DNA of 64,000 nucleotides. It comes from Brachybacterium paraconglomeratum. Its GTDB lineage: Bacteria; Actinomycetota; Actinomycetes; Actinomycetales; Dermabacteraceae. The first letter of the stretch is position 1. Each line of letters opens with the position of its first letter. The position numbers and the translations under genes are program-made. The notes beneath the pieces were generated by a model. The model had not been told where the DNA came from and ran no database searches. It was given only the letters and a program-made list of their open reading frames with translations. Where the stretch lies: the NCBI RefSeq assembly GCF_003994255.1, contig NZ_ML133856.1, forward strand, positions 62,001 to 126,000, read 5' to 3'. Below are positions 1 through 64,000 of the stretch, in pieces.

Positions 1-674
1 GGGACCGGCTCGTGCGCGACGAGCGAGGAGCCCACCAGCAGATGGGCGCTGCTCGCCCCGATCGCCGTCGCCACGCCCAGCATCACCGCGATCGGCAGGG
101 CGAGCGAGGCCAGCGACACCGCGAGCAGGCACGTCAGACCCGCCCCCACCGCCACCGAGAGCACGAAGCGGGGCAGCGCGGGCAGCGGCGTCCAGTCCAG
201 CAGCAGCGTCGCGGCGAGGCCCGTCGCGACGGCGGTGACCACGGCCGTGCTCCCGGAGGCCTGGGCGTCGACCTGGGCGATCACCCAGGTCGCGGCGAGC
301 CCGGCGAGGAAGACCCCGGCGACCGTGCCCGTGAGCGAGGAGGTGAGGTCGCGGCGGTCGCGCCGGAGCATCTGATGGACGAAGGAGGCGAAGATTCCCA
401 CCGCGCACAGCATCACGATCGCGGAGACGGGGGTGAGGCGCTCGGGGACGAGGACCGCGAGCAGCGCGCCGCCGATCCCGGTGCCGGCGACGACCACGCG
501 GGTCCCGATCGCGGAGGGCAGCTCGAGCAGCCCGGGCCAGGAGATCCCGATCAGCAGCCCGAGCAGGGCGACGGAGGTCGCCATCAGCACGGGGGAGAGG
601 GGGCCGGTGAGCGAGACGAGCGCCAGGAGCAGCGCGAGGGCGGCGCCGAGGGGTGCGCGCTCGGGAGCGGTCAC
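1..674 (-). CDS. hydrophobic membrane protein, C-terminus outside the window
   Basis: Open reading frame on the minus strand beginning with GTG at 674 and running off the left edge, so only the first ~224 residues are visible. The start is supported by a GGGAGG ribosome site five bases upstream. The visible part is almost entirely hydrophobic, about six or seven membrane segments in pairs, with a short basic cytoplasmic loop (HQMLRRDRRDL) near residue 105. No catalytic or transport motif is recognisable, so no function is assigned. It is divergent from mshD and shares the 675-822 promoter gap with it. Confidence 0.6.
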   Translation of the reverse strand, partial: MTAPERAPLGAALALLLALVSLTGPLSPVLMATSVALLGLLIGISWPGLLELPSAIGTRVVVAGTGIGGALLAVLVPERLTPVSAIVMLCAVGIFASFVHQMLRRDRRDLTSSLTGTVAGVFLAGLAATWVIAQVDAQASGSTAVVTAVATGLAATLLLDWTPLPALPRFVLSVAVGAGLTCLLAVSLASLALPIAVMLGVATAIGASSAHLLVGSSLVAHEPV

Positions 675-739
675 GGGGCCTCCCTCGCTGTCTCTGCCGG
701 TCGCTCGATGGGTCGCCGACGGCTCGAGGTCCGCGGCGC

Positions 740-745
740 TACAGT
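740..745 (+). promoter_or_regulatory. probable -10 element for mshD
   Basis: TACAGT fits the actinobacterial TANNNT -10 and lies in the only sizeable gap upstream of mshD. Transcription would start about 70 bases before the ATG, which has its own GGAAGGA ribosome site, so this gene would not be leaderless. No convincing -35 is seen. Confidence 0.3.
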
Positions 746-822
746 GGCAGTCTACGAGTGCCCGCAGGTGGAGGCATACTCGTGCCGCTCACCACCGCCG
801 TCCGTCGTCCCGGAAGGACCCC

Positions 823-1710
823 ATGATCTCCACGGCCGAGCTGTCACAGGAGCACCGTGACCAGATCCTCGATCTGCTCGGCGCGGTGACCGCGCACGAC
901 GGCGTCTCCCCGCTCGACGAGGCGGCGAGCCTCGCGCTCGACGGCGACGGCGCCCGGCACCTGCTCCGCCTCGAGGGGGACCGCGCGGTCGCCTACGCCG
1001 GCGTGCTCGCCGACGGCACCGTCCAGGGGATGGTGCGCCCGGAGGTGCGCCGCCGCGGCCACGGCACCGCCCTGCTCGAGGCCGCGCTCTCCGACCGGCC
1101 CGACGCCGGGGTCTGGGCGCACGGCGCGCTCGAGGGCTCCCTCGCCTTCCTCTCCGCGGCCGGGCTCGTCGAGACGCGCCGCCTGCTCACCCTGCACCGC
1201 GCGCTCGGGGCCGATGCCGCGCTCGAGCCCGTGCCCGAGTCCTCCCTGTCCGGGCTGACCCTGGGCGTCTTCGACCCGGTGCGCGACGCGGACGCCTGGG
1301 TCGGGGTCAACTCCCGCGCCTTCGCCTCCCATCCCGAGCAGGGGGCACTCACCCGCGCGGACCTGGAACAGCGCCTCGCCCAGCCCTGGTTCGACGCCGA
1401 GGACATGGTCGTCGCCCGTCGCGACGGGGAGCTGATCGGATTCGTCTGGGTCAAGCGGGAGCGGCCCGGCGCGACGGACGCCGACGCCGAGATCTACGTC
1501 GTGGCGACCGACCCGGCGGTGCAGGGGCACCGCATCGCGGCGGTGCTGCTGGCGACCGCGCTGCGTCGCCTGGCCGAGGGCGGGGTCCCCGGCGTCGAGC
1601 TCTACGTCGAGGCGGACAACACCGCCGCGCTGCGCCTGTACGAGCGCTGGGGCTTCGAGGTCTCGGGCCGCGACGTGCAGATGCGCCGTCCCGCAGCGGC
1701 CTCGGCATGA
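823..1710 (+). CDS. mshD: mycothiol synthase (acetyl-CoA:Cys-GlcN-Ins acetyltransferase)
   Basis: Last step of mycothiol biosynthesis: acetylates the cysteine amine of Cys-GlcN-Ins with acetyl-CoA in the cytoplasm. The 295-residue product has two tandem GNAT domains, the usual MshD size. The motif VNSRAFASHPEQG (about residues 164-176) is the family hallmark. The N-terminal domain keeps a clear acetyl-CoA loop (RPEVRRRGHGTAL). The C-terminal domain, the active one in studied MshD proteins, has the altered loop QGHRIAAVL instead of the usual QGxGxG/A. ATG 823 is chosen because GGAAGGA sits five bases upstream; the same frame is open further 5' but without a ribosome site. It overlaps the next gene by 4 bases. 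Confidence 0.88.
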   Translation: MISTAELSQEHRDQILDLLGAVTAHDGVSPLDEAASLALDGDGARHLLRLEGDRAVAYAGVLADGTVQGMVRPEVRRRGHGTALLEAALSDRPDAGVWAHGALEGSLAFLSAAGLVETRRLLTLHRALGADAALEPVPESSLSGLTLGVFDPVRDADAWVGVNSRAFASHPEQGALTRADLEQRLAQPWFDAEDMVVARRDGELIGFVWVKRERPGATDADAEIYVVATDPAVQGHRIAAVLLATALRRLAEGGVPGVELYVEADNTAALRLYERWGFEVSGRDVQMRRPAAASA

Positions 1711-2657
1711 GCGTGAGCGTCGGCCCGGGCAAACCGCCTCCCGTCCTCGCCGCCGGCGCCCTCGCCTGGCGCGAGAAGGGCGGGAAGCTCCAGGTGCTGC
1801 TCGTGCACCGGCCCCGCTACGACGACTGGTCGGTCCCCAAGGGCAAGCTCGACAAGGGCGAGACCTTCCCCGCGGCCGCGGTGCGGGAGGTCGCCGAGGA
1901 GACCGGGTACCGGGTGCGCCTGCACCGGCCGCTGCCCGCCTCCGTGTACCTGCTGCCGGACGGGCGCACCAAGATCGTCCAGTACTGGCTCGGCACGGTC
2001 CGGGCGAAGGTCGCGCCCGGTCCGGAGAACGCCGCCGAGATCGACAAGGTCCGCTGGGTCCCGCTGGCGGAGGCCGAGGGGATGGTCGCGCGCCAGGGCG
2101 ACCAGGTCCTCCTGCAGTCGCTGCGACGCTTCGCGGAGGCGGGGGAGCTGCGCACGGCGCCCGTCGTGATCCAGCGCCACGGCGCGGCGGTCTCCCGGTC
2201 GAAGTGGCGCCGCGGGGAGGGGGCCCGCCCCTTGAACTCGAAGGGGAAGAAGCAGGCCAAGGCCCTCCCGCCGCTGCTGGACGCCTTCGACCCGGGGAGC
2301 GTGGTGAGCAGCCCGTGGGAGCGGTGCCTGAGCACCGTCGAGCCGCTGGCGAAGAACGAGGGCCTCACGGTGCGGACCAAGGGCGAGCTCACCGAGGCCG
2401 GCCACGCGGAGCACCCCTCCCGCACCGAGGCGGTCATCGATCGGGTGCTGAGCGAGGCGCGGCCGACGGTCGTGTGCACGCACCGTCCTGTGCTCCCCAC
2501 GGTCATCGAGGCGGTGCGCCGGGTCTCTCGGCCCGGCGCGGCCCTCGAGCTGCCGCGCGAGGACCCCTATCTCGCCGCCGGCGAGGCCCTGCTGCTGCAC
2601 GTCACGCCCGAGGGCGTCGTGGTGGCGATCGAACGACACCTGCCGAACATCGGCTGA
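1707..2657 (+). CDS. MutT1-like Nudix hydrolase with histidine-phosphatase domain
   Basis: 316-residue two-domain protein. The N-terminal Nudix domain (about 10-140) carries a full Nudix box, GKLDKGETFPAAAVREVAEE then TG. The C-terminal half (about 155-316) is a histidine phosphatase with the RHG motif in VIQRHGAAVS, the ERCLSTVEPL segment and a second histidine in VVCTHRPVL. This architecture is that of mycobacterial MutT1, which hydrolyses 8-oxo-(d)GTP and diadenosine polyphosphates to sanitise nucleotide pools. The ATG overlaps the mshD stop (ATGA), so the two are translationally coupled; both counter oxidative stress. Exact substrate is inferred. Confidence 0.85.
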   Translation: MSVSVGPGKPPPVLAAGALAWREKGGKLQVLLVHRPRYDDWSVPKGKLDKGETFPAAAVREVAEETGYRVRLHRPLPASVYLLPDGRTKIVQYWLGTVRAKVAPGPENAAEIDKVRWVPLAEAEGMVARQGDQVLLQSLRRFAEAGELRTAPVVIQRHGAAVSRSKWRRGEGARPLNSKGKKQAKALPPLLDAFDPGSVVSSPWERCLSTVEPLAKNEGLTVRTKGELTEAGHAEHPSRTEAVIDRVLSEARPTVVCTHRPVLPTVIEAVRRVSRPGAALELPREDPYLAAGEALLLHVTPEGVVVAIERHLPNIG

Positions 2658-2679
2658 CGACGGACTGGAGAGAGCACGG

Positions 2680-3240
2680 ATGAGCACGCAGTGGGGGCAG
2701 GACCCGTACGGGCCCTCGTCGGAGCGGTACGACCCGTACGGGTCCTCGGCGTCGGCGGACCCGTACGGCAGTGCGGAGCAGCACGAGGCGGCGGACCCGT
2801 ACGGCACGGCAGATCGTCACGGCACGGCGGATCCGTACGGCGCGGCCGATCCGCACGGGGCCCCGCAGCGCGGTGCCGGGGTGCAGGATCCCTACGCCTC
2901 CCTCCCCTCGGGGCTGTCCCAGGGCCGCTACGCCGCCCCGGGCTATGCCGTCGCGGTGCAGCCGGCGCCGCAGAGCTCAGGGCTCGGGATCGCCGGCTTC
3001 GTGGTCGGCCTGCTCGGGCTCACCCTGTGCGGAACGCTCGTCTCGCCCGTCGGCCTGGTGCTGTCGATCCTGGGCATGCGGGAGACGTCCCCGACCGCGA
3101 CCCCGCCGAAGGGAGGCCGCGGGCTCACGATCACCGGGCTGATCCTCTCGATCATCGGCACGGTCGCGCTGCTGCTCATCATCGCCTACTTCGTGGTCAT
3201 GTTCGTGATCGCAGGGGTGGCCGCCAGCTCCGGCTACTGA
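2680..3240 (+). CDS. DUF4190-type membrane protein with DPYG repeat tail
   Basis: 186 residues. The first ~75 are low-complexity and built on repeated Asp-Pro-Tyr-Gly units (at least six DPYG or near copies, DNA core gacccgtacgg), a disordered cytoplasmic tail. Residues ~100-180 form two strongly hydrophobic segments (SGLGIAGFVVGLLGLTLCG and GLTITGLILSIIGTVALLLI) separated by a short glycine-rich loop, the layout of DUF4190 proteins, whose function is unknown. A GGAGAGAG ribosome site precedes ATG 2680. It is 22 bases downstream of the mutT1-like gene and probably cotranscribed. Confidence 0.75.
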   Translation: MSTQWGQDPYGPSSERYDPYGSSASADPYGSAEQHEAADPYGTADRHGTADPYGAADPHGAPQRGAGVQDPYASLPSGLSQGRYAAPGYAVAVQPAPQSSGLGIAGFVVGLLGLTLCGTLVSPVGLVLSILGMRETSPTATPPKGGRGLTITGLILSIIGTVALLLIIAYFVVMFVIAGVAASSGY

Positions 3241-3324
3241 GGGGTATGCCGAACGTGTCCCAGCCCACTGGAAGTCGGACGAAACGGGAGTGTGATCCGT
3301 TCGTGATCCGGCCATGACCTGCGA

Positions 3325-3367
3325 GTTCATGGGGGCGGGAGGGCTGTTCACCCGGTGTTCACACAAC
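3325..3367 (+). promoter_or_regulatory. PHO box (PhoP direct-repeat operator) of the pst operon
   Basis: Two abutting 11-base direct repeats, GTTCACCCGGT (3346-3356) and GTTCACACAAC (3357-3367), match the actinobacterial PhoP repeat unit (consensus near GTTCACC). A third unit, GTTCATGGGGG, starts at 3325, two repeat lengths upstream. A further phased pair sharing GTGATCCG begins at 3292 and 3303. A -10-like TAGGTT lies at 3395-3400. The leader also contains the stem-loop GCTGAC-AGAC-GTCAGC (3405-3420). Expected to bind phosphorylated PhoP under phosphate starvation. Confidence 0.72.
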
Positions 3368-3459
3368 GACGGGCCCCGCGTCATCTCCCCTCCCTAGGTT
3401 CGCCGCTGACAGACGTCAGCAGGTGTGAACCCGGGCCGAAGGCCCCGAAAGGACTCGCA

Positions 3460-4596
3460 GTGAACGTTCGCAAGAACAAGCTCGTCTCGCTCGCAGCGCT
3501 CGGACTCGTCGGCGGCCTCGCGCTGTCCGCGTGCGGCGGCGGCTCGGACAACGGCGGCACGGACGGCGCCTCCGACGGCGGCGGCGCGGCAGGCGGCTAC
3601 GCGGAGCTCTCCGGCAACCTCGCCGGCTCGGGCGCGTCCTCGATGCAGAACGCCCAGACCGCGTGGACCGAGTCCTTCATGGGCCTCACCCAGGCCGAGG
3701 GCGGCGACCTCACGGTCACCTACGACCCCACCGGCTCCGGCACCGGCCGTGAGCAGTTCCTCTCCGGCCAGGTGCAGTTCGCCGGCACCGACGCCGCCCT
3801 GGACGAGGAGGAGCTCACCAAGTCCGCCGAGGTGTGCAACGACTCGCAGGCCTTCGACCTGCCGGTCTACATCTCCCCGATCGCCGTGGTCTTCAACCTC
3901 GAGGGCGTCGACTCCCTGAACCTGACCCCCGAGGTCATCGCCGGGATCTTCGCGGGCGACATCACCAAGTGGAACGACCCGGCGATCGCCGAGTCGAACC
4001 CGGACGCCGAGCTGCCCGACCTGGACATCGTGCCGGTCCACCGCTCCGACGACTCGGGCACCACCGAGAACTTCACCGAGTACCTCTCGGAGACCGCGCC
4101 CGACGCGTGGACCCACGGTCCGGTCGAGACCTGGCCCATCGACGGCGGCCAGTCCGGCGACGGCACCTCCGGCCTGATCTCCACCGTCGAGGGCGGCAAC
4201 GGCACCATCGGCTACGCCGACGCCTCGCAGGCCGGCAACCTCGGCACCGCCGCGATCCAGGTCGGCGACGAGTTCGTCGAGTACAGCGCCGATGCCGCCG
4301 CCAAGGCCGTCGACGTCTCCCCGCGCGAGGAGGGTCGCGAGGAGAACGACATCGTCGTGGAGCTCGACCGCACCACCGAGGAGGCCGGCGTCTACCCGAT
4401 CGTGCTCGTCTCCTACCTCGCACTGTGCGGCTCCTACGCGGACTCCGCACAGGGCGAGGCCGTCAAGGCCTACGCCTCCTACATGATCTCCGAGGAGGGC
4501 CAGGCCACCGCTGCCGAGGCCGCCGGCTCCGCCCCGATCTCCGAGGAGCTGCGCACCGAGGCCCAGGCTGCGATCGACGGCATCACCGTCGGCTGA
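3460..4596 (+). CDS. pstS: phosphate ABC transporter, substrate-binding lipoprotein PstS
   Basis: 378-residue high-affinity phosphate-binding protein tethered outside the membrane. It has a signal peptide with the lipobox LSAC (lipid cysteine ~residue 25), a Gly/Asp/Ser-rich linker, then the PstS fold. Phosphate-binding signatures are visible: GSGASSMQNA, TGSGTGREQF, FAGTDAAL and RSDDSGTTENF. GTG 3460 is chosen because GAAAGGAC precedes it and it gives a correct signal peptide; the frame is open further upstream but that stretch is not signal-like. First gene of pstSCAB, behind a PHO box and followed by a perfect hairpin. Confidence 0.95.
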   Translation: MNVRKNKLVSLAALGLVGGLALSACGGGSDNGGTDGASDGGGAAGGYAELSGNLAGSGASSMQNAQTAWTESFMGLTQAEGGDLTVTYDPTGSGTGREQFLSGQVQFAGTDAALDEEELTKSAEVCNDSQAFDLPVYISPIAVVFNLEGVDSLNLTPEVIAGIFAGDITKWNDPAIAESNPDAELPDLDIVPVHRSDDSGTTENFTEYLSETAPDAWTHGPVETWPIDGGQSGDGTSGLISTVEGGNGTIGYADASQAGNLGTAAIQVGDEFVEYSADAAAKAVDVSPREEGREENDIVVELDRTTEEAGVYPIVLVSYLALCGSYADSAQGEAVKAYASYMISEEGQATAAEAAGSAPISEELRTEAQAAIDGITVG

Positions 4597-4616
4597 TCCC
4601 GCCGCCTCACGACAGC

Positions 4617-4647
4617 ATGTCGCCGGGCCGTACCGGCCCGGCGACAT
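4617..4647 (+). terminator. stem-loop between pstS and pstC
   Basis: Perfect 14-base-pair stem (ATGTCGCCGGGCCG and its complement) with a 3-base TAC loop, 21 bases after the pstS stop. No T-run follows. In pst operons such a structure typically causes partial termination or protects the pstS message, giving more binding protein than permease; that role is inferred here. Confidence 0.65.
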
Positions 4648-4716
4648 CGCTGTCCCCGCCGTCATCACCCCGGCCAGCGCACCGTGCGCGAACCGTGAGC
4701 TCGGAGGAAGGTCCCC

Positions 4717-5679
4717 ATGAGCACAGCTGACATCGAACCGGACGCGGCATCGGCCCCGCCCGCCTCCATGAAGTCCGGTGGCCGCCGTTTCGGCGACGCG
4801 CTCTTCAACGCCCTGAGCGTCGGCTCCGGGCTCCTCATCTTCGTCACCCTCGCCGCGGTGGCCATCTTCCTCACCCTGGAGTCCCTCCCCGCGATCATCG
4901 CGAGCCGGGAGTTCTCCGGCTCCGCGGACTTCTCGCTGATCGAGTACTCCCTGCCGCTCGTGTTCGGCACCGTGCTCGCCTCCGCGATCGCGCTGGTGAT
5001 CGCGATCCCGATCTCCCTCGGCATCGCCCTGTTCATCTCGCACTTCGCGCCGCGCCGCCTGGCCTCGGCTCTCGGCTACATGATCGATCTGCTCGCCGCC
5101 GTGCCCTCGGTCGTCTACGGCCTGTGGGGCGGCGTATGGCTGGTCCCCAAGCTCGAGCCGCTCTACGTCTTCCTCAACACCTACTTCGGCTGGATCCCGC
5201 TGTTCGCCGGCGAGCCGACCGCCCCGATGCGCAACCTCGCCTCCGCCTCCGTGGTCCTGGCCGTGATGGTCCTGCCGATCATCACCGCGGTCTCCCGCGA
5301 GGTCTTCCTGCAGACCCCGCGCCTGCAGGAGGAGGCCGCGCTCGCGCTCGGCGCCACCCGCTGGGAGACCATCCGCACCGTCGTGCTGCCCTTCGGCCGC
5401 GGCGGCGTGGTCGCCGCGTCGATGCTGGGCCTCGGCCGTGCGCTCGGCGAGACCATGGCCGTGCTGATGATCCTCGCGCCCGGCGCGACCTTCTCCCTGC
5501 ACATCCTCGAGGTCGGCCGCCACAACTCGATCGCCGCGAACATCGCGTCGAAGCAGGCGGAGGCCTCCGGCGTCGACATGTCCCTGCTCATCTTCACCGG
5601 CCTGGTGCTGTTCGTGCTGACCTTCGTCATCAACGCCATCGCCCGGTGGATCGTCGCCCGCAGCGGCCCCAAGAGCTGA
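4717..5679 (+). CDS. pstC: phosphate ABC transporter permease PstC
   Basis: 320-residue inner-membrane permease with six predicted membrane segments. The EAA-type loop that contacts PstB is seen as QEEAALALGATRWETIRTVV (about residues 205-224), followed by GLGRALGETMAVLMI, typical of PstC/PstA. GGAGGAAGG lies about 10 bases before ATG 4717. Partner of PstA; together they form the phosphate channel. It lies 120 bases after pstS, across the stem-loop. Confidence 0.94.
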   Translation: MSTADIEPDAASAPPASMKSGGRRFGDALFNALSVGSGLLIFVTLAAVAIFLTLESLPAIIASREFSGSADFSLIEYSLPLVFGTVLASAIALVIAIPISLGIALFISHFAPRRLASALGYMIDLLAAVPSVVYGLWGGVWLVPKLEPLYVFLNTYFGWIPLFAGEPTAPMRNLASASVVLAVMVLPIITAVSREVFLQTPRLQEEAALALGATRWETIRTVVLPFGRGGVVAASMLGLGRALGETMAVLMILAPGATFSLHILEVGRHNSIAANIASKQAEASGVDMSLLIFTGLVLFVLTFVINAIARWIVARSGPKS

Positions 5680-5689
5680 GAGGTCCCCC

Positions 5690-6856
5690 ATGAGCACCCC
5701 CACCACCGTGCGGACCGAGCCCTCGGTCCACCGCCCCCGCGACGAGCGCCGCCTGCCCTGGTACCACCTCGTCTTCACCGGGATCGCGGGCCTCCTGGTC
5801 GCCATCGCCGTGCTGGCGATCGTCGGCGCCCTCTCGGTCACCAGCGCCATCCTGCTGGGATTCGTCCTCCACCTGCTCTTCGGCTGGGGCTACTCGCTCC
5901 TGCGCGAGGGCCCCCGCTGGGCGACCGACCGGCTCATGACCCTGCTGGTCATCGGCGCGTTCGCGATCTCGATGTTCCCGCTGCTGTCGCTGCTGTGGTC
6001 AGTGATCTCCCGCGGCCTGACCCGCGTGATCGCCGCGAGGCCGACCACCTTCGCGTTCTGGACCGAGGACATGTCCGGCATCATCGGCGGCGCGGACGCC
6101 GGCGGCGTCTTCCACGCGATCGTCGGCACGCTGCTGATCACGCTGTGGGCCTCGATCATCTCGATCCCCGTCGGCCTGTTCACCGCGATCTTCCTGGTCG
6201 AGTACGCGAACGTGGGCTGGAAGCGGACCCTCGGTCGCGGCGTCACCTTCCTCGTCGACGTGATGACCGGCATCCCCTCGATCGTGGCGGGCCTGTTCGG
6301 CCTGGCGGTGTTCATCGCCTTCATGCCCGACCAGTCCGTGCGCATGGGCATCATGGGCGCCGTCGCGCTCTCGCTGCTGATGATCCCCACCGTGGTCCGC
6401 AACAGCGAGGAGATGCTCCGCCTGGTCCCCATGGACCTGCGCGAGGCCGCCTACGCGCTCGGCGTGCCCAAGTGGCTCACGATCGTCAAGGTGGTGCTGC
6501 GCACCGCGATCGCGGGCCTGACCACCGGCATCACCCTCGCCATCGCCCGCGTCATCGGCGAGACCGCGCCGCTGCTGCTCACGGTCGGCATGGTCACCTC
6601 GGTGAACTGGAACATGTTCGACGGCCGCATGGCGACCCTGCCCACCTTCATCAACCAGCAGTACCGCAACGGCAACGCGAACTGCATGTCGGACACGGTC
6701 ACCAACCCGATCAACCAGGAGGTGTACGCCTGTGCGGTCAGCACCAACATCGACCGCGCCTGGGCGGCCGCCTTCACCCTGATCGTGATCGTGATGGTCC
6801 TGAACATCATCGCGCGCATGATCAGCCACTACTTCTCCCCGAAGCTCAGCCGCTGA
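5690..6856 (+). CDS. pstA: phosphate ABC transporter permease PstA, N-terminally extended
   Basis: 388 residues, longer than the usual ~290-300 because of an N-terminal extension with two extra hydrophobic segments (about residues 25-65) ahead of the canonical core. The core keeps [20 protein letters not shown], the EAA loop [20 protein letters not shown] and [13 protein letters not shown] predicted periplasmic loop near residues 325-350 has two cysteines (NANCMSD and YACAVST) that could form a disulphide. Starts 10 bases after pstC; forms the channel with PstC. Confidence 0.93.
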
Positions 6857-6885
6857 GCCGGGCCACCCACGCGAAAGGACATCTG

Positions 6886-7667
<782 letters not shown>

Positions 7668-7671
<4 letters not shown>

Positions 7672-7746
7672 TCGACGTACTGGCGAGGAACGAGCCGGTA
7701 GGAGATCAGCCAGGTGGACGGGGTCTGATCGACGTACTGGCGAGGA
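7668..7746. repeat. 22-base direct duplication at the end of pstB
   Basis: The sequence CTGATCGACGTACTGGCGAG plus GA occurs at 7668-7689 and again, identically, at 7725-7746, 57 bases apart. The first copy begins one base before the pstB stop codon (C-TGA). The second copy runs into the operon terminator. Probably a small duplication; no gene is encoded. Confidence 0.7.
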
Positions 7747-7786
7747 GCGCCGGGACCCCGGGCCGAGTGCCCGGGTCCCGGCGCTC
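7745..7786 (+). terminator. terminator of the pst operon
   Basis: Strong GC-rich hairpin: GAGCGCCGGGACC with continuation pairs to GGTCCCGGCGCTC, about 18 pairs with one bulged C and the loop CGAGT. No T-run follows, as is common in high-GC actinobacteria. The following 117 bases before the next gene show nothing else. Confidence 0.72.
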
Positions 7787-7903
7787 CGTCGTCCCGGGGC
7801 CGACGGTCGCATCCGGGCGTCATCCCACGGTCTGACGCCGCCTGTGCGGAACCGATCCCCGGGTGGACGCGGTGGGAGGGGTCCGCGGCGGATCGTGGGG
7901 GAC

Positions 7904-8680
7904 ATGAACTTCGCACCCCCTGCCTCGCATCCCTCCGTCGTCCCGTCGGCGCCCGCCCATCCCACGCCGGTCCTCTCCGCCCGGGGGCTCGTGCGCACCT
8001 ACGGCAGCGACCAGACCGCCACCCGCGCCCTCGACGGCGTGGACCTCGACATCGCCCGCGCCGACTCCCTCGCCGTGATGGGCCCCTCCGGCTGCGGCAA
8101 GACCACCCTGCTGCACGTGCTCGCCGGCATCCTCGCCCCGACCTCCGGGACGGTGCGCCTGGACGGCGAGGCCCTCGCCGAGCTCGGGGACCGCCGGCGC
8201 ACCCTGCTGCGCCGCAGCGAGTTCGGCTTCGTCTTCCAGGACGGCCAGCTGCTGCCCGAGCTGACCGCGGTCGAGAACGTGATCCTCCCGCGCATGCTCG
8301 GCGGCACCTCGCGCCGTGCCGCGACCGCCGAGGCCACCGCCTGGCTGGACCGGCTCGGCCTCGCCGGGATGCACCACCGCCGTCCGACCCAGCTCTCCGG
8401 CGGTCAGGCCCAGCGCGTCGCGGTCGCCCGCGCGCTCGCGGGGCGTCCGTCGGTCGTCTTCGCCGACGAGCCCACCGGCGCCCTGGACCAGGAGACCGGA
8501 CAGTCCGTCCTCGCGACGCTCGTCGACGCGTGTGCCGAGACCGGTGCGAGCCTGGTCATGGTCACCCACGACGCCAAGGTCGCCGCGGCCTGCCGGCGCA
8601 CCGTCGCGATGCGCGACGGCCGGATCGCCCGCGAGTACGTGCGTCCCGAGGGCGCGCAGGGCACGGGGGACGCCCGATGA
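7904..8680 (+). CDS. ABC transporter ATP-binding protein (MacB/LolD/FtsE class)
   Basis: 258-residue ATPase with Walker A GPSGCGKTTLLHVLAG, Q-loop VFQDGQLLPELTAVENV, signature LSGGQAQRVAVARALAGRP, Walker B VVFADEPTGALDQETG and switch histidine VTHDAK. The EPTGALD form and the FtsX-like partner downstream place it in the exporter/mechanotransmission class rather than among importers. ATG 7904 follows GGGGGAC; codons further upstream lack a ribosome site. It overlaps the permease start by 4 bases. Confidence 0.88.
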   Translation: MNFAPPASHPSVVPSAPAHPTPVLSARGLVRTYGSDQTATRALDGVDLDIARADSLAVMGPSGCGKTTLLHVLAGILAPTSGTVRLDGEALAELGDRRRTLLRRSEFGFVFQDGQLLPELTAVENVILPRMLGGTSRRAATAEATAWLDRLGLAGMHHRRPTQLSGGQAQRVAVARALAGRPSVVFADEPTGALDQETGQSVLATLVDACAETGASLVMVTHDAKVAAACRRTVAMRDGRIAREYVRPEGAQGTGDAR

Positions 8681-10038
8681 ACGCCCTGCTCGCCTCCGCC
8701 CCGCTCCTGCTGCGCCGCCGCGGCGCCCTCGCCGACGTCCTGCCCGTGATCGCCTTCGCCGCGGCGACCGCGATCACCGGGACCGTGCTCGGCGGCGCCG
8801 CCGCCTTCGTCGGCCGCCTCCCCGCCGACGGCGAGGTCGCCTTCGAGGGGGAGGCCTCGTTGATCCCCTTCCTGGTCTCCTGCGCGATGGTCGCCTCGGT
8901 GCTGCTGATCCCGAGCGCCGTCGGCCTCGGCGGCTCCGCAGCGCGGCTCTCGCTCGCCCGGCGCGAGCAGGACCTCGCCTCGATCCGTCTCGTCGGCGGC
9001 ACCGCCGGCCAGGTCGGCGCCGTGGCGGTCCTCGACGTCGCGGCGCAGGCGCTGCTCGGCGGGCTGCTCGGCGTGGTGCTGCACCTGGTCGTGACCCCGC
9101 CCCTGACCGCGCTCGACTTCGGGATCGCCCCGTTCACCACCGCGGACCTGCTGATGCCGTGGTGGGCGTATCCGCTGCTGGTGATCGGCATGGTCCTGCT
9201 CGCCGCGGGCTCCGCCGCCGTCTCCCTCACCGGAGTGGTGCTCAGCCCCCTCGGCGTCGCCCGCGACTCCCGCACCGTGCGGATGTCCGTGGTCCGCCTG
9301 GTGATCTGGGCGGTGCTGATCCTCGGCTTCCTCGTGTTCATGCAGGTGGGCGGCGCGATCTTCGGCGGTGTCGCCGACGGGATGCTGTTCCTCGGGATCA
9401 TGATCGTGTTCATCGGCGCGGTCGTCGCCGGGGTGAACGTGGTCGGCCCGTTCCTCGTCTGGGGCGTCGCGCTGCTCGCGGCGCGCACGGCCCCGACCCC
9501 TGCGCTGATGGTCGGCGCGAGGCGCCTCGCCGCGGACCCGAAGTCCGGCTGGAGGGCCGTCTCAGGTATCACCTTCGCCCTGGTCATCGCGGGCTTCCTC
9601 ACCACCCTCGCCACGATCGTCCCGGCCGACGGGGCCCGTGCGGTCGAGGACCGGATGATGGCCACCGCCATGTCCACCGGTGGGCTGCTCACCCTCGGCA
9701 TCGCGGCCGTCCTCGCCGCGGTCAGCACCGGCGTCACGCAGACCGCGCGGGTGATCGACCAGGCACCGGTGCTGCGCGCCCAGCACATCGCCGGCGCCGA
9801 GGTGGGCCAGCTGCACCGGGCCCGCATCGCGGAGATCACGCTGCCGGTGCTGCTGAGCTCGGTGCTGGCGACCTTCACCGCCCTGCTCGTCGTGCTGTCG
9901 GTGCTGGGGTCCGGCGCCGCCGATCCGAGCGCGGCGGTGCGCTACCTGGTCAGCGTCGCCGGGGCCTACGCCCTGGTGATCCTCGCCGTGCTCGTCGCCT
10001 CCCCGCTCGTGCGCCGGTACGCGATGCGCACCGCCTGA
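8677..10038 (+). CDS. FtsX-like ABC transporter permease
   Basis: 453-residue membrane protein with about eight to ten hydrophobic segments in two similar halves. The ATPase-contact region ARREQDLASIRLVGGTAGQV (about residues 95-114) is characteristic of FtsX/MacB-type permeases, and the second half repeats it (QAPVLRAQHIAGAEVGQLHR). Translationally coupled to the ATPase through ATGA. The pair probably exports a hydrophobic compound or peptide, or removes one from the membrane; the substrate cannot be read from sequence. Confidence 0.82.
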   Translation: MNALLASAPLLLRRRGALADVLPVIAFAAATAITGTVLGGAAAFVGRLPADGEVAFEGEASLIPFLVSCAMVASVLLIPSAVGLGGSAARLSLARREQDLASIRLVGGTAGQVGAVAVLDVAAQALLGGLLGVVLHLVVTPPLTALDFGIAPFTTADLLMPWWAYPLLVIGMVLLAAGSAAVSLTGVVLSPLGVARDSRTVRMSVVRLVIWAVLILGFLVFMQVGGAIFGGVADGMLFLGIMIVFIGAVVAGVNVVGPFLVWGVALLAARTAPTPALMVGARRLAADPKSGWRAVSGITFALVIAGFLTTLATIVPADGARAVEDRMMATAMSTGGLLTLGIAAVLAAVSTGVTQTARVIDQAPVLRAQHIAGAEVGQLHRARIAEITLPVLLSSVLATFTALLVVLSVLGSGAADPSAAVRYLVSVAGAYALVILAVLVASPLVRRYAMRTA

Positions 10039-10050
10039 GCGGCACCTCCG

Positions 10051-10086
10051 CGTGCCCCGCCCCGCCTTCCCGCGGGGCGGGGCACG
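10051..10086 (+). terminator. terminator after the ABC exporter pair
   Basis: Perfect 15-base-pair stem (CGTGCCCCGCCCCGC and complement) with a 6-base CTTCCC loop, 12 bases after the permease stop and just before the next promoter. Confidence 0.75.
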
Positions 10087-10091
10087 GCCGT

Positions 10092-10097
10092 TAGGCT
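10092..10097 (+). promoter_or_regulatory. leaderless promoter of the rhodanese gene
   Basis: TAGGCT -10 ending six bases before ATG 10104, with no ribosome site. The string GTTAGGCTGGGGC recurs exactly at 40775, again just before an ATG. Transcription would start at or next to the start codon. Confidence 0.6.
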
Positions 10098-10103
10098 GGG
10101 GCG

Positions 10104-10430
10104 ATGGACATGCAGACCGTCGCCCCGCAGGACGTGCCCGAGGGTGCGCATCTCATCGACGTGCGCGAGCAGGCCGAATGGGATGCCGGGCACGCCCCCA
10201 CCGCCCAGCACCTCCCGGCGAGCACGCTCCTGCAGAACCTCGAGCAGCTCCCGGAGACGGACGAGGACCTGTACATCGTCTGCCGCAGCGGCGGACGCTC
10301 CTTCCAGGTCGCGCAGTGGCTGAACGCCAACGGGTTCGACGCGATCAACGTCGGCGGCGGCATGGACCAGTGGTTCGAGTCCGGGCTGCCGATCGAGTCC
10401 GACGGCGAGGGCGAGGCCTTCATCCTCTGA
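10104..10430 (+). CDS. rhodanese-domain protein (single-domain sulfurtransferase)
   Basis: 108-residue single rhodanese domain. The active-site loop is CRSGGRS (cysteine near residue 60), preceded by the DLYIVC strand and the conserved LIDVREQAEWDAGHAP at the N-terminus. Such proteins carry a persulfide on the loop cysteine and pass sulfur to acceptors such as thiols or cyanide. The putative leaderless promoter decides the start. It converges with the CPBP protease gene after a 10-base gap. Confidence 0.88.
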   Translation: MDMQTVAPQDVPEGAHLIDVREQAEWDAGHAPTAQHLPASTLLQNLEQLPETDEDLYIVCRSGGRSFQVAQWLNANGFDAINVGGGMDQWFESGLPIESDGEGEAFIL

Positions 10431-10440
10431 GGCGCCTCCC

Positions 10441-11208
10441 TCAGAGCGGCAGCACGTCCTTCAGCAGCGCGTAGCCCACGAACGCGGCCACGTCGAGGAG
10501 GGTGTGCGCCACGACCAGCGGCATCGTCCGACGGGTGCGTCGGTACCACTCGCCGAACACCAGCCCCATCACCAGGTTCGCGAGCCCCGGGCCCACCCCC
10601 TGATAGGTGTGGTACGCGCCGCGCAGCAGGGCCGAGGCGAGCAGGATCCGCCCCGGCGACCAGCCGAGCCGTTCGAGGCGCTGGTAGAGGTAGCCGACCA
10701 CGATCACCTCCTCGAGCAGCGCGTTCTTCAGCGCGTGGAGGATCAGCACCGGGGTGGTCCACCAGTGGGTCGCGAGCGTCGCCGGGATCACCTCCACGGT
10801 CGCGCCCAGAGCCCGGCCCAGGTAGTAGACGGCCAGCCCCGGCACCCCGATCGCGGCGGTGAGCAGCAGCCCGTGGCCCAGGTCCCGCAGCGGCCTGGCG
10901 AGGTCCAGCCCGAGGTCGCCGAGCGCCTGGTGCAGCGAGCCCGCGGTCGCGGCCAGCAGCAGCACCACCAGCACGACCGGCACCAGGGCGAAGGCGATCG
11001 AGAGCAGCTGGTACAGCAGGTCCAGCCACGCATCCTCCCGCAGCGAGGAGTTCAGCGAGGTCGACTGGCCGGAGAGGGGGCCGGCGGTGAGGGCCTGGGC
11101 CAGCGCGATCAGCGAGTACACGGCGCTGCGCCCCAGCGAGAGCGCCAGCACGATCAGCACCTCGGCGCGCAGCCAGGCCGGGCTCGGTCTCCACGTCTCC
11201 ACGCGCAC
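10441..11208 (-). CDS. CPBP-family intramembrane glutamic endopeptidase
   Basis: 255-residue protein with about seven membrane segments. CPBP (Rce1/CaaX-like) motifs are present in order: EEVIVVGYLYQRL (tandem glutamates and arginine), RGAYHTYQG (motif with the catalytic histidine) and a late histidine in VAHTLLDVAAFVGY. The family cleaves within membrane proteins or confers bacteriocin self-immunity; the substrate is unknown. GTG 11208 is used; GTG 11202 (VETWRPSP) is an equally possible start. Divergent from the SDR gene. Confidence 0.83.
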   Translation of the reverse strand: MRVETWRPSPAWLRAEVLIVLALSLGRSAVYSLIALAQALTAGPLSGQSTSLNSSLREDAWLDLLYQLLSIAFALVPVVLVVLLLAATAGSLHQALGDLGLDLARPLRDLGHGLLLTAAIGVPGLAVYYLGRALGATVEVIPATLATHWWTTPVLILHALKNALLEEVIVVGYLYQRLERLGWSPGRILLASALLRGAYHTYQGVGPGLANLVMGLVFGEWYRRTRRTMPLVVAHTLLDVAAFVGYALLKDVLPL

Positions 11209-11244
11209 ATGCTCTCACCCCGGCTCCGTGCCAGACTCGATCCC

Positions 11245-11970
11245 ATGACTGCCTCGCATCCCGCTGCCCGCACCTCCCGTCCCGTCGTCCTGGTCACGGG
11301 CGCGAACCGGGGGATCGGCCGCGCCGTCGCGCACGAGCTGGCCGCCGACCACCACCTGCTGCTGGGCGGGCGGGACGAGCAGGCGCTCGCCGCGCTCGCC
11401 GCCGAGCTCCCGTCGGCCGAGCCCTTCGTCGCCGAGCTCACCGACCCCGCCGATCTCGACCGGGCGCTGACCGGCCTCGCCCTCGAGGAAGGACTCGCGG
11501 GCCTCGTCCACTCCGCCGGGATCCTGGTCAACGGCTCCGTCGAGGAGCTGACGCCCGCGGACTGGGAGCGGAACTTCGCGGTCAACGTCACCGCCGTCTC
11601 GGAGCTGACCCGGCGCCTGCTGCCCGCGCTGCGCGCGGCGCGCGGCACCGTCGTCGCCGTGAACTCGGGCTCCGGCTACGCCGCGAAGGGGGACCGCGGC
11701 GCCTACTCCGCCTCGAAGTTCGCGCTGCGCGCCTGGGCCGACGCGCTGCGCCAGGAGGAGCTCGCCGCGGGCGTGCGGGTCAGCTCGGTCCACCCCGGCC
11801 GGGTCGACACCGAGATGCAGCACGAGCTGCGCGCCGCCGAGCAGGGCGCCTACGAGGCCGAGCAGTACCTGCGTCCGGCCACGGTCGCCGCGGCGATCGG
11901 CTTCGTGCTGCGCGCCCCGGAGGACGCAGTGGTGACGAGCCTGGACCTGCGCCCCCGCGCGATCGGCTGA
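11245..11970 (+). CDS. short-chain dehydrogenase/reductase (SDR)
   Basis: 241-residue classical SDR. The cofactor motif TGANRGIGRAVA lies at the N-terminus, the NAG-like segment is replaced by HSAGILVNGSVEEL, and the catalytic tetrad appears as S (VNSGSGYAAKG) and YSASKFALRAWADALR. NAD(P)-dependent oxidoreductase of unknown substrate. The ATG has no ribosome site and is preceded by CAGACT seven bases upstream, so it may be leaderless; the open frame upstream is the protease gene read backwards. Confidence 0.87.
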   Translation: MTASHPAARTSRPVVLVTGANRGIGRAVAHELAADHHLLLGGRDEQALAALAAELPSAEPFVAELTDPADLDRALTGLALEEGLAGLVHSAGILVNGSVEELTPADWERNFAVNVTAVSELTRRLLPALRAARGTVVAVNSGSGYAAKGDRGAYSASKFALRAWADALRQEELAAGVRVSSVHPGRVDTEMQHELRAAEQGAYEAEQYLRPATVAAAIGFVLRAPEDAVVTSLDLRPRAIG

Positions 11971-12022
11971 CCCGGCGCGGCCGACGGGCCGGCCCGACCC
12001 GGGCCCCGTCCGCCGGAACCAG

Positions 12023-12060
12023 GACGACCCCTCCAGCTCGCCCGAGCAGGAGGGGTCGTC
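12023..12060. terminator. bidirectional terminator between the SDR gene and purB
   Basis: Perfect 12-base-pair stem (GACGACCCCTCC and complement) with a 14-base loop, placed between two convergent genes, so it can serve both. Confidence 0.7.
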
Positions 12061-12076
12061 GGCCGTGCGGGGCGCG

Positions 12077-13492
12077 TCAGCCGCGCTGGTCGTCCAGGTG
12101 GCCGACGAGCTCGGCGGCGAGGCCCACGTAGGTCTGCGGGGTCAGGGCCAGCAGCCGCTCCTGCTCCGCCTCGGGAAGGCCGAGCGAGGAGATGAACTCG
12201 CGCATCCCCTCCCCGTCCACGCGGTGGCCGCGGGTGAGGTCCTTCAGCCGCTCGTAGGGGTTGTCCAGGCCCTCGTGGCCCTGCACGCCCAGGGTGCGCA
12301 TCACGGACTGCACCGCCTCGCCGAGCACCTCCCAGTTGCCCTCGAGGTCCGCGGCCATCGCGTCGGCGTCGACGTCCAGGCCCGCCAGGCCCTTGCGGAT
12401 GTTCGCGATCGCGAGCAGCGAGTGGCCCAGCGCCGGCCCGACGTTGCGCTGCGTGGTCGAGTCGGTGAGGTCGCGCTGCAGGCGCGAGGTGACCAGGGTC
12501 TGGGAGAGCACGTCCAACAGCGCGCCGGAGACCTCGAGGTTCGCCTCCGCGTTCTCGAAGCGGATGGGGTTGACCTTGTGGGGCATGGTCGAGGAGCCGG
12601 TGCCGCCCTGCGCGGACAGACGCTGGCGGAAGTAGCCCAGCGAGATGTAGGTCCACACGTCGGTGGCGAGGTTGTGCAGGATCCGGCCGGCGCGGGCGAT
12701 GTCGGCGTAGACCTCCGCCTGCCAGTCGTGGGACTCGATCTGCGTGGTCAGCGGGTTCCAGGTCAGGCCCAGGTGCTCCACGAAGGTGCGCGCGATGCGC
12801 TCCCAGTCCGCGCCCGGCACGGACACGGCGTGCGCGGCGTAGGTGCCGGTCGCGCCGTTGATCTTGCCGAGCATCTGGTTCGCGGGGATGCGGCGGGCCT
12901 GGCGGCCCAGGCGGTGCGCGAAGACCGCCATCTCCTTGCCGAGGGTGGTGGGGGTCGCGGCCTGGCCGTGGGTGCGCGAGAGCATCGGCACCTCGGCGGT
13001 CTCGCGGGCGAGGGCCTCGAGGTCGTCGATCAGTGCCTCGAAGGCGGGCAGCCACACCTCGTGCACGGCCCCGCGGATCATCAGCGCGTAGGCGAGGTTG
13101 TTGACGTCCTCGCTGGTGCAGTAGATGTGCACGACCTCGGCGAGCGGCTCGAGGGAGGTGCCGGCCAGGCGGCGCTTGATGTAGTACTCGATCGCCTTGA
13201 CGTCGTGGACGGTCTCCCGCTCGATCTCGGCGTGCTCGGCGATGCCGTCGGCGCCGAAGTCCTCCGGGATCGCGCGCAGCAGCGTCCGCTCGTCATCGGT
13301 CAGGGTGCGAAGACCGGGGATCACCTCGCCGTCCAGCAGGTGGATCATCCACTCGGTCTCCACCACCAGGCGGGAGCGGTTCAGCGCCGCCTCGGAGAGA
13401 TGGTCGACCAGCGGCGCGACCTGGCCGCGGTAGCGGCCGTCGAGCGGGGTGAGGGCGATCGGGGGAGTGATGTCCGCGAAGGAGTGAGCCAT
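12077..13492 (-). CDS. purB: adenylosuccinate lyase
   Basis: Cleaves SAICAR to AICAR and adenylosuccinate to AMP in purine synthesis; a cytoplasmic homotetramer. The fumarase/aspartase signature SSTMPHKVNPIRFENAE is intact (about residues 280-296). TSEDVNNLAYAL and SRTHGQAATPTTLG supply active-site residues. About 471 residues, the usual long-form PurB length. ATG 13492 is chosen because GGGAGA lies about 10 bases upstream; ATG 13501, three codons earlier, is too close to that ribosome site. Confidence 0.95.
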   Translation of the reverse strand: MAHSFADITPPIALTPLDGRYRGQVAPLVDHLSEAALNRSRLVVETEWMIHLLDGEVIPGLRTLTDDERTLLRAIPEDFGADGIAEHAEIERETVHDVKAIEYYIKRRLAGTSLEPLAEVVHIYCTSEDVNNLAYALMIRGAVHEVWLPAFEALIDDLEALARETAEVPMLSRTHGQAATPTTLGKEMAVFAHRLGRQARRIPANQMLGKINGATGTYAAHAVSVPGADWERIARTFVEHLGLTWNPLTTQIESHDWQAEVYADIARAGRILHNLATDVWTYISLGYFRQRLSAQGGTGSSTMPHKVNPIRFENAEANLEVSGALLDVLSQTLVTSRLQRDLTDSTTQRNVGPALGHSLLAIANIRKGLAGLDVDADAMAADLEGNWEVLGEAVQSVMRTLGVQGHEGLDNPYERLKDLTRGHRVDGEGMREFISSLGLPEAEQERLLALTPQTYVGLAAELVGHLDDQRG

Positions 13493-13640
13493 GGCGGTCA
13501 TTCTCCCAGAATCGTGCGCGCCCGCGCCGTCGGGGCCGACGGGCGGGCGCGGGGCCGGGGCGGGCGCGCGGCATCCGGCGCGGGGCCGACGGCCGGCGGG
13601 CGCACCGGGCGGCCGACGGCGCGTCGGGCGCGATCCGGGA

Positions 13641-14039
13641 TCAGGCCCGCTCGCGGTCGCCCTCGCCGAGCCCGGTGACGGCCTCGACGATCCCCGAGAG
13701 GATCCCGATGATCACGCCGGCCAGCAGCGCCCACCAGAAGGTGTCGAACTCGAGGGTCAGGCCCACCAGTCCCGACACCCATCCGGCCAGCAGCAGCATC
13801 AGCGTGTTGATCACCAGCTGGAACAGCCCCAGCGTCAGACAGGTGATGGGGAAGGCCAGGAACGACAGCAGGGGCTTCACGATGGTGTTGATCAGCGCGA
13901 GGATGAGCGCGATCGCGCCGATCGTGAGGACCTGGCTGAGCAGGGTCGCCGAGTCGTCGCCCAGATGCATGCCGGGCAGGATCAGGGCCGTGACCCACAG
14001 CGCGAGGCCGGTGACGATGAGGTGTCCGAGGAATCGCAT
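13641..14039 (-). CDS. phage-holin-family-4-type small membrane protein
   Basis: 132 residues with four hydrophobic helices and few charges: an N-terminal helix (LIVTGLALWVTALILPG), a TIGAIALILALINTIVKPLL segment, a PITCLTLGLFQLVINTLML segment and a final helix. The pattern NTIVKPLLSFLAFPITCLTL is typical of the PF04020 family, which despite its name is a common chromosomal four-helix protein of unknown role. ATG 14039 has GCGAGGA ten bases upstream. Ends with a charged tail (GEGDRERA). Confidence 0.8.
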   Translation of the reverse strand: MRFLGHLIVTGLALWVTALILPGMHLGDDSATLLSQVLTIGAIALILALINTIVKPLLSFLAFPITCLTLGLFQLVINTLMLLLAGWVSGLVGLTLEFDTFWWALLAGVIIGILSGIVEAVTGLGEGDRERA

Positions 14040-14140
14040 GGGGCCATTGTCCTCGCAATGCCTCGGCGGTGCATGGGGGAGAGCCCCCGTGGCCTCTCGG
14101 GGGAGCACTGTCACGCTGTCCGCATGCGACAGGACTCCTC

Positions 14141-14174
14141 CGTGCGCACGCCCGAGTCCGTGCGCACGCCCGAG
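14141..14174. repeat. 16-base direct repeat
   Basis: CGTGCGCACGCCCGAG occurs at 14141-14156 and 14159-14174, separated by two bases, in the gap between the holin-like gene and hisC. It is not part of a supported gene. Confidence 0.6.
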
Positions 14175-14203
14175 GGCCGCGCCCTGCATCTCCACTCCCG
14201 CGG

Positions 14204-14305
14204 GGCGGGCGGTTCGTGGCCGCGGAGGACTCGGGCCACGTCATCGCCGCGACCGAGCCGGAGCTGATCGTGGGGGAGATCCGCCGCATGCTGGGGGGAG
14301 TGAGA
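14204..14305 (+). pseudogene. C-terminal remnant of an alpha/beta hydrolase
   Basis: A short stretch encodes GGRFVAAEDSGHVIAATEPE followed by LIVGEIRRMLGG. This resembles the C-terminal end of alpha/beta hydrolases, where SGH carries the catalytic histidine and is followed by the final helix. There is no hydrolase body upstream, and the expected stop is put out of frame by a run of six G (GGGGGGAGTGA). I read it as the tail of a deleted gene. The rest of the 318-base gap (14040-14357) holds only the repeat at 14141 and the hisC promoter. Confidence 0.5.
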
Positions 14306-14345
14306 GGCGCCCCGGACGCCCCTGCTCGGTCCGCGGCGCCGGGCA

Positions 14346-14351
14346 TACCCT
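14346..14351 (+). promoter_or_regulatory. leaderless promoter of hisC
   Basis: TACCCT -10 followed by six bases and ATG 14358; no ribosome site upstream of the ATG. Confidence 0.5.
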
Positions 14352-14357
14352 GGCGAC

Positions 14358-15467
14358 ATGTCCGATCCCGCCGCCCACCCCGACCAGCCCGCCGAGACGA
14401 TCCGTCTGCGCCCCGCGCTCGAGAACCTGCCCGCCTACATCGCCGGGAAGCCCGCGGCCGACGACGGCATCCACCGCTACAAGGTCTCCTCGAACGAGTC
14501 GCACCTGCCGCCGATCCCCTCGGTGCGCGATGCCGCGGTCGCCGCGATGGAGTCCTCGAACCGCTACCCCGACGCCTCCGCGCAGCAGCTGCGCGCCGCG
14601 CTCGGGCAGAAGCACGGCGTGGACCCGGCGCAGATCGCGCTGTCCACCGGCTCCGTCGCGGTCTCCGGCGATCTCGTGCGCGCGGTGGTCGGCGAGGGGG
14701 ACGAGGTCGTCTTCGCCTGGCGCTCCTTCGAGGCGTACCCGATCCTCGTCGGCTCCCACGGAGGCACCCCCGTGCCCGTGCCGCTGACCGCCGCGGGCGA
14801 TCACGACCTCGAGGCGATGGCCGCGGCGGTCACCGAGCGCACCCGCCTGGTGCTGCTGTGCACCCCGAACAATCCCACCGGCCCCTCGCTGTCCACCGAG
14901 CAGGTCGAGGACTTCCTCGCCCGGGTCCCCGAGGACGTCGTCGTCGCGATCGACGAGGCCTACCGCGAGTTCCACGACCCCGCGACCGTGCTCGGCACCG
15001 CCGGGATCTTCCGCCGCCACGGCAACGTGGTGCTGCTGCGCACCTTCTCGAAGCTCCAGGGCCTGGCCGGGCTGCGCATCGGCTACGCCGTCGCCCATCC
15101 GCGGCTCGCCCGGGCGCTCGGCCAGGTCACCGTGCCCTTCGGCGCCGGGGCCCCCGCCCAGGCCGCGGCGCTCGCCTCGCTCGCCCCGGAGGCGGCCGAG
15201 GAGCTGGAGCGCCGCGCGGAGCGGATCCGCTCTGAGCGCTCGCGAGTGATGGCCGGACTGCGCGAGCAGGGCTGGGAGCTGCCCGCGAGCCAGGGCAACT
15301 TCGTCTACTTCCCGCTCGGGGAGCGCTCGGGGGAGTTCGCCGAGTTCGCCGACGCCCGCGGCCTCGTGCTGCGTGCCTACGGCACCGACGGGGTGCGCGC
15401 CACCATCGCGGAGGAGGAGGCGAACGACCGCCTGCTCGCCATCGCGGGGGAGTGGATCGCGGGCTGA
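14358..15467 (+). CDS. hisC: histidinol-phosphate / aromatic aminotransferase
   Basis: 369-residue fold-type I PLP aminotransferase. Signatures in order: KVSSNESHLPP (substrate loop), CTPNNPTGPSLS (PLP-binding Asn), AIDEAYREFHDP and the lysine Schiff-base motif RTFSKLQGLAGLRIGY (lysine near residue 233). HisC and the related actinobacterial Pat (aromatic aminotransferase) cannot be separated with confidence by eye, and it is not within a his operon here. Start fixed by the leaderless -10. Confidence 0.85.
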   Translation: MSDPAAHPDQPAETIRLRPALENLPAYIAGKPAADDGIHRYKVSSNESHLPPIPSVRDAAVAAMESSNRYPDASAQQLRAALGQKHGVDPAQIALSTGSVAVSGDLVRAVVGEGDEVVFAWRSFEAYPILVGSHGGTPVPVPLTAAGDHDLEAMAAAVTERTRLVLLCTPNNPTGPSLSTEQVEDFLARVPEDVVVAIDEAYREFHDPATVLGTAGIFRRHGNVVLLRTFSKLQGLAGLRIGYAVAHPRLARALGQVTVPFGAGAPAQAAALASLAPEAAEELERRAERIRSERSRVMAGLREQGWELPASQGNFVYFPLGERSGEFAEFADARGLVLRAYGTDGVRATIAEEEANDRLLAIAGEWIAG

Positions 15468-15500
15468 GCCTCCGCCGGGCGCGCGGGACCGGCCGCACGG

Positions 15501-15522
15501 CGCCCGGCAGGTCTGCCGGGCG
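15501..15522. terminator. terminator between hisC and the small ORF after trpB
   Basis: Nine-base-pair stem CGCCCGGCA/TGCCGGGCG with a GGTC loop between convergent genes. Confidence 0.55.
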
Positions 15523-15531
15523 GGCGGCGCC

Positions 15532-15705
15532 TCAGACGCCGACGGGCTCCGGGGTCCGGACGACGTGCCCGAACCACGGCCTGGACGCCAGGTCCGTGGT
15601 CCGGACGATCACCGCGCCGAGCGGGAACATCGACACGGCGATCCCGAGACAGCCGGCGCAGTCGGTGAGATGGGCCAGGCAGCGGTGCCTCGCGAGGGGG
15701 TGCAT
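15532..15705 (-). CDS. hypothetical small protein downstream of trpB
   Basis: Possible 57-residue protein in the same direction as trpB, about 60 bases after its stop. It contains four cysteine/histidine-rich positions early (HPLARHRCLAHLTDCAGC) and then one hydrophobic stretch (LGIAVSMFPLGAVIV). Upstream in-frame GTG 15711 and TTG 15741 would lengthen it; no start has a good ribosome site. No family is recognised. Supported mainly by codon pattern and position before a terminator. Confidence 0.4.
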   Translation of the reverse strand: MHPLARHRCLAHLTDCAGCLGIAVSMFPLGAVIVRTTDLASRPWFGHVVRTPEPVGV

Positions 15706-15766
15706 GCCCACGAGCCAAGCACCGCCGCGGCCCGGCGGCAAGGGGACATCCGCGGTGACCAGCGGG

Positions 15767-17071
<1,305 letters not shown>

Positions 17072-17076
17072 GGGAA

Positions 17077-17105
17077 CCTCCCGTGATCGGGCCCGGACCG
17101 GGAGG
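17077..17105 (-). promoter_or_regulatory. stem overlapping the trpB ribosome site
   Basis: CCTCCCG and CGGGAGG pair (7 bp, 15-base spacer). On the minus strand the 3' arm is CGGGAGG, the ribosome site just upstream of the trpB ATG, so folding could mask it. It may add translational control to the attenuator; inferred. Confidence 0.35.
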
Positions 17106-17118
17106 CTCGCAGAGACGA

Positions 17119-17145
17119 GAAGCCGCCCGGGTGACGGGCGGCTTC
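17119..17145 (-). terminator. trp attenuator terminator
   Basis: Perfect 11-base-pair stem (GAAGCCGCCCG and complement) with a 5-base loop, between the leader peptide and trpB. A competing pairing is visible: GGCGG just after the leader stop can pair with CCGCC in the 5' arm of this stem. A 1:2 pause hairpin (about 17166-17186) overlaps the Trp codons and the leader stop. Confidence 0.7.
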
Positions 17146-17175
17146 GGTGTCAGCGCATGCGACAGGGGACCGCCA

Positions 17176-17211
17176 TCAGGCGGCCCACCAGCTGATCGTC
17201 GCGGCGCGCAT
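17176..17211 (-). CDS. trpL: Trp leader peptide MRAATISWWAA
   Basis: 11-codon ORF with two consecutive Trp codons (TGG TGG), a hallmark of ribosome-mediated tryptophan attenuation. When charged tRNA-Trp is scarce the ribosome stalls on the Trp pair, favouring the antiterminator and trpB expression. The ATG has no ribosome site but is preceded at six bases by TATGGT, so the message is probably leaderless and begins with the leader ORF. It was read directly from the sequence. Confidence 0.75.
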   Translation of the reverse strand: MRAATISWWAA

Positions 17212-17217
17212 GGCGGC

Positions 17218-17223
17218 ACCATA
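17218..17223 (-). promoter_or_regulatory. leaderless promoter of trpL-trpB
   Basis: TATGGT (minus strand) ends six bases before the trpL ATG. A -10-like TAGTCT on the plus strand near 17343 could serve the divergent MFS gene with a leader of about 90 bases. Confidence 0.5.
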
Positions 17224-17442
17224 GCCCAGCCCCGGCCGTGCTGCGCGCCGCGTCCGGCCGGCGACCCGGGCTCGGCCGACGGACGCCCCCGGTGATGCGG
17301 GGGAGGGGCGGACATCACTACCGGCCCCACGGTCGCCGCCGATAGTCTTGAGAGCGGTCGGGCCCCTGCCGCTGCGGGACGGGCGCCCGAGGCGTCCGGT
17401 CCGACTGCACGTCGCCCCGCACCTCCTCGCACGAAGGACCCC

Positions 17443-18777
17443 ATGGCCGCCCCCGCCGTCCCTGTCCCCGCTGCCGCCCTCGGCGGCCCCCGCGCCTACG
17501 CGGTCTGGATCGCGGCGGTCACCGCCTATTCGATCGCCGTGCTGCAGCGCACCACGATGGGCGTCGCCGGGCTCGAGGCCGCGGACCGGTTCGGGGCCTC
17601 GGCGACCATCGTGTCGACCTTCGTGGTGCTCCAGCTCGGCGTCTACGCCCTCGCCCAGATCCCCGCCGGCGTGCTGCTGGACCGCTACGGCTCCCGCGTC
17701 ACCCTCACCGCCGGCGCCGTGCTGATGGCGCTCGGCCAGGTGCTCATGTCCCAGACCGAGACCGTGGGCGTGGCGATGATCGCCCGCATCGTGCTCGGCG
17801 CAGGCGATGCGCTGACCTTCGCGAGCGCGATCCGGCTGGTCCCGGCCTGGTTCCCGCCCGGACGCGTGCCGCTGCTGACCCAGCTCACCGGCATCCTCGG
17901 CCAGGTCGGGCAGATTCTCTCCGCCGTCCCCTTCGTGGCCGTGCTGAGCGTGGCCGGCTGGACGCCCGCCTTCTCCTCCGCCGCGGCGCTCAGCGCGATC
18001 GCCGCCGGGCTGGTGCTCCTCGTCGTCCGCGCGACGCCGCCGGGGATGTCGCGGCCGACGGTGAAGCAGGACCTCCGACGGATCCCCGTGGTGCTGGGGC
18101 GGATCGTGCGCCACCCCTCGACGCAGCTGGGCTTCTTCACCCACTTCACGGCCGGGTTCCCCGGCATCGCGTTCTCGATGATGTGGGGCTACCCGTATCT
18201 CACCGCGGGGGAGGGGCTCAGCCGCCCCGCCGCCTCCGCGGTGATGACCGTGCTGGTGGTCGTCGCGATCGTCGGCGGTCCGCTGATCGGCGCGCTCACC
18301 CAGCGGCACCCGCTGCGCCGCTCCACGCTGGTGCTGCTGATCGTCGCGACGATCGTGGTGCCGCTGCTCGCGCTCGTGCTGTGGCCGGGCAACGCCCCGA
18401 TGTGGCTGCTGATCGTGCTGGTCTCGGGCTTCTCGATCGGCGGCCCCGCGAGCTCCGTCGGCTTCGACTTCCCTCGCACGGACCTGGCCAAGCACCGGCT
18501 CGGCACCGCGACCGGCGCTGTGATCATGGGCGGCTTCATCGGCGCCCTCGTCGCGATCCTCCTGATCGGCGTGGTGCTGGACCTGCTGCGCCCCGACGGG
18601 GAGTACGACCTGGCCTCCTTCCGCCTCGCCTTCGCCGTTCAGCTCCCGCTGCTCGCGATCGGGGTGGTCGGGATGCTGATGACCCGTCGGAACCTGCGCC
18701 GACGGATGGCCGTGCAGGGTCGCGAGGTCCCGCCGTGGCGCGAGGTGTGGCGCTCGGGGCGCTGGCGCCAGCTCTGA
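17443..18777 (+). CDS. major facilitator superfamily transporter
   Basis: 444-residue protein with twelve predicted membrane segments. The MFS motif A between helices 2 and 3 reads GVLLDRYGSRVTL, and a weaker copy in the second half is GALTQRHPLRRSTL. A conserved-looking FPRTDLAKHRLG loop lies before helix 10. GAAGGA precedes the ATG. Substrate unknown; nitrate/nitrite or organic-anion uptake and drug efflux are all possible. Not clearly in an operon. Confidence 0.8.
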   Translation: MAAPAVPVPAAALGGPRAYAVWIAAVTAYSIAVLQRTTMGVAGLEAADRFGASATIVSTFVVLQLGVYALAQIPAGVLLDRYGSRVTLTAGAVLMALGQVLMSQTETVGVAMIARIVLGAGDALTFASAIRLVPAWFPPGRVPLLTQLTGILGQVGQILSAVPFVAVLSVAGWTPAFSSAAALSAIAAGLVLLVVRATPPGMSRPTVKQDLRRIPVVLGRIVRHPSTQLGFFTHFTAGFPGIAFSMMWGYPYLTAGEGLSRPAASAVMTVLVVVAIVGGPLIGALTQRHPLRRSTLVLLIVATIVVPLLALVLWPGNAPMWLLIVLVSGFSIGGPASSVGFDFPRTDLAKHRLGTATGAVIMGGFIGALVAILLIGVVLDLLRPDGEYDLASFRLAFAVQLPLLAIGVVGMLMTRRNLRRRMAVQGREVPPWREVWRSGRWRQL

Positions 18778-18927
18778 GGAGCCCCTGTCCCGTCGGCCCC
18801 GGAGCCCGTCGGTCGGGCTCGGTCCGCTCCGCGGCCGCCGTCGGGGCCCTCGTCGGCCGGGCCGGGCTTGCCGCCGTCCCCGCCGTGCCGTAGCGTTCCT
18901 CCCAACACTTACTTTCAAGGAGGAAAT

Positions 18928-20223
18928 ATGTCGTTCACGCTGGGCATCGTCGGAATCGGCCAGTTCGGGTCCCACTTCGCGGAGCTCTTCGCCGCCCATC
19001 CCGACATCGACGCGCTCTACGCTGTCGACTCCGTCCCCGAGCGGATCGATGCCGTCGAGGCGCGAGGGGTCGCCTTCGCCGGCCGGTACGAGACCCTCGA
19101 GGACCTGCTCGCCTCCGACGTCGACGCCGTCGCGATCTTCACCCAGCGCTGGACCCACGGCCAGCACGCCCTGGCCGCCCTCCGCGCCGGCAAGCACGTC
19201 TACTCCGCGGTGCCGATGGCCATCGAGGGGGACGAGATCCGCCAGATCACCGAGGAGGTGCAGCGCACGGGGCTCGTCTACATGATGGGCGAGACCAGCC
19301 AGTACAACGCCGCCGTCGTCCTCGCCCGGCGCATCCACCGCTCCGGCGCGTTCGGCGAGGTGTTCTACGCCGAGGGCGACTACGTCCACGACATGGACCT
19401 CGGCTTCTACGACGCCTACAGGTACTCCGGCGGCGAGCAGTGGAAGTCCACCGCCTCCTACCCGCCGCTGCTCTACCCCACCCACTCCATCGGCGGGATC
19501 CTCGGCGTGCTGGGGGAGCGGCACGCCGTCTCCGTCTCGGCGCTGGGGCGCCCCGACACCCGCGGCGACGGGGTCTTCGACAAGGACGTCTCGATGTTCG
19601 GCAACGACGTCTCCAACGCCTTCGCCCTGTTCGGGATGGACAACGGCGGCGCCTTCCGCACCAACGAGCTGCGCCGCGTGGGCTACCCCTCCCACAAGCG
19701 CGAGAGCCGCTTCCGCTTCTTCGGCGAGGCCTCCTCCTTCGAGGAGACCATCGACGTCACCTACTGGCACGACAAGAAGGACGTGCTCGAGGTGACGGAC
19801 CTGATCCGCACCGACCGCACCATGAGCCTGGACGACCCGCGGCTCGCGGACGTCTCGCCCACCCTGCGCGACGCCTTCGTCGCCGGCGCCTCCCGCGCCC
19901 ACCACCAGGAGCGCCTGCCCGCCGAGTTCCAGGGCATGCCCAACGGGCACGAGGGTGCCCACCACTTCCTCGTCGACGACTTCGCGCGCGCCGTCGTCGG
20001 CGGGCACCAGCCCGTGGTCAACGCGTGGCAGGCCGCCCGCTACACGCTGCCCGGCGTCATCGCCCACCAGTCGATGAACCGCGGCGGCGAGCGGCTCGAG
20101 ATCCACGACCTCGGCGACTGCCCGCTGCCCGTGGTCGACCTCGACGCCGAGCAGGAAGCCCTCGATCCGCAGGCGCTCGCCGCCGCGATCGAGGAGGCAT
20201 CCGCGGTCGCCGCCGGCGCCTGA
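18928..20223 (+). CDS. Gfo/Idh/MocA-family protein lacking the EKP lysine
   Basis: 431-residue protein with an N-terminal Rossmann fold (GIVGIGQFGSHFAELF) and a C-terminal alpha/beta domain, as in sugar dehydrogenases, oxidases and glycosidases of the Gfo/Idh/MocA family. The usual E-K-P motif after the fourth strand is replaced: AGKHVYSAVPMAIEG has Ala-Val-Pro. Redox chemistry relying on that lysine may therefore be altered. ATG 18928 has an ideal AAGGAGGA site. It heads the cell-wall-sugar locus; a -10-like TAGCGT lies at 18891. Confidence 0.8.
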   Translation: MSFTLGIVGIGQFGSHFAELFAAHPDIDALYAVDSVPERIDAVEARGVAFAGRYETLEDLLASDVDAVAIFTQRWTHGQHALAALRAGKHVYSAVPMAIEGDEIRQITEEVQRTGLVYMMGETSQYNAAVVLARRIHRSGAFGEVFYAEGDYVHDMDLGFYDAYRYSGGEQWKSTASYPPLLYPTHSIGGILGVLGERHAVSVSALGRPDTRGDGVFDKDVSMFGNDVSNAFALFGMDNGGAFRTNELRRVGYPSHKRESRFRFFGEASSFEETIDVTYWHDKKDVLEVTDLIRTDRTMSLDDPRLADVSPTLRDAFVAGASRAHHQERLPAEFQGMPNGHEGAHHFLVDDFARAVVGGHQPVVNAWQAARYTLPGVIAHQSMNRGGERLEIHDLGDCPLPVVDLDAEQEALDPQALAAAIEEASAVAAGA

Positions 20224-20334
20224 CCGCCCGGTCCTGCTCGGCGTCGCCCGCCCGACGGTGCCGGGCGGCCGGTACTGCTCGGCGGCGCCGGCTGCGGGAG
20301 TCTGACGGCGGGACCTGCCCGGATCTGCTCCGCT

Positions 20335-20396
20335 CGCCCCGGTTGTTCGACGGGAGGTGCCAGAAAAGTGGTACCGGATGTCGAGCAACCGGGGCG
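20335..20396 (+). other. 62-base two-tier hairpin between the Gfo/Idh gene and the ABC importer
   Basis: Outer arms of 17 bases (20335-20351 and 20380-20396; one G-T pair) enclose a symmetrical 4x4 internal loop. Inside are inner arms GGTGCCA/TGGTACC (20356-20362/20369-20375; one G-T pair) capped by GAAAAG. It lies in the 331-base gap 20224-20554, which has no gene. It could terminate the upstream transcript or act as a processing or regulatory structure; there is no T-run. Confidence 0.6.
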
Positions 20397-20460
20397 GCGT
20401 CGTGTTCGGCCGCCTGTGCCCCTGTCGGAGGGCCGGGCGTCGCCGCGCCGCGACGAGGTG

Positions 20461-20516
20461 TTCCACCTCACTCCTGACGTGGTAACTTCACTCACACATG
20501 ACCGAGAAGTGAAGTT
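20461..20516 (+). promoter_or_regulatory. promoter and inverted-repeat operator of the sugar ABC operon
   Basis: A likely promoter (TTCCAC, 16-base spacer, TAACTT at 20483-20488) overlaps a perfect 9-base inverted repeat, AACTTCACT (20484-20492) and AGTGAAGTT (20508-20516), separated by 15 bases. The placement from -10 to about +25 is typical of a repressor site. The RpiR gene closing this operon is the obvious candidate binder; inferred. Confidence 0.5.
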
Positions 20517-20554
20517 TTCTCACCGGTGGGTGGGAGCCGACGAAGGAGTCCCTC

Positions 20555-21847
20555 ATGATCGCTCGACGACACGTCCTGGCCGCCGGTGCCGCAGGCTCGG
20601 CAGCCCTCGCCCTCGCCGCCTGCGGCGGGGACTCCGGAGGATCCGGCGGAGAGGTCGACGGGGAGGGCAAGACCCTCACCTTCTGGCTGATGGAGGGCAC
20701 CAACGCCTCCGCCGACGCCTACATCGAGGAGCTCAAGACCGCGTTCACCGAGGCCACGGGCGCCACCCTCGACGTCCAGGTCCAGCCTTGGGACGGCGCG
20801 CACGACAAGTTCGTCACCGCCATGGCCGGCGGCACCGGCCCCGACGTCGCCGAGGTCGGCACCACCTGGGTGCCCGAGTTCGCCGACGCGGGCGGCATCG
20901 ACGACCTGTCCGAGGACATCGAGGCCGCCGGCCTCGCCGACGGCCTCGTCGAGGGGCTCGTCGAGGCGGGCAGCCTCGACGGCGGGACCTACGGCATGCC
21001 CTGGTACGCGGGCGTCCGCTCGATCCTCGCCAACCGCGAGATGCTCGAGGCGGCAGGGGTCGCCGAGCAGCCCCAGAGCTGGGACGACCTGCTCACCATG
21101 ATCACCACGCTCAAGGAGCACGACCCGGACTGGATCCCCTTCCCGGTCGCCGGCGGCAGCATCTTCTCCGCCATGCCCTTCGTCTGGGGCGCCGGCGGCG
21201 AGATCGCCACGCAGGAGGGCGAGACCTGGACCGCGGCGATCAACAGCCCCGAGGCCGTCGAGGGCCTGACCTGGTACACCGACCTCGCGCTGAAGCACGA
21301 CGCCTCGACCTCCGCGGCCACCACCTGGCTGGAGACCGACTCGCTGGCCGCCTTCCTCCAGGAGACGGTGCCGATGTTCATCACCGGCTCATGGGTCCCC
21401 GCCACCATCGAGGCCGAGAACCCCGAGCTCGCCGAGAAGCTCGTCGCCTTCACGATCCCGGCGAAGGACTCCGCGGTCGCGCCGTCCTTCCTCGGCGGCT
21501 CGCTGATGTGCCGCTTCACCGAGACCGCGGAGCCCGAGCTCGCCTTCGAGCTCATCAAGCTCGTCACCACGGGCGACTTCGCCACCCGCTGGGCCGAGGA
21601 GACCAACTACTTCCCCGGCACCACCGCGGCGCTGGACGAGGTGGTCGCCGGCGGCGACGAGATCACCAAGGTCTTCGCCACCCAGATGACCGAGGGCGGC
21701 AAGTCCGTGCCCGTCACCCCGGCCTGGGGCAAGATCGAGGGCGCCAAGACGCTCGGGACGATGATCTCCTCCGTCCTGGACGGCACCGCGGTCCAGGACG
21801 CGGCCGACACCGCCGCCGAGGAGATGGACGGCTTCTTCTCCGAATGA
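20555..21847 (+). CDS. carbohydrate ABC transporter substrate-binding lipoprotein
   Basis: 430-residue extracellular binding protein (family 1, maltose-binding type). The N-terminus is a twin-arginine-like signal (IARRHVLAAG) ending in the lipobox LAAC, with lipid cysteine near residue 23 and a Gly/Ser linker. The body has FWLMEGTNASADAYIEEL, MAGGTGPDVAEVGTTWVPEF and IPFPVAGGSIF, usual for sugar-binding proteins. GAAGGAG precedes the ATG. Neighbours (NagZ-like, AnmK, RpiR) suggest a cell-wall amino sugar or disaccharide as ligand; that is inference. Confidence 0.88.
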   Translation: MIARRHVLAAGAAGSAALALAACGGDSGGSGGEVDGEGKTLTFWLMEGTNASADAYIEELKTAFTEATGATLDVQVQPWDGAHDKFVTAMAGGTGPDVAEVGTTWVPEFADAGGIDDLSEDIEAAGLADGLVEGLVEAGSLDGGTYGMPWYAGVRSILANREMLEAAGVAEQPQSWDDLLTMITTLKEHDPDWIPFPVAGGSIFSAMPFVWGAGGEIATQEGETWTAAINSPEAVEGLTWYTDLALKHDASTSAATTWLETDSLAAFLQETVPMFITGSWVPATIEAENPELAEKLVAFTIPAKDSAVAPSFLGGSLMCRFTETAEPELAFELIKLVTTGDFATRWAEETNYFPGTTAALDEVVAGGDEITKVFATQMTEGGKSVPVTPAWGKIEGAKTLGTMISSVLDGTAVQDAADTAAEEMDGFFSE

Positions 21848-22818
21848 GCACCGCCGCCCCCGACCTCCGCGACCGGCAGGACGGAGCGGCGCCGCTCGAG
21901 CGCCGCGCCGTCCCGCCGGGCCGCCGTCTGCGCCGCGGCCTCGCCCCCTGGCTGCTGCTCGCCCCCGCCCTGATCGTGCTGGGCGTGCTGCTGCTGTGGC
22001 CGATGGTGCGGGTGCTGAACCTGTCCCTGCAGGACTACGAGCTGAAGAACCTCCTGCGCGGGGACAGCAACTACGTGGGGCTGGACAACTACGTCCAGGT
22101 CCTCACCGACCCGTTCCTGTGGCAGATCGTGCTGCCCAACACGGTCGGGTTCGCGATCGTGTGCGTCGTGCTGACCATGGCCGTCGGCACCGTGGTGGCG
22201 CTGTTCCTGAACACGCTGGGCACCGCCTGGCGGTCGATCTGCACCACCGCGATCATGGTCGCCTGGGCGGTGCCGGCGCTGACCGGCACCTACATCTTCG
22301 TCTGGCTCTTCGACCCCCAGTCCGGGCTCGTGATCTCGGCCCTCGACGGGCTCGGGCTGATGGAGGCCGGCAGCGTCAACTGGTTCACCAACCGGTGGAG
22401 CTTCTACGCGATCGCGACGCTGAACGTCGTCTACCACGGCTTCCCGTTCATCGCCGTGACGATGCTCGCGGGGCTCACCACCGTGCCGGACGAGCTGTAC
22501 GAGGCGGCGGCGCTGGACGGCGCGGGCGCCTGGACCCGCTTCTGGCAGGTCACCGTGCCCACCCTGCGCCCGATCATCGCGGTGTGCGTGATCCTCTCGA
22601 CGATCTGGGACTTCAAGGTGTTCGTCCAGATCTTCCTGATGCCCGGCGGTGACGGCTCCACCCGCGAGGTCATGAACCTCGGCGTCTGGTCGTACACCCA
22701 GTCCTTCGCCCAGGGCGAGTACGGGATGGGCTCCACCATCGCGGTGCTGCTGACCGCGCTGCTGATGGTGATCTCCGTGGTCTACATCCGCACCCTGATG
22801 AAGGAGGAGGAGCTGTGA
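21844..22818 (+). CDS. sugar ABC transporter permease (MalF type)
   Basis: 324-residue permease with six membrane segments and a short charged N-terminal tail. The ATPase-contact EAA loop is EAAALDGAGAWTRFWQVTVP (about residues 220-239). Start ATG overlaps the binding-protein stop (ATGA), so translation is coupled. No ATPase gene is in the operon; it would have to be supplied by a shared MsiK-type ATPase elsewhere, as in many actinobacteria. Confidence 0.88.
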   Translation: MSTAAPDLRDRQDGAAPLERRAVPPGRRLRRGLAPWLLLAPALIVLGVLLLWPMVRVLNLSLQDYELKNLLRGDSNYVGLDNYVQVLTDPFLWQIVLPNTVGFAIVCVVLTMAVGTVVALFLNTLGTAWRSICTTAIMVAWAVPALTGTYIFVWLFDPQSGLVISALDGLGLMEAGSVNWFTNRWSFYAIATLNVVYHGFPFIAVTMLAGLTTVPDELYEAAALDGAGAWTRFWQVTVPTLRPIIAVCVILSTIWDFKVFVQIFLMPGGDGSTREVMNLGVWSYTQSFAQGEYGMGSTIAVLLTALLMVISVVYIRTLMKEEEL

Positions 22819-23642
22819 ACCGTCGGACCCCCGCCACCACTGCGGCCCGGGCGATCGGCGTCGTCGTGCTGCTGGCGCTGACCCTCTTCCCCTTCTACTG
22901 GATGCTCTCCACCGCCGTGGACACCAGCCCGCTCTCCCGCGGGGCGAGCCTGCTGCCCAGCGGCCTCACCCTCGAGCACTTCGAGCACGTGCTGGTCGAC
23001 GCCGGGTTCCTGCGCTACGTGCGGGTCTCCCTGGTCGTCGCCCTGGGCACCGTCGTGCTCTCGGGCGCGGTGGCGCTGCTGGCCGCCGTCGCGGTCGCCC
23101 GCTTCCGCTTCCGGCTGCGCACCCAGGTGCTGGTGATGGTCCTGATGGTGCAGATGGTGCCGCTCGAGGCTCTCGTGATCCCGCTGTTCCTGCAGGCACG
23201 GACCCTCGGCATGCTCAACTCGCTGCTGGGCCTGACCATCGTCTACCTCGGCTTCTCCCTCGCCTTCGCGATCTGGAACCTGCGCGGCTTCGTCGCCGCG
23301 GTGCCGCGCGAGCTCGAGGAGGCCGCCTACGTGGACGGGGCGAGCTGGTGGCGGATGTTCCGCTCGATCCTGCTGCCGCTGGTCGCCCCGGGCCTGGTGG
23401 CGACCTCGGTGTTCTCCTTCATCACCGCCTGGAACGAGTTCATCTTCGCGCTCACCTTCATGCAGGACGGCTCGAAGTACACCGTGGGCGTGGGGCTGCG
23501 GACCTTCTTCACCCAGAACACCGCCGACTGGGGCTCGGTGATGGCCGCCTCGACGATCATCGCCCTGCCGGTGGTGCTCTTCTTCGTGCTCGTCCAGCGG
23601 AACCTCGCCAAGGGCATCACCGCCGGCGCCGTGAAGGGCTGA
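22815..23642 (+). CDS. sugar ABC transporter permease (MalG type)
   Basis: 275-residue permease with six membrane segments and EAA loop EEAAYVDGASWWRMFRSILL (about residues 171-190). It starts with GTG overlapping the preceding stop (GTGA). Forms the channel with the MalF-type subunit. Confidence 0.88.
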   Translation: MNRRTPATTAARAIGVVVLLALTLFPFYWMLSTAVDTSPLSRGASLLPSGLTLEHFEHVLVDAGFLRYVRVSLVVALGTVVLSGAVALLAAVAVARFRFRLRTQVLVMVLMVQMVPLEALVIPLFLQARTLGMLNSLLGLTIVYLGFSLAFAIWNLRGFVAAVPRELEEAAYVDGASWWRMFRSILLPLVAPGLVATSVFSFITAWNEFIFALTFMQDGSKYTVGVGLRTFFTQNTADWGSVMAASTIIALPVVLFFVLVQRNLAKGITAGAVKG

Positions 23643-23645
23643 ACC

Positions 23646-25253
23646 ATGACCAGCATCCCTTCCCGGCCGGGCGCGGCGGCGCCCCGGACCCGCCACGACG
23701 CCGACGTGCTCGGCGTGCTGATGGCCCCCTTCACCGGCACCGAGGTGCCCGCCTGGCTCGACGGAGCGCTCGAGGACGGTCTCGCCTCCGTGATCCTCTT
23801 CGGGCACAACACCCCCGATCCCGCGACGGCGCGGGAGCTCTCCCGCGCCCTCCACGCCCGGTCCGAGGACTGCGTCGTCGCGATCGACGAGGAGGGCGGG
23901 GACGTCACCCGGCTCCAGGCGCGGACGGGCTCGTCCCTGCCCACGGCCTGGGCGCTCGGCGAGGCCGACGACCCCGAGCTCACCCGGGACGCCGGGCGCG
24001 CGCTCGGCGACCTCCTCGCCGCCTGCGACATCGACCTGGACCTCGCCCCGGTGCTCGACGTCTCCACCGATCCCGCGAACCCCGTGATCGGCACCCGCGC
24101 CTACGGCGACGAGCCCGACCGGGTCGCCCTGCACGCCCGCGCCTTCGCGACCGGGCTGATCGACGCCGGGATCGGCACCTGCGCGAAGCACTTCCCCGGC
24201 CACGGCGCGACCGCCACCGACTCCCACACCGCTCTGCCGCGGATCGACCTCGGCCCGGCGCAGTTCGAGGCCGATCATCTCGCACCCTGGCGGATCGCGC
24301 CCTGGCTCGACGCGGTGATGACCGCGCACGTGCTGGTCCCCGCGCTCGGGGAGGGGCCCGCCTCGATCGCCTCCTGGTCGCGGCCGCTCCTGGACCGCGC
24401 CGTCGGCGGCACCTTCCACGGCCTGGTCATCACCGACGCGCTCGACATGGCCGCCGTCGCCGAGGACCCCGGGTACGGGGAGGCGGCGGTCCGGGCCCTC
24501 GAGGCGGGCGCGGACCTGCTGTGCCTGGGGACCTCGCTGCGCCGGGACGACGAGCAGATGCTTCGGGAGGCCCACGACGCGATCCTCGCCGCGGTCGATT
24601 CGGGGCGGATCCCGCGAAGATCGCTGCACGAGCGCGCCGAGCGCACCCGGGAGCGGCTGCGCAGCCTGCGCACCCGGCGCCGCTTCGTCCCGGCCCCCGA
24701 GCTCGAGGACGCCCTCGCGCACGGGGAGGCCCTCGGCGCGGAGGCGGCCGCGCGCGCCGTCCGCTCACGGCACGGCCACGCCCGCCTCGAGGGGCGACCC
24801 GTGGTGGTGCTCGACCTGCGCCACCGGGCCCAGCACGCCTCCGGCGCCCGGACCCAGCAGCTGGTCGCGGCGCTGCGCGAGCGCGGGATCGAAGCGTCCG
24901 ACCCCGCGGAGCAGGGCGGGCCCGAGCAGTACCGGTATCCCGAGCCGCCCTCGTATCCCGAGCCGCCCTCGCCCCACGGAGGACCGGATCTCCCGTCGCG
25001 GTCCTCCCACGGCGACCCGGCCGCGCAGGTGCTCGCGGTGACCCGTCTGCCCCGCAGCGATGCCGAGGAGGGCCGACGCCTCGTCGCGCTCCTCGCGCAG
25101 CGCCCCGACACGATCGTGGTGCACACCGGCGTCCCGGCCGCCGCCCCCGACCACCGCCTGCTCGTCCTCGCCCACGGCGGCGGCCGCACGATGATGCGCG
25201 CCGTCGTCGACCTGCTCCTGCACGGCGACGCCGCCCACGGGGGAGCGCGATGA
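23646..25253 (+). CDS. GH3 beta-N-acetylhexosaminidase (NagZ-like)
   Basis: 535 residues. Residues ~15-340 are a GH3 barrel with the NagZ catalytic loop KHFPGHGATATDSHTALPRI (near residue 180), whose Asp-His dyad is the acid/base unit specific to N-acetyl-glucosaminidases. VITDALDMAAVAE (near 263) carries the nucleophile aspartate. Residues ~350-535 form a second domain, as in two-domain GH3 NAGases, interrupted by a Pro-rich segment made by an 18-base tandem repeat (24935-24970) encoding YPEPPS twice. No signal peptide, so it would act inside the cell on imported GlcNAc-MurNAc-type sugars. Three bases after the permease. Confidence 0.85.
   Translation: MTSIPSRPGAAAPRTRHDADVLGVLMAPFTGTEVPAWLDGALEDGLASVILFGHNTPDPATARELSRALHARSEDCVVAIDEEGGDVTRLQARTGSSLPTAWALGEADDPELTRDAGRALGDLLAACDIDLDLAPVLDVSTDPANPVIGTRAYGDEPDRVALHARAFATGLIDAGIGTCAKHFPGHGATATDSHTALPRIDLGPAQFEADHLAPWRIAPWLDAVMTAHVLVPALGEGPASIASWSRPLLDRAVGGTFHGLVITDALDMAAVAEDPGYGEAAVRALEAGADLLCLGTSLRRDDEQMLREAHDAILAAVDSGRIPRRSLHERAERTRERLRSLRTRRRFVPAPELEDALAHGEALGAEAAARAVRSRHGHARLEGRPVVVLDLRHRAQHASGARTQQLVAALRERGIEASDPAEQGGPEQYRYPEPPSYPEPPSPHGGPDLPSRSSHGDPAAQVLAVTRLPRSDAEEGRRLVALLAQRPDTIVVHTGVPAAAPDHRLLVLAHGGGRTMMRAVVDLLLHGDAAHGGAR
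24935..24970 (+). repeat. 18-base tandem duplication inside the GH3 gene
   Basis: GTATCCCGAGCCGCCCTC occurs twice without spacer (24935-24952, 24953-24970), adding a second YPEPPS unit to a loop of the C-terminal domain. Confidence 0.75.
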
Positions 25254-26455
25254 GGGTGCTCGGGATGATGTCCGGCACCAGCCTGGACGCGATCGACGTG
25301 GCGCTGGTGGACTTCACCCGCGATCCGGCCGACCCCTCCGTGCTCGAGGCGAGGCTCGTCCACCTCGGCGAGGAGCCCTGGCCCGAGGGGACGGGGGACG
25401 CCCTGCGCGCCGCGCTGTCCCCGGCGCCCGCCGACGTCGCGACCTGGAACCGCCTGCACGCCGCGGTCGGCGAGGCCTTCGCCGCGGCCGCCGCACGGGT
25501 CCTCGCCGCCCACGGCGGCGCCGACCTGGTCGCGACCCACGGCCAGACCCTCCACCACGACGTGCGCGCGGACGGCACCGTCGGCGCGACCCTCCAGATC
25601 GGCGACGCCTCCCGCCTCGCCGCCGCCACGGGCCTGCCCGTCCTGCACGACCTGCGTGCCGCCGACGTGGCCGCCGGCGGCCAGGGCGCACCGCTCGCCC
25701 CGCTGCTGGACCAGCTGCTGCTGGGCCATGAGGAGCCGACGGCGGCGCTGAACATCGGCGGGATCGCGAACCTCACCCTGGTCGGCGGCGAGGAGCTCGT
25801 CGCCGGCGACACCGGAGCCGGCAACGCGCTGCTCGATGCCGCCGTCCACGCCGCGACCGGTGCCCCCGCCGACCACGACGCCGCCCTCGCCCGCCAGGGC
25901 GTGGTCGACCCCGCAGCCCTCGCACGGCTGCTCGACGCCGAGCCCTTCTACTCCCGCCCCCTCCCGCGCTCGACCGGACGGGAGCACTTCGACGCCGGCT
26001 ACGTGCGACGCGTGCTGGGCGACGAGGCGCTCGCCGCGCTGCCGCTGCCGGACCTGCTGGCGACCCTGGTCGAGCTCACCGCCGTGACGATCGCCCGGGC
26101 CGTCGCCCCGCTCGGAGCCCGCCGTGTCGTCGCCTCCGGCGGCGGGATCCGCAATCCGCTGCTGCGCGCACGGCTCGGAGCCCACCTGGACCCCCTCCCG
26201 CTGCTCGACGCCGACCAGCTCGACATTCCCGCCGACGGCAAGGAGGCGCTGCTGATCGCGCTGCTGGGCCATCACGGCGCCCACGGACTGCCCGGCACGC
26301 TCGCCCTCCCGGACGGCACCGCGCACACCGGCGCCCGTACCCCCGTCGTGCTCGGCTCCCTCACCCCGCCGCACCGCAGCCCGGCCGCCCACGCCGCGCC
26401 CGCCGACGGCCTGCCCGTCCGCCGTCTCCGCCTCGTCCCGGAGGAGGGGCGGTGA
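25250..26455 (+). CDS. anmK: anhydro-N-acetylmuramic acid kinase
   Basis: Converts 1,6-anhydro-N-acetylmuramic acid and ATP to MurNAc-6-phosphate during cell-wall recycling. 401 residues. The N-terminus MRVLGMMSGTSLDAIDVALV is the family signature. LVATHGQTLHHD, LNIGGIANLTLV, AGDTGAGNALLDA and ASGGGIRNPLLRARL complete the ASKHA-type nucleotide and sugar sites. About 30 residues longer at the C-terminus than usual. ATG overlaps the GH3 stop. The product would feed MurQ, encoded at 36.6 kb. Confidence 0.92.
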   Translation: MRVLGMMSGTSLDAIDVALVDFTRDPADPSVLEARLVHLGEEPWPEGTGDALRAALSPAPADVATWNRLHAAVGEAFAAAAARVLAAHGGADLVATHGQTLHHDVRADGTVGATLQIGDASRLAAATGLPVLHDLRAADVAAGGQGAPLAPLLDQLLLGHEEPTAALNIGGIANLTLVGGEELVAGDTGAGNALLDAAVHAATGAPADHDAALARQGVVDPAALARLLDAEPFYSRPLPRSTGREHFDAGYVRRVLGDEALAALPLPDLLATLVELTAVTIARAVAPLGARRVVASGGGIRNPLLRARLGAHLDPLPLLDADQLDIPADGKEALLIALLGHHGAHGLPGTLALPDGTAHTGARTPVVLGSLTPPHRSPAAHAAPADGLPVRRLRLVPEEGR

Positions 26456-27312
26456 GCGCCGCGCTGCTGCAGGACCTCCGCGGCCGGCTCGACGACCTCC
26501 GCCCCGTCCAGCGCCGCATCGCGGAGGTGATCCTCGCCGATCCCCTCGCCGCGGGGACGATGACCATCGACCAGCTCGCCGGCGCGGCCGGCTGTGCGCA
26601 GTCCTCCGTGGTGAACCTCGCCCGCGAGCTCGGGCTGACCGGCTACCGGGAGCTGCGCGCCGCGCTCGTCGCCGAGACGGCCCGCGCGGTCGGGGACCAG
26701 GGCGACCTGGCCTTCCCCTTGGAGATCGACCCGGGCGACCCGCTGTCCGTCTCGGTCGATCGGATCGCCGCGGCGGATGCTCGTGCCGTGCGGGACACCG
26801 TGCGCCTGCTCGACCTGGAGCAGCTCGCGAGGATCGCCGCCCGCCTCGCCGCGGCGCGGCGGATCCTGCTGATCGGGGTGGGCGCCTCCGGGCTCGCGGC
26901 GCTGGACCTGCAGTACAAGCTCACCCGCCTCGGCCTCTCCGCCCACGCCCTGACCAGCGCGCACGACGCCCTGCCCGCCGTCGTCGGGCTCGGCGAGGAG
27001 GACCTGCTGGTGGCGATCTCGGACTCCGGGCGCACCGTCGACGTGCTCGACGCGCTCGAGCTCGCCGCCGCCGCCGGCGCCGCCACCCTCGCCGTCACCG
27101 GCGCCCCGGCGAGCCCGCTCGCGCGCGGCGCGGACGAGGTGCTTCTCACGGCCTCGCGCGAGCCGTCCTTCCGCGCCGGCGCGACCTCCTCCCGCATCGC
27201 CCAGCTCGCGATCGCGGACTGCCTGCTCATCGCGCTCGCGGCGGCCCTGCCGGACGCGGGGGAGGGGGCGCTGCGCCGCTCCCGGGCAGCCCTCGGCACG
27301 CGGCGGCGCTGA
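26452..27312 (+). CDS. RpiR/MurR-family transcriptional regulator
   Basis: 286 residues: N-terminal helix-turn-helix (about 1-80; TIDQLAGAAGCAQSSVVNLA) and a C-terminal SIS sugar-isomerase-like domain (about 115-255; ILLIGVGASGLAALDLQYKL and LLVAISDSGRTVDVLDAL) that senses phosphosugars. GTG start overlaps the anmK stop (GTGA). As the last gene of the operon it probably autoregulates it; MurNAc-6-P is a likely effector by analogy with MurR. Inferred. Confidence 0.88.
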   Translation: MSAALLQDLRGRLDDLRPVQRRIAEVILADPLAAGTMTIDQLAGAAGCAQSSVVNLARELGLTGYRELRAALVAETARAVGDQGDLAFPLEIDPGDPLSVSVDRIAAADARAVRDTVRLLDLEQLARIAARLAAARRILLIGVGASGLAALDLQYKLTRLGLSAHALTSAHDALPAVVGLGEEDLLVAISDSGRTVDVLDALELAAAAGAATLAVTGAPASPLARGADEVLLTASREPSFRAGATSSRIAQLAIADCLLIALAAALPDAGEGALRRSRAALGTRRR

Positions 27313-27334
27313 GGCGGGGCGGGCCGTCCCCTCC

Positions 27335-27363
27335 TTGGAACTTACGGCACCGTAGGTTACGCT
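27335..27363 (+). promoter_or_regulatory. bkd promoter with a 20-base palindromic operator
   Basis: -35 TTGGAA (27335-27340) and -10 TACGCT (27358-27363) are 17 bases apart; the -10 ends seven bases before GTG 27371, a leaderless arrangement. The spacer is filled by AACTTACGGCACCGTAGGTT (27339-27358), a palindrome with one mismatch, typical in size and form of a TetR-family operator. Confidence 0.6.
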
Positions 27364-27370
27364 CGCTCCC

Positions 27371-28528
27371 GTGAGCGTCTTCCGATCCACGATCCCCGAC
27401 GTCGCGGCCGAGGAGCCGATGGTCCAGCTCCTGGGGCCCGACGGCACCCGCACCCCGCACGAGCAGCTCGACGCCGTGCTCGAGGAGGCGGGGCTCGCCA
27501 CCCCCGAGCGGCTGCGCGGCTACTACCGCGACATGGTGATGATCCGCGCCGCGGACCTCGAGGCGACGAACCTGCAGCGCCAGGGCCAGCTCGGCCTGTG
27601 GGCGAGCGCGCTCGGCCAGGAGGCCGCGCAGATCGGGGCCGGCCACGCCTCCCGCGAGCAGGACTATCTCGTGCCCACCTATCGCGAGCACGGCGTCGCC
27701 TGGGCCCGCGGCATCGAGCCGTGGCGCCTGCTGGAGATGTTCCGCGGCATCAGCCACGGCGGCTGGGACCCCAACGAGCTGCGCACCCACCCGTACATGA
27801 TCGTGCTCGGCTCCCAGGCCCCGCACGCGGTCGGCTACGCGATGGGCCTGCAGCGCGACGGCGTCGTCGGCACCGGCGACAGCGCCACCGACACCGCGGT
27901 CCTCGCCCTCTTCGGCGACGGCGCCTCGAGCGAGGGGGAGGTCTCGGAGTCCTTCACCTTCGCCGCCTCCTTCCAGGCCCCCGTCGTGTTCTACACGCAG
28001 AACAACCAGTGGGCGATCTCCGTGCCCACCTCCGTCCAGACCCGCGTCCCCCTCGCCCAGCGCTCCCGCGGCTGGGGCATCCCCTCGGTGCGCGTGGACG
28101 GCAACGACGTCCTGGCCGTGCTCGGCGCCGTGCGCACCGCCCTGGACTCGGCGCGCTCCGGCGGCGGACCTGTCTTCGTCGAGGCCCTCACCTACCGCAT
28201 GGCCGCCCACACCACCAGCGACGACGCCTCCCGCTACCGTCCCGCCGCGGAGGAGCAGGAGTGGGCGGAGAAGGACCCGATCCTGCGCCTGCGCCGCCAC
28301 CTCGAGCAGCTCGGCGAGATCGACGAGGCCTTCGTCGCCCGCTGCGACGAGGAGGCGCACGACCTCGCGATGCAGCTCCACCACCACATCCACGGCATGG
28401 AGGACCCCGACCCGGTGCGCATGTTCGACCACCCCTACGCCGAGCCCCACCCGATCGTCGACGCCGAGCGCGAGGAGTACCTCGCCTATGTCGCCCAGTT
28501 CGAGGACGAGGAGGGGACGAGCGCATGA
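27371..28528 (+). CDS. branched-chain 2-oxoacid / pyruvate dehydrogenase E1 alpha
   Basis: 385-residue thiamine-diphosphate subunit of the E1 decarboxylase. The ThDP motif starts at FGDGASSEGEVSESFTFAAS and ends at QNNQWAISVPTS. The phosphorylation-loop-like region TYRMAAHTTSDDASRYR is conserved in this class. The GTG start follows a leaderless -10. First gene of an E1a-E1b-E2 operon, which in actinobacteria usually acts on Val/Leu/Ile oxoacids; pyruvate cannot be excluded. No E3 gene is adjacent. Confidence 0.88.
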   Translation: MSVFRSTIPDVAAEEPMVQLLGPDGTRTPHEQLDAVLEEAGLATPERLRGYYRDMVMIRAADLEATNLQRQGQLGLWASALGQEAAQIGAGHASREQDYLVPTYREHGVAWARGIEPWRLLEMFRGISHGGWDPNELRTHPYMIVLGSQAPHAVGYAMGLQRDGVVGTGDSATDTAVLALFGDGASSEGEVSESFTFAASFQAPVVFYTQNNQWAISVPTSVQTRVPLAQRSRGWGIPSVRVDGNDVLAVLGAVRTALDSARSGGGPVFVEALTYRMAAHTTSDDASRYRPAAEEQEWAEKDPILRLRRHLEQLGEIDEAFVARCDEEAHDLAMQLHHHIHGMEDPDPVRMFDHPYAEPHPIVDAEREEYLAYVAQFEDEEGTSA

Positions 28529-29532
28529 GCGCCGTGCAGCACCAGGGAGCCGGCTCCACGACCCTCCCGATCGCGAAGGCCATCACCGCGGGCCTCCGCG
28601 ACGCGATGACCGCCGACGACAAGGTCCTGCTGATGGGCGAGGACATCGGCGTGCTCGGCGGCGTCTTCCGCGTCACCGACGGGCTCCACGCCGAGTTCGG
28701 CTCCCAGCGCGTGGTCGACACTCCGCTCGCGGAGGCCGGGATCGTCGGCACCGCGGTGGGTCTGGCCCTGCGCGGCTACCGGCCCGTGGTCGAGATCCAG
28801 TTCGACGGATTCGTCTTCCCCGCCTTCAACCAGATCACCACCCAGGTCGCGAAGATGCACAACCGCACCTCGGGCCGGGTGAACATGCCGATGGTGATCC
28901 GGATCCCGCACGGCGGCGGCATCGGCGCGGTCGAGCACCACTCCGAGAGCCCTGAGGCGCTCTTCGCCCACACCGCGGGCCTGCGGATCCTCGCCCCCTC
29001 CACCGCGCAGGACGCGTACTGGTTGACCCGCCAGGCGATCGAGTCCGAGGATCCCGTGATCATGCTCGAGCCCAAGCGGCGCTACTGGGTCAAGGGCGAC
29101 GTCGACCCCGACCACCGCCCCGAGCTCTCGCCCTGGCAGGCGCAGGTGGTGCGCCCCGGCACCGACGCGACGGTGCTCGCCTGGGGGCCGAGCATGCCCG
29201 TCGTCCTCGAGAGCGCCGAGGCCGCCGCTGCCGACGGCCTCGACCTCGAGGTGATCGACGCCCGCTCCCTCGCCCCCGTCGACTACCCCACGATCGCGGA
29301 CTCGGTGCGGCGCACCGGGCGCCTGCTGATCGTCCACGAGGCCCCCGTGCTCGGCGGGCTCGGCGGTGAGATCGCCGCCCGCATCTCCGAGCAGTGCTTC
29401 TACCACCTCGAGGCGCCGGTGCTGCGCGTGGGCGGCTACCACCTGCCCTATCCGCCCTCCCGCATGGAGCACGCCTATCTCCCCGACCTGGACCGGGTGC
29501 TGGACGGCGTGGACCGTCTGCTCGAGCACTGA
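28525..29532 (+). CDS. branched-chain 2-oxoacid / pyruvate dehydrogenase E1 beta
   Basis: 335-residue partner of E1 alpha, forming the alpha2beta2 decarboxylase. Transketolase-like pyrimidine-binding region MGEDIGVLGGVFRVTDGL and the conserved VEIQFDGFVFPAFNQI and PHGGGIGAVEHHSESPEA loops are present. The C-terminal domain has VIDARSLAPVDYPTI. ATG overlaps the E1 alpha stop (ATGA). Confidence 0.9.
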   Translation: MSAVQHQGAGSTTLPIAKAITAGLRDAMTADDKVLLMGEDIGVLGGVFRVTDGLHAEFGSQRVVDTPLAEAGIVGTAVGLALRGYRPVVEIQFDGFVFPAFNQITTQVAKMHNRTSGRVNMPMVIRIPHGGGIGAVEHHSESPEALFAHTAGLRILAPSTAQDAYWLTRQAIESEDPVIMLEPKRRYWVKGDVDPDHRPELSPWQAQVVRPGTDATVLAWGPSMPVVLESAEAAAADGLDLEVIDARSLAPVDYPTIADSVRRTGRLLIVHEAPVLGGLGGEIAARISEQCFYHLEAPVLRVGGYHLPYPPSRMEHAYLPDLDRVLDGVDRLLEH

Positions 29533-29565
29533 CCCGCGCGCCCGCCGCGTGAAAGGATCACGACC

Positions 29566-31056
29566 ATGAACGCCTCCTCGATCGTCACGATCGCCCTCAC
29601 CGATCCCGGCGAGGGCCTCACCGAGGCCGAGATCCTCGAGATCAAGGTCGCCGTCGGCGACCGCCTGGAGATCAACGACCCCGTCGTCGAGGTCGAGACC
29701 GCCAAGAGCGCCGTCGAGCTGCCCAGCCACGTCGCCGGCACCGTCGTCGAGGTCCTCGTCGCCGTCGGCGAGGAGGTGCTCGTCGGCGCCCCGCTGATGC
29801 GCGTGGACACCACCGGCGGCACCGCCCCGTCCCCGGCACCCGCCGCCCCCTCCGCCGCGGCGGAGGCGGACCCGTCGGCCGCCGAGCTCTCCGCCCAGGC
29901 GACGGAGCAGGCCGCCGAGCAGGCCGAGGGGCAGCCGGAGCAGCCCGCCGCCGCGGGCGAGGGCGAGGGCGCGCCGGCCGCGCAGGAGCCGAAGAACCTC
30001 GTCGGCTATGGGGAGCGGGCCACGGGCACGCGCCGCCGCCGACGCCGGGCCCAGCCCGCGCAGCCCGCCGCGGAGCAGCAGGTCCCCATCGACCGGATCC
30101 TCGCCAAGCCGCCGGTGCGCAAGCTCGCCCGCGACCTCGGGATCGCGCTGCACGACGTGCTCGCCACCGGCCCCGAGGGCACCGTCACCCGGCAGGACGT
30201 GCTCAACGCCCAGCAGCGCTCCTACGGCGCGGAGCCCGCCGCTCACGACGGCGCCGGTGCGTACTTCCCCGAGGAGTCCCCGCAGGCGCCCGAGCACCTC
30301 GGCGACGTCATGAAGACCACCCGTGACCAGCCCTTCTCCGGCGTCACGAGCGACGAGCGCACCACCCGCGTCCCGATCCGCTCGGTCCGCAAGCGCACCG
30401 CCGAGGCGATGGTGGCCTCCGCCTTCACCGCCCCGCACGTCACGGTGTTCAACGAGATCGACATGACCGGCGTGACGCGGATCGTCTCCCAGCTGCGCGC
30501 CTCGCGCGAATGGGCCGACGTGAAGGTCAGCCCCCTGGCCGTGATCGCGAAGGCGCTGCTGGTCGCGATCCGCCGCAATCCCGAGGTCAACGCCTCCTGG
30601 GACGAGGACGCCCAGGAGATCGTCTACAAGCACTACGTCAACCTCGGCATCGCCGCGGCGACCCCGCGCGGCCTCATCGTCCCGAACCTGAAGGACGCGC
30701 ACCTGATGACGCTGCGGGAGCTCGCCGAGGGGATCGGGGAGCTCGCCCGCACCGCGAGGGCCGGGCGCACCTCCCTGCGCGACACCCGCGACGGCACCAT
30801 CACCATCACGAACTACGGCGTCTTCGACATCGACTCCGGCACCCCGATCCTGAACCCGGGGGAGTCCGCCATCCTCGGCGTCGGCGCGATCAAGGAGAAG
30901 CCGTGGGTGGTGGACGGGCGGATCGAGCCGCGCCGGGTCGCGACCCTCTCGCTGAGCTTCGACCACCGCCTGATCGACGGGGCGCTCGGCGCGGAGCTGC
31001 TGCGCGACGTCTCCGCCGTGCTCGAGGACCCCTCCCTGGGCCTGGTCTGGGGCTGA
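29566..31056 (+). CDS. dihydrolipoamide acyltransferase E2
   Basis: 496-residue acyltransferase core of the complex. One lipoyl domain (about 1-85) with the modified lysine in VETAKSAVELPSHVAG, an Ala/Glu/Pro linker, a peripheral-subunit-binding domain (KPPVRKLARDLGIALHDVLA, near 178-197) and the catalytic domain ending in the HxxxDG motif of SFDHRLIDGALG. GAAAGGA precedes ATG 29566. A single lipoyl domain fits branched-chain-type E2. Confidence 0.9.
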   Translation: MNASSIVTIALTDPGEGLTEAEILEIKVAVGDRLEINDPVVEVETAKSAVELPSHVAGTVVEVLVAVGEEVLVGAPLMRVDTTGGTAPSPAPAAPSAAAEADPSAAELSAQATEQAAEQAEGQPEQPAAAGEGEGAPAAQEPKNLVGYGERATGTRRRRRRAQPAQPAAEQQVPIDRILAKPPVRKLARDLGIALHDVLATGPEGTVTRQDVLNAQQRSYGAEPAAHDGAGAYFPEESPQAPEHLGDVMKTTRDQPFSGVTSDERTTRVPIRSVRKRTAEAMVASAFTAPHVTVFNEIDMTGVTRIVSQLRASREWADVKVSPLAVIAKALLVAIRRNPEVNASWDEDAQEIVYKHYVNLGIAAATPRGLIVPNLKDAHLMTLRELAEGIGELARTARAGRTSLRDTRDGTITITNYGVFDIDSGTPILNPGESAILGVGAIKEKPWVVDGRIEPRRVATLSLSFDHRLIDGALGAELLRDVSAVLEDPSLGLVWG

Positions 31057-31078
31057 GAGGCGAGAGGTCGCTCCTTAG

Positions 31079-31084
31079 TACCCT
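31079..31084 (+). promoter_or_regulatory. leaderless promoter of the crcB pair
   Basis: TACCCT with six bases to GTG 31091. The 34-base gap after the E2 gene leaves no room for a fluoride riboswitch. Confidence 0.45.
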
Positions 31085-31090
31085 TGTGCG

Positions 31091-31654
31091 GTGACCTCGA
31101 GCCCGCCCACTTCCCCGCCGCCGCGGCGCGACGACCCCCGCATGCACACCGTGGAGATGACGGCCCTGCGCGACGTGGACGTCGCCGACTCCGAGACCCT
31201 CGTCTCGGGCCCGGTCCGTCCGGCGCCGGCGACCTGGCGGATCGCCCTGCTCGTCGCCGCCGGCGGGGCGCTCGGGGCGATGCTCCGCTTCCTGCTGACC
31301 GTGCTCGACCCCGCCGTGACCACCCCCACGCTGGTCGAGGTGCCGTGGGCGACCCTCACCGTGAACGTGCTGGGCTCCCTCGGGCTCGGCGCGCTCAACG
31401 GCGTGCTCGAGGTTCGCGAGGGACGGCCGTGGATGCGCCCGCTGCTGGGCACCGGGCTGTGCGGCGGCTTCACGACCATGTCCACCGTGGTGCTCGAGGG
31501 CTCGGCGATGATCGGCGCGGACTTCCCGCTGCTGGCCCTGCTGTACGCCGCGCTGACCCTCGCGCTGTGCCTCGGCGCGATCGTCCTCGGTCTGCTGCTG
31601 GGCAACCGCCTCGGCGCCCGGGGGCTCGAGGCGACGGACGGAGGGGCGGCATGA
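31091..31654 (+). CDS. crcB: fluoride channel CrcB/Fluc, long subunit
   Basis: 187 residues: a ~50-residue polar N-terminal extension followed by a four-helix Fluc domain. Characteristic stretches are GGALGAMLRFLL, the conserved asparagine in TLTVNVLGSLGLGAL and GTGLCGGFTTMSTVVLE. Exports fluoride passively as a dimer. A shorter start at ATG 31142 is possible, but the -10 at 31079 favours GTG 31091. Overlaps the second crcB by 4 bases; the two may form a heterodimer. Confidence 0.85.
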   Translation: MTSSPPTSPPPRRDDPRMHTVEMTALRDVDVADSETLVSGPVRPAPATWRIALLVAAGGALGAMLRFLLTVLDPAVTTPTLVEVPWATLTVNVLGSLGLGALNGVLEVREGRPWMRPLLGTGLCGGFTTMSTVVLEGSAMIGADFPLLALLYAALTLALCLGAIVLGLLLGNRLGARGLEATDGGAA

Positions 31655-32061
31655 CGGCGCTGCAGCTCGTCCTCGGCCTCGCCGTGGTCTGCGTGGGCGG
31701 CGGCCTCGGCGCGGTCGCCCGCTGGGGCGTGCAGACCGCCGGCACCCGCATGATCGCCACCCGCGGCATCGAGAACGGGGAGCGGCTCGTGCCCTGGCTG
31801 ACCTTCCTGGTCAACGTCGCGGCCTGCTTCCTGCTCGGCATCGTCGTGGCGCGGCTCGGCTCCGCCACCGGTGCGGGCGGCGTGTTCTACGTGCTGCTCG
31901 GCGGCGGCTTCTGCGGCGGGCTCTCCACGCTTTCCACCGCCGCGCACGACATCGTCGTGCTCGTCCGCCGCGGCGCCTACTCGATCGCGCTGGCCTACCT
32001 GATGCTCAGCGTCGGCACCGGCATGGGCGCCCTCTGGGTGGGACTGGTGATCGCCTCATGA
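31651..32061 (+). CDS. crcB: fluoride channel CrcB/Fluc, short subunit
   Basis: 136-residue four-helix Fluc protein. GGGLGAVARWGVQTAGTR, the pore asparagine in LTFLVNVAACFLLG and LGGGFCGGLSTLSTAAHD match the family. ATG overlaps the long subunit stop, and its own stop overlaps the next gene, so three genes are translationally linked. Confidence 0.88.
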   Translation: MTALQLVLGLAVVCVGGGLGAVARWGVQTAGTRMIATRGIENGERLVPWLTFLVNVAACFLLGIVVARLGSATGAGGVFYVLLGGGFCGGLSTLSTAAHDIVVLVRRGAYSIALAYLMLSVGTGMGALWVGLVIAS

Positions 32062-33812
32062 CGCTGCGCCGCTCCCTCCTCGCCCTCCTGCCCGCCCTCG
32101 CGGTGCTGAGCCTGCTCGCCGTCCTCGCGGCCGACGCCGCCGGCGGCGACAGCCTCGTGCTGCTGGACGCGGGTCCCGTCGCCCGGATCGGCGCCCCGGT
32201 CGCCGCGAACCTCGCCGACCTCGCCGCCGCCCTCACCCTCGGCGGCGCCGTGGTCGCCGGCTGGCTCCTGCGCGAGGAGGCCGACCGCACCCGCGCCCTC
32301 GGCATCGTCGCGGGCGCCGCCGCGGCCACCACCCTCGCCCGCGGCGCCTCCCTCACGTTCTCCTACGCGATCGCGACCGGACAGCCCGTCGGCTCGCCGC
32401 GCTTCGGCTCCGACCTCGGAGTCTTCCTCGCCACGGAGCTCGGCGTCTGGCTCCTGTGCGGGCTGCTGGCCGCCGCGGCGACCACCACCGTCGCCGTGCT
32501 CGGCACCTCGGTCGGCCTTGCCCGCGCCGTCGCGGTCCTCTCCTCCGTCGTCGCCTTCGCCGCCGCGATGACCGGGCACGCCGCAGGCGACGAGACCCAC
32601 GAGATCGCCACCTCCACGATGCTCGTGCACCTGCTGGCGGTGGGGATCTGGCTGGGCGGCCTCGCCGTGCTGCAGGTCCTCACGGGCCGCAGCCGCGACG
32701 ACGTGCGCGTGCTGCGAGGTTTCTCCCATCTCGCGCTGATCTGCTGGATCGCCCTGGCGCTGAGCGGGGTGCTCGCGCTCGCGGTGCGCATGAACACCCC
32801 CGCGGAGCTCCTCACCAGCGCGTACGTGCAGATCGGGCTCGGCAAGGCCGTGGTGCTGCTGCTCCTGGGCCTGCTCGGCGCGCTCCAGCGGCGCCAGCTC
32901 GCCACCGGGCTCGGCACGGACGCCGAGGGGCGCCGGGCGCTGGGGACCTACCGGCGCCTCGCCCTGCTCGAGCTGGCGCTGATGGGGCTCGCCGTCGCGC
33001 TCGCCGCGGCGATGAGCTCCTCCCCGCCGCCCGCGGAGGAGGGCACCCCGCCGGCGGGCACCGCCGGCACCCTCACCGGCTACCCCCTGCCTCCCGCCCC
33101 GGACCTCGTCACCGTGCTCGGGCAGTGGCGCCCGGACCCCTTCGGGGCGGCGCTCGCCTGCGTCCTGCTGCTGCTGTGGTGGAGGCCGAGCGCCCCGCCG
33201 CGTCCGCGCGGGCGCAGCCTGCAGCTCCTGCTCGGGACCGCCGCGCTCGTGCTGCTGACCTCGGGCCCGCTGAACGTGTACGGCAAGGTGCTCGTCTCCG
33301 CCCACGTCCTCCAGCACGTGCTGCTGCTCGTGCCCGCCGGGGTGCTGCTGGGCTGCGCGATGACGCTCCCGCCGCGCCTGCGCACCCTGCTGGAGGGGCG
33401 CTGGCCGCTCGCGGCGCTGCTCGCCGCGGCAGGACCCCTGCTCCTCGCCGCCTGCTACATCAGCCCGCCGCTGCTCCGCGCCGCCCTGGACAGCCACGCC
33501 GCCCATCTCGCGCTGCAGCTGCTGGCCCTCGCCGCCGGTGCGCTGATCGCGCTCGCCGTGCGGCTCGCGCCCGCGCCGCGTCGGGCCTGGGTCGCGGCGG
33601 TCCCGCTGCTGCTGGGCGCCGCCGGGGGGATCGCGCTGCGCAGCACGGAGCGCCTGCTGGCGGCGAGCTGGTTCGGCGCGACCGGCCGCACCTGGCGGGC
33701 CGACGCGCTCGCCGATCAGCAGTCCGCGGGCACGCTCGTGCTCGTCGTCGTGGTGCTCGTCGCGCTCGTGGCCGGCGGGGTGGCGCTGCGGATCCGCGGG
33801 CGCCGCGGCTGA
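32058..33812 (+). CDS. CopD-CtaG fusion membrane protein
   Basis: 584-residue integral membrane protein with about fourteen to fifteen hydrophobic segments. The N-terminal half (to ~310) resembles CopD copper-resistance proteins (HAAGDETHEIATSTMLVHLL and VGIWLGGLAVLQVL). The C-terminal half (about 345-584) resembles CtaG, the cytochrome c oxidase assembly factor family (SAHVLQHVLLLVPAGVLL). Probably imports or handles copper for oxidase assembly. Coupled to crcB by a 4-base overlap, an odd pairing of fluoride and copper functions. Confidence 0.82.
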   Translation: MTLRRSLLALLPALAVLSLLAVLAADAAGGDSLVLLDAGPVARIGAPVAANLADLAAALTLGGAVVAGWLLREEADRTRALGIVAGAAAATTLARGASLTFSYAIATGQPVGSPRFGSDLGVFLATELGVWLLCGLLAAAATTTVAVLGTSVGLARAVAVLSSVVAFAAAMTGHAAGDETHEIATSTMLVHLLAVGIWLGGLAVLQVLTGRSRDDVRVLRGFSHLALICWIALALSGVLALAVRMNTPAELLTSAYVQIGLGKAVVLLLLGLLGALQRRQLATGLGTDAEGRRALGTYRRLALLELALMGLAVALAAAMSSSPPPAEEGTPPAGTAGTLTGYPLPPAPDLVTVLGQWRPDPFGAALACVLLLLWWRPSAPPRPRGRSLQLLLGTAALVLLTSGPLNVYGKVLVSAHVLQHVLLLVPAGVLLGCAMTLPPRLRTLLEGRWPLAALLAAAGPLLLAACYISPPLLRAALDSHAAHLALQLLALAAGALIALAVRLAPAPRRAWVAAVPLLLGAAGGIALRSTERLLAASWFGATGRTWRADALADQQSAGTLVLVVVVLVALVAGGVALRIRGRRG

Positions 33813-33817
33813 CCGCA

Positions 33818-33855
33818 CGACGAGGGGCCCGCGCCGTGGCGCGGGCCCCTCGTCG
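33818..33855. terminator. strong bidirectional terminator
   Basis: Perfect 17-base-pair stem (CGACGAGGGGCCCGCGC and complement) with a CGTG loop, between the convergent CopD-CtaG and monooxygenase genes. Confidence 0.8.
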
Positions 33856-33887
33856 GAGCGTGCGGCGGGGCGTCGGCCCCGGGGTGC

Positions 33888-35315
33888 TCAGCCGAAGAGG
33901 CTGCGCACCGAGCGGAGCCGCGCGAGCTGGGTCTCGCGGTCCACGGCGGGGACCAGGCCCTCCCGGGCGCCGGCGCCGGAGGGGACCTCGCGCGGGGTGA
34001 CGCGGCGGGTGCCGACGGCGGTCTCGAGCCGGCCGCGCAGCCCGCCGGAGGCGGGGGCGGGACGGGCCGGGATCGCGGCCTCGGCGCCGCCGCGCACGCG
34101 ACGGAACTGCTCGAGCGCGGGGGAGGTGCCGCCGTCACGGGTCGCGGCGAGCATGTAGGCGGCGATGTCGGCCTGCTCGACGAGGAGCGGCAGCACGCCG
34201 CCGGAGACCCGCTGCTGGCCGAGGATCACGAGGTCGTCGCGGCCGCGGGCGAAGGCGCCGAGGAAGAGGTCGCTCTCGCCGCTCGCGGTGCGGGGCACGA
34301 GGTCCTCGGGGAGGTGGTCGGCCCCGGTCTCGTAGCCGGTGGCCAGCACGATCAGGTCCGCACGGTAGGTGTCGGTGCCGAAGGCGTCGCGGCCGCGGGC
34401 GTGCGTGACCACGCCCTCGGCGTCCACGCCCTGGACCTCGCCGACGGGGGTGATGCGCCCCTCGCGGACCCGCTGCAGCAGGTCGTCGGAGACGATCACG
34501 CGGTCCTCGAGCAGGGGCTGCGCCGGGCGGGGCAGACCGGCCTCGACCGGGTCGCCGACGGTGCGTCGCACCACGGTCTCCGCGATCCTCGCGTTCAGCC
34601 CGCCGAGCATCGCGGGCTCGCGCGCGGAGGCGACGTCGCCGGGGATCCCGGCGATGCGGCGCGGCACGACCCAGTGGCCGGTGCGCATCGACCAGCGCAC
34701 CTCGAGCGCGCGACGGGCGGCGTCGACCGCGATGTCCGCGGCGGACTGGCCGGAGCCGACGACCAGCACGCGCCTGCCCTCGAGACCGTCGGCGCCGGTC
34801 CACTCCGAGGAGTGCATGACCTGCACGGTGCCCGGGACGTCGGCGGCCCAGTCGGGGCGGTGGGGGCGCTGCGAGATGCCGTGCGCGGAGATCACCGCGC
34901 GGTAGATCCCGATCTCGCCGGTGGAGAGCTCCACCTCCCACACGCCCTCCTCGAAGGGGCGTGCGGCGCGCACGGCGGTGCGCGGGCGGAAGTGGTCGGT
35001 GATCCCGTGGCGGGAGGCGTAGGCGCGCAGGTACTTCGCCATGTGCGCGGGGGTGAGGAACTCGGGGAAGGAGACCGGCTGCAGGAGGTCCTCGTACTGG
35101 GTCTGCTCCCGCGAGGAGATCATCTCCATCGTCGGCCAGATCGGGGAGTCCTCCCGCTCGGGGTCCCAGATGCCGCCGACGTGGTCGGCGCGGTCCACGA
35201 TGTCGAAGGGCACCTCGAGCGCCTTCAGCGACGCCGCGGCGGCGAGGCCGGCGGGGCCGGCGCCGATGATCAGCACCTTCTCACGGGTGGGGATCTGGTC
35301 GTGGAGCTCGGGCAT
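33888..35315 (-). CDS. flavin-containing monooxygenase-like NAD(P)/FAD oxidoreductase
   Basis: 475 residues with two Rossmann motifs: FAD site VLIIGAGPAGLAAAASLKAL near the N-terminus and NADPH site RVLVVGSGQSAADIAVDAAR near residue 185. A third dinucleotide-like stretch, DLIVLATGYETG, is typical of FMO/Baeyer-Villiger enzymes. The FMO fingerprint FxGxxxHxxxY is only loosely matched (VQVMHSSEWTGADGL). Substrate unknown. A -10-like TAGGAT lies at 35360-35365 (minus strand), about 45 bases before the ATG. Confidence 0.8.
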   Translation of the reverse strand: MPELHDQIPTREKVLIIGAGPAGLAAAASLKALEVPFDIVDRADHVGGIWDPEREDSPIWPTMEMISSREQTQYEDLLQPVSFPEFLTPAHMAKYLRAYASRHGITDHFRPRTAVRAARPFEEGVWEVELSTGEIGIYRAVISAHGISQRPHRPDWAADVPGTVQVMHSSEWTGADGLEGRRVLVVGSGQSAADIAVDAARRALEVRWSMRTGHWVVPRRIAGIPGDVASAREPAMLGGLNARIAETVVRRTVGDPVEAGLPRPAQPLLEDRVIVSDDLLQRVREGRITPVGEVQGVDAEGVVTHARGRDAFGTDTYRADLIVLATGYETGADHLPEDLVPRTASGESDLFLGAFARGRDDLVILGQQRVSGGVLPLLVEQADIAAYMLAATRDGGTSPALEQFRRVRGGAEAAIPARPAPASGGLRGRLETAVGTRRVTPREVPSGAGAREGLVPAVDRETQLARLRSVRSLFG

Positions 35316-35384
35316 CGAAAGGAGCCTTCTTCCGGGTGGACGGCCTGCTGACGCCCGCCATCCTAGTCTCCGCGCGGGGGCGGT

Positions 35385-35492
35385 TCAGGCGACCGCGGTG
35401 ATCACCGCGAAGACGCCGAGCGTGGTGATGGGCGTCGTCATGACATAGGCGAGGACCACCTGGTGGCGCACCAGGCGACGTGCGCGGGTCAT
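35385..35492 (-). CDS. 35-residue single-helix membrane microprotein
   Basis: ATG 35492 overlaps the stop of the upstream kinase gene (ATGA), so it would be translated by coupling. The product is MTRARRLVRHQVVLAYVMTT then PITTLGVFAVITAVA: a basic, arginine-rich N-terminus and one hydrophobic helix, like many regulatory microproteins. It is unlikely to be noise because of the exact 4-base overlap and strand agreement, but no homologue is recognised. Confidence 0.5.
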   Translation of the reverse strand: MTRARRLVRHQVVLAYVMTTPITTLGVFAVITAVA

Positions 35493-36523
35493 CCGGCGAC
35501 CCGGTCCGCGAGCTCGCGTGCGAGCAGCAGCGCGCCCGGCAGCCCGTCGGGCGCGGGGCTCACGGAGCGGCGACGGTCCTGCAGCGAGGCCGTCACCTCG
35601 TCATGGATCGGGCCCGGGCCGGTGAGCACGGAGCCGGCGAGCACGACGGGCAGCACCGCCTCCGGATCCAGCGCCTCGACCGTGTCCAGCACGTGCTCGA
35701 TCACGGCGGCGAGGATGCCGCGGGCGACCGGGTCCTCCCGCACCCGGGCGGGCAGCGGCGCGAAGCGTCCCAGCGCCGCCGGCGCCCCGGCGGGCAGGTG
35801 CTCGTCGAGCGCGCGGATCAGGTCCTGGCGCGGGTCGCCGGTGGGGGAGGGCGGGCGATGCCCCTCGCGCAGGTCCAGGCCCAGCGCGGCGCCGACCTCC
35901 TCGGTCAGCAGGGTGCGGGCACCGCGGCCGTCGAGGTCCGCGGCGACCGCCTCGAGGGTGCGCCGCCCCAGCCACACCGCGGAGCCGACATCGCCCAGCA
36001 GCCAGCCCATCCCGTCGCGGCGGGCGATCGCCTCCCGGTCGCGGAAGCGGACCGCGACCGCGCCGGTCCCGGCGAGCACCAGCAGGCCGTCGTCGCCCAC
36101 CCCACCGGAGAGGAAGGCGGTGTGCAGGTCGTCGGTGACCAGGAGGCGCTCGGCGGGGATCCCGAGCGGGTCGAGGCGCTCGCCGACCGCGGCGCGGACC
36201 TCCGCCGCACGCGCCGGCCCCGCCCCGGAGATGCCGAGCGCGACCGCCGCGACCTCGGCGGCGGGGCCGTCGGCGAGCGGGCCGGCGGGCCCGTCGGAGG
36301 TGTCGTCGTCGACGTCCGCGTCGGCGGCGCGCAGTGCGAGCCGGGCCTGCTCGAGCACCTCGGCGATCGTGGCCGCGAGCGTGTCGAAGGCCGCCGGACC
36401 CGAGGAGCGGAGGTTCGCTCCCGGCCCCTCGACCTGCGCGAGGAGCCCGCCGCCCACCGACGCGGCGACCAGCCGCGAGCGCGTCCCCCCGACATCCCCG
36501 GCGAGCACCAGGTGCTGGCGCAT
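35489..36523 (-). CDS. BadF/BadG-type N-acetylglucosamine (amino-sugar) kinase
   Basis: 344-residue ASKHA-fold kinase. The phosphate-1 loop is LAGDVGGTRSRLVAAS, the catalytic region LLVTDDLHTAFLSGG, the glycine motif VLAGTGAVAVRF and the family stretch GMGWLLGDVGSAVWLGRRTL. Similar proteins phosphorylate GlcNAc, MurNAc or glucosamine. Divergent from murQ, a placement seen for MurNAc kinases, so MurNAc or GlcNAc is the likely substrate (inference). GGAGGAGGGAG precedes the ATG. Confidence 0.82.
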   Translation of the reverse strand: MRQHLVLAGDVGGTRSRLVAASVGGGLLAQVEGPGANLRSSGPAAFDTLAATIAEVLEQARLALRAADADVDDDTSDGPAGPLADGPAAEVAAVALGISGAGPARAAEVRAAVGERLDPLGIPAERLLVTDDLHTAFLSGGVGDDGLLVLAGTGAVAVRFRDREAIARRDGMGWLLGDVGSAVWLGRRTLEAVAADLDGRGARTLLTEEVGAALGLDLREGHRPPSPTGDPRQDLIRALDEHLPAGAPAALGRFAPLPARVREDPVARGILAAVIEHVLDTVEALDPEAVLPVVLAGSVLTGPGPIHDEVTASLQDRRRSVSPAPDGLPGALLLARELADRVAG

Positions 36524-36590
36524 AGGGCTCCCTCCTCCAGCGTTCCCCGTCGAGCGTCCCCCACATCGTAGGGGCCGCGCCCGCCTGTCC

Positions 36591-36596
36591 TACGCT
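36591..36596 (+). promoter_or_regulatory. murQ promoter -10
   Basis: TACGCT with five bases to GTG 36602. Transcription would start near 36602; a ribosome site (GGAG at 36624-36627) then precedes GTG 36632, so the leader is about 30 bases if that start is used. Confidence 0.45.
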
Positions 36597-36631
36597 GTCC
36601 CGTGCGACGCCCACCGATCATTGGAGACCAC

Positions 36632-37600
36632 GTGAGCAACCCCCGCAGGGACCCGAGCCGCCTCGACGTCGACCTGGTGGGGCTCGCCTCGCCCACCGAG
36701 GAGCGCAATCCCGCCAGCGCCGAGCTGGACACCCTCGACGCCCGCGGGATGGTCGACGTGATCCTCGGCGAGGACGCGACCGTCGCCGCGGCGGTCCAGG
36801 CGCGCTCCGCCGAGATCGCCGCGCTGGTGGAGACGTGCGTGGCGGCGATCGCGGACGGCGGCACCGTCCACTACCTCGGGGCCGGCACCTCGGGCCGGCT
36901 CGCGGTGCTGGACGCGGTCGAGCTCGCCCCGACCTTCGACGCCGACGAGTCGATGGTCACCGCCCATCTCGCGGGCGGGCCCGGCGCCTTCCTCACCGCG
37001 GTCGAGGGCGCCGAGGACTCCGCCGCGCAGGGCGCGCAGCTGGTGCGCGAGCAGTGCCGTGAGGGCGATGTCGTGATCGGCCTCGCCGCGAGCGGCCGCA
37101 CCCCCTTCGTGGCCAGCGCGCTCGAGGCCGCCCGCGCCGCGGGGATGCCCACCGCGCTGATCTCCGCGAACCCCGCCGCTCCGCTCGCCCCGCTCGCGGA
37201 CCATGCGATCCTCCTCGACGTCGGCCCCGAGGTGGTCACCGGCTCCACCCGCATGAAGGCCGGGACCGCGCAGAAGCTCACCCTCAACGCCCTCTCCACC
37301 GCGACGATGGTCCGGCTCGGGACCACCTTCGGGAACCTGATGATCCAGGTGCGGCCCACGAACGAGAAGCTCGTCGCCCGCACCGTGCGGATGCTCGTCC
37401 AGGCCAGCGGCGCCGAGCCCGAGGAGGCGGCGCGGGTGCTCGAGGACGCGGGCGGCAGCGTGCGCGTCGCGCTGGTCGCGCTGCTGTCCGGGACGGACGC
37501 CCGGGCGTCGGCCGCCGCGCTCGAGGACTTCCCCCGGGACCCCCGCCGGATCGGCGACCCCGCCGGGATCCGCTCCGCGGTCGCGGCGCTGGGCGGATAA
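36632..37600 (+). CDS. murQ: N-acetylmuramic acid 6-phosphate etherase
   Basis: Cleaves the lactyl ether of MurNAc-6-P, giving GlcNAc-6-P and D-lactate. 322 residues, normal for the family. SIS-domain signature HYLGAGTSGRLAVLDAVELA (near residue 80), followed by VIGLAASGRTPFVASAL and GPEVVTGSTRMKAGTAQKLT, all typical of MurQ. GTG 36632 is preferred because it has a ribosome site and gives the usual length; GTG 36602 would add ten residues. Completes the route from AnmK product to central amino-sugar metabolism. Confidence 0.93.
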   Translation: MSNPRRDPSRLDVDLVGLASPTEERNPASAELDTLDARGMVDVILGEDATVAAAVQARSAEIAALVETCVAAIADGGTVHYLGAGTSGRLAVLDAVELAPTFDADESMVTAHLAGGPGAFLTAVEGAEDSAAQGAQLVREQCREGDVVIGLAASGRTPFVASALEAARAAGMPTALISANPAAPLAPLADHAILLDVGPEVVTGSTRMKAGTAQKLTLNALSTATMVRLGTTFGNLMIQVRPTNEKLVARTVRMLVQASGAEPEEAARVLEDAGGSVRVALVALLSGTDARASAAALEDFPRDPRRIGDPAGIRSAVAALGG

Positions 37601-37605
37601 TTCCC

Positions 37606-37696
37606 TCGACGGCGCCGGGGCGCGGCCCCTACCGTGGTCGCCATGCGTCTGTGATCAGCCCCGCGCCCGCCGTCCCTCCGCGCCGAGGAGCTGATC
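37606..37696 (+). promoter_or_regulatory. leader region of the ABC-F gene with ribosome-site-masking stem
   Basis: -35-like TCGACG (37606-37611) and -10 TACCGT (37630-37635) put the transcript start at the upstream ATG 37643. After that three-codon ORF, GATCAGCCCC (37653-37662) can pair with GGAGCTGATC (37687-37696; one mismatch), which contains most of the GAGGAG ribosome site of the ABC-F gene. AT-rich ATAATT sits just upstream of the -35, as in WhiB7-type promoters. A translational attenuator is inferred. Confidence 0.55.
37643..37654 (+). CDS. three-codon leader ORF Met-Arg-Leu-stop
   Basis: ATG CGT CTG TGA, starting seven bases after the -10 TACCGT and so probably the very 5' end of the mRNA. 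Its stop codon overlaps the first arm of the stem that masks the ABC-F ribosome site. Met-Arg-Leu is the start of the macrolide-sensing MRLR motif known from ErmD-type leader peptides, so drug-dependent ribosome arrest here could open the stem. Read directly from the sequence. Confidence 0.5.
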   Translation: MRL

Positions 37697-37697
37697 C

Positions 37698-39401
<1,704 letters not shown>

Positions 39402-39434
39402 GCGCAACCCCCGACGCCCAGGAGGAGCGCAGCC

Positions 39435-40724
39435 ATGACGCAGCAGGACCAGAAGTTCGAGACCCTCGCCGTCCACGCCGGCCAGACCCCCGACGCGGAC
39501 GCGGGCTCGCGCGCCCTGCCCATCCACCAGACGACCAGCTTCGTCTTCCCCTCGGCGCAGTCCGCCGCGGACCGCTTCGCGCTCGCCGAGGCCGCCCCGA
39601 TCTACACCCGCATCACCAACCCCACCCAGGCCGCGGTCGAGGACCGCATCGCCGCGCTCGAGGGCGGCGTGGCCGGGCTCCTGCTCGCCTCCGGGCAGAG
39701 CGCCATCACGCTGTCGATCCTGAACCTCGCCGGGGCCGGCGACTCGGTCGCCGTCTCCCCGAGCCTGTACGGCGGCTCCTTCAACCTCTTCAAGCACACC
39801 CTCACCCGCCTCGGCATCACCCCGCAGTGGGTCGAGGACCCGACCGATCCCGCCTCCTGGCGCGCCGCCGCGGACGGGACCACCCGCGCCTTCTTCGTGG
39901 AGTCGATCCCGAACCCGCAGCAGGACATCCCGGACCTGCGCGCCCTCGCCGACGTCGCCCACGAGGTCGGCGTCCCGCTGATCGTCGACAACACCGTCGC
40001 GACCCCGTACCTGCTGCGCCCGCTCGAGCACGGCGCGGACGTGGTCGTGCACTCGGCGACCAAGTTCCTCGGCGGGCACGGCACCTCGATCGCGGGCGCG
40101 ATCGTGGACGGCGGCAGCTTCGACTTCACCGCCCACGCCGAGAAGTACCCCCAGTTCACCGAGCCCGACGAGTCCTACAACGGCCTCGTCTTCGCCGGCG
40201 TGCCCGGCCCCTTCGCGACCCGCGCCCGCACCAACCTGCTGCGCGACCTGGGCCCGGCCGTCTCCCCGTTCAACGCCTTCCTCATCGGGCAGGGCCTGGA
40301 GACGCTGCCGCTGCGGATGGAGCGCCACCTGGAGAACACCCGCCGCGTCGCCGACTTCCTCGAGGCCGACGAGCGGGTGGGCACGGTCACCTGGGCCTCC
40401 CTGCCCTCCTCCCCGCACCACGAGCGGGCCCAGCGCTATCTCCCGAAGGGCTCCGGCAGCGTGCTCGGCTTCGAGCTGCCCGGCGGCCTCGAGGCCGGGC
40501 GCCGCTTCGTGGACGCCCTCACCCTCCACTCGCACGTGGCGAACATCGGCGACGTGCGCAGCCTCGTCATCCACCCCGCCTCGACCACCCACTCGCAGCT
40601 GACCGAGGAGGAGTTGCGCGCCGCCGGCGTCGCCCCCGGCTTCGTCCGCCTCTCCGTGGGCATCGAGCACATCGAGGACATCCTCGCCGACCTGGAGCAG
40701 GGGCTCGCGGCGGTGTCGGCCTGA
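39435..40724 (+). CDS. metY: O-acetylhomoserine sulfhydrylase
   Basis: 429-residue Cys/Met-metabolism PLP enzyme forming homocysteine from O-acetylhomoserine and sulfide. The lysine motif is [20 protein letters not shown] (lysine near residue 212), with HQTTSFVF and the GYARITNPT-like [20 protein letters not shown] upstream. Length matches MetY rather than the ~390-residue MetB group. CCAGGAGG lies about 10 bases before the ATG. Possibly cotranscribed after the ABC-F gene (33-base gap). Confidence 0.92.
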
Positions 40725-40776
40725 GCGGCCGCTCCGCGGGCGGGAGCTCGCTGGACGCCGGGGCCGCGGTGATCGT

Positions 40777-40782
40777 TAGGCT
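40777..40782 (+). promoter_or_regulatory. leaderless promoter of the first HAD gene
   Basis: TAGGCT then six bases and ATG 40789. The surrounding GTTAGGCTGGGGC is identical to the rhodanese promoter at 10090. Confidence 0.6.
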
Positions 40783-40788
40783 GGGGCC

Positions 40789-41502
40789 ATGACCGATGCG
40801 AGCGACCCCGGTGCCCTCCTGGCACCCTCCCCGCTGGAGACGTGGCCGCCCGCGTGGTCCCCGGCCGCCGTGGTGATGGACTGCGACGGACTGCTGGTGG
40901 ACACCGAGGGGCGCTGGCTCGCGCTGCAGGAGGACTATCTCGCCGACCACGGCGCGTCCCTCGACCCGGAGGCGCGCCGCGCCCTGACCGGCCGGCCGAT
41001 CGAGGTCGTGGTCACCGCGATCGCCGAGGCCATCGGCAAGGACCCGCACCGCGCCGGGGCGGAGCTCATGGCCGCCCACCAGGAGCGTCTGGAGGAGCCG
41101 CTGGTGCCGCTGCCCGGAGCGGTCAGGACCGTCCGGGCGGTCGCCGCGGTGCGCCCCGTCGCCGTCGCCTCGAACTCCCCGCGGGACCTGCTGGAGCGGA
41201 CCCTCGACGCGCTCGGCCTCACCGACGCCTTCGACGCCCGGGTCTCCCTCGACGACGTCGCCGCCGGGAAGCCGGCCCCCGACCTCTACCTCGCCGCCGC
41301 CGCGGCGCTCGGCGCCGATCCCGCCGACTGCCTGGCGCTGGAGGACTCTGAGACCGGCGCCCGGGCCGCCCTCGCCGCCGGGATGCAGCTCATCGCGGTG
41401 CCGTCGATCCCCGGCCAGGACCCCGTCGCGCCGCGCCGGCTCGACTCCCTCGAGGACCCCGTCCTCGCCGACTGGATCTCGACCTGGGAGGCCCGCCGAT
41501 GA
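40789..41502 (+). CDS. HAD-superfamily phosphatase (first of tandem pair)
   Basis: 237-residue subfamily IA HAD hydrolase. Motif I VMDCDGLLVDTEGRW (nucleophile Asp), motif II serine in VASNSPRDLLE, motif III lysine in AGKPAPDLYLAAAAALG, motif IV CLALEDSETGARAAL. Resembles beta-phosphoglucomutase/sugar phosphatases; substrate unknown. About 30 residues precede motif I. Overlaps the second HAD gene by 4 bases, and the two proteins align along their length, indicating a tandem duplication. Confidence 0.87.
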   Translation: MTDASDPGALLAPSPLETWPPAWSPAAVVMDCDGLLVDTEGRWLALQEDYLADHGASLDPEARRALTGRPIEVVVTAIAEAIGKDPHRAGAELMAAHQERLEEPLVPLPGAVRTVRAVAAVRPVAVASNSPRDLLERTLDALGLTDAFDARVSLDDVAAGKPAPDLYLAAAAALGADPADCLALEDSETGARAALAAGMQLIAVPSIPGQDPVAPRRLDSLEDPVLADWISTWEARR

Positions 41503-42176
41503 GCACCGCGCCCGACCGCTTCGCCCGCGCCTTCGGCGACTGGACCCCGCGCGCCGTCGTCTTCGACTGCGACGGCCTGCTGCTGGACACCGAGTCGGTG
41601 TGGCAGCGCGCCCAGGACACGGTCGTCGCCGCGCGCGGCGCGGTCCTGGACCCCGAGGACGACGCCGTGCTGCACGGCTCGACGATCGAGGTCGCCGCCG
41701 AGCTGATCGCCCGCCGCTCCAACCACACCGAGGCCGAGGTCCTCGCCGACCTGCACCGCGAGTTCGACCACGAGCTCTCCGGCGGGGTGCGCACCCTGCC
41801 CGGCGCGGCCGAGGTGCTGCGGGCGGCAGCGGCCCGGGTGCCGCTGGGCTGCGCCTCGAACTCCTGGCTCGAGGCGCTGGACCATAAGCTCGTCGCCGGC
41901 GGCCTGCGGGAGCACTTCACCGTCCTGGAGGCCTCGGACACCGTCGAGAACCCCAAGCCGGCCCCCGACATGTACGCTGCGGCGGCCCGCGCCCTGGGAC
42001 AGCGGCCCGAGGACTGCCTGGCCCTGGAGGACTCAGGGACCGGAGCCCGCGCCGCCCGCGACGCGGGGCTGCGCCTCATCGCGGTCCCCGCCCCCGGGCA
42101 CCCCGTCCCGCCCGCGGACCTCGCCCTCACCTCCCTCACCGATCCCGAGCTCGCGGCCTGGATCGCGACCTGGTGA
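41499..42176 (+). CDS. HAD-superfamily phosphatase (second of tandem pair)
   Basis: 225-residue paralogue of the preceding protein. Motif I VFDCDGLLLDTESVW, motif II CASNSWLEALD, motif III NPKPAPDMYAAAARALG, motif IV CLALEDSGTGARAA; both end in a similar helix (LADWISTW versus LAAWIATW). Sugar or nucleotide phosphatase of unknown specificity, translationally coupled through ATGA. Confidence 0.87.
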   Translation: MSTAPDRFARAFGDWTPRAVVFDCDGLLLDTESVWQRAQDTVVAARGAVLDPEDDAVLHGSTIEVAAELIARRSNHTEAEVLADLHREFDHELSGGVRTLPGAAEVLRAAAARVPLGCASNSWLEALDHKLVAGGLREHFTVLEASDTVENPKPAPDMYAAAARALGQRPEDCLALEDSGTGARAARDAGLRLIAVPAPGHPVPPADLALTSLTDPELAAWIATW

Positions 42177-42258
42177 CCCGGGAGGGGATCCCGCGCGGAT
42201 GTCCGCGCATGTCACCCGAGTTGGCCCCCGGGCGCCGATCCGGTGTTCACTGGACCCC

Positions 42259-44163
42259 ATGACCACTTCGTCGGACCCCTCCGCGCCCCTGACCTCCCGC
42301 GCCCACGGCTCGCCGCTGCGCGGCCGCGGCTGGCTGAACACCGGCGGCGCCGAGCTGGACCTCGAGACGCTGCGCGGGAAGATCGTGCTGCTGGACTTCT
42401 GGACGTTCTGCTGCGTGAACTGCCTGCACGTCCTGGACGAGCTGCGCCCCCTCGAGGAGAAGTGGGCCGATGAGCTCGTCGTCATCGGCGTGCACTCCCC
42501 GAAGTTCGAGTTCGAGAAGGACCCCGAGGCGCTGCAGGCCAACATCGAGCGCTACGAGGTCTCCCACCCCGTGATCGACGATCCGGAGCTGGAGACCTGG
42601 AGCGCCTACGGCGCCCGCGCCTGGCCCACCCTGATGGTCCTGGACACCCACGGCCGCATCGCCGGCAACCTCTCCGGCGAGGGCCATGCCGCGAACCTCG
42701 ACCGCCTGGTCGCCGAGCTCGTCGCCGAGGGCGAGGCCGACGGCTCGCTGCGTCGCGGCCCCGCGCCGACCGTCCTCGCCGAGCGGACCGAGCAGACCCT
42801 CCGCTTCCCCTCGAAGCTCGCCGTCCTGCCCGACGGCCGGCTGGTGGTCTCCGACGCGGGCCAGCACCGCCTGGTCGTCTTCCAGGCCGACGGCGCGACG
42901 GTCGACGCGATCATCGGCACCGGGGAGCGCGGCCATGCCGACGGCGACGAGGACACCGCCCGGTTCGCCGAGCCCAACGGCGTCCTCGCCCTGCCCGCCG
43001 AGGTCGCCCAGGAGGTCGGCTACGACCTCCTGGTCGCCGACACCGCCGGGCACCGCCTGCGCGGCGTGAAGATCGGGCAGGACCGCCTGCTGCGCTCCCG
43101 CACCACGACCGAGGTCACCACCCTCGCCGGCACCGGCGAGCAGTGGATGCAGGGCGAGCCGCTGCCGCGCGGCGAGGGCGATGCCCGCTCCTACAGCCTC
43201 TCCACCCCCTGGGACCTCACCTGGAGCCACTCCCTGAACCGGGCAGTGATCGCCATGGCCGGGATCCACCAGCTGTGGACCTACGACCCCGCCACCGGCG
43301 CCCTGCTGGTCCTCGCGGGCACCACCCAGGAGGGCCTGGTCGACGGCCCCGCCGTCACCTCCTGGTGGGCGCAGCCCTCGGGCCTGGACGAGATGCCCGA
43401 CGGCCGAATCGTGATCGCGGACTCCGAGTCCTCCGCGGTGCGCCTCCTGGACCCGCAGACCATGCAGGTCAGCACCCTGGTGGGCAAGGGCCTGTTCGAC
43501 TTCGGCCATGTGGACGGACCGCTCGACCGGGCCCGCCTCCAGCACCCCCTCGGCGTGACCGCCCTGCCCGACGGGCGCATCGCGATCGCCGACACCTACA
43601 ACGGCGCGATCCGCCTCCTGGACGAGGAGACCGGCGAGGTCGTCACCGTCGCGACCGACCTCAAGGAGCCCTCCGATGCGATCGTCGGCCCGCCCGTGGA
43701 CGGGATCGGCCAGCTGATCGTCGTCGAGTCCGGCGCGCACCGCATCACCTGGGTGCCGGTCGCGAAGGCCGCCGAGCGCGTGATCGACGAGGGCGCCCAG
43801 CGCTCCGAGCGGCCCGCGACCGAGGTGGGTCCCGGCCCGCTCACCGTGCGCGTGCTGTTCACGCCGCCGCCCGGGCACAAGCTCGACGACTCCCTCGGGC
43901 CGTCCACGCAGGTCACGATCGCGACCACCCCCACCTCGATGCTGACCGGCGGGGGAGGGGTGGACACCGCTCTCGAGCGCACCGTGACCCTCGACCCCGC
44001 GTACGCCGAGGGCGTCCTCCACGTCAGCGCCCGCGCCGCCTCCTGCGACGCGGACCCGGCCGTGGAGTTCCCCGCCTGCCACATGCACCAGCAGGACTGG
44101 GGGGTCCCGATCCGAGTCGTCGAGGGCGGCCCGGATCATCTGGACCTCTCCCTGCTCGCCTGA
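42259..44163 (+). CDS. thioredoxin-like protein with NHL-repeat propeller
   Basis: 634 residues. Residues ~15-160 are a thioredoxin fold with the redox motif CCVNC in FWTFCCVNCLHVLDELRP. Residues ~185-500 carry NHL-type propeller repeats (for example KLAVLPDGRLVVSDAGQHRL, QPSGLDEMPDGRIVIADSES and HPLGVTALPDGRIAIADTYN). A C-terminal beta domain follows. The layout is that of NHLRC2-type proteins, whose biochemical role is unclear. No signal peptide. ATG 42259 has no ribosome site and may be leaderless (TTCACT seven bases upstream); an in-frame ATG at 42199 seems too early. Confidence 0.83.
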   Translation: MTTSSDPSAPLTSRAHGSPLRGRGWLNTGGAELDLETLRGKIVLLDFWTFCCVNCLHVLDELRPLEEKWADELVVIGVHSPKFEFEKDPEALQANIERYEVSHPVIDDPELETWSAYGARAWPTLMVLDTHGRIAGNLSGEGHAANLDRLVAELVAEGEADGSLRRGPAPTVLAERTEQTLRFPSKLAVLPDGRLVVSDAGQHRLVVFQADGATVDAIIGTGERGHADGDEDTARFAEPNGVLALPAEVAQEVGYDLLVADTAGHRLRGVKIGQDRLLRSRTTTEVTTLAGTGEQWMQGEPLPRGEGDARSYSLSTPWDLTWSHSLNRAVIAMAGIHQLWTYDPATGALLVLAGTTQEGLVDGPAVTSWWAQPSGLDEMPDGRIVIADSESSAVRLLDPQTMQVSTLVGKGLFDFGHVDGPLDRARLQHPLGVTALPDGRIAIADTYNGAIRLLDEETGEVVTVATDLKEPSDAIVGPPVDGIGQLIVVESGAHRITWVPVAKAAERVIDEGAQRSERPATEVGPGPLTVRVLFTPPPGHKLDDSLGPSTQVTIATTPTSMLTGGGGVDTALERTVTLDPAYAEGVLHVSARAASCDADPAVEFPACHMHQQDWGVPIRVVEGGPDHLDLSLLA

Positions 44164-44195
44164 CCTCTGACGCCGACGGAAGCTGAAGCCGACCC

Positions 44196-46649
44196 GTGGA
44201 TCTGATCACGCAATTCCCCCTCGGCGACGATCTCGCCGTCACCCTGCTCGTCCTCGGCCTGCTGGCCGTGGCCGCGCTCGTCGCCGGGGCGGTCGTGCCC
44301 ACCCGGCTGCGGCGCGACGAGGACAGCGCCGAGGTGGACCCGACCCTCGGACGGCGGCTCGGCGCGCCGCTGCTGTCCTCCGCCTCGATCCTGCTGTGGG
44401 TGGGGCTGCCGCTCGCCGTGGTGGTGTACCTGGCCCCCGGCGGGACCGACGACCGCATCCTGCGCTCGGCGATGCTGCTGGTCGGGCTCGCGCTCGGCCC
44501 GCTCGCGGCCTGGCGGGGCCTGGCGATCCAGCTCGCCGCGCTCGGCGTCGATCCCGAGCGGCGCGGGGCGATGGTCCCGCGTCTGGGGGCGCTCACGGTC
44601 GCCGGCGCGCTCGCGCTCGCCGCGCTGCCCGTGGTGATCGCGGTGTGGTTCCTGCAGACCACGGCCGGGCCTGCGCTCGTCGCCCTCGCCGCGGGCGCCG
44701 CGATCTCCGCCCTCGTGGTGCGGGCCAGCGCGGCCCCGGTCGAGGCGGGAGCGGCCGCGGCCGCGGTGCTGGTCGGCACCGACGAGCACGAGCTCGACGT
44801 CGACGACGAGGAGAACCTCGGCGGCCCCCACCTGCGCAGCGCCCGCATGGTGCGCCGCGGCGGGGCCCTCGGCGCCGACCTCGTCGCCGTCGCGACCGCC
44901 GGCGCCGCCCTCGGCGTGCTGCTCGGCGTGCCCGTCCTCGCGGCCGAGGGCTTCGTCGTCACGCTGCTGGCGCTGGGCACCGCGCTGCTCGCCGCGGGCG
45001 TCGCCGCCGTCGTCCCCCATGCGGGCCGCGAGGGCCACGAGCGCGGTGCGCTGCAGCTGGGCGGACTGATCCCCTCCGTGCTCGGCGCCGCCGGCGCGGT
45101 CGCCGCCGCGGCGCTGTGGATCCCCTCCCAGTACAAGGACCTCCGCTTCGAGGACGTCGGGCTCGAGAACTTCACCGACCCCGCGATCACCGGCGGCACC
45201 GACACCCCGCGCGAGCAGCTCGAGCCGCAGATCGAGGAGCTCGGCGGCGACCTGAGCCAGTTCATCTCCCAGACGGACGACTCGCAGTACGCCTCCGCCT
45301 TCCTCGACATGCTCGCCCTCTACGGCATCACCCCGAACGTCGTGGTCGCCGTGGCGCTCGGCCTCGGCGCCCTCGCCGCGCTCGCGGCGGTGCTGCTGCT
45401 GGGCGGCACCGGCCACCGCCTGGGCGGCTCCGTGCTGCGCGCCGCCCGCACCTCCCGCACCGGCGGGGCGCTCGGCCTCACCGCCGGCCTGGGCTCCACG
45501 GCGCTGACCGCCGCCGGGGCGCTCGCCCTCGTGGTCCTCATCGCCGCCGTGCTCTCCGTGCTCGCCGCCGGTGTGCCCTCCCTCGCCCTGACCCTCGCGG
45601 TCCACGCCGGCCTCGGCGCGCTGATCGTGGTCGCCGGCCACGCGGGGCCGCTGCTGGCCTCCACGCTGCTGGACCGCGCCGGGGCGGAGAGCGGCTCGCG
45701 CCGCGCCGCGGGCGGCATCGCGACCGGTCCGCTCGGCGCGCTGCTGCTCGCCGCAGTGCTGATCGGCCTCGGAGCCCTCGGACCCGTCGTCTCCGCGCTG
45801 CAGCTCGCCCCGCGCGCCGCGACCGTCTGGGAGGACCGGGCCCTGCACCTGGCGACCCCCGCCTCGCTCACCCTGCTCGGCGGCGTCGCCCTCGGCGTGG
45901 TGACCGTCCTGCTGATGACCTCCTCGCTCCTGGACGGCGCCCGCCGGCTCGGCGCGAACGCGGTCGTGGAGACCCGCGCGGCGATGCTCGAGGGCCGTGA
46001 CGGCGCGGACCTGCCCGAGCTGCCCGAGATGGTGCGACGGGCCGCGCTGACCCCCGTGGTCGTCGCGGTGCTCGCCCCGGTGGTGGCCGGCTTCGGGCTC
46101 GGCCCGGCCGCCCTACCGGGCCTCGTCGTCGGCGTGGTGCTGACCGCGGCGGGCCTGGGGCTGTGGACCCTCGGCTCCGCCTCGACCCTCGCCGGCGCCT
46201 CCGCCGTGATCGGCTCCGGCCGCTACGGCGGCCCCGGCTCCTGGGGGCACTCCGGCGCGCTCGGCGGGGCGGTGCTCACCGGCATCCTGCGCTCCGTGAT
46301 CGGCTCGGTGGCGCTGCCGCTGGCGCTGACCGCTTCGCTGCTCTCCGCGCTCGCGGTGAGCGCCGTGGTGGGGATGAGCACCGACGGCACCAGCTCCTAT
46401 CTCCGCTGGGGCATCGCCGTGGTCGCGATCATCATCGCGCTGACCTGCTGGGTCATCACCGCCACCGCGCCCGAGGTGGACCTCGAGGACGAGCACGAGG
46501 AGCTGTCCCGCCCGCTCTTCTCCCGCAGCGCGGAGGAGGCCCCGGAGGAATCCCTGGACGCGATGGACTGGGAGGTCGACGAGGAGGACCGCCACGAGGT
46601 CACCGTCACCGCCCGGCCCACCCGCAGGAAGCGCAAGGGCAAGGGCTGA
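44196..46649 (+). CDS. degenerate membrane-bound pyrophosphatase homologue, probably inactive
   Basis: 817 residues with about sixteen membrane segments and an acidic then basic C-terminal tail. Several stretches follow H+-translocating pyrophosphatase in order: ARMVRRGGALGADLVAVA (~217-234), ARTSRTGGALGLTAGLGSTA (~417), VAVLAPVVAGFGLGPAALPG (~623) and SGRYGGPGSWGHSGALGG (~674). The catalytic motifs are gone: nothing like DNVGDNVGD follows GADLV, the DAYGPIADNAGG segment reads VHAGLGALIVVAGHAG, and the final GDTVGDPFKDT region reads GGAVLTGILRS. It cannot hydrolyse pyrophosphate in the known way. GTG start with GGAAGC upstream; 32 bases after the thioredoxin-NHL gene. Confidence 0.65.
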   Translation: MDLITQFPLGDDLAVTLLVLGLLAVAALVAGAVVPTRLRRDEDSAEVDPTLGRRLGAPLLSSASILLWVGLPLAVVVYLAPGGTDDRILRSAMLLVGLALGPLAAWRGLAIQLAALGVDPERRGAMVPRLGALTVAGALALAALPVVIAVWFLQTTAGPALVALAAGAAISALVVRASAAPVEAGAAAAAVLVGTDEHELDVDDEENLGGPHLRSARMVRRGGALGADLVAVATAGAALGVLLGVPVLAAEGFVVTLLALGTALLAAGVAAVVPHAGREGHERGALQLGGLIPSVLGAAGAVAAAALWIPSQYKDLRFEDVGLENFTDPAITGGTDTPREQLEPQIEELGGDLSQFISQTDDSQYASAFLDMLALYGITPNVVVAVALGLGALAALAAVLLLGGTGHRLGGSVLRAARTSRTGGALGLTAGLGSTALTAAGALALVVLIAAVLSVLAAGVPSLALTLAVHAGLGALIVVAGHAGPLLASTLLDRAGAESGSRRAAGGIATGPLGALLLAAVLIGLGALGPVVSALQLAPRAATVWEDRALHLATPASLTLLGGVALGVVTVLLMTSSLLDGARRLGANAVVETRAAMLEGRDGADLPELPEMVRRAALTPVVVAVLAPVVAGFGLGPAALPGLVVGVVLTAAGLGLWTLGSASTLAGASAVIGSGRYGGPGSWGHSGALGGAVLTGILRSVIGSVALPLALTASLLSALAVSAVVGMSTDGTSSYLRWGIAVVAIIIALTCWVITATAPEVDLEDEHEELSRPLFSRSAEEAPEESLDAMDWEVDEEDRHEVTVTARPTRRKRKGKG

Positions 46650-46660
46650 GGCGCCGGCGC

Positions 46661-47236
46661 TCAGACGGTCGCGCCGAGCCCCTGCAGCACGAAGCGCTCC
46701 AGCGCCTCGCGCGGGTAGCGCTTCGCGGAGGAGCCGACGAGCAGGCCGTTGATGATCCGGACGGTGCCGGTCACGTCGAGGTCGGCGGAGAAGTCGCCCG
46801 CCGCGATCCCGGCCTCCACGATCGTGCTGAGCACCTCCTCGATCAGCACCACGTGCTCGCGCATCCGCGAGGCCGCGTCGGGGGTGAGGGAGGCCCGGCC
46901 CGCGGCCTGCGGGACGTGGAAGGAGACGGTGAGCTCCAGCTGGGTGCGCACGTAGGCGATGACCGCCTCGCGCGGGGTCGCCGAGTCGCTGACCCCGGCC
47001 CGCAGCTGGGTGATGTAGTCCGTCGTCTCGTGGATCGCGTACTCGATCAGGAGGGTCTCGCGGTCGGGGAAGTGGTTGTACATCGCGGTGCGGCCCACGC
47101 CGGCCGCGGCCGCGATGCGGGAGAAGGTGATGGTCTCGAACTCCTGGGTCTCCAGCAGCTCGGCCAGGGCGGCGAAGATCTTCTCCCGCGTGCGTTCGCG
47201 GTGCTCCTCGAGCGACCCTCCGATGATCTTGGGCAT
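46661..47236 (-). CDS. TetR-family transcriptional regulator
   Basis: 191-residue regulator with the TetR N-terminal helix-turn-helix (FSRIAAAAGVGRTAMYNHFPDRETLLIEY, residues ~38-66) and a helical ligand-binding C-terminal domain. Convergent with the pyrophosphatase-like gene. A TAAGAAT box shortly before the ATG could be a leaderless -10. Target unknown; the TetR-type palindrome in the bkd promoter at 27339 is a candidate but far away. Confidence 0.87.
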   Translation of the reverse strand: MPKIIGGSLEEHRERTREKIFAALAELLETQEFETITFSRIAAAAGVGRTAMYNHFPDRETLLIEYAIHETTDYITQLRAGVSDSATPREAVIAYVRTQLELTVSFHVPQAAGRASLTPDAASRMREHVVLIEEVLSTIVEAGIAAGDFSADLDVTGTVRIINGLLVGSSAKRYPREALERFVLQGLGATV

Positions 47237-47409
47237 GCCGCATTCTTACACTCACCGGGACGTTCGACAGAACCCGTGTGCCGCAGACCCCTGCGCGAAG
47301 GGGGATCGGAGCGCGTCACGCCGCGGCGGGGAGCGAGGCGGGAGAAGGGCGCGGGCCCACTCGGACGTGATCCTGGACTTCGACCCCTGGCATGACCCCG
47401 ACATGACGG

Positions 47410-47441
47410 AGCCGCGACCTCCGGGGACGGAGATCGCGGCT
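47410..47441 (-). terminator. hairpin downstream of tRNA-Gly
   Basis: AGCCGCGA pairs with TCGCGGCT, extended inward by CTCC/GGAG. It lies 11 bases past the tRNA 3' end on the tRNA strand. The rest of 47237-47409 holds nothing recognisable. Confidence 0.45.
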
Positions 47442-47452
47442 CTGGTCGCGAG

Positions 47453-47523
47453 AGCGGGTGACGGGAATCGAACCCGCGCTGTCAGCTTGGGAAGCTGAAG
47501 TTCTACCATTGAACTACACCCGC
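47453..47523 (-). tRNA. tRNA-Gly (anticodon CCC)
   Basis: Cloverleaf on the minus strand: acceptor GCGGGTG/CACCCGC, D-arm TAGTTCAATGGTAGAAC, anticodon stem TCAGC/GCTGA with loop TTCCCAA (anticodon CCC), T-arm CGGGTTCGATTCCCG. Discriminator U; CCA is not encoded. Confidence 0.93.
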
Positions 47524-47651
47524 GAAACGGTGCCCGGCCGGAGCAGGAGGCCTGCCGTCCGAGCGAACGGGAGACAGCATACCCCCTCTCCGGAGTGGTC
47601 CGCGAACCGGGATGATTCGGGACGGGCTCACGCACGGCGCCGGCGGGGGAC

Positions 47652-47657
47652 TAGTCT
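47652..47657 (+). promoter_or_regulatory. leaderless promoter of dcd
   Basis: TAGTCT -10, seven bases, then GTG 47665. Confidence 0.55.
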
Positions 47658-47664
47658 GTTCGCC

Positions 47665-48261
47665 GTGCTGCTGAGCGATCGAGACATCCGGGCCGAGATC
47701 GAGGCCGGACGGGTGCGGCTGTCCCCGTTCGACGAGGCGATGATCCAGCCCGCCTCCGTGGACGTGCGGATCGACCGCTTCTTCCGCCTCTTCGACAACC
47801 ACAAGCACGCCCTGATCGACCCCTCGATCGAGCAGGCGGACCTCACGCGCGAGGTCGCCGTCGATCCCGACGAGGCGTACATGCTGCATCCGGGGGAGTT
47901 CGTGCTCGCCTCGACCTATGAGCAGATCACCCTGCCGGACGACGTCGCCGCCCGGCTGGAGGGCAAGAGCTCGCTGGGCCGGCTGGGGCTGCTGACCCAT
48001 TCGACCGCCGGGTTCATCGACCCCGGCTTCGACGGGCACATCACCCTGGAGCTGTCGAACATGGCGACCCTCCCGGTGGCGCTGTGGCCCGGCATGAAGA
48101 TCGGCCAGCTGTGCTTCTTCCGCCTCTCCAGCCCGTCGCAGAACCCCTACGGCAGCGCCGGGAACCTCAACCGCTATCTCGGCCAGCGCGGGCCCACCCC
48201 CTCCCGCTCGGCGCAGAACTTCCATCGCACCCGGATCCCTCTCCAGGAGGAGCAGCAGTGA
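47665..48261 (+). CDS. dcd: dCTP deaminase (probably bifunctional dUMP-forming)
   Basis: 198-residue trimeric enzyme converting dCTP to dUTP, in actinobacteria usually on to dUMP. Conserved [17 protein letters not shown] at the start, [18 protein letters not shown], and the active-site stretch [20 protein letters not shown] then [14 protein letters not shown]. The GTG start follows a leaderless -10; frame open further 5' runs through the tRNA and is not coding. Overlaps the next gene by 4 bases. Confidence 0.94.
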
Positions 48262-49064
48262 CCGAGCCGGTCCGCACCAGCCATCGTCTCCAGCTGCCGC
48301 GGGACACCGACCCCGCCGAGGTGCTCACGATGATCCTCAACGTCCGCCCCACCGCCCGGGAGGGCGAGGGCGGGGTGATCGAGATCGGCGACGACGTCCG
48401 CCTGGTCCCCGACCGGACGCCGCGCGGGGCGGGACGCTGGACCCTGGAGACCCCACGGGTGCGCGAGGACCCCGTCCCCGAGGGCATGGTCGACTCCCAC
48501 GGCTACGGCCGCGCCTTCCCCGAGGGGCTGCCCTTCGGCGTGGAGCGGGAGAGCCTCGACCTGGCCTGGGCGCTCGCACGGCGTATGTACGGCGCTGTCG
48601 TCACCGACGACCACGTCCGCCTCGAGCCGCATCCGTACCACGTGCGGGACCTGACGGTCACGAGCCCCCACGCCCTCGCGCCGGAGTCCCTCGCCCAGCT
48701 GCTCGCGCCGCTCGAGCCGGAGGCGGAGCTGGACCGCGCCCCCGAGGAGACCTCCCGCACCGGCTACGGGCTCACCGCGCCGTTGCCCGGCGGCGACGTG
48801 ATCGAGGTGCGGGTGGGGCGCAGCGCCCGCCCCGTCGCCCTCAGCGCCCTCGAATGGCTGGGCGATGCCGTGGACTACCAGCTGGTCCACGTCACCGCGG
48901 ACCCGGAGGAGGACGCGATCGAGACGCCGGACGCCCCGACGGCGGAGCGCTGGCAGGAGGCGTACCGGCGCATCGGGGTGATCGCCGGGCTGATCGCCGA
49001 GAGCGTCGGCGGCTACGTCCTGGACCTCGACGGCCTCCTGGTGGACCCCGCCGACCTCGCCTGA
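48258..49064 (+). CDS. hypothetical protein downstream of dcd
   Basis: 268-residue soluble, acidic protein with no recognised domain. GTG start overlaps the dcd stop (GTGA), so it is expressed with dcd. It has a two-part look: residues ~20-130 ([20 protein letters not shown]) and ~135-268 ([20 protein letters not shown]), ending with a helix and [15 protein letters not shown]. No signal peptide or membrane segment. Confidence 0.65.
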
Positions 49065-49115
49065 TCCCGGTCAGGCGGCTGAACCCGGTCGGACGTGTGA
49101 TCCCGGTCAGGCGGC
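49062..49115. repeat. 18-base direct repeat at convergent gene ends
   Basis: TGATCCCGGTCAGGCGGC occurs at 49062-49079 and 49098-49115. Copy 1 starts exactly at the stop codon of the dcd-linked gene; copy 2 contains the stop (TCA on plus) of the convergent MFS gene. A shorter partial copy (ACCCGGTCGG) lies between. Confidence 0.65.
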
Positions 49116-50450
49116 CGGGGCTCCCGAGCGCGCGGCCGAGGCGGCGCGGCCCGCCGCCCCCAGCCGGATCGGCAGGAACGCCACCAGGCCCAGCGCCATC
49201 ACGATCACGATCCCGAGGATCCCGGTGCGGGTCTCGCCGGAGAGCGCGACCGTCGCTGCGAAGGCCGCGGTGCCGAGGAACCCGAGCGCCCGGCCCGTTG
49301 TCGCGTAGAGGCCGAAGTTCTCCGTCTCCCGGCCCGGGAGCGAGAGCCGGGTGAGCAGGTTCCGCGAGGCGGACTGCACGGGGCCGACGAACAGGCAGAT
49401 CGCCAGGCCCGCGACCCAGAACACGATCGTCGGCTCGAAGGCGAGCACCACCAGGCCCAGCACGATGATGCCGGCGCAGCCGGCGATGATCACGGGGCGG
49501 GGGCCGACGCGGTCGTCGACCCTCCCGCCGAGGAACACCCCGACGCCGGCGACGAGGTTCGCGGCGATGCCGAAGACGATGATCTCCACCGCCCCGAAGC
49601 CGTAGGCGTTCGCGGCGAGGACGCCCGCGATCGAGAACACGGCGCCGAGTCCGTCACGGTAGATCGCGGAGGCGACCAGGTACTGGAGCATCACCGGCTC
49701 CTCCTTCACCGCCCGGAGCACGCGGCGGATGATCGAGGCGTAGCCCTGCCAAGGGCTCCAGCGCTCGCCGGGCGCGGTGGCCGGGTGGCGCGGGGCGCGG
49801 AGCATCAGCGGGAGCGTCCCGAGGAGGATCCACAGCGCCACGAACAGGGGGATCGCCCGGTAGTTCCAGCCGTCCTCGCCCGTGATCCCCAGCATTCCCG
49901 TCCCCGGCATCACGAAGAGCACCAGCACCAGGCCCAGGCACACGATCGAGCCCCAGTAGCCGACCGCCCAGGCGGTCCCCGAGATCCGTCCCCGGTTCTC
50001 GGGGGTGGAGATCTCCGGCAGCACCGAGTTCACGAACACGCCGGCGAGCTCGCTGAAGACGACCGCGAGCGCGATCAGCACCGCTCCGAGGGTGAGGTAG
50101 TCGGAGTCGAGCCTCACCAGCGGCATCAGCGCGACGGTCGCCACGGTGGCGAGCGTCGTGATCCGCAGCAGGGCGTTGCGGGCGCCGCCGGAGTCGGCGA
50201 GGTTGCCCAGCAGCGGGGCGAGCAGCGCGACGGCGACAGCGCCGATCGACTGCCAGGTGGTCAGCACCTGCGAGCCGTGGGCCTGCGCGGCGGTGATCGC
50301 CTCCTCGCCGACCGCGCCCTCGGAGGCGACGCCGCTGGCCACGTAGGTGGCGAAGACGAAGGTGAGGATGACGGAGCTGAAGGCGGACATGCCGCCGTCC
50401 CACAGTGCGAAGGGGACGACCGGGGGACGGAGCCGTCGGGGCGAGGTCAT
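49107..50450 (-). CDS. UMF1/Atg22-like MFS transporter
   Basis: About 447 residues with twelve membrane segments. The N-terminus PFALWDGGMSAFSSVILTFV resembles the start of UMF1-family (Atg22-like, amino-acid efflux) proteins, and GRISGTAWAVGYWGSIVCLG and YATTGRALGFLGTA are further family-like stretches. ATG 50450 is chosen over ATG 50456 because TAGAGT (50457-50462, minus) ends six bases before it, a leaderless promoter. Substrate unknown. Converges with the dcd operon. Confidence 0.8.
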   Translation of the reverse strand: MTSPRRLRPPVVPFALWDGGMSAFSSVILTFVFATYVASGVASEGAVGEEAITAAQAHGSQVLTTWQSIGAVAVALLAPLLGNLADSGGARNALLRITTLATVATVALMPLVRLDSDYLTLGAVLIALAVVFSELAGVFVNSVLPEISTPENRGRISGTAWAVGYWGSIVCLGLVLVLFVMPGTGMLGITGEDGWNYRAIPLFVALWILLGTLPLMLRAPRHPATAPGERWSPWQGYASIIRRVLRAVKEEPVMLQYLVASAIYRDGLGAVFSIAGVLAANAYGFGAVEIIVFGIAANLVAGVGVFLGGRVDDRVGPRPVIIAGCAGIIVLGLVVLAFEPTIVFWVAGLAICLFVGPVQSASRNLLTRLSLPGRETENFGLYATTGRALGFLGTAAFAATVALSGETRTGILGIVIVMALGLVAFLPIRLGAAGRAASAARSGAPAA

Positions 50451-50456
50451 GGCCAT

Positions 50457-50462
50457 ACTCTA
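50457..50462 (-). promoter_or_regulatory. leaderless promoter of the UMF1-like gene
   Basis: TAGAGT on the minus strand; it overlaps no ribosome site and decides the start codon at 50450. Confidence 0.5.
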
Positions 50463-50541
50463 CGGAGCGACGGGCCCCGTGCCGTGGGCCCCGCCCGCTG
50501 TGAGATCAGTGGAGGCCCAGGAACGGAGCCGCCCCCTCCCG

Positions 50542-50547
50542 TAGGAT
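50542..50547 (+). promoter_or_regulatory. mnh operon promoter -10
   Basis: TAGGAT. It overlaps the ATG at 50546, which therefore cannot be the start; transcription would begin near 50554, and GTG 50585 with GGACGGAGA upstream is used instead. Confidence 0.5.
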
Positions 50548-50584
50548 GGCACCTGGCCCTTTCCCCGCGCCGGACGGAGATTCC

Positions 50585-53521
50585 GTGTTCACGATGCTGC
50601 TCGCCCACATGGTGGCGGCGCTCGTGGCTCCCCTCCTCGTCCGCTGGATCGGGCGCAGCGCCTTCTACCCCCTGGCCGTGGTGCCCGCCGCCTCCGCCGT
50701 GTGGCTGGCGACCTTCGATCCGCGCTCCCTCGGGGAGGCGCCGGTCGAGGTGTCCGTCCCCTGGATCCCCGCCTTCGGGATCGACCTCGCCTTCCGCCTG
50801 GACACCCTCAGCTGGGTGCTCGGCCTGATCGCCACCGGCATCGGGGCGATGGTGCTGCTGTACTGCGCGCGCTACTTCAAGGACTCCGAGCCGGGGCTGG
50901 GCCGCTTCGCCGGCGTGCTCACCGCCTTCGCCGGCGCGATGGTGGGTCTGGTCCTGGCCGACGACGTCATGGTGATCTACACCTTCTGGGAGCTCACCAC
51001 CGTCTTCTCCTATCTGCTGGTGGGCCACTACCAGGACAAGCAGGCCTCTCGCCGTGCGGCGCTGAACGCCCTGATCTCCACCACCGCCGGCGGCCTGGCG
51101 ATGCTGGTGGGCATGCTGATGGTCGCCGCCGAGGCGGGCACCCTGCGCCTGTCCGAGATCGTCGCGGACCCGATGTGGACCGAGGCAGGCCCCTTCCTGA
51201 TCACCGCCATGGTGCTCATGCTCGCGGGCGCGACCAGCAAGTCCGCGCTCGTGCCGACCCACTTCTGGCTCCCCGGCGCGATGGCGGCCCCGACCCCGGT
51301 CTCCGCCTACCTGCACGCCGCGGCGATGGTGAAGGCGGGCATCTACCTGATCCTCCGCATGGCGCCGGCGCTGACCCACCTCGAGGTGATCACGGTCGTC
51401 CTGGCGGTGCTCGGCGCGGCGACGATGCTGCTCGGCGGCTGGCGCGCGCTGCGGCAGACCGACATCAAGCTGCTACTCGCCTACGGCACCGTCTCCCAGC
51501 TCGGATTCCTCGCCGCCGTCACGGGCCTGGCCACTCACGACGCGGTGCTCGCGGGGCTCGCGATGCTGATCGCCCATGCGCTGTTCAAGGCACCGCTGTT
51601 CATGGTCGTGGGCATCATCGACAAGCGGTTCGGCACCCGCGACCTGCGCATCCTCTCCGGCGTGGGCCGGGTAGCGCCCGTCCTCGCCGTGATCGGCACG
51701 CTCTCGGCGGCCTCGATGGCCGCGGTCCCGCCGCTGTACGGCTTCGTCGCCAAGGAGTCGATCTACTCGGCGCTCTGGTACGCGGGCGGATGGCAGCGCC
51801 TGCTCCTGATCGCGCTGGTCGCCGGATCCGTCCTCACCGTCGCCTACTCCTGGCGCTTCGTGCGCGGTGCCTTCGGCCCGGCACCCGGCGCCCCCCGCGT
51901 CGCCGCCGTGCGGATCACCCCGCTGTATTTGCTCGCGCCCGCGCTGATCACCGCGGCGTCCCTCGCCCTGATCGTGCTGACCTCGCCGCTGGAGGAGATG
52001 CTGCGCGCCTACGCCTCGGTGCTCCCGGAGACGGGGGAGGGGATCCACCTCGTGGTCATCCCGCACCTGGGAGTGCCGCTGCTCGCCTCGGCGATCACCC
52101 TCGGCCTGGGCATGGTCCTGTGCCTGATCCCGCGGCCCGTGGCGCTGCTCCAGAAGGCGGTCTCCCCGTTGACCTGGGCGCCCGAGCGGGCGCTGGACGT
52201 GCTCGACGCCGAGCGCGGCTTCCGCCGCATCCTGCGCACGGTCGACAAGCTCTCGATCGTCATCACGCCCCTGTTCCAGCGGGGCTCGCTGCCCTACACC
52301 CTGGGCACGATGCTCGTGGTGCTGCTGGCGCTGGTGGCCCCGGTCGCGCTGACCCAGTCGCCGCTGCCGGACAACCTGGTGCTCTTCCAGCACCCGGTCG
52401 AGCTGATCGTCCTGCCCGTCGCGGCGCTCGCCGCGATCGGCGCCGCGCGCTCCCGGCGCCGTCTGCGGGCGGTCTTCCTGATCACCGTCACCGGCTACAG
52501 CGTGGCCGTGCTCTTCATGGTCGCGGGCGCTCCCGACGTCGCCACCACCCAGGTGCTGGTCGAGACCGCGATGACCGTCGTGCTCGTGCTCGTGCTGCGC
52601 CGTCTGCCGCTGCACTTCTCGCGCCGGCCGCTGCGGATCGGCGCCTGGGGCCGGTGGGCGATCGCGATCTCGACCGCGCTCGTGCTGTGCGGCGGCGCCC
52701 TGTACGCGGCCGACGCCCGCTACCGGGAGGCCCTCGGTACGGGCCTGATCGAGCCGGCCTACGAGATCGGCGGCGGCCACAACGTCGTCAACGTGACCCT
52801 GGTCGACGCCCGCGTCTGGGACACGATGGGCGAGATCTCCGTGCTGCTCGTGGTCGCCACCGGCGTCGCCTCGCTGATCTTCGTGACCCGGCGCGAGCGG
52901 CCCATCGCCCGCGTGCGCGACCTCGACGCCTCGCGCACCTCGATCTGGCGCCGTCGCGCGGACCCGGCCCTGCCGCAGAACGCGCTCGACTTCGATGCGC
53001 GCCCCGATGACGTCGCGGGCGGCAACCGCTGGCGCACCTGGCTCTCGGCCGGGCTGACCCTCGCGCCCGAGCGGCGGATGGTGATCCTGGAGGTCATCAC
53101 CCGCATCGCCTTCCCGATGATGATGATGTTCTCCGTGTACCTGCTGATGGCCGGTCACAACCTGCCCGGCGGCGGATTCGCCGGAGGCCTCGTCGCGGGG
53201 CTGGCCCTCGCGGTGCGCTATCTCGCCGGGGGCCGCTACGAGCTCACCGAGGCCGCCCCGGTCCAGGCCGGCTTCGTGCTCGGCACCGGCATGGCCCTCG
53301 CGGTGATCTCCGGGGTGCTGCCCCTCCTCGTCGGCGGCAACGTCTTCTCCCAGGCGACGCCCGTAGTGCACGTGCCGCTGCTGGGCGAGCTGCACTTCCC
53401 GACAGCGCTGCTGTTCGACCTGGGCGTGTACCTCGTGGTGGTCGGCGTGATGCTCGACTTCCTGCGCTCCCTCGGCGCCCAGATCGACCAGCAGCAGGAG
53501 GCCGATGTCGATGCCCGTTAG
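50585..53521 (+). CDS. mnhA: Na+/H+ antiporter subunit MnhA fused to MnhB
   Basis: 978 residues. Residues 1-~500 are the NuoL-like proton-channel part (TFWELTTVFSYLLVGHYQDK, the lysine helix KSALVPTHFWLPGAMAAPTP, YLHAAAMVKAGIYL). Then come the MnhA-specific C-terminal part (APDVATTQVLVETAMTVVLV) and an MnhB domain (RIAFPMMMMFSVYLLMAGHN, LPGGGFAGGLVAGLAL). The A-B fusion is the usual actinobacterial form of the Mrp complex. Exchanges external H+ for internal Na+ for pH and salt tolerance. GTG 50585 chosen from the ribosome site and promoter position. Confidence 0.92.
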   Translation: MFTMLLAHMVAALVAPLLVRWIGRSAFYPLAVVPAASAVWLATFDPRSLGEAPVEVSVPWIPAFGIDLAFRLDTLSWVLGLIATGIGAMVLLYCARYFKDSEPGLGRFAGVLTAFAGAMVGLVLADDVMVIYTFWELTTVFSYLLVGHYQDKQASRRAALNALISTTAGGLAMLVGMLMVAAEAGTLRLSEIVADPMWTEAGPFLITAMVLMLAGATSKSALVPTHFWLPGAMAAPTPVSAYLHAAAMVKAGIYLILRMAPALTHLEVITVVLAVLGAATMLLGGWRALRQTDIKLLLAYGTVSQLGFLAAVTGLATHDAVLAGLAMLIAHALFKAPLFMVVGIIDKRFGTRDLRILSGVGRVAPVLAVIGTLSAASMAAVPPLYGFVAKESIYSALWYAGGWQRLLLIALVAGSVLTVAYSWRFVRGAFGPAPGAPRVAAVRITPLYLLAPALITAASLALIVLTSPLEEMLRAYASVLPETGEGIHLVVIPHLGVPLLASAITLGLGMVLCLIPRPVALLQKAVSPLTWAPERALDVLDAERGFRRILRTVDKLSIVITPLFQRGSLPYTLGTMLVVLLALVAPVALTQSPLPDNLVLFQHPVELIVLPVAALAAIGAARSRRRLRAVFLITVTGYSVAVLFMVAGAPDVATTQVLVETAMTVVLVLVLRRLPLHFSRRPLRIGAWGRWAIAISTALVLCGGALYAADARYREALGTGLIEPAYEIGGGHNVVNVTLVDARVWDTMGEISVLLVVATGVASLIFVTRRERPIARVRDLDASRTSIWRRRADPALPQNALDFDARPDDVAGGNRWRTWLSAGLTLAPERRMVILEVITRIAFPMMMMFSVYLLMAGHNLPGGGFAGGLVAGLALAVRYLAGGRYELTEAAPVQAGFVLGTGMALAVISGVLPLLVGGNVFSQATPVVHVPLLGELHFPTALLFDLGVYLVVVGVMLDFLRSLGAQIDQQQEADVDAR

Positions 53522-54155
53522 CCTCGCCCTCCTCCTGACCGCCGGGGTGCTGATCGCCTGCGGCATCTATCTCGTGCTCGAGCGCACGCTGACCCGCATC
53601 ATGCTCGGCTTCGTCCTCGCCGGGAACGGCGTGAACCTGCTGTTCATCGTCGCCGCCGGACCGATCGGGACCCCGCCCTTCGAGGGCAGCGGCGACCCCG
53701 AGCAGATGACCGATCCGCTGCCCTTCGCGATGGTGCTCACCGCGATCGTGATCTCGCTGGGCATCACCGCCTTCGGCATGGCGCTCGCGTACCGGGCCTG
53801 GCAGCTGTTCGGCCACGACGAGGTCCCCGACGACGTCGAGGACCGGCGCGTGCTGCGCCGTCGTCGGCGTCGCAGCGAGGACGCGGAGCGCCTGCCCTGG
53901 TCGCAGGCTCTCAGCGAGGAGGCGCGGCGCGGCGCGCTCGCCCAGTCCCAGGGGCTGGACGACGAGGACGACGACCCGCTGGGCTCGGACCTCACCAGCG
54001 CCGAGGACGTCCCCCAGGACGCGACGGAGGCCGACGAGGGCGACGCCGACTCGTTGCGCGAGACCGTGCGCCGCCGCCGCGAGCACCGCCGCGGGGAGGC
54101 CGTGGCGCTGCGCCACGAGATCCGCGACCGCACGAGCGACGAGGAGGACATCTGA
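53505..54155 (+). CDS. mnhC: Na+/H+ antiporter subunit MnhC with charged tail
   Basis: 216 residues. Residues 1-~105 are a NuoK-like three-helix domain (LERTLTRIMLGFVLAGNGVN, DPLPFAMVLTAIVISLGITA). The remaining ~110 residues are a highly charged, arginine- and acid-rich tail absent from typical MnhC (about 110-120 residues). It overlaps mnhA by 17 bases; ATG 53511, two codons later, has better spacing from AGGAGG and is an alternative start. Confidence 0.9.
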   Translation: MSMPVSLALLLTAGVLIACGIYLVLERTLTRIMLGFVLAGNGVNLLFIVAAGPIGTPPFEGSGDPEQMTDPLPFAMVLTAIVISLGITAFGMALAYRAWQLFGHDEVPDDVEDRRVLRRRRRRSEDAERLPWSQALSEEARRGALAQSQGLDDEDDDPLGSDLTSAEDVPQDATEADEGDADSLRETVRRRREHRRGEAVALRHEIRDRTSDEEDI

Positions 54156-54157
54156 GC

Positions 54158-55735
54158 ATGGAGCTCCTCCTCGCCCTGCCCGTGATGCTGCCGCTCGTCG
54201 GCGCCGCGATCACGCTGCTGCTGCGCCACCACACCCGGCTGCAGCTCGGCCTCGCGGTGGTCACGCTGCTGGCGATCTTCGCGATCGCGCTGGTGCTGGC
54301 CTGGCACGTCACCCAGGAAAGCGTGCTGGTCCTGCAGATCGGCAACTGGACCCCGCAGCTGGGGATCGTGCTGGTCGCGGACCGGCTGACGGCGCTGATG
54401 CTGACCGTCTCGAGCTTCGTCACCCTCGCGGTGCTCGTCTACTCGAGCGCGCAGAGCGTGAGCGAGAACGTCGAGCGGACGCCGGTGGCGATCTACCACC
54501 CCACCTATCTCACCCTCGTCGCGGGCGTGTCCATGGCGTTCCTCGCCGGGGACCTGTTCAACCTCTATGTCGGCTTCGAGGTGCTGCTGGCCTCGAGCTA
54601 CGTGCTGCTCACCCTCGGCGGCTCCGCGAGCCGCGTCCGCGCGGCGACCACCTACGTGATCGTCTCGGTGCTCAGCTCGGTGATCTTCCTGTCCGCGATC
54701 GCGGCGATCTACGCCGCCGCCGGCACCGTGAACATGGCCGAGCTCGCGGTGCGGCTGGACGGGCTCGAGCCCGGCACCCGCATGATCCTGGAGCTGATGC
54801 TGCTGGTCGCCTTCGCGATCAAGGCCGCGATCTTCCCGCTGAGCGCCTGGCTGCCCGACTCGTACCCGACCGCGCCCGCGCCGGTGACCGCGGTCTTCGC
54901 GGGACTGCTCACGAAGGTCGGCATCTACGCGATCCTGCGTCTGGAGACGCTGCTGTTCCCCTTCTCGCAGATCTCGAACCTGCTGCTGGCCGCGGCCGGG
55001 CTGAGCCTGTTCATCGGGATCCTGGGCGCTGTCGCGCAGACGGACCTCAAGCGCGTGCTGTCCTTCACGCTGGTCTCCCACATGGGCTACATGCTGTTCG
55101 GCATCGGCATGGTCACCCAGCTCGGCATGGCGGCGACGATCTACTACGTCGCCCACCACATCACCGTGCAGTCCACCCTGTTCCTCGCCGCCGGGCTGAT
55201 CGAGCACCGCGGAGGGACGACGAACCTCATCCGGCTCGGCGGACTCCAGAAGCTCGCCCCGCTCATCGCGGTGCTCTTCTTCATCCCCGCGATGAACCTC
55301 GCCGGCATCCCGCCGTTCTCCGGCTTCATCGGCAAGGTCGGCCTGATCGAGGCGGGCATCGCCTACGACAACACCGCCGGGTGGATCCTCATCGCCGTCA
55401 GCGTCATCACCAGCCTGCTGACCCTGTACGCGATCGCGAAGATCTGGAACCGCGCCTTCTGGCAGGAGCCGAGCGAGGAGATCATCGCCCGGGACGTGCC
55501 GATGCCGAAGGTGATGACCGGCGCGACCACCGCCATGATCGGCTTCTCCCTGGCGCTGACCGTCTTCGCGGGCCCGCTGATGAACTACGCCGACGAGGCC
55601 GCGCACTCGGTGCTGCAGCGCACCCCCTACGTGGGTGCGGTGCTCGGTGACGAGGCGGCCGGGGACCTGCGATACCGGATCGACGACCAGGGCCACCGGA
55701 TCGAGGACGGCGTGGCCGTGGAGGTGGACGGATGA
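54158..55735 (+). CDS. mnhD: Na+/H+ antiporter subunit MnhD
   Basis: 525-residue NuoM/N-like proton-channel subunit with about fourteen helices. Key segments: FVGFEVLLASSYVLLTLGG-like NLYVGFEVLLASSYVLL, the lysine helix FAIKAAIFPLSAWLPDSYPT, PAPVTAVFAGLLTKVGIYAI and TDLKRVLSFTLVSHMGYMLF. Starts two bases after mnhC and overlaps mnhE by 4 bases. Partner of MnhA in the antiport pathway. Confidence 0.93.
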   Translation: MELLLALPVMLPLVGAAITLLLRHHTRLQLGLAVVTLLAIFAIALVLAWHVTQESVLVLQIGNWTPQLGIVLVADRLTALMLTVSSFVTLAVLVYSSAQSVSENVERTPVAIYHPTYLTLVAGVSMAFLAGDLFNLYVGFEVLLASSYVLLTLGGSASRVRAATTYVIVSVLSSVIFLSAIAAIYAAAGTVNMAELAVRLDGLEPGTRMILELMLLVAFAIKAAIFPLSAWLPDSYPTAPAPVTAVFAGLLTKVGIYAILRLETLLFPFSQISNLLLAAAGLSLFIGILGAVAQTDLKRVLSFTLVSHMGYMLFGIGMVTQLGMAATIYYVAHHITVQSTLFLAAGLIEHRGGTTNLIRLGGLQKLAPLIAVLFFIPAMNLAGIPPFSGFIGKVGLIEAGIAYDNTAGWILIAVSVITSLLTLYAIAKIWNRAFWQEPSEEIIARDVPMPKVMTGATTAMIGFSLALTVFAGPLMNYADEAAHSVLQRTPYVGAVLGDEAAGDLRYRIDDQGHRIEDGVAVEVDG

Positions 55736-56271
55736 TCTCGCGACGGATCCGCGACCTGCGCCGCTCCTGGCTGTGGGTGCTCACGGCCGTGGCCCTGTGG
55801 TGCCTGCTGTGGGGCGGGGTCGACCTGAAGAACGTGCTCGGCGGCGCCCTGGTGGCCGTGCTCGTCTTCGTGCTCTTCCCGATGCCTCCCACCGGTCATG
55901 AGCTGACCCTGCGCCCTGTGCGCTTCACCCTCTTCGTGCTGCGCTTCCTGTCGGACTGCGCGATCTCGGCGGTGCAGGTGGGCTGGTTCGCGGTGCGTCC
56001 CGGCCCGCAGCCCCCGAGCTCCGTGATCGCGGTGCAGATGGCCTCCCGCTCGGACTTCTTCCTGACCTTCACGGGTGTGCTGTGCACTCTGATCCCGGGC
56101 TCGGTCGTGGTCGAGGCGCAGCGCGCCACCGGCACCCTGTTCCTGCATACCTTCAACGCGGGCACCCCGGAGGCCGTGGAGAAGGCCCGCGAGAGCGTGC
56201 GGGCGCAGGAGGAGCGCCTGCTGTGGGCCGTCGGCCGCCGCGAGATCCTCGAGGAGGCGGGTCTGCGATGA
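55732..56271 (+). CDS. mnhE: Na+/H+ antiporter subunit MnhE
   Basis: 179-residue membrane protein: two N-terminal helices (LWVLTAVALWCLLWGGVDLK, ALVAVLVFVLFP), a third (FTLFVLRFLSDCAISAVQVG) and a soluble C-terminal domain with FLTFTGVLCTLIPGSVVVEA, the conserved MnhE segment. Coupled by 4-base overlaps on both sides. Confidence 0.91.
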   Translation: MISRRIRDLRRSWLWVLTAVALWCLLWGGVDLKNVLGGALVAVLVFVLFPMPPTGHELTLRPVRFTLFVLRFLSDCAISAVQVGWFAVRPGPQPPSSVIAVQMASRSDFFLTFTGVLCTLIPGSVVVEAQRATGTLFLHTFNAGTPEAVEKARESVRAQEERLLWAVGRREILEEAGLR

Positions 56272-56888
56272 GCGCCTTCGACGTCGTCCTGGTGATCTAC
56301 GCCGTGATCCTCACCCTCGCCGGCCTCGCGATCGTGTACCGCATGATCGTGGGCCCCACCATTCTGGACCGTGCGATCTCCAGCGACTCTTTGGTCACCC
56401 TCGTGGTGATGGGCCTGGCGCTGCACGTCGCGCATTCCGGCGCGGCCTGGGCGGGGCCCGCGATGCTGAGCCTGACCGGGCTCGCCTTCGTCGGCACCGT
56501 GACCTTCGCGCGCTTCGTCGCGCGGGAGGACCCGATGCAGGGGCGGCGCCGCCCCCATCCCGAGGAGCCCGATGCGGACACCGGCCCGCACGAGGCGATC
56601 CACCTCGAGACCGACTCCGCCTCCGAGGACGGGTTCGCCACCGAGGACGGCTTCGGCGGCGAGGACGGGTTCGGTCAAGAGGCCGGCACCGCCTCCGAGG
56701 ACGGCGCCCTCGTGCCCGAAGACGAGCACGCCCGCGTGCTCGGGGCGGCGGACCCGGCGGGGGAGGCCGACGACGGCTCCGAGGAGGGCTTCGGCCTCGA
56801 CGGCACGGCGGACGGCTCCGACGCGGGCGACCGGGGCTTCGAGGACGACGACCGGCTCGCGGGCGGTCCGACGGGAGGTGCACGATGA
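56268..56888 (+). CDS. mnhF: Na+/H+ antiporter subunit MnhF with acidic repeat tail
   Basis: 206 residues, over twice the usual ~90. The first ~88 are the normal three-helix MnhF domain (YRMIVGPTILDRAISSDSLV is the family signature). The rest is a very acidic tail with repeated Glu-Asp-Gly-Phe units (SEDGFATEDGFGGEDGFGQE) and no hydrophobic segment, expected to be cytoplasmic and disordered. Overlaps mnhE and mnhG by 4 bases each. Confidence 0.88.
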   Translation: MSAFDVVLVIYAVILTLAGLAIVYRMIVGPTILDRAISSDSLVTLVVMGLALHVAHSGAAWAGPAMLSLTGLAFVGTVTFARFVAREDPMQGRRRPHPEEPDADTGPHEAIHLETDSASEDGFATEDGFGGEDGFGQEAGTASEDGALVPEDEHARVLGAADPAGEADDGSEEGFGLDGTADGSDAGDRGFEDDDRLAGGPTGGAR

Positions 56889-57475
56889 GCGCGGTCGAGA
56901 TCATCGCGTCGGTGCTGATCGGCGCCGGACTCCTGCTGGGCGTCCTCTCCGCGATCGGGCTGAACCGCTTCGACGGGGTGCTGATGCGCATCCACGCCGC
57001 CTCCAAGCCGCAGGTGCTCGGCCTGATCCTGGTCTTCGCCGGGGCGGCGCTGGCCGCGAGGTCGTGGAGCGTCGCGGCGTTCCTGCTGGTCGTGCTGCTC
57101 GCGCAGATGCTCACCGTCCCCGTCGCGAGCGCGATGGTGGGGCGCGCCGCATTCCGCCGCGGCTTCGTGCGCGGCGGCGACTACGCGATCGACGAGCTCA
57201 GCGAGCGGCTCGCCACCCCGTCCGACGACGATGACGACGAGGACGGCTTCGTCGACGAGCCGGACGACGACCACGAGGACCTGCACGGCGGCGGCCATGA
57301 GCTGTTCCCCGAGAACGTCGTCACGGATACCGTCGCGCCCCTCACCGGACGGAACTGGGAGGAGCCGGAGGGCGGCGCCGCGGACGTCGAGGACGAGGAC
57401 GGGCTGGACATCGACCTCGACGACGAGACCGAGCTCGAGGCCGAGGAGGTCGCCGAGCGCGACGAGCGGCGCTGA
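56885..57475 (+). CDS. mnhG: Na+/H+ antiporter subunit MnhG with acidic tail
   Basis: 196 residues. The first ~100 are the three-helix MnhG domain (LLGVLSAIGLNRFDGVLMRI, HAASKPQVLGLILVFAGAAL, VPVASAMVGRAAFRRG). The last ~90 are dominated by Asp and Glu (SDDDDDEDGFVDEPDDDHED) and end in a charged helix. Typical MnhG is ~110-120 residues, so the tail is an addition shared in style with MnhF here. Last gene of the operon, before a strong terminator. Confidence 0.88.
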   Translation: MSAVEIIASVLIGAGLLLGVLSAIGLNRFDGVLMRIHAASKPQVLGLILVFAGAALAARSWSVAAFLLVVLLAQMLTVPVASAMVGRAAFRRGFVRGGDYAIDELSERLATPSDDDDDEDGFVDEPDDDHEDLHGGGHELFPENVVTDTVAPLTGRNWEEPEGGAADVEDEDGLDIDLDDETELEAEEVAERDERR

Positions 57476-57501
57476 CCGGCGACATCGCCCGGCGACACCG
57501 A

Positions 57502-57544
57502 CGACGACGCCCGTGCCCGCGATCAGCGGGCACGGGCGTCGTCG
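57502..57544. terminator. terminator between mnhG and fhs
   Basis: Perfect 19-base-pair stem (CGACGACGCCCGTGCCCGC and complement) with loop GATCA, between convergent genes. Confidence 0.82.
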
Positions 57545-57594
57545 TGCGGGGAACGGGGGGCCGGGACGCGCGGGGCGTCCCGGGCAGGCCCGGC

Positions 57595-59268
57595 TCAGAA
57601 CAGGCCGATGGACTCCCCGGACTCGGTCACGCCCATGCGCAGGGCGGCCGGCTCCTTGGGCAGTCCGGGCATCGTCATGATCGCGCCGGTGAGCGCGACG
57701 ACGAAGCCCGCCCCGATCCTCGGCACCAGATCGCGCACGTGCAGCACGTGCCCGGTCGGGGCGCCGAGAGCGGAGGGATCGTCGGAGAACGAGTACTGCG
57801 TCTTCGCCACGCACACCGGCAGGGTGTCCCAGCCGTTGCGCTTGAGCATCCGCAGCTGCGCCGGCGCACGGTCCTCGAAGACCACGTCCTCGGCGCCGTA
57901 GACCTCGCGGGCGAGGGTGCGCAGGGACTCCTCGATCCCGTCGACGGGATCGTAGAGGTGGTGGAAGTCGGGCTCGTCCTGCTCGATCGCGGCGAGGACC
58001 TGCTCGGCGACGGCGCGGCCGCCCTCGCCGCCCTTCGCCCACACCTCGGACAGCGCGGCGCGGAAGCCCTGCTCCTTCGCCCAGTCGAGCACCGCCTCGA
58101 GCTCGGCCTCGGTGTCGGTGGGGAAGCGGTTCAGCGCGATCACCGGCTCGATGCCGAACTTGCGCAGGTTCTCGACGTGGCGGGCGAGGTTCTCGGTGCC
58201 GCGCAGCGCGGCCTCGATGTCCTCGGTCGCCAGATCGGTCTTGGCGACGCCGCCGTGCATCTTCAGCGCGCGCACCGTGCCGACCACGACCGCGGCGTCG
58301 GGGGCGAGGTCGCCCACCCGCGACTTGATGTCCAGGAACTTCTCCGCCCCGAGGTCGGAGCCGAAGCCCGCCTCGGTGACGGTGATGTCAGCGAGCGAGA
58401 GCGCGAGCCGGGTCGCGGCCAGCGAGTTGCAGCCGTGGGCGATGTTCGCGAAGGGGCCGCCGTGCACCAGCGCGGGGGTGCCGCCGAGGGTCTGGACCAG
58501 GTTCGGCAGCAGCGCGTCCTTGAGCAGCATCGTGATCGCGCCGCCCACCTCGAGGTCCTCGACGGTCACGGGCCTGCGGTCGTAGGTGAAGCCCACGACG
58601 ATCCGATCGATCCGCTCCTGCAGATCCTTCAGATCCGTGGCCAGGCACAGCACGGCCATGATCTCGGAGGCGACGACGATGTCGAAGCCGTCCTCGCGCG
58701 GGACGCCCTGGGCGGCGCCGCCCAGGCCGATCACGGTCCTGCGCAGGGCGCGGTCGTTGACGTCGACCACGCGCTTCCACTGGACGCGGCGCGGGTCGAT
58801 GCCCAGCGCATTGCCCTGGTGGATGTGGTTGTCCACGAGGGCGGCGAGGGTGTTGTTCGCGATCTGGATCGCGTGGAAGTCGCCGGTGAAGTGGAGGTTG
58901 ATGTCCTCCATCGGCACCACCTGGGCGTGGCCGCCGCCGGTCGCACCGCCCTTGATGCCCATGATCGGGCCGAGCGCGGGCTCGCGCAGCGCGACCATGG
59001 TGCGGTGGCCCATCAGCGAGAACGCGTCGGCCAGGCCCACGGTCGTGGTGGACTTGCCCTCGCCGGCCGGGGTCGGGGACATCGCCGAGACCAGCACCAG
59101 GCGCCCCTGCTTCCCGCTCGGGGTCATCTGGCGCACGTCCACCTTGGCCTTGTAGGAGCCGTAGGGCACGAGAGCCTTCGCGGGCACGCCCGCGCGCTCG
59201 GCGATCTCGGTGATGGGCTCCAGGGTCGCCGCCTGGGCGATGGCGAGATCGGGGTTGTCGGCTGACAT
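57595..59268 (-). CDS. fhs: formate-tetrahydrofolate ligase
   Basis: 557-residue enzyme making 10-formyl-THF from formate, ATP and THF. Nucleotide loop SPTPAGEGKSTTTVGLADAF (near residue 66) and the family stretches REPALGPIMGIKGGATGGGH and GGPFANIAHGCNSLAAT are intact. Length is normal for the monofunctional bacterial enzyme. TGGAGGA precedes the ATG by five bases. A -10 TAAGGT (59330-59335, minus) gives a leader of ~54 bases. Confidence 0.95.
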   Translation of the reverse strand: MSADNPDLAIAQAATLEPITEIAERAGVPAKALVPYGSYKAKVDVRQMTPSGKQGRLVLVSAMSPTPAGEGKSTTTVGLADAFSLMGHRTMVALREPALGPIMGIKGGATGGGHAQVVPMEDINLHFTGDFHAIQIANNTLAALVDNHIHQGNALGIDPRRVQWKRVVDVNDRALRRTVIGLGGAAQGVPREDGFDIVVASEIMAVLCLATDLKDLQERIDRIVVGFTYDRRPVTVEDLEVGGAITMLLKDALLPNLVQTLGGTPALVHGGPFANIAHGCNSLAATRLALSLADITVTEAGFGSDLGAEKFLDIKSRVGDLAPDAAVVVGTVRALKMHGGVAKTDLATEDIEAALRGTENLARHVENLRKFGIEPVIALNRFPTDTEAELEAVLDWAKEQGFRAALSEVWAKGGEGGRAVAEQVLAAIEQDEPDFHHLYDPVDGIEESLRTLAREVYGAEDVVFEDRAPAQLRMLKRNGWDTLPVCVAKTQYSFSDDPSALGAPTGHVLHVRDLVPRIGAGFVVALTGAIMTMPGLPKEPAALRMGVTESGESIGLF

Positions 59269-59555
59269 CGTCGTCCTCCACTTCGTGGTCTCTCACCCGG
59301 GCATCGGCGTCCGGGCAGGGTCGTGGCCCACCTTACGGGGCAGATTCTGGGCATATGCCGTCCCCTTGTCGGATGGGCGGCGCCCGGTCGTCGGGCCGCG
59401 ACGCGGCGTGCCGACCGCCCTGTCGGCCCGTTCGCCGCGCGTCGTCCCCGAGCGATGTGACCGACCAGCCGTCCGGCGGCCGGGGACGGCTGCGCGATGG
59501 ATCGCGGGACCGGCGCAGGCCGACAGCATCGTGGTCGGTCACCGGCGCCACAGCG
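59269..59555. other. non-coding stretch upstream of fhs
   Basis: Contains the fhs promoter (TAAGGT at 59330-59335, minus strand). Otherwise GC-rich sequence with several open frames that lack ribosome sites and look random. No gene, RNA or repeat is recognised between the promoter and the palindrome at 59556. Confidence 0.5.
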
Positions 59556-59583
59556 ACCTCTATGCCTATATAGGCATAGAGGT
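59556..59583. promoter_or_regulatory. 28-base perfect palindrome
   Basis: ACCTCTATGCCTAT followed directly by its exact complement, with no spacer. It is strikingly AT-rich for this genome and lies in a 477-base stretch (59269-59745) without a supported gene, 41 bases before the tRNA-Phe-derived repeat. Looks like a dimeric-regulator operator, but no target gene or cognate regulator is evident. Confidence 0.6.
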
Positions 59584-59624
59584 ACGCCATACGCCATCAC
59601 ATGACCAATCGCACCGTGCTCGGG

Positions 59625-59731
59625 AACGACGAAGCCCCCTGGCGGACCAGGGGGCTTCGTGGTGGTGGCTCCGACCGGCGTCGATCCGGTGACCTTTCGG
59701 TTTTCAGTCGAACGCTCTACCAACTGAGCTA
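59625..59731 (-). repeat. tRNA-Phe 3'-fragment repeat (att-like, left)
   Basis: Carries the terminator hairpin (59629-59660) and tRNA-Phe from position 8 (TAGCTCAG) to CCA. The acceptor 5' strand is replaced by GAGTCGA, which cannot pair, and a G at 59700 (A in the intact copy) breaks an anticodon-stem pair, so it is not a functional tRNA. Confidence 0.8.
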
Positions 59732-59745
59732 TCGACTCGTCCCGG

Positions 59746-59871
59746 ATGTCGCTGGACGAGGCGGTCGAGGAGATCGTCGCCGACGTCGAGGCCGAACGGG
59801 AGATGGTCGACCTGGACCTCCCGCCGGAGGAGCGGAGCGAGGGTTCGCCCGTGGACGACGCGCGGGACTGA
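59746..59871 (+). CDS. possible 41-residue acidic protein or gene fragment
   Basis: MSLDEAVEEIVADVEAEREM then VDLDLPPEERSEGSPVDDARD, a very acidic ORF starting 14 bases inside the island. No ribosome site is evident beyond CCCGG. It may be the tail of a gene truncated by integration. The following gap 59872-60119 shows nothing recognisable. Confidence 0.3.
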   Translation: MSLDEAVEEIVADVEAEREMVDLDLPPEERSEGSPVDDARD

Positions 59872-60119
59872 CGTCGGATGACGGAGAGGCGGGGCGCGGA
59901 CCGGTGACTGTAGGCGCTCCGCCTCGTCGCCGCCCCGCCCGTGTTGGGTGACCGGCCTCCTGCCCCAGCGCAAAGGGCGGCAGGAGATGAACTCGCAGTC
60001 ATCTACTGCCGCCATCTGCTTCTCTGCGGAAACAGAGATGTCGGAACTCGAGCTGGCAGGTAGTGGCTCGCTAGAGTGCCGGCGCGACAGCCCCCTCAGA
60101 CGTGAGCGCTCGTCGCGAA

Positions 60120-61208
60120 TCAGGCATAGCGCTGGACAGCCTTGCGAATCGCGTCTGCGTGCCCGTAGATCTCGTCGAGCGAGTCGATCGGGTGGCGGGT
60201 CTCCTTCTTGTCCTCGTCGAGGAGCCCGAGGTACTTCTGCTTGGTGTTGAAATGCAGCCGTGCGATTGGCTTCCGATTGTTGTCGTCCAGGAGGATCGCG
60301 AAGTACGACTTCTGATCACGGTGGACGATGCGGTTCGGCTTGATCTCGCTGCACCCGATCGCCTTGACGATCTGGTAGCCCTCGAGCTCCTCCAGGGTCG
60401 TCTCGATCTCGGTGTCACGCTCGAGGTCTGCCTCTGCAGCGTGCTGGCTGGACACCTCTTCGACAGGGTCTGAGGGCGCCGGTGCCGTCACACCCACACC
60501 GAGAGCAGTCTTCAGCCGGTCATTCACCTGCTCGGTGAGGAACTGCTTGGACGCCTTGTGCACCAGCTCCGTGAACTGCTCTCTCACCTTGGCCGTGAAG
60601 CTTCCCTCATAGACGCGCGTGGTGAAGAACTTGGTCCACTCGTCCGAGGGCTCTCGGAACTGCGCGGCGATCTCACGGCGAATCGCGCCGACGTACTTGA
60701 GCTCCTCCGCGGCGTTGATGATCGAATCCAGGTCGAAGCTCTCCTTGCTGAGCTTCTGGATCTCGGGGATCAGCGTCTCATCGATGTCCAGCAGATCGAG
60801 GACCAGGAACGGCTTCGAGTCCATCTTGTTCGGTGCATCGAGGTCCGTGTAGAACTGCCAGACGACGCCGTTAGTGAGGACAGCAAGACGGGCATTCGTG
60901 GTTCCGAAGTAGCGGAAGAGCTGCGAGGCGTTCTCCAGCTTGAGAGTGCTCTGCGACGTCTTGCACTCGATCAGGATCTGCACCTCCCCATCGCGGACGA
61001 TCGCGTAGTCGACCTTCTCGCCGCGCTTGACGCCGACGTCGGCGGTGAACTCAGGGATCACCTCCATCGGGTTGAAAACGTCGTATCCGAGGATCGACGC
61101 GATGAAGGGCATCACGAAGGCGTTCTTCGTTGCCTCCTCGGTGCCGATCGCCGAGGCCTGGTTCTGCACCTTGGTAGCCAGGGCTTCGAGCCGCTCGCTG
61201 AACTCCAC
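60120..61208 (-). CDS. orphan HsdR N-terminal-type nuclease (restriction-like)
   Basis: 362 residues. The N-terminal ~170 match the type I restriction HSDR_N fold: NAFVMPFIASILGYDVFNP, the PD-(D/E)xK residues in KVDYAIVRDGEVQILIECK, then FRYFGTTNARLAVLTNGVVW. There is no helicase domain, and no hsdM or hsdS nearby. The C-terminal ~100 residues (after a linker near 245-275) are a separate small domain (KAIGCSEIKPNRIVHRDQKS). GTG 61208 follows GGAGGA. Base composition is much lower in GC than the neighbours, indicating transfer. Defence or nucleic-acid cleavage is likely, but the activity is unproven. Confidence 0.78.
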   Translation of the reverse strand: MEFSERLEALATKVQNQASAIGTEEATKNAFVMPFIASILGYDVFNPMEVIPEFTADVGVKRGEKVDYAIVRDGEVQILIECKTSQSTLKLENASQLFRYFGTTNARLAVLTNGVVWQFYTDLDAPNKMDSKPFLVLDLLDIDETLIPEIQKLSKESFDLDSIINAAEELKYVGAIRREIAAQFREPSDEWTKFFTTRVYEGSFTAKVREQFTELVHKASKQFLTEQVNDRLKTALGVGVTAPAPSDPVEEVSSQHAAEADLERDTEIETTLEELEGYQIVKAIGCSEIKPNRIVHRDQKSYFAILLDDNNRKPIARLHFNTKQKYLGLLDEDKKETRHPIDSLDEIYGHADAIRKAVQRYA

Positions 61209-61392
61209 AGTTTTCCTCCGTGTCTTGCCGTCATGTTGTTTTGAACATCAGCAATAGAATAGTCAACCAGCCTGACTTTCGGACGCGGGGGCGCCATCGG
61301 GCGTCATGTCGGTCGTATGCCGCCGTGCCGAAGCGGAGCAGTCTCAAGGTGGAGAAGCTGGGGTGCGAGAGTCCCGGCGGACAGTACCGAGC
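61209..61392 (-). promoter_or_regulatory. AT-rich promoter region of the island nuclease
   Basis: On the minus strand TTGACT with AT-rich flanks (ATTCTATTGCTGATG) precedes GGAGGA-GTG, about 60 bases before the start. A short inverted repeat ATGTT/AACAT lies in the leader. Nothing else is seen up to the repeat at 61393. Confidence 0.4.
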
Positions 61393-61396
61393 AACG

Positions 61397-61428
61397 ACGA
61401 AGCCCCCTGGCGGACCAGGGGGCTTCGT
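61397..61428 (-). terminator. terminator of tRNA-Phe
   Basis: ACGAAGCCCCCTGG pairs perfectly with its complement (14 pairs, CGGA loop), just past the tRNA CCA. The same hairpin is duplicated at 59629-59660. Confidence 0.75.
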
Positions 61429-61430
61429 GG

Positions 61431-61506
61431 TGGTGGCTCCGACCGGCGTCGATCCGGTGACCTTTCGATTTTCAGTCGAACGCTCTACCAACTGAGCTAC
61501 AGAGCC
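61431..61506 (-). tRNA. tRNA-Phe (anticodon GAA), intact
   Basis: Minus strand: acceptor GGCTCTG/CGGAGCC (one G-U pair), D-arm GCTCAGTTGGTAGAGC, anticodon stem TTCGA/TCGAA with loop CTGAAAA (GAA), T-arm CCGGATCGACGCCGG, A discriminator and encoded CCA (61431-61433). Probable -10 TACGCT at 61533-61538 on the minus strand. Confidence 0.95.
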
Positions 61507-61621
61507 GTGGTCGCCGTGACGACCGAGGACAAGCGTAACAGCCCCTGCGCGGTGGTGCGCACCGGATCCGCCCCGGTGAGAGGCAGACCACGGCGATCGG
61601 CCCTGAGCCTCTGCGAGCGCG

Positions 61622-62644
61622 TCAGTCGAGCGTGATCAGCGCCTTGCCGAGGTTCCGCCCCTTCAGCATCCCGACGAACGCCTCCGGCGCCCTGTCCAGC
61701 CCGATGGTGACGTCCTCGTGATAGCGCACCTCGCCGGAGGCGACCCAGGCGCCCATCTCGCGCTGGAAGTCCTCGAACATCGTCGGCGCGAACTCGCGCT
61801 GGATGAAGCCGCGCAGGGTCAGGCTCTTGGCCAGCACCTGACCCATCAGGGCGCCGCTGCGGTCGGGCCCGTCGGGCAGGGAGGTGGCGTTGTAGTTCGC
61901 GGCGAGCCCGCACACGGGCACGCGCGCGAACTCGTTCAGCAGCGGCAGCACTGCGTCCCACACCGCGCCGCCCACGTTCTCGAAGTACACGTCGATGCCG
62001 TCGGGCGCCGCCGCGGCGAGTCGGCCCGGCAGATCCGGGGCGCGGTGGTCGAGCGCCGCGTCGACGCCGAGCTCCTCGAGCAGCGCGACCTTCCGCTCGC
62101 CGCCGGCGATCGCGATCGTGCGGGCACCGCGCAGGCGGGCGATCTGCGCGACCGCGGAGCCGACGGGGCCGGCCGCCGCGGCGACGGCGAGGGTCTCGCC
62201 GGGCTGCACCTTCCCGATCGCGGTGAGCCCCGCGTAGGCGGTGAAGCCGGGCATCCCGAGCACGCCGAGGGCGGTGGTGACCGGCGCGGCCGCGGGGTCG
62301 AGGCGGTGCAGCCCCGCGACCTCCTCGACGCTGTACTCCTGCCAGCCGCCGTAGCCGAGGACTACGTCGCCCGGGGCGAGGGACTCGTCGGCGGACTCGA
62401 CGACCTCCGAGACGGTGCCGCCGACGATCACGTCGCCGACCTCCATCGGAGCGGCGTAGGACTTCGCATCGTTCATCCGGCCGCGCACGTACGGGTCCAG
62501 GGAGATGTGGAGCGTGCGCAGCAGCGCCTCGCCCGGACCGGGGGAGGGGACGGGTGCGGTGTCGTGGAGGAAGTCGGAGGGGACCGGCTCGCCGTGCGGG
62601 CGGGAGGCGAGGCGGATCCGGCGGTTCTGCAGGTCGGTGCTCAT
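61622..62644 (-). CDS. NADP-dependent MDR oxidoreductase (CurA/LTB4DH-like)
   Basis: 340-residue zinc-free medium-chain reductase of the CurA/leukotriene B4 dehydrogenase group. The N-terminal domain has LLRTLHISLDPYVRGRMNDA, the family hallmark. The cofactor domain has AAAAGPVGSAVAQIARLRGA and IDVYFENVGGAVWDAVLPLL. Reduces alpha,beta-unsaturated carbonyls; substrate unknown. ATG 62644 is set by TACGCT (62651-62656, minus) six bases upstream, a leaderless start; the open frame continues 5' through the tRNA-Asp and is not coding. Confidence 0.88.
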   Translation of the reverse strand: MSTDLQNRRIRLASRPHGEPVPSDFLHDTAPVPSPGPGEALLRTLHISLDPYVRGRMNDAKSYAAPMEVGDVIVGGTVSEVVESADESLAPGDVVLGYGGWQEYSVEEVAGLHRLDPAAAPVTTALGVLGMPGFTAYAGLTAIGKVQPGETLAVAAAAGPVGSAVAQIARLRGARTIAIAGGERKVALLEELGVDAALDHRAPDLPGRLAAAAPDGIDVYFENVGGAVWDAVLPLLNEFARVPVCGLAANYNATSLPDGPDRSGALMGQVLAKSLTLRGFIQREFAPTMFEDFQREMGAWVASGEVRYHEDVTIGLDRAPEAFVGMLKGRNLGKALITLD

Positions 62645-62650
62645 GCCTCG

Positions 62651-62656
62651 AGCGTA
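62651..62656 (-). promoter_or_regulatory. leaderless promoter of the MDR gene
   Basis: TACGCT on the minus strand ends six bases before ATG 62644. Confidence 0.5.
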
Positions 62657-62682
62657 CGCAGTTCCGCAGGGGCACGAAGAAA

Positions 62683-62705
62683 GCCCCGGAGCGATGCTCC
62701 GGGGC
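62683..62705 (-). terminator. terminator of tRNA-Asp
   Basis: GCCCCGGAGC-GAT-GCTCCGGGGC, perfect 10-pair stem, followed on the minus strand by TTTCTT, a true intrinsic terminator. Confidence 0.78.
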
Positions 62706-62717
62706 CTTCTCGAGGGG

Positions 62718-62791
62718 CGACCCTGACCGGGCTTGAACCGGCGACCTCCGCCGTGACAGGGCGGCACTCTAACCAACTGAGCTACAGGGCC
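62718..62791 (-). tRNA. tRNA-Asp (anticodon GTC)
   Basis: Minus strand: acceptor GGCCCTG/CAGGGTC, D-arm GCTCAGTTGGTTAGAGT, anticodon stem CCGCC/GGCGG with loop CTGTCAC (GTC), T-arm GCCGGTTCAAGCCCGGT, G discriminator. CCA is not encoded (CCC follows). Confidence 0.94.
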
Positions 62792-62897
62792 TCTCGTGTC
62801 TTCCGGCTTCTCGCCTTCCGACTCGGATAACTCTACCGGAGGTTCTGGGCTCTCACGACCACTTTCGCTGTGAGCCGCCTCGCACCTCGGCGGAGCA

Positions 62898-62923
62898 GTA
62901 CCCCCAACGGGATTCGAACCCGA
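62898..62923 (-). pseudogene. 3' fragment of a tRNA (probably tRNA-Glu), att-like
   Basis: On the minus strand CGGGTTCGAATCCCG plus TTGGGGGTAC is a complete T-arm and 3' acceptor strand, but no matching 5' acceptor, D-arm or anticodon lies upstream. The 3' end resembles actinobacterial tRNA-Glu, and Glu-Asp-Phe is a common gene order; Asp and Phe follow here. Marks the site where an integrating element cut the tRNA. The remaining parts of 62792-63123 hold nothing recognisable. Confidence 0.6.
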
Positions 62924-63123
62924 CCGGAGAGTCGGCAGATTCGGTGCCTGACCTGGGCGTGCGCCCGATCTGACCCCGATGCTACCGCGAGCACCCGGAC
63001 GCACCCCACCTGCACCGATAGCGCAGGGGTGAAGCCAGGACTACAGCGGCCGTTCGAAAGGCCGGGAATGGAGGCCGCTCTCCCGCACGCCAGCTGTCAC
63101 GCTGCCCTGCGAGACTCTGCGCC

Positions 63124-63474
63124 ATGGACGCCAGCGGCCACGAGCTCTACTTCGCGCACCAGCGCGCCGTGCAGACGGTCCACGGCATCGCGATCCGGTA
63201 CCGGCTCGCGCTCATCGGCCCGCGCGTCGACGTCGCCCACTCCGAGCTCGACCCGACCCTCCCCGAGCACTCGATCCAGGTCCGCGCCGGCGACGCCGAG
63301 CTGCTCATCCGGCCGGGCGACTGGGTCGGGCGCCGCGCCGAGCTCGACGCGCACGTCCTCGCGTGGCTGCTCGAGCATGTCGACCTCCGCGCCGCCCGGC
63401 CCCGCCCCGCCGCGCGCCGGTACGACGAGGTATGGATGCGGGCATGGAGGGACGCGAACCCTGGGCGCCGCTGA
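63124..63474 (+). CDS. hypothetical 116-residue protein at the prophage edge
   Basis: Soluble protein with a compact, plausible composition (GIAIRYRLALIGPRVDVAHS, AGDAELLIRPGDWVGRRAEL) and a basic C-terminus. ATG 63124 has no ribosome site; GAGACT seven bases upstream suggests a leaderless message. Followed by a terminator and lying outside the opposite-strand lysis genes, it could be a moron-type cargo gene. No family recognised. Confidence 0.5.
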   Translation: MDASGHELYFAHQRAVQTVHGIAIRYRLALIGPRVDVAHSELDPTLPEHSIQVRAGDAELLIRPGDWVGRRAELDAHVLAWLLEHVDLRAARPRPAARRYDEVWMRAWRDANPGRR

Positions 63475-63493
63475 CCCTGGGCACGACGAAAGC

Positions 63494-63530
63494 GCCCCCA
63501 CCGCAGACCTCGAGGGTCCACGGTGGGGGC
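63494..63530 (+). terminator. terminator after the edge gene
   Basis: GCCCCCACCG pairs with CGGTGGGGGC (10 pairs) around an inner GACC/GGTC stem, followed by TTCAGTTCG. Confidence 0.65.
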
Positions 63531-63595
63531 TTCAGTTCGTCGTCACTGCGCGTCAGTGATCGTCAGTGAGGGCGTCACTCTATCGAGTGAGGGGG

Positions 63596-63745
63596 TCAGT
63601 GAGCAGAGTGACGGCGGCGGGCGTCGCGGTCGTCCTCGTGGTGCTCGCGCTCGCACTGGTCGCGCTGCCACTCGTCCGCGTACGTGGCCGGGCAGAGCCG
63701 ACAGGGCCAGGTGAGGCCGCCGGCCCACTCAGGCGTCGTGGACAT
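63596..63745 (-). CDS. small zinc-finger-like phage protein
   Basis: 49 residues from ATG 63745: WPCRLCPATYADEWQRDQCE continues into REHHEDDRDARRRH. The CxxC...CxxxH spacing suggests a zinc-binding finger, common among small actinophage proteins. It overlaps the end of the holin-like gene by 17 bases in the same direction. A less conservative start at 63787 would add 14 residues. Confidence 0.45.
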   Translation of the reverse strand: MSTTPEWAGGLTWPCRLCPATYADEWQRDQCEREHHEDDRDARRRHSAH

Positions 63746-64000
63746 CCCGGATCGCCTCTCCCTCCGCGATGGTGTCGTGCCCAGCACCGGCGACGACCAG
63801 GTCGCCGACGCGCTGCTCGACGACGGACGCGGTCGGGGTGACCTTCCGGCGGGCCACGATCAGCGGCAGCACGGCGGCGGCGATCGCGAGGACCGCACCG
63901 GCGAGGCCGATGATCGCGGTGTGCTGCTCCGGCGTGATCGCCACACCGAAGGAGGTGAGGGCGACGATGATCGCCTCGATGAGCGCGATGATCGCGCCGG
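63729..64000 (-). CDS. holin-like phage membrane protein, N-terminus outside the window
   Basis: The frame stays open to the right edge, so the first residues are missing. Visible are two hydrophobic helices, GAIIALIEAIIVALTSFGVA and HTAIIGLAGAVLAIAAAVLP, separated by ITPEQ, then a basic ARRKVTP turn and a soluble tail. The ITPEQ-helix-RRKVTP layout is frequent in actinophage holin or lysis-module membrane proteins. GTG 63944 is a possible internal start but would delete the first helix. Confidence 0.55.
   Translation of the reverse strand, partial: GAIIALIEAIIVALTSFGVAITPEQHTAIIGLAGAVLAIAAAVLPLIVARRKVTPTASVVEQRVGDLVVAGAGHDTIAEGEAIRDVHDA

Follow-up and report, generated by a model that had tools for sequence, protein, structure and literature searches.

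A predicted non-catalytic membrane pyrophosphatase paralogue encoded beside HAD and thioredoxin-NHL genes in Brachybacterium

Brachybacterium paraconglomeratum encodes a protein that, judged by profile comparison and predicted fold, is a true relative by descent of the membrane pyrophosphatases (mPPases), and that from its sequence almost certainly would neither hydrolyse pyrophosphate nor pump. One actinobacterial family retains this paralogue both in genomes with a working mPPase and in genomes where none was found, and its present role is probably a new one that involves no enzymatic activity. The preferred reading, which is given a probability of about 0.4, is a pseudoenzyme in the membrane that would act as receptor or anchor for the HAD and TrxNHL proteins encoded just upstream. 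A preliminary description had proposed a repurposed, non-hydrolytic mPPase relative, and this is supported by the homology in profile and fold, the loss of catalytic and gate residues, the dN/dS values, the family-wide presence and a canonical hppA at another place in this genome. The DNA analysed (the window) is 64,000 nt long and covers positions 62,001 to 126,000 of the forward strand of contig NZ_ML133856.1 (assembly GCF_003994255.1). The features of interest are:

40789..41502, forward strand: HAD-family hydrolase 1, in the presumed operon (domain matches, locus comparison)
41499..42176, forward strand: HAD-family hydrolase 2, overlapping HAD 1 by 4 nt
42199..44163, forward strand: TrxNHL gene (thioredoxin-like plus NHL propeller), SOQ1/NHLRC2 homologue, 32 nt upstream of the paralogue
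44196..46649, forward strand: putatively non-catalytic mPPase paralogue, 817 aa, GTG start (orthologues, hhalign, model)
44766..44879, forward strand: end of helix 5 to helix 6, residues 191-228, former Mg-PPi cage (alignment)
45120..45329, forward strand: insertion between helices 8 and 9, residues 309-378, acidic, predicted extracytoplasmic, low model confidence
45672..45677, forward strand: D493 (acid kept) and R494 (catalytic Asn to Arg), end of helix 11 (alignment)
46188..46304, forward strand: loop 15-16 and start of helix 16, residues 665-703 (alignment)
46395..46463, forward strand: predicted 17th helix, residues 734-756, aligning to the end of the catalytic enzyme (model)
46464..46646, forward strand: charged tail, residues 757-817, predicted cytoplasmic, low model confidence from 765
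46661..47236, reverse strand: TetR-family regulator, convergent, downstream of the paralogue in 34 of 36 fetched loci

The reading frame starts with GTG at 44196 and ends with the stop codon at 46647-46649, in an open frame of 820 codons; the length of 817 residues given in the preliminary description refers to this same ORF. That a many-helix membrane protein with a charged tail is encoded was also correct, while the earlier helix count of about 16 and the tail length of 65 residues have to be adjusted. The model and the alignment read together suggest 17 helices, which would place the C-terminal tail on the cytoplasmic side, and the tail comprises 61 residues.

Structures of mPPases (PF03030) are available from T. 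maritima, V. radiata and P. aerophilum. The colinearity with the H+-pyrophosphatases first noticed at several places extends far beyond chance: hhalign of 34 orthologues against 18 catalytic mPPases gave a probability of 100 and an E-value of 9.2e-40 over 666 columns with 24% identity, and against the single hppA protein of the same genome an E-value of 3.3e-24, with the alignment reaching residue 755. Two other polytopic proteins of the window, run as single sequences against the same profile, gave E-values of 0.68 and 0.55, which rules out chance similarity caused by composition. In the other direction, the paralogue profile picks out the hppA protein of its own genome (107.8 bits, E 2.7e-31). 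The profile match proposed earlier as a check is thus strong at the level of the family, but PF03030 itself gives no match to the window protein (hmmscan, E <= 10) and the gathering cut-off is not reached. PF03030 matches 19 of the 34 orthologues at E <= 0.001, and NCBIfam NF001952 matches the window protein with an E-value of 7e-12.

An AlphaFold2 model built from the orthologues (pLDDT 81.2, pTM 0.85) has low confidence in the insertion between helices 8 and 9 and in the tail. All 36 Foldseek matches to the PDB at E <= 0.001 are mPPases, with TM-scores by target of 0.69-0.76, so the predicted fold is the one that the preliminary description had expected. AlphaFold2 training included mPPases, and the model is therefore not fully independent of prior structures. 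Significant profile similarity together with a fold of 15-17 helices places the protein in the mPPase superfamily. In a tree made with a quick method eight paralogues group together (SH-aLRT 100) at the end of a very long branch, and no conclusion is drawn from where this branch attaches among the catalytic enzymes.

The conserved set of Asp, Asn and Lys residues that binds Mg2+ and PPi in functional mPPases is lost in the paralogue. The window protein keeps one of 22 catalytic residues, and the 37 orthologue rows including it keep zero to four, while 84 of 85 catalytic mPPase rows keep all 22 and the remaining one, cut by a contig end, keeps 18. D16.39 is kept in none of the 37 rows. Among the ion gate positions scored (E6.53/57, D6.50, S6.54, D/N16.46 and K16.50) the window protein keeps D6.50 only. 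In the 37 rows E6.53 is replaced by Ala in 32, S6.54 by Leu or Val in all and K16.50 by Leu in 31, and apart from D6.50, retained in 29, the gate positions are mostly Ala, Leu or Val. What is shared with the mPPases, besides the predicted fold and the colinear columns, is the frame of loop 5-6 (E197 and N207), in most rows D6.50, and R594; E197 and R594 are invariant in the 37 rows, which come from four genera. E197 and D228 are 31 residues apart, the same distance as between E215 and D246 of the hppA protein in this genome.

The acidic motifs were at first described as all replaced by small or hydrophobic residues. The catalytic loss holds, but some acids survive and others have become arginine, the acidic Mg-PPi cage being partly inverted to arginine. 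In residues 191-228 an Asn has become R214, an Asp R217 and D6.43 R221, with E197 and the gate residue D228 retained, while in residues 665-703 K16.38 corresponds to R699 and D16.39 to S700. In 21 D/N/E columns, hand-chosen as catalytic or gate positions, 124 of 699 cells are Arg (17.7%), against a background of 2.7% in the rest of these helices; Asp or Glu persists in 104 of the 699 cells, and 64 of these 104 fall in two columns. Only two of 2000 random column sets reached the observed Arg fraction. Eight inner-ring columns are Arg in at least 18 of the 37 rows, and seven of these lie at or adjoin catalytic positions. At five inner-ring or catalytic-site positions 31 of the 37 rows have at least three Arg; the pattern is weak in three g23 rows (1/5), in g25 (2/5) and in two Brachybacterium rows (2/5). 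The alignment of helices 11-12 is unstable, D482 pairing with Arg in one run and with Ala in another, and R502 was for this reason left uncounted.

When it comes to the gene neighbourhood, the order is HAD-HAD-TrxNHL followed by the paralogue. The survey of conserved neighbours suggested in the preliminary description found TrxNHL upstream in 35 of 36 fetched loci, the contig of the 36th beginning inside the paralogue, and HADs upstream in 35 of 36. TrxNHL overlaps the paralogue by 4 nt in three loci of two other genera, and in three g23 loci two HAD motifs share a single frame of 483 codons. Further downstream many loci carry genes for membrane transport (UMF1-type MFS, mnhA). A larger gene block is conserved within Brachybacterium, so the adjacency there is partly general synteny. 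Since TrxNHL and the HADs also occur without the paralogue in genus g27, any dependence is at most one-way; TrxNHL is found in other families as well.

TrxNHL is homologous to plant SOQ1 (E 1.7e-85) and animal NHLRC2 (E 5.9e-57), and according to Pfam and PDB-sequence matches HAD and CC(V/I)NC Trx-NHL modules are encoded together here, as they are in SOQ1, where the order is HAD, membrane helix, Trx, NHL (PMC6107167). Unlike in SOQ1 the modules are separate genes, and in place of a single helix the membrane part, if it interacts with them, would be a protein derived from a pump. For NHLRC2 homologues the same paper, which looked at seven bacterial genomes, reports no conserved neighbours (PMC6107167).

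The gene order makes it reasonably likely that the function of the paralogue is tied to the HAD-TrxNHL genes. Of the "scaffold, channel or sensor" first considered, a cation channel is less likely, since hydrophobic residues now occupy the gate positions, and the operon partner favours a receptor or anchor. In such a receptor an anionic ligand (phosphate, PPi, a sugar phosphate or another polyanion) would be bound without metal in the cytoplasmic funnel, where arginines partly take the place of the acidic Mg cage. Alternatively, the funnel might dock the acidic TrxNHL protein, NHLRC2 having an acidic putative binding cleft (PMC6107167), or the acidic tail of the paralogue itself (DLED...PLF). 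Either event would serve to position the HAD/TrxNHL pair at the membrane or to switch it there, perhaps with a relay through the surviving bundle of helices to loop 8-9 on the extracytoplasmic side. A ligand or docking step at an arginine pocket is a tentative suggestion, and since the arginine pattern is weak in divergent genera and in two Brachybacterium rows, the function shared by all paralogues may be another one than ligand binding in a pocket. The most specific version, a former proton pump acting as a metal-free, arginine-lined phosphate or polyanion receptor that recruits and gates the HAD/Trx-NHL pair as an unfused bacterial counterpart of SOQ1, is unlikely to hold in full.

The paralogue could instead be a purely structural membrane or envelope protein, in which loops 8-9 and 12-13 link the outer face to the cytoplasm and no ligand is bound. 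The mPPases have neither the 70-residue insertion in loop 8-9 nor the conserved tail. With a mean identity of 0.81, outer loop 12-13 ranks with the most conserved parts, while the insertion is at the level of the whole protein (0.67) with P310, L316, G322 and Q345 invariant, and so are D762-L-E-D765 and P773-L-F775 in the tail (34 rows each). Cytoplasmic loop 15-16 is, however, also well conserved (0.76; G675, R676, G678, G679, G681 and S682 invariant in 34 rows), and the upstream genes encode enzyme-type proteins, and a structural role of this kind is considered improbable. Somewhat less probable still is an anion or solute transporter or channel, in which the arginine-lined funnel would have turned the cation path into an anion path. 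The net charge of the funnel at 29 columns has indeed shifted from between -6 and -9 in 85 catalytic rows to between -3 and +4 in the 37 paralogue rows, D6.50 is mostly retained, and the transport genes further downstream would fit. On the other hand, the Ala, Leu and Val of the gate leave little polar path at the membrane centre, and the genes directly upstream encode soluble-type enzymes.

The paralogue is found in 37 of 38 Brachybacterium genomes and in three further genera (g23-g25), and thus in more genomes of its family than the working pump. A catalytic mPPase was found in 18 of the 38 Brachybacterium genomes; the PF03030 search found none in the other 20, 16 of them near-complete, nor in the six genomes of g23-g25, all with the paralogue present. 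The canonical hppA whose presence the preliminary description wanted checked does exist in the window genome, at 234511-236562 of another contig (C4) than that of the paralogue. It has the full catalytic set, scores 806.6 bits to PF03030, where the paralogue has no match, and has the K+-insensitive 8b37 as its best PDB relative. The mPPases form homodimers, and there is evidence that their subunits communicate (PMC10897367); with both genes in the genome a regulatory pseudoenzyme could form mixed dimers with the catalytic mPPase and tune it. The two genes are nevertheless on different contigs, and 22 near-complete genomes have the paralogue without a detected catalytic mPPase, so pairing with the active enzyme cannot be obligatory; as a general function a partner subunit is ruled out by these genomes, and the regulatory reading is very unlikely. 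The paralogue resembles pseudoenzymes such as the AdoMetDC prozyme of T. brucei (PMC5201418) in being an inactive paralogue under selection, and differs from pseudoenzymes generally in occurring, in those 22 genomes, without a detected active copy.

Scans of genome contigs with the single window protein gave no match. A search with the family alignment found 178 relatives, the best 79 loci of which were taken further; 21 of these are from Brachybacterium, and the other 58, some on contig fragments, each have at least one intact catalytic motif. In a single-protein search of 149 genomes of the order all 19 motif-checked loci outside the family carry three catalytic motifs. PF03030 matched 271 of 344 genomes of the class (weakest best match 3.6e-106). 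With no match to the window protein, and with at least one genome that has the paralogue (G011) scored as empty, such a scan would overlook copies elsewhere that have diverged as far.

Some observations could be taken to indicate pseudogene decay or an artefact of assembly: the ORF is interrupted in two genomes (G021, G022), the paralogue evolves faster than the catalytic enzyme and neighbours such as TrxNHL, and dN/dS is 0.90 in one of 11 genome pairs. Constraint and breadth rule this out, since dN/dS is 0.18-0.43 in the other ten pairs, 33 of the 36 loci fetched have an ORF longer than 700 aa, with a contig end truncating one of the remaining three, and E197 and R594 are invariant.

In the mainly open-access literature searched, largely titles and abstract openings among the matches listed, no description of an inactive mPPase paralogue was found, nor was one found by a word search in a review (PMC11210485); in the same literature no precedent was found for a protein of the mPPase fold with a role outside transport and catalysis. 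The link to SOQ1 and NHLRC2 matters because human NHLRC2 is essential while its function is unknown (PMC6107167), and because in the lineage studied here TrxNHL has a stable neighbour, the paralogue, with a 4-nt overlap in two genera. To our knowledge the mPPases have been treated as a family with one job. A paralogue that by its sequence has lost both hydrolysis and gate, and that is present where the enzyme is undetected, points to a further role for this fold. Its natural substitutions also make it possible to ask which pump parts serve chemistry only. The receptor reading, if true, would give the mPPase fold a function that is neither transport nor catalysis.

The protein considered here is a relative of the membrane pyrophosphatases (mPPases, catalytic gene hppA) and is encoded in a genome of 3.78 Mb by the following gene:

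44196-46649, plus strand, open reading frame of the paralogue, 817 residues, GTG start

The closeness to mPPases asserted in the preliminary description is borne out by both profiles and structure. In a protein search of 58 genomes, 51 matched the window protein, the matches being high-identity orthologues in Brachybacterium and ordinary mPPases at about 30% identity, the latter mostly over residues 380-766. Residues 550-766 match the NCBIfam pyrophosphatase model NF001952 (E 7e-12, far below the family's own cut-off), and the best PDB sequence in phmmer is the T. maritima mPPase, a weak match (E 0.014). An alignment of 34 orthologues compared by hhalign with one of 18 catalytic mPPases gives a probability of 100 and E 9.2e-40 over 666 columns at 24% identity; with the hppA protein of its own genome alone the value is E 3.3e-24, and two other polytopic window proteins used as controls reach only E 0.68 and 0.55. 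The orthologue profile also picks up the hppA of the same genome (E 2.7e-31). The profile check proposed earlier holds for the catalytic mPPases, but not for PF03030 itself, to which hmmscan found no match of the window protein at E ≤ 10. The structure prediction agreed. An AlphaFold2 model based on an alignment of 19 orthologues with the window protein, free of catalytic mPPases, has a pLDDT of 81.2 and a pTM of 0.85 (pLDDT 73.2-81.2 across the five models). Foldseek returned 305 PDB matches at E ≤ 10. The 36 with E ≤ 0.001 consist entirely of mPPases, the strongest at E 9e-14, and their TM-scores by target range from 0.69 to 0.76; the next match follows at E 0.026.

Residues were compared between 37 paralogue rows (the window protein, 33 fetched frames of more than 700 aa, and three from the genera g23 and g25 of the same family) and 85 catalytic mPPases. 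Three frames no longer than 700 aa (L080, L095, L096) and the copies of G001, G006, and G061, located without extraction, were excluded, as were the catalytic rows L048 (long extension) and L049 (unusual); the rows of L079 and L094 begin within the protein, their N-terminus being a separate match. All 22 catalytic Asp/Asn/Lys columns are kept in 84 of the 85 catalytic rows, and 18 in one row truncated by a contig end. The paralogues keep 0-4 (median 1) and the window protein one, confirming the proposed loss of the catalytic site. The attacking water is contacted in both states by D16.39 (as described in part of PMC10897367), a residue kept in none of the 37 rows; D6.43 is kept in one. The gate residues are those named there, and the helix numbering is our own mapping from the spacings given in the same part of that paper. 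E6.53 has become Ala in 32/37 rows, S6.54 Leu or Val in all 37, N16.46 Leu in 21, and K16.50 Leu in 31, while D6.50 is retained in 29. Judged by its residues, the paralogue fails the tests that define mPPase function, yet it belongs with the mPPases by descent.

The acidic Mg-PPi motifs had all been described as replaced by small or hydrophobic residues. This is true of many columns, but some acids persist (E197 in 37/37 rows, D or E at 493 in 34/35, D228 in 29/37), and at 21 D/N/E columns picked by hand 17.7% of the cells (124/699) are arginine, versus 2.7% (158/5811) elsewhere in the same helices, a fraction matched by 2 of 2000 random column sets. Arginine is found in at least 18 rows at eight inner-ring columns; in one of these the catalytic enzyme likewise has Arg, and the other seven lie at or adjoin catalytic positions. 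At least three of five such positions are Arg in 31/37 rows, with two in L079, L088 (both Brachybacterium), and the g25 row, and one in the three g23 rows. Summed over 29 functional columns, catalytic rows have a net charge of -6 to -9, and the paralogues range from -3 to +4. Since related sequences are not independent, these alignment figures show a shared property and not repeated events. In the preferred reading the arginine-lined funnel may bind an anion without metal, or dock an acidic partner or the paralogue's own tail; a rival reading makes the paralogue an anion transporter.

Model and alignment correct the preliminary count of about 16 helices to a predicted 17, the last of which (734-756) aligns with the stretch where the catalytic enzyme ends; the number reported for mPPases is 15-17 (in the part of PMC10897367 used). 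As the hydrolytic centre of mPPases is cytoplasmic (PMC5150537, in part) and the 17th helix lies at 734-756, the tail (757-817) is then predicted to be cytoplasmic and the acidic 70-residue insertion between helices 8 and 9 (309-378) extracytoplasmic. Loop charges agree in direction: inner loops carry on average 23.0 K+R and 23.6 D+E per sequence and outer loops 7.9 and 15.1, with loop borders drawn by ourselves and the summed inner loops longer than the outer. P310, L316, G322, and Q345 of the insertion (mean identity 0.67, near the whole-protein value) and D762, L763, E764, D765, P773, L774, and F775 of the tail are invariant in 34 rows. A second rival is that the paralogue is a structural envelope protein.

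Nei-Gojobori dN/dS was calculated by pairing the window genome with 11 others, picked from genomes having both genes. It is 0.18-0.43 for the paralogue in ten pairs and reaches 0.90 with G009, the most divergent, compared with 0.14-0.26 for the catalytic enzyme and 0.13-0.37 for the upstream TrxNHL gene (thioredoxin-like and NHL propeller). The coding sequences indicate that the paralogue is constrained, though less so than its relatives. Together with the lost catalytic and gate residues this supports the earlier suggestion of a repurposed, probably non-hydrolytic relative.

Two HAD hydrolase genes and TrxNHL lie upstream at 35 of the 36 loci fetched; at the remaining one the contig starts within the paralogue. 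A convergent TetR gene lies downstream in 34 (one contig ends; L093 is without TetR). TrxNHL is upstream in all 40 carriers where this region is visible (43 carriers in total), and is also present without the paralogue. A larger block is syntenic within Brachybacterium, so the context argument rests on other genera. In g23 and g25 (L222-L224) the TrxNHL stop and the paralogue start share 4 nt, in G061 a gap of 2 nt separates the two matches, and in g27 HAD-HAD-TrxNHL is followed directly by TetR, the paralogue being absent. This g27 TetR (L229:6038-6769, L230:6299-6988) is on the TrxNHL strand, opposite to its orientation at the fetched paralogue loci. In g23 (L223:4818-6266, L224, L226) the HAD genes appear to be fused, two HAD motifs lying in a single 483-codon frame. 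The window also carries these tRNA genes:

47452-47523, minus strand, tRNA-Gly(CCC), between the TetR and dcd genes
61431-61506, minus strand, tRNA-Phe
62716-62791, minus strand, tRNA-Asp

TrxNHL has NHL and thioredoxin-like Pfam domains and matches SOQ1 (7djj, E 1.7e-85) and NHLRC2 (6gc1, E 5.9e-57). As described in PMC6107167, plant SOQ1 has the order HAD, membrane helix, Trx-like, propeller, and a negatively charged cleft is the likely binding site of NHLRC2; the seven bacterial genomes described there had no conserved neighbours, a HAD gene preceding in one actinobacterium. The window TrxNHL contains 52 K+R and 93 D+E. The pairing of an acidic TrxNHL with a membrane funnel lined by arginines is at most a hint; bacteria of this kind commonly have acidic proteins.

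The paralogue is found in 43 of 47 genomes of the family (Brachybacterium 37/38, g23 4/4, g24 1/1, g25 1/1, g26 0/1, g27 0/2). It is in pieces or fragments in five Brachybacterium genomes (G001, G005, G006, G021, G022), the copy being interrupted in two of them, with two pieces in the near-complete G021 (L080) and four in G022 (L096, 85% complete). In G024, the only Brachybacterium genome without a detected copy, TrxNHL runs off the contig end. The proposed survey for a second, canonical hppA (PF03030 above 600 bits) found it in 19/47 genomes, namely 18/38 of Brachybacterium and the g26 genome. The paralogue occurs without any catalytic mPPase found in 20/38 Brachybacterium genomes, of which 16 reach 90% completeness with no more than 5% contamination, and in all six of g23-g25; a role as partner subunit of an active mPPase is refuted as a general function. 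One of the 18 Brachybacterium genomes counted there, G012, has an mPPase unlike the other enzymes seen in the genus (L049:1111-3771, 887 codons, 609 bits), with a lipoprotein-like N-terminus and most catalytic motifs in altered context (GADLMKI, GDNAGDSVG). The catalytic mPPase frame of the g26 genome (G066, L221:9468-13535, 1356 aa) continues into a long Ala/Asp/Glu-rich C-terminal extension. Outside the family, all motif-tested related loci (58 + 19) bear catalytic motifs; a class-wide PF03030 scan, which copies diverged like the paralogue could escape, matched 271 of 344 genomes, and none of the best matches was weak.

Sequences and model show that the protein descends from mPPases and has their fold, that it has lost catalytic and gate residues, that its gene is constrained, and in what order the neighbouring genes lie. 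No description of such an inactive mPPase paralogue was found in the literature searched, and we call it a pseudoenzyme, its fold being one for which that literature yielded no other. In these bacteria the paralogue may serve the HAD/TrxNHL pair as receptor or anchor at the membrane.
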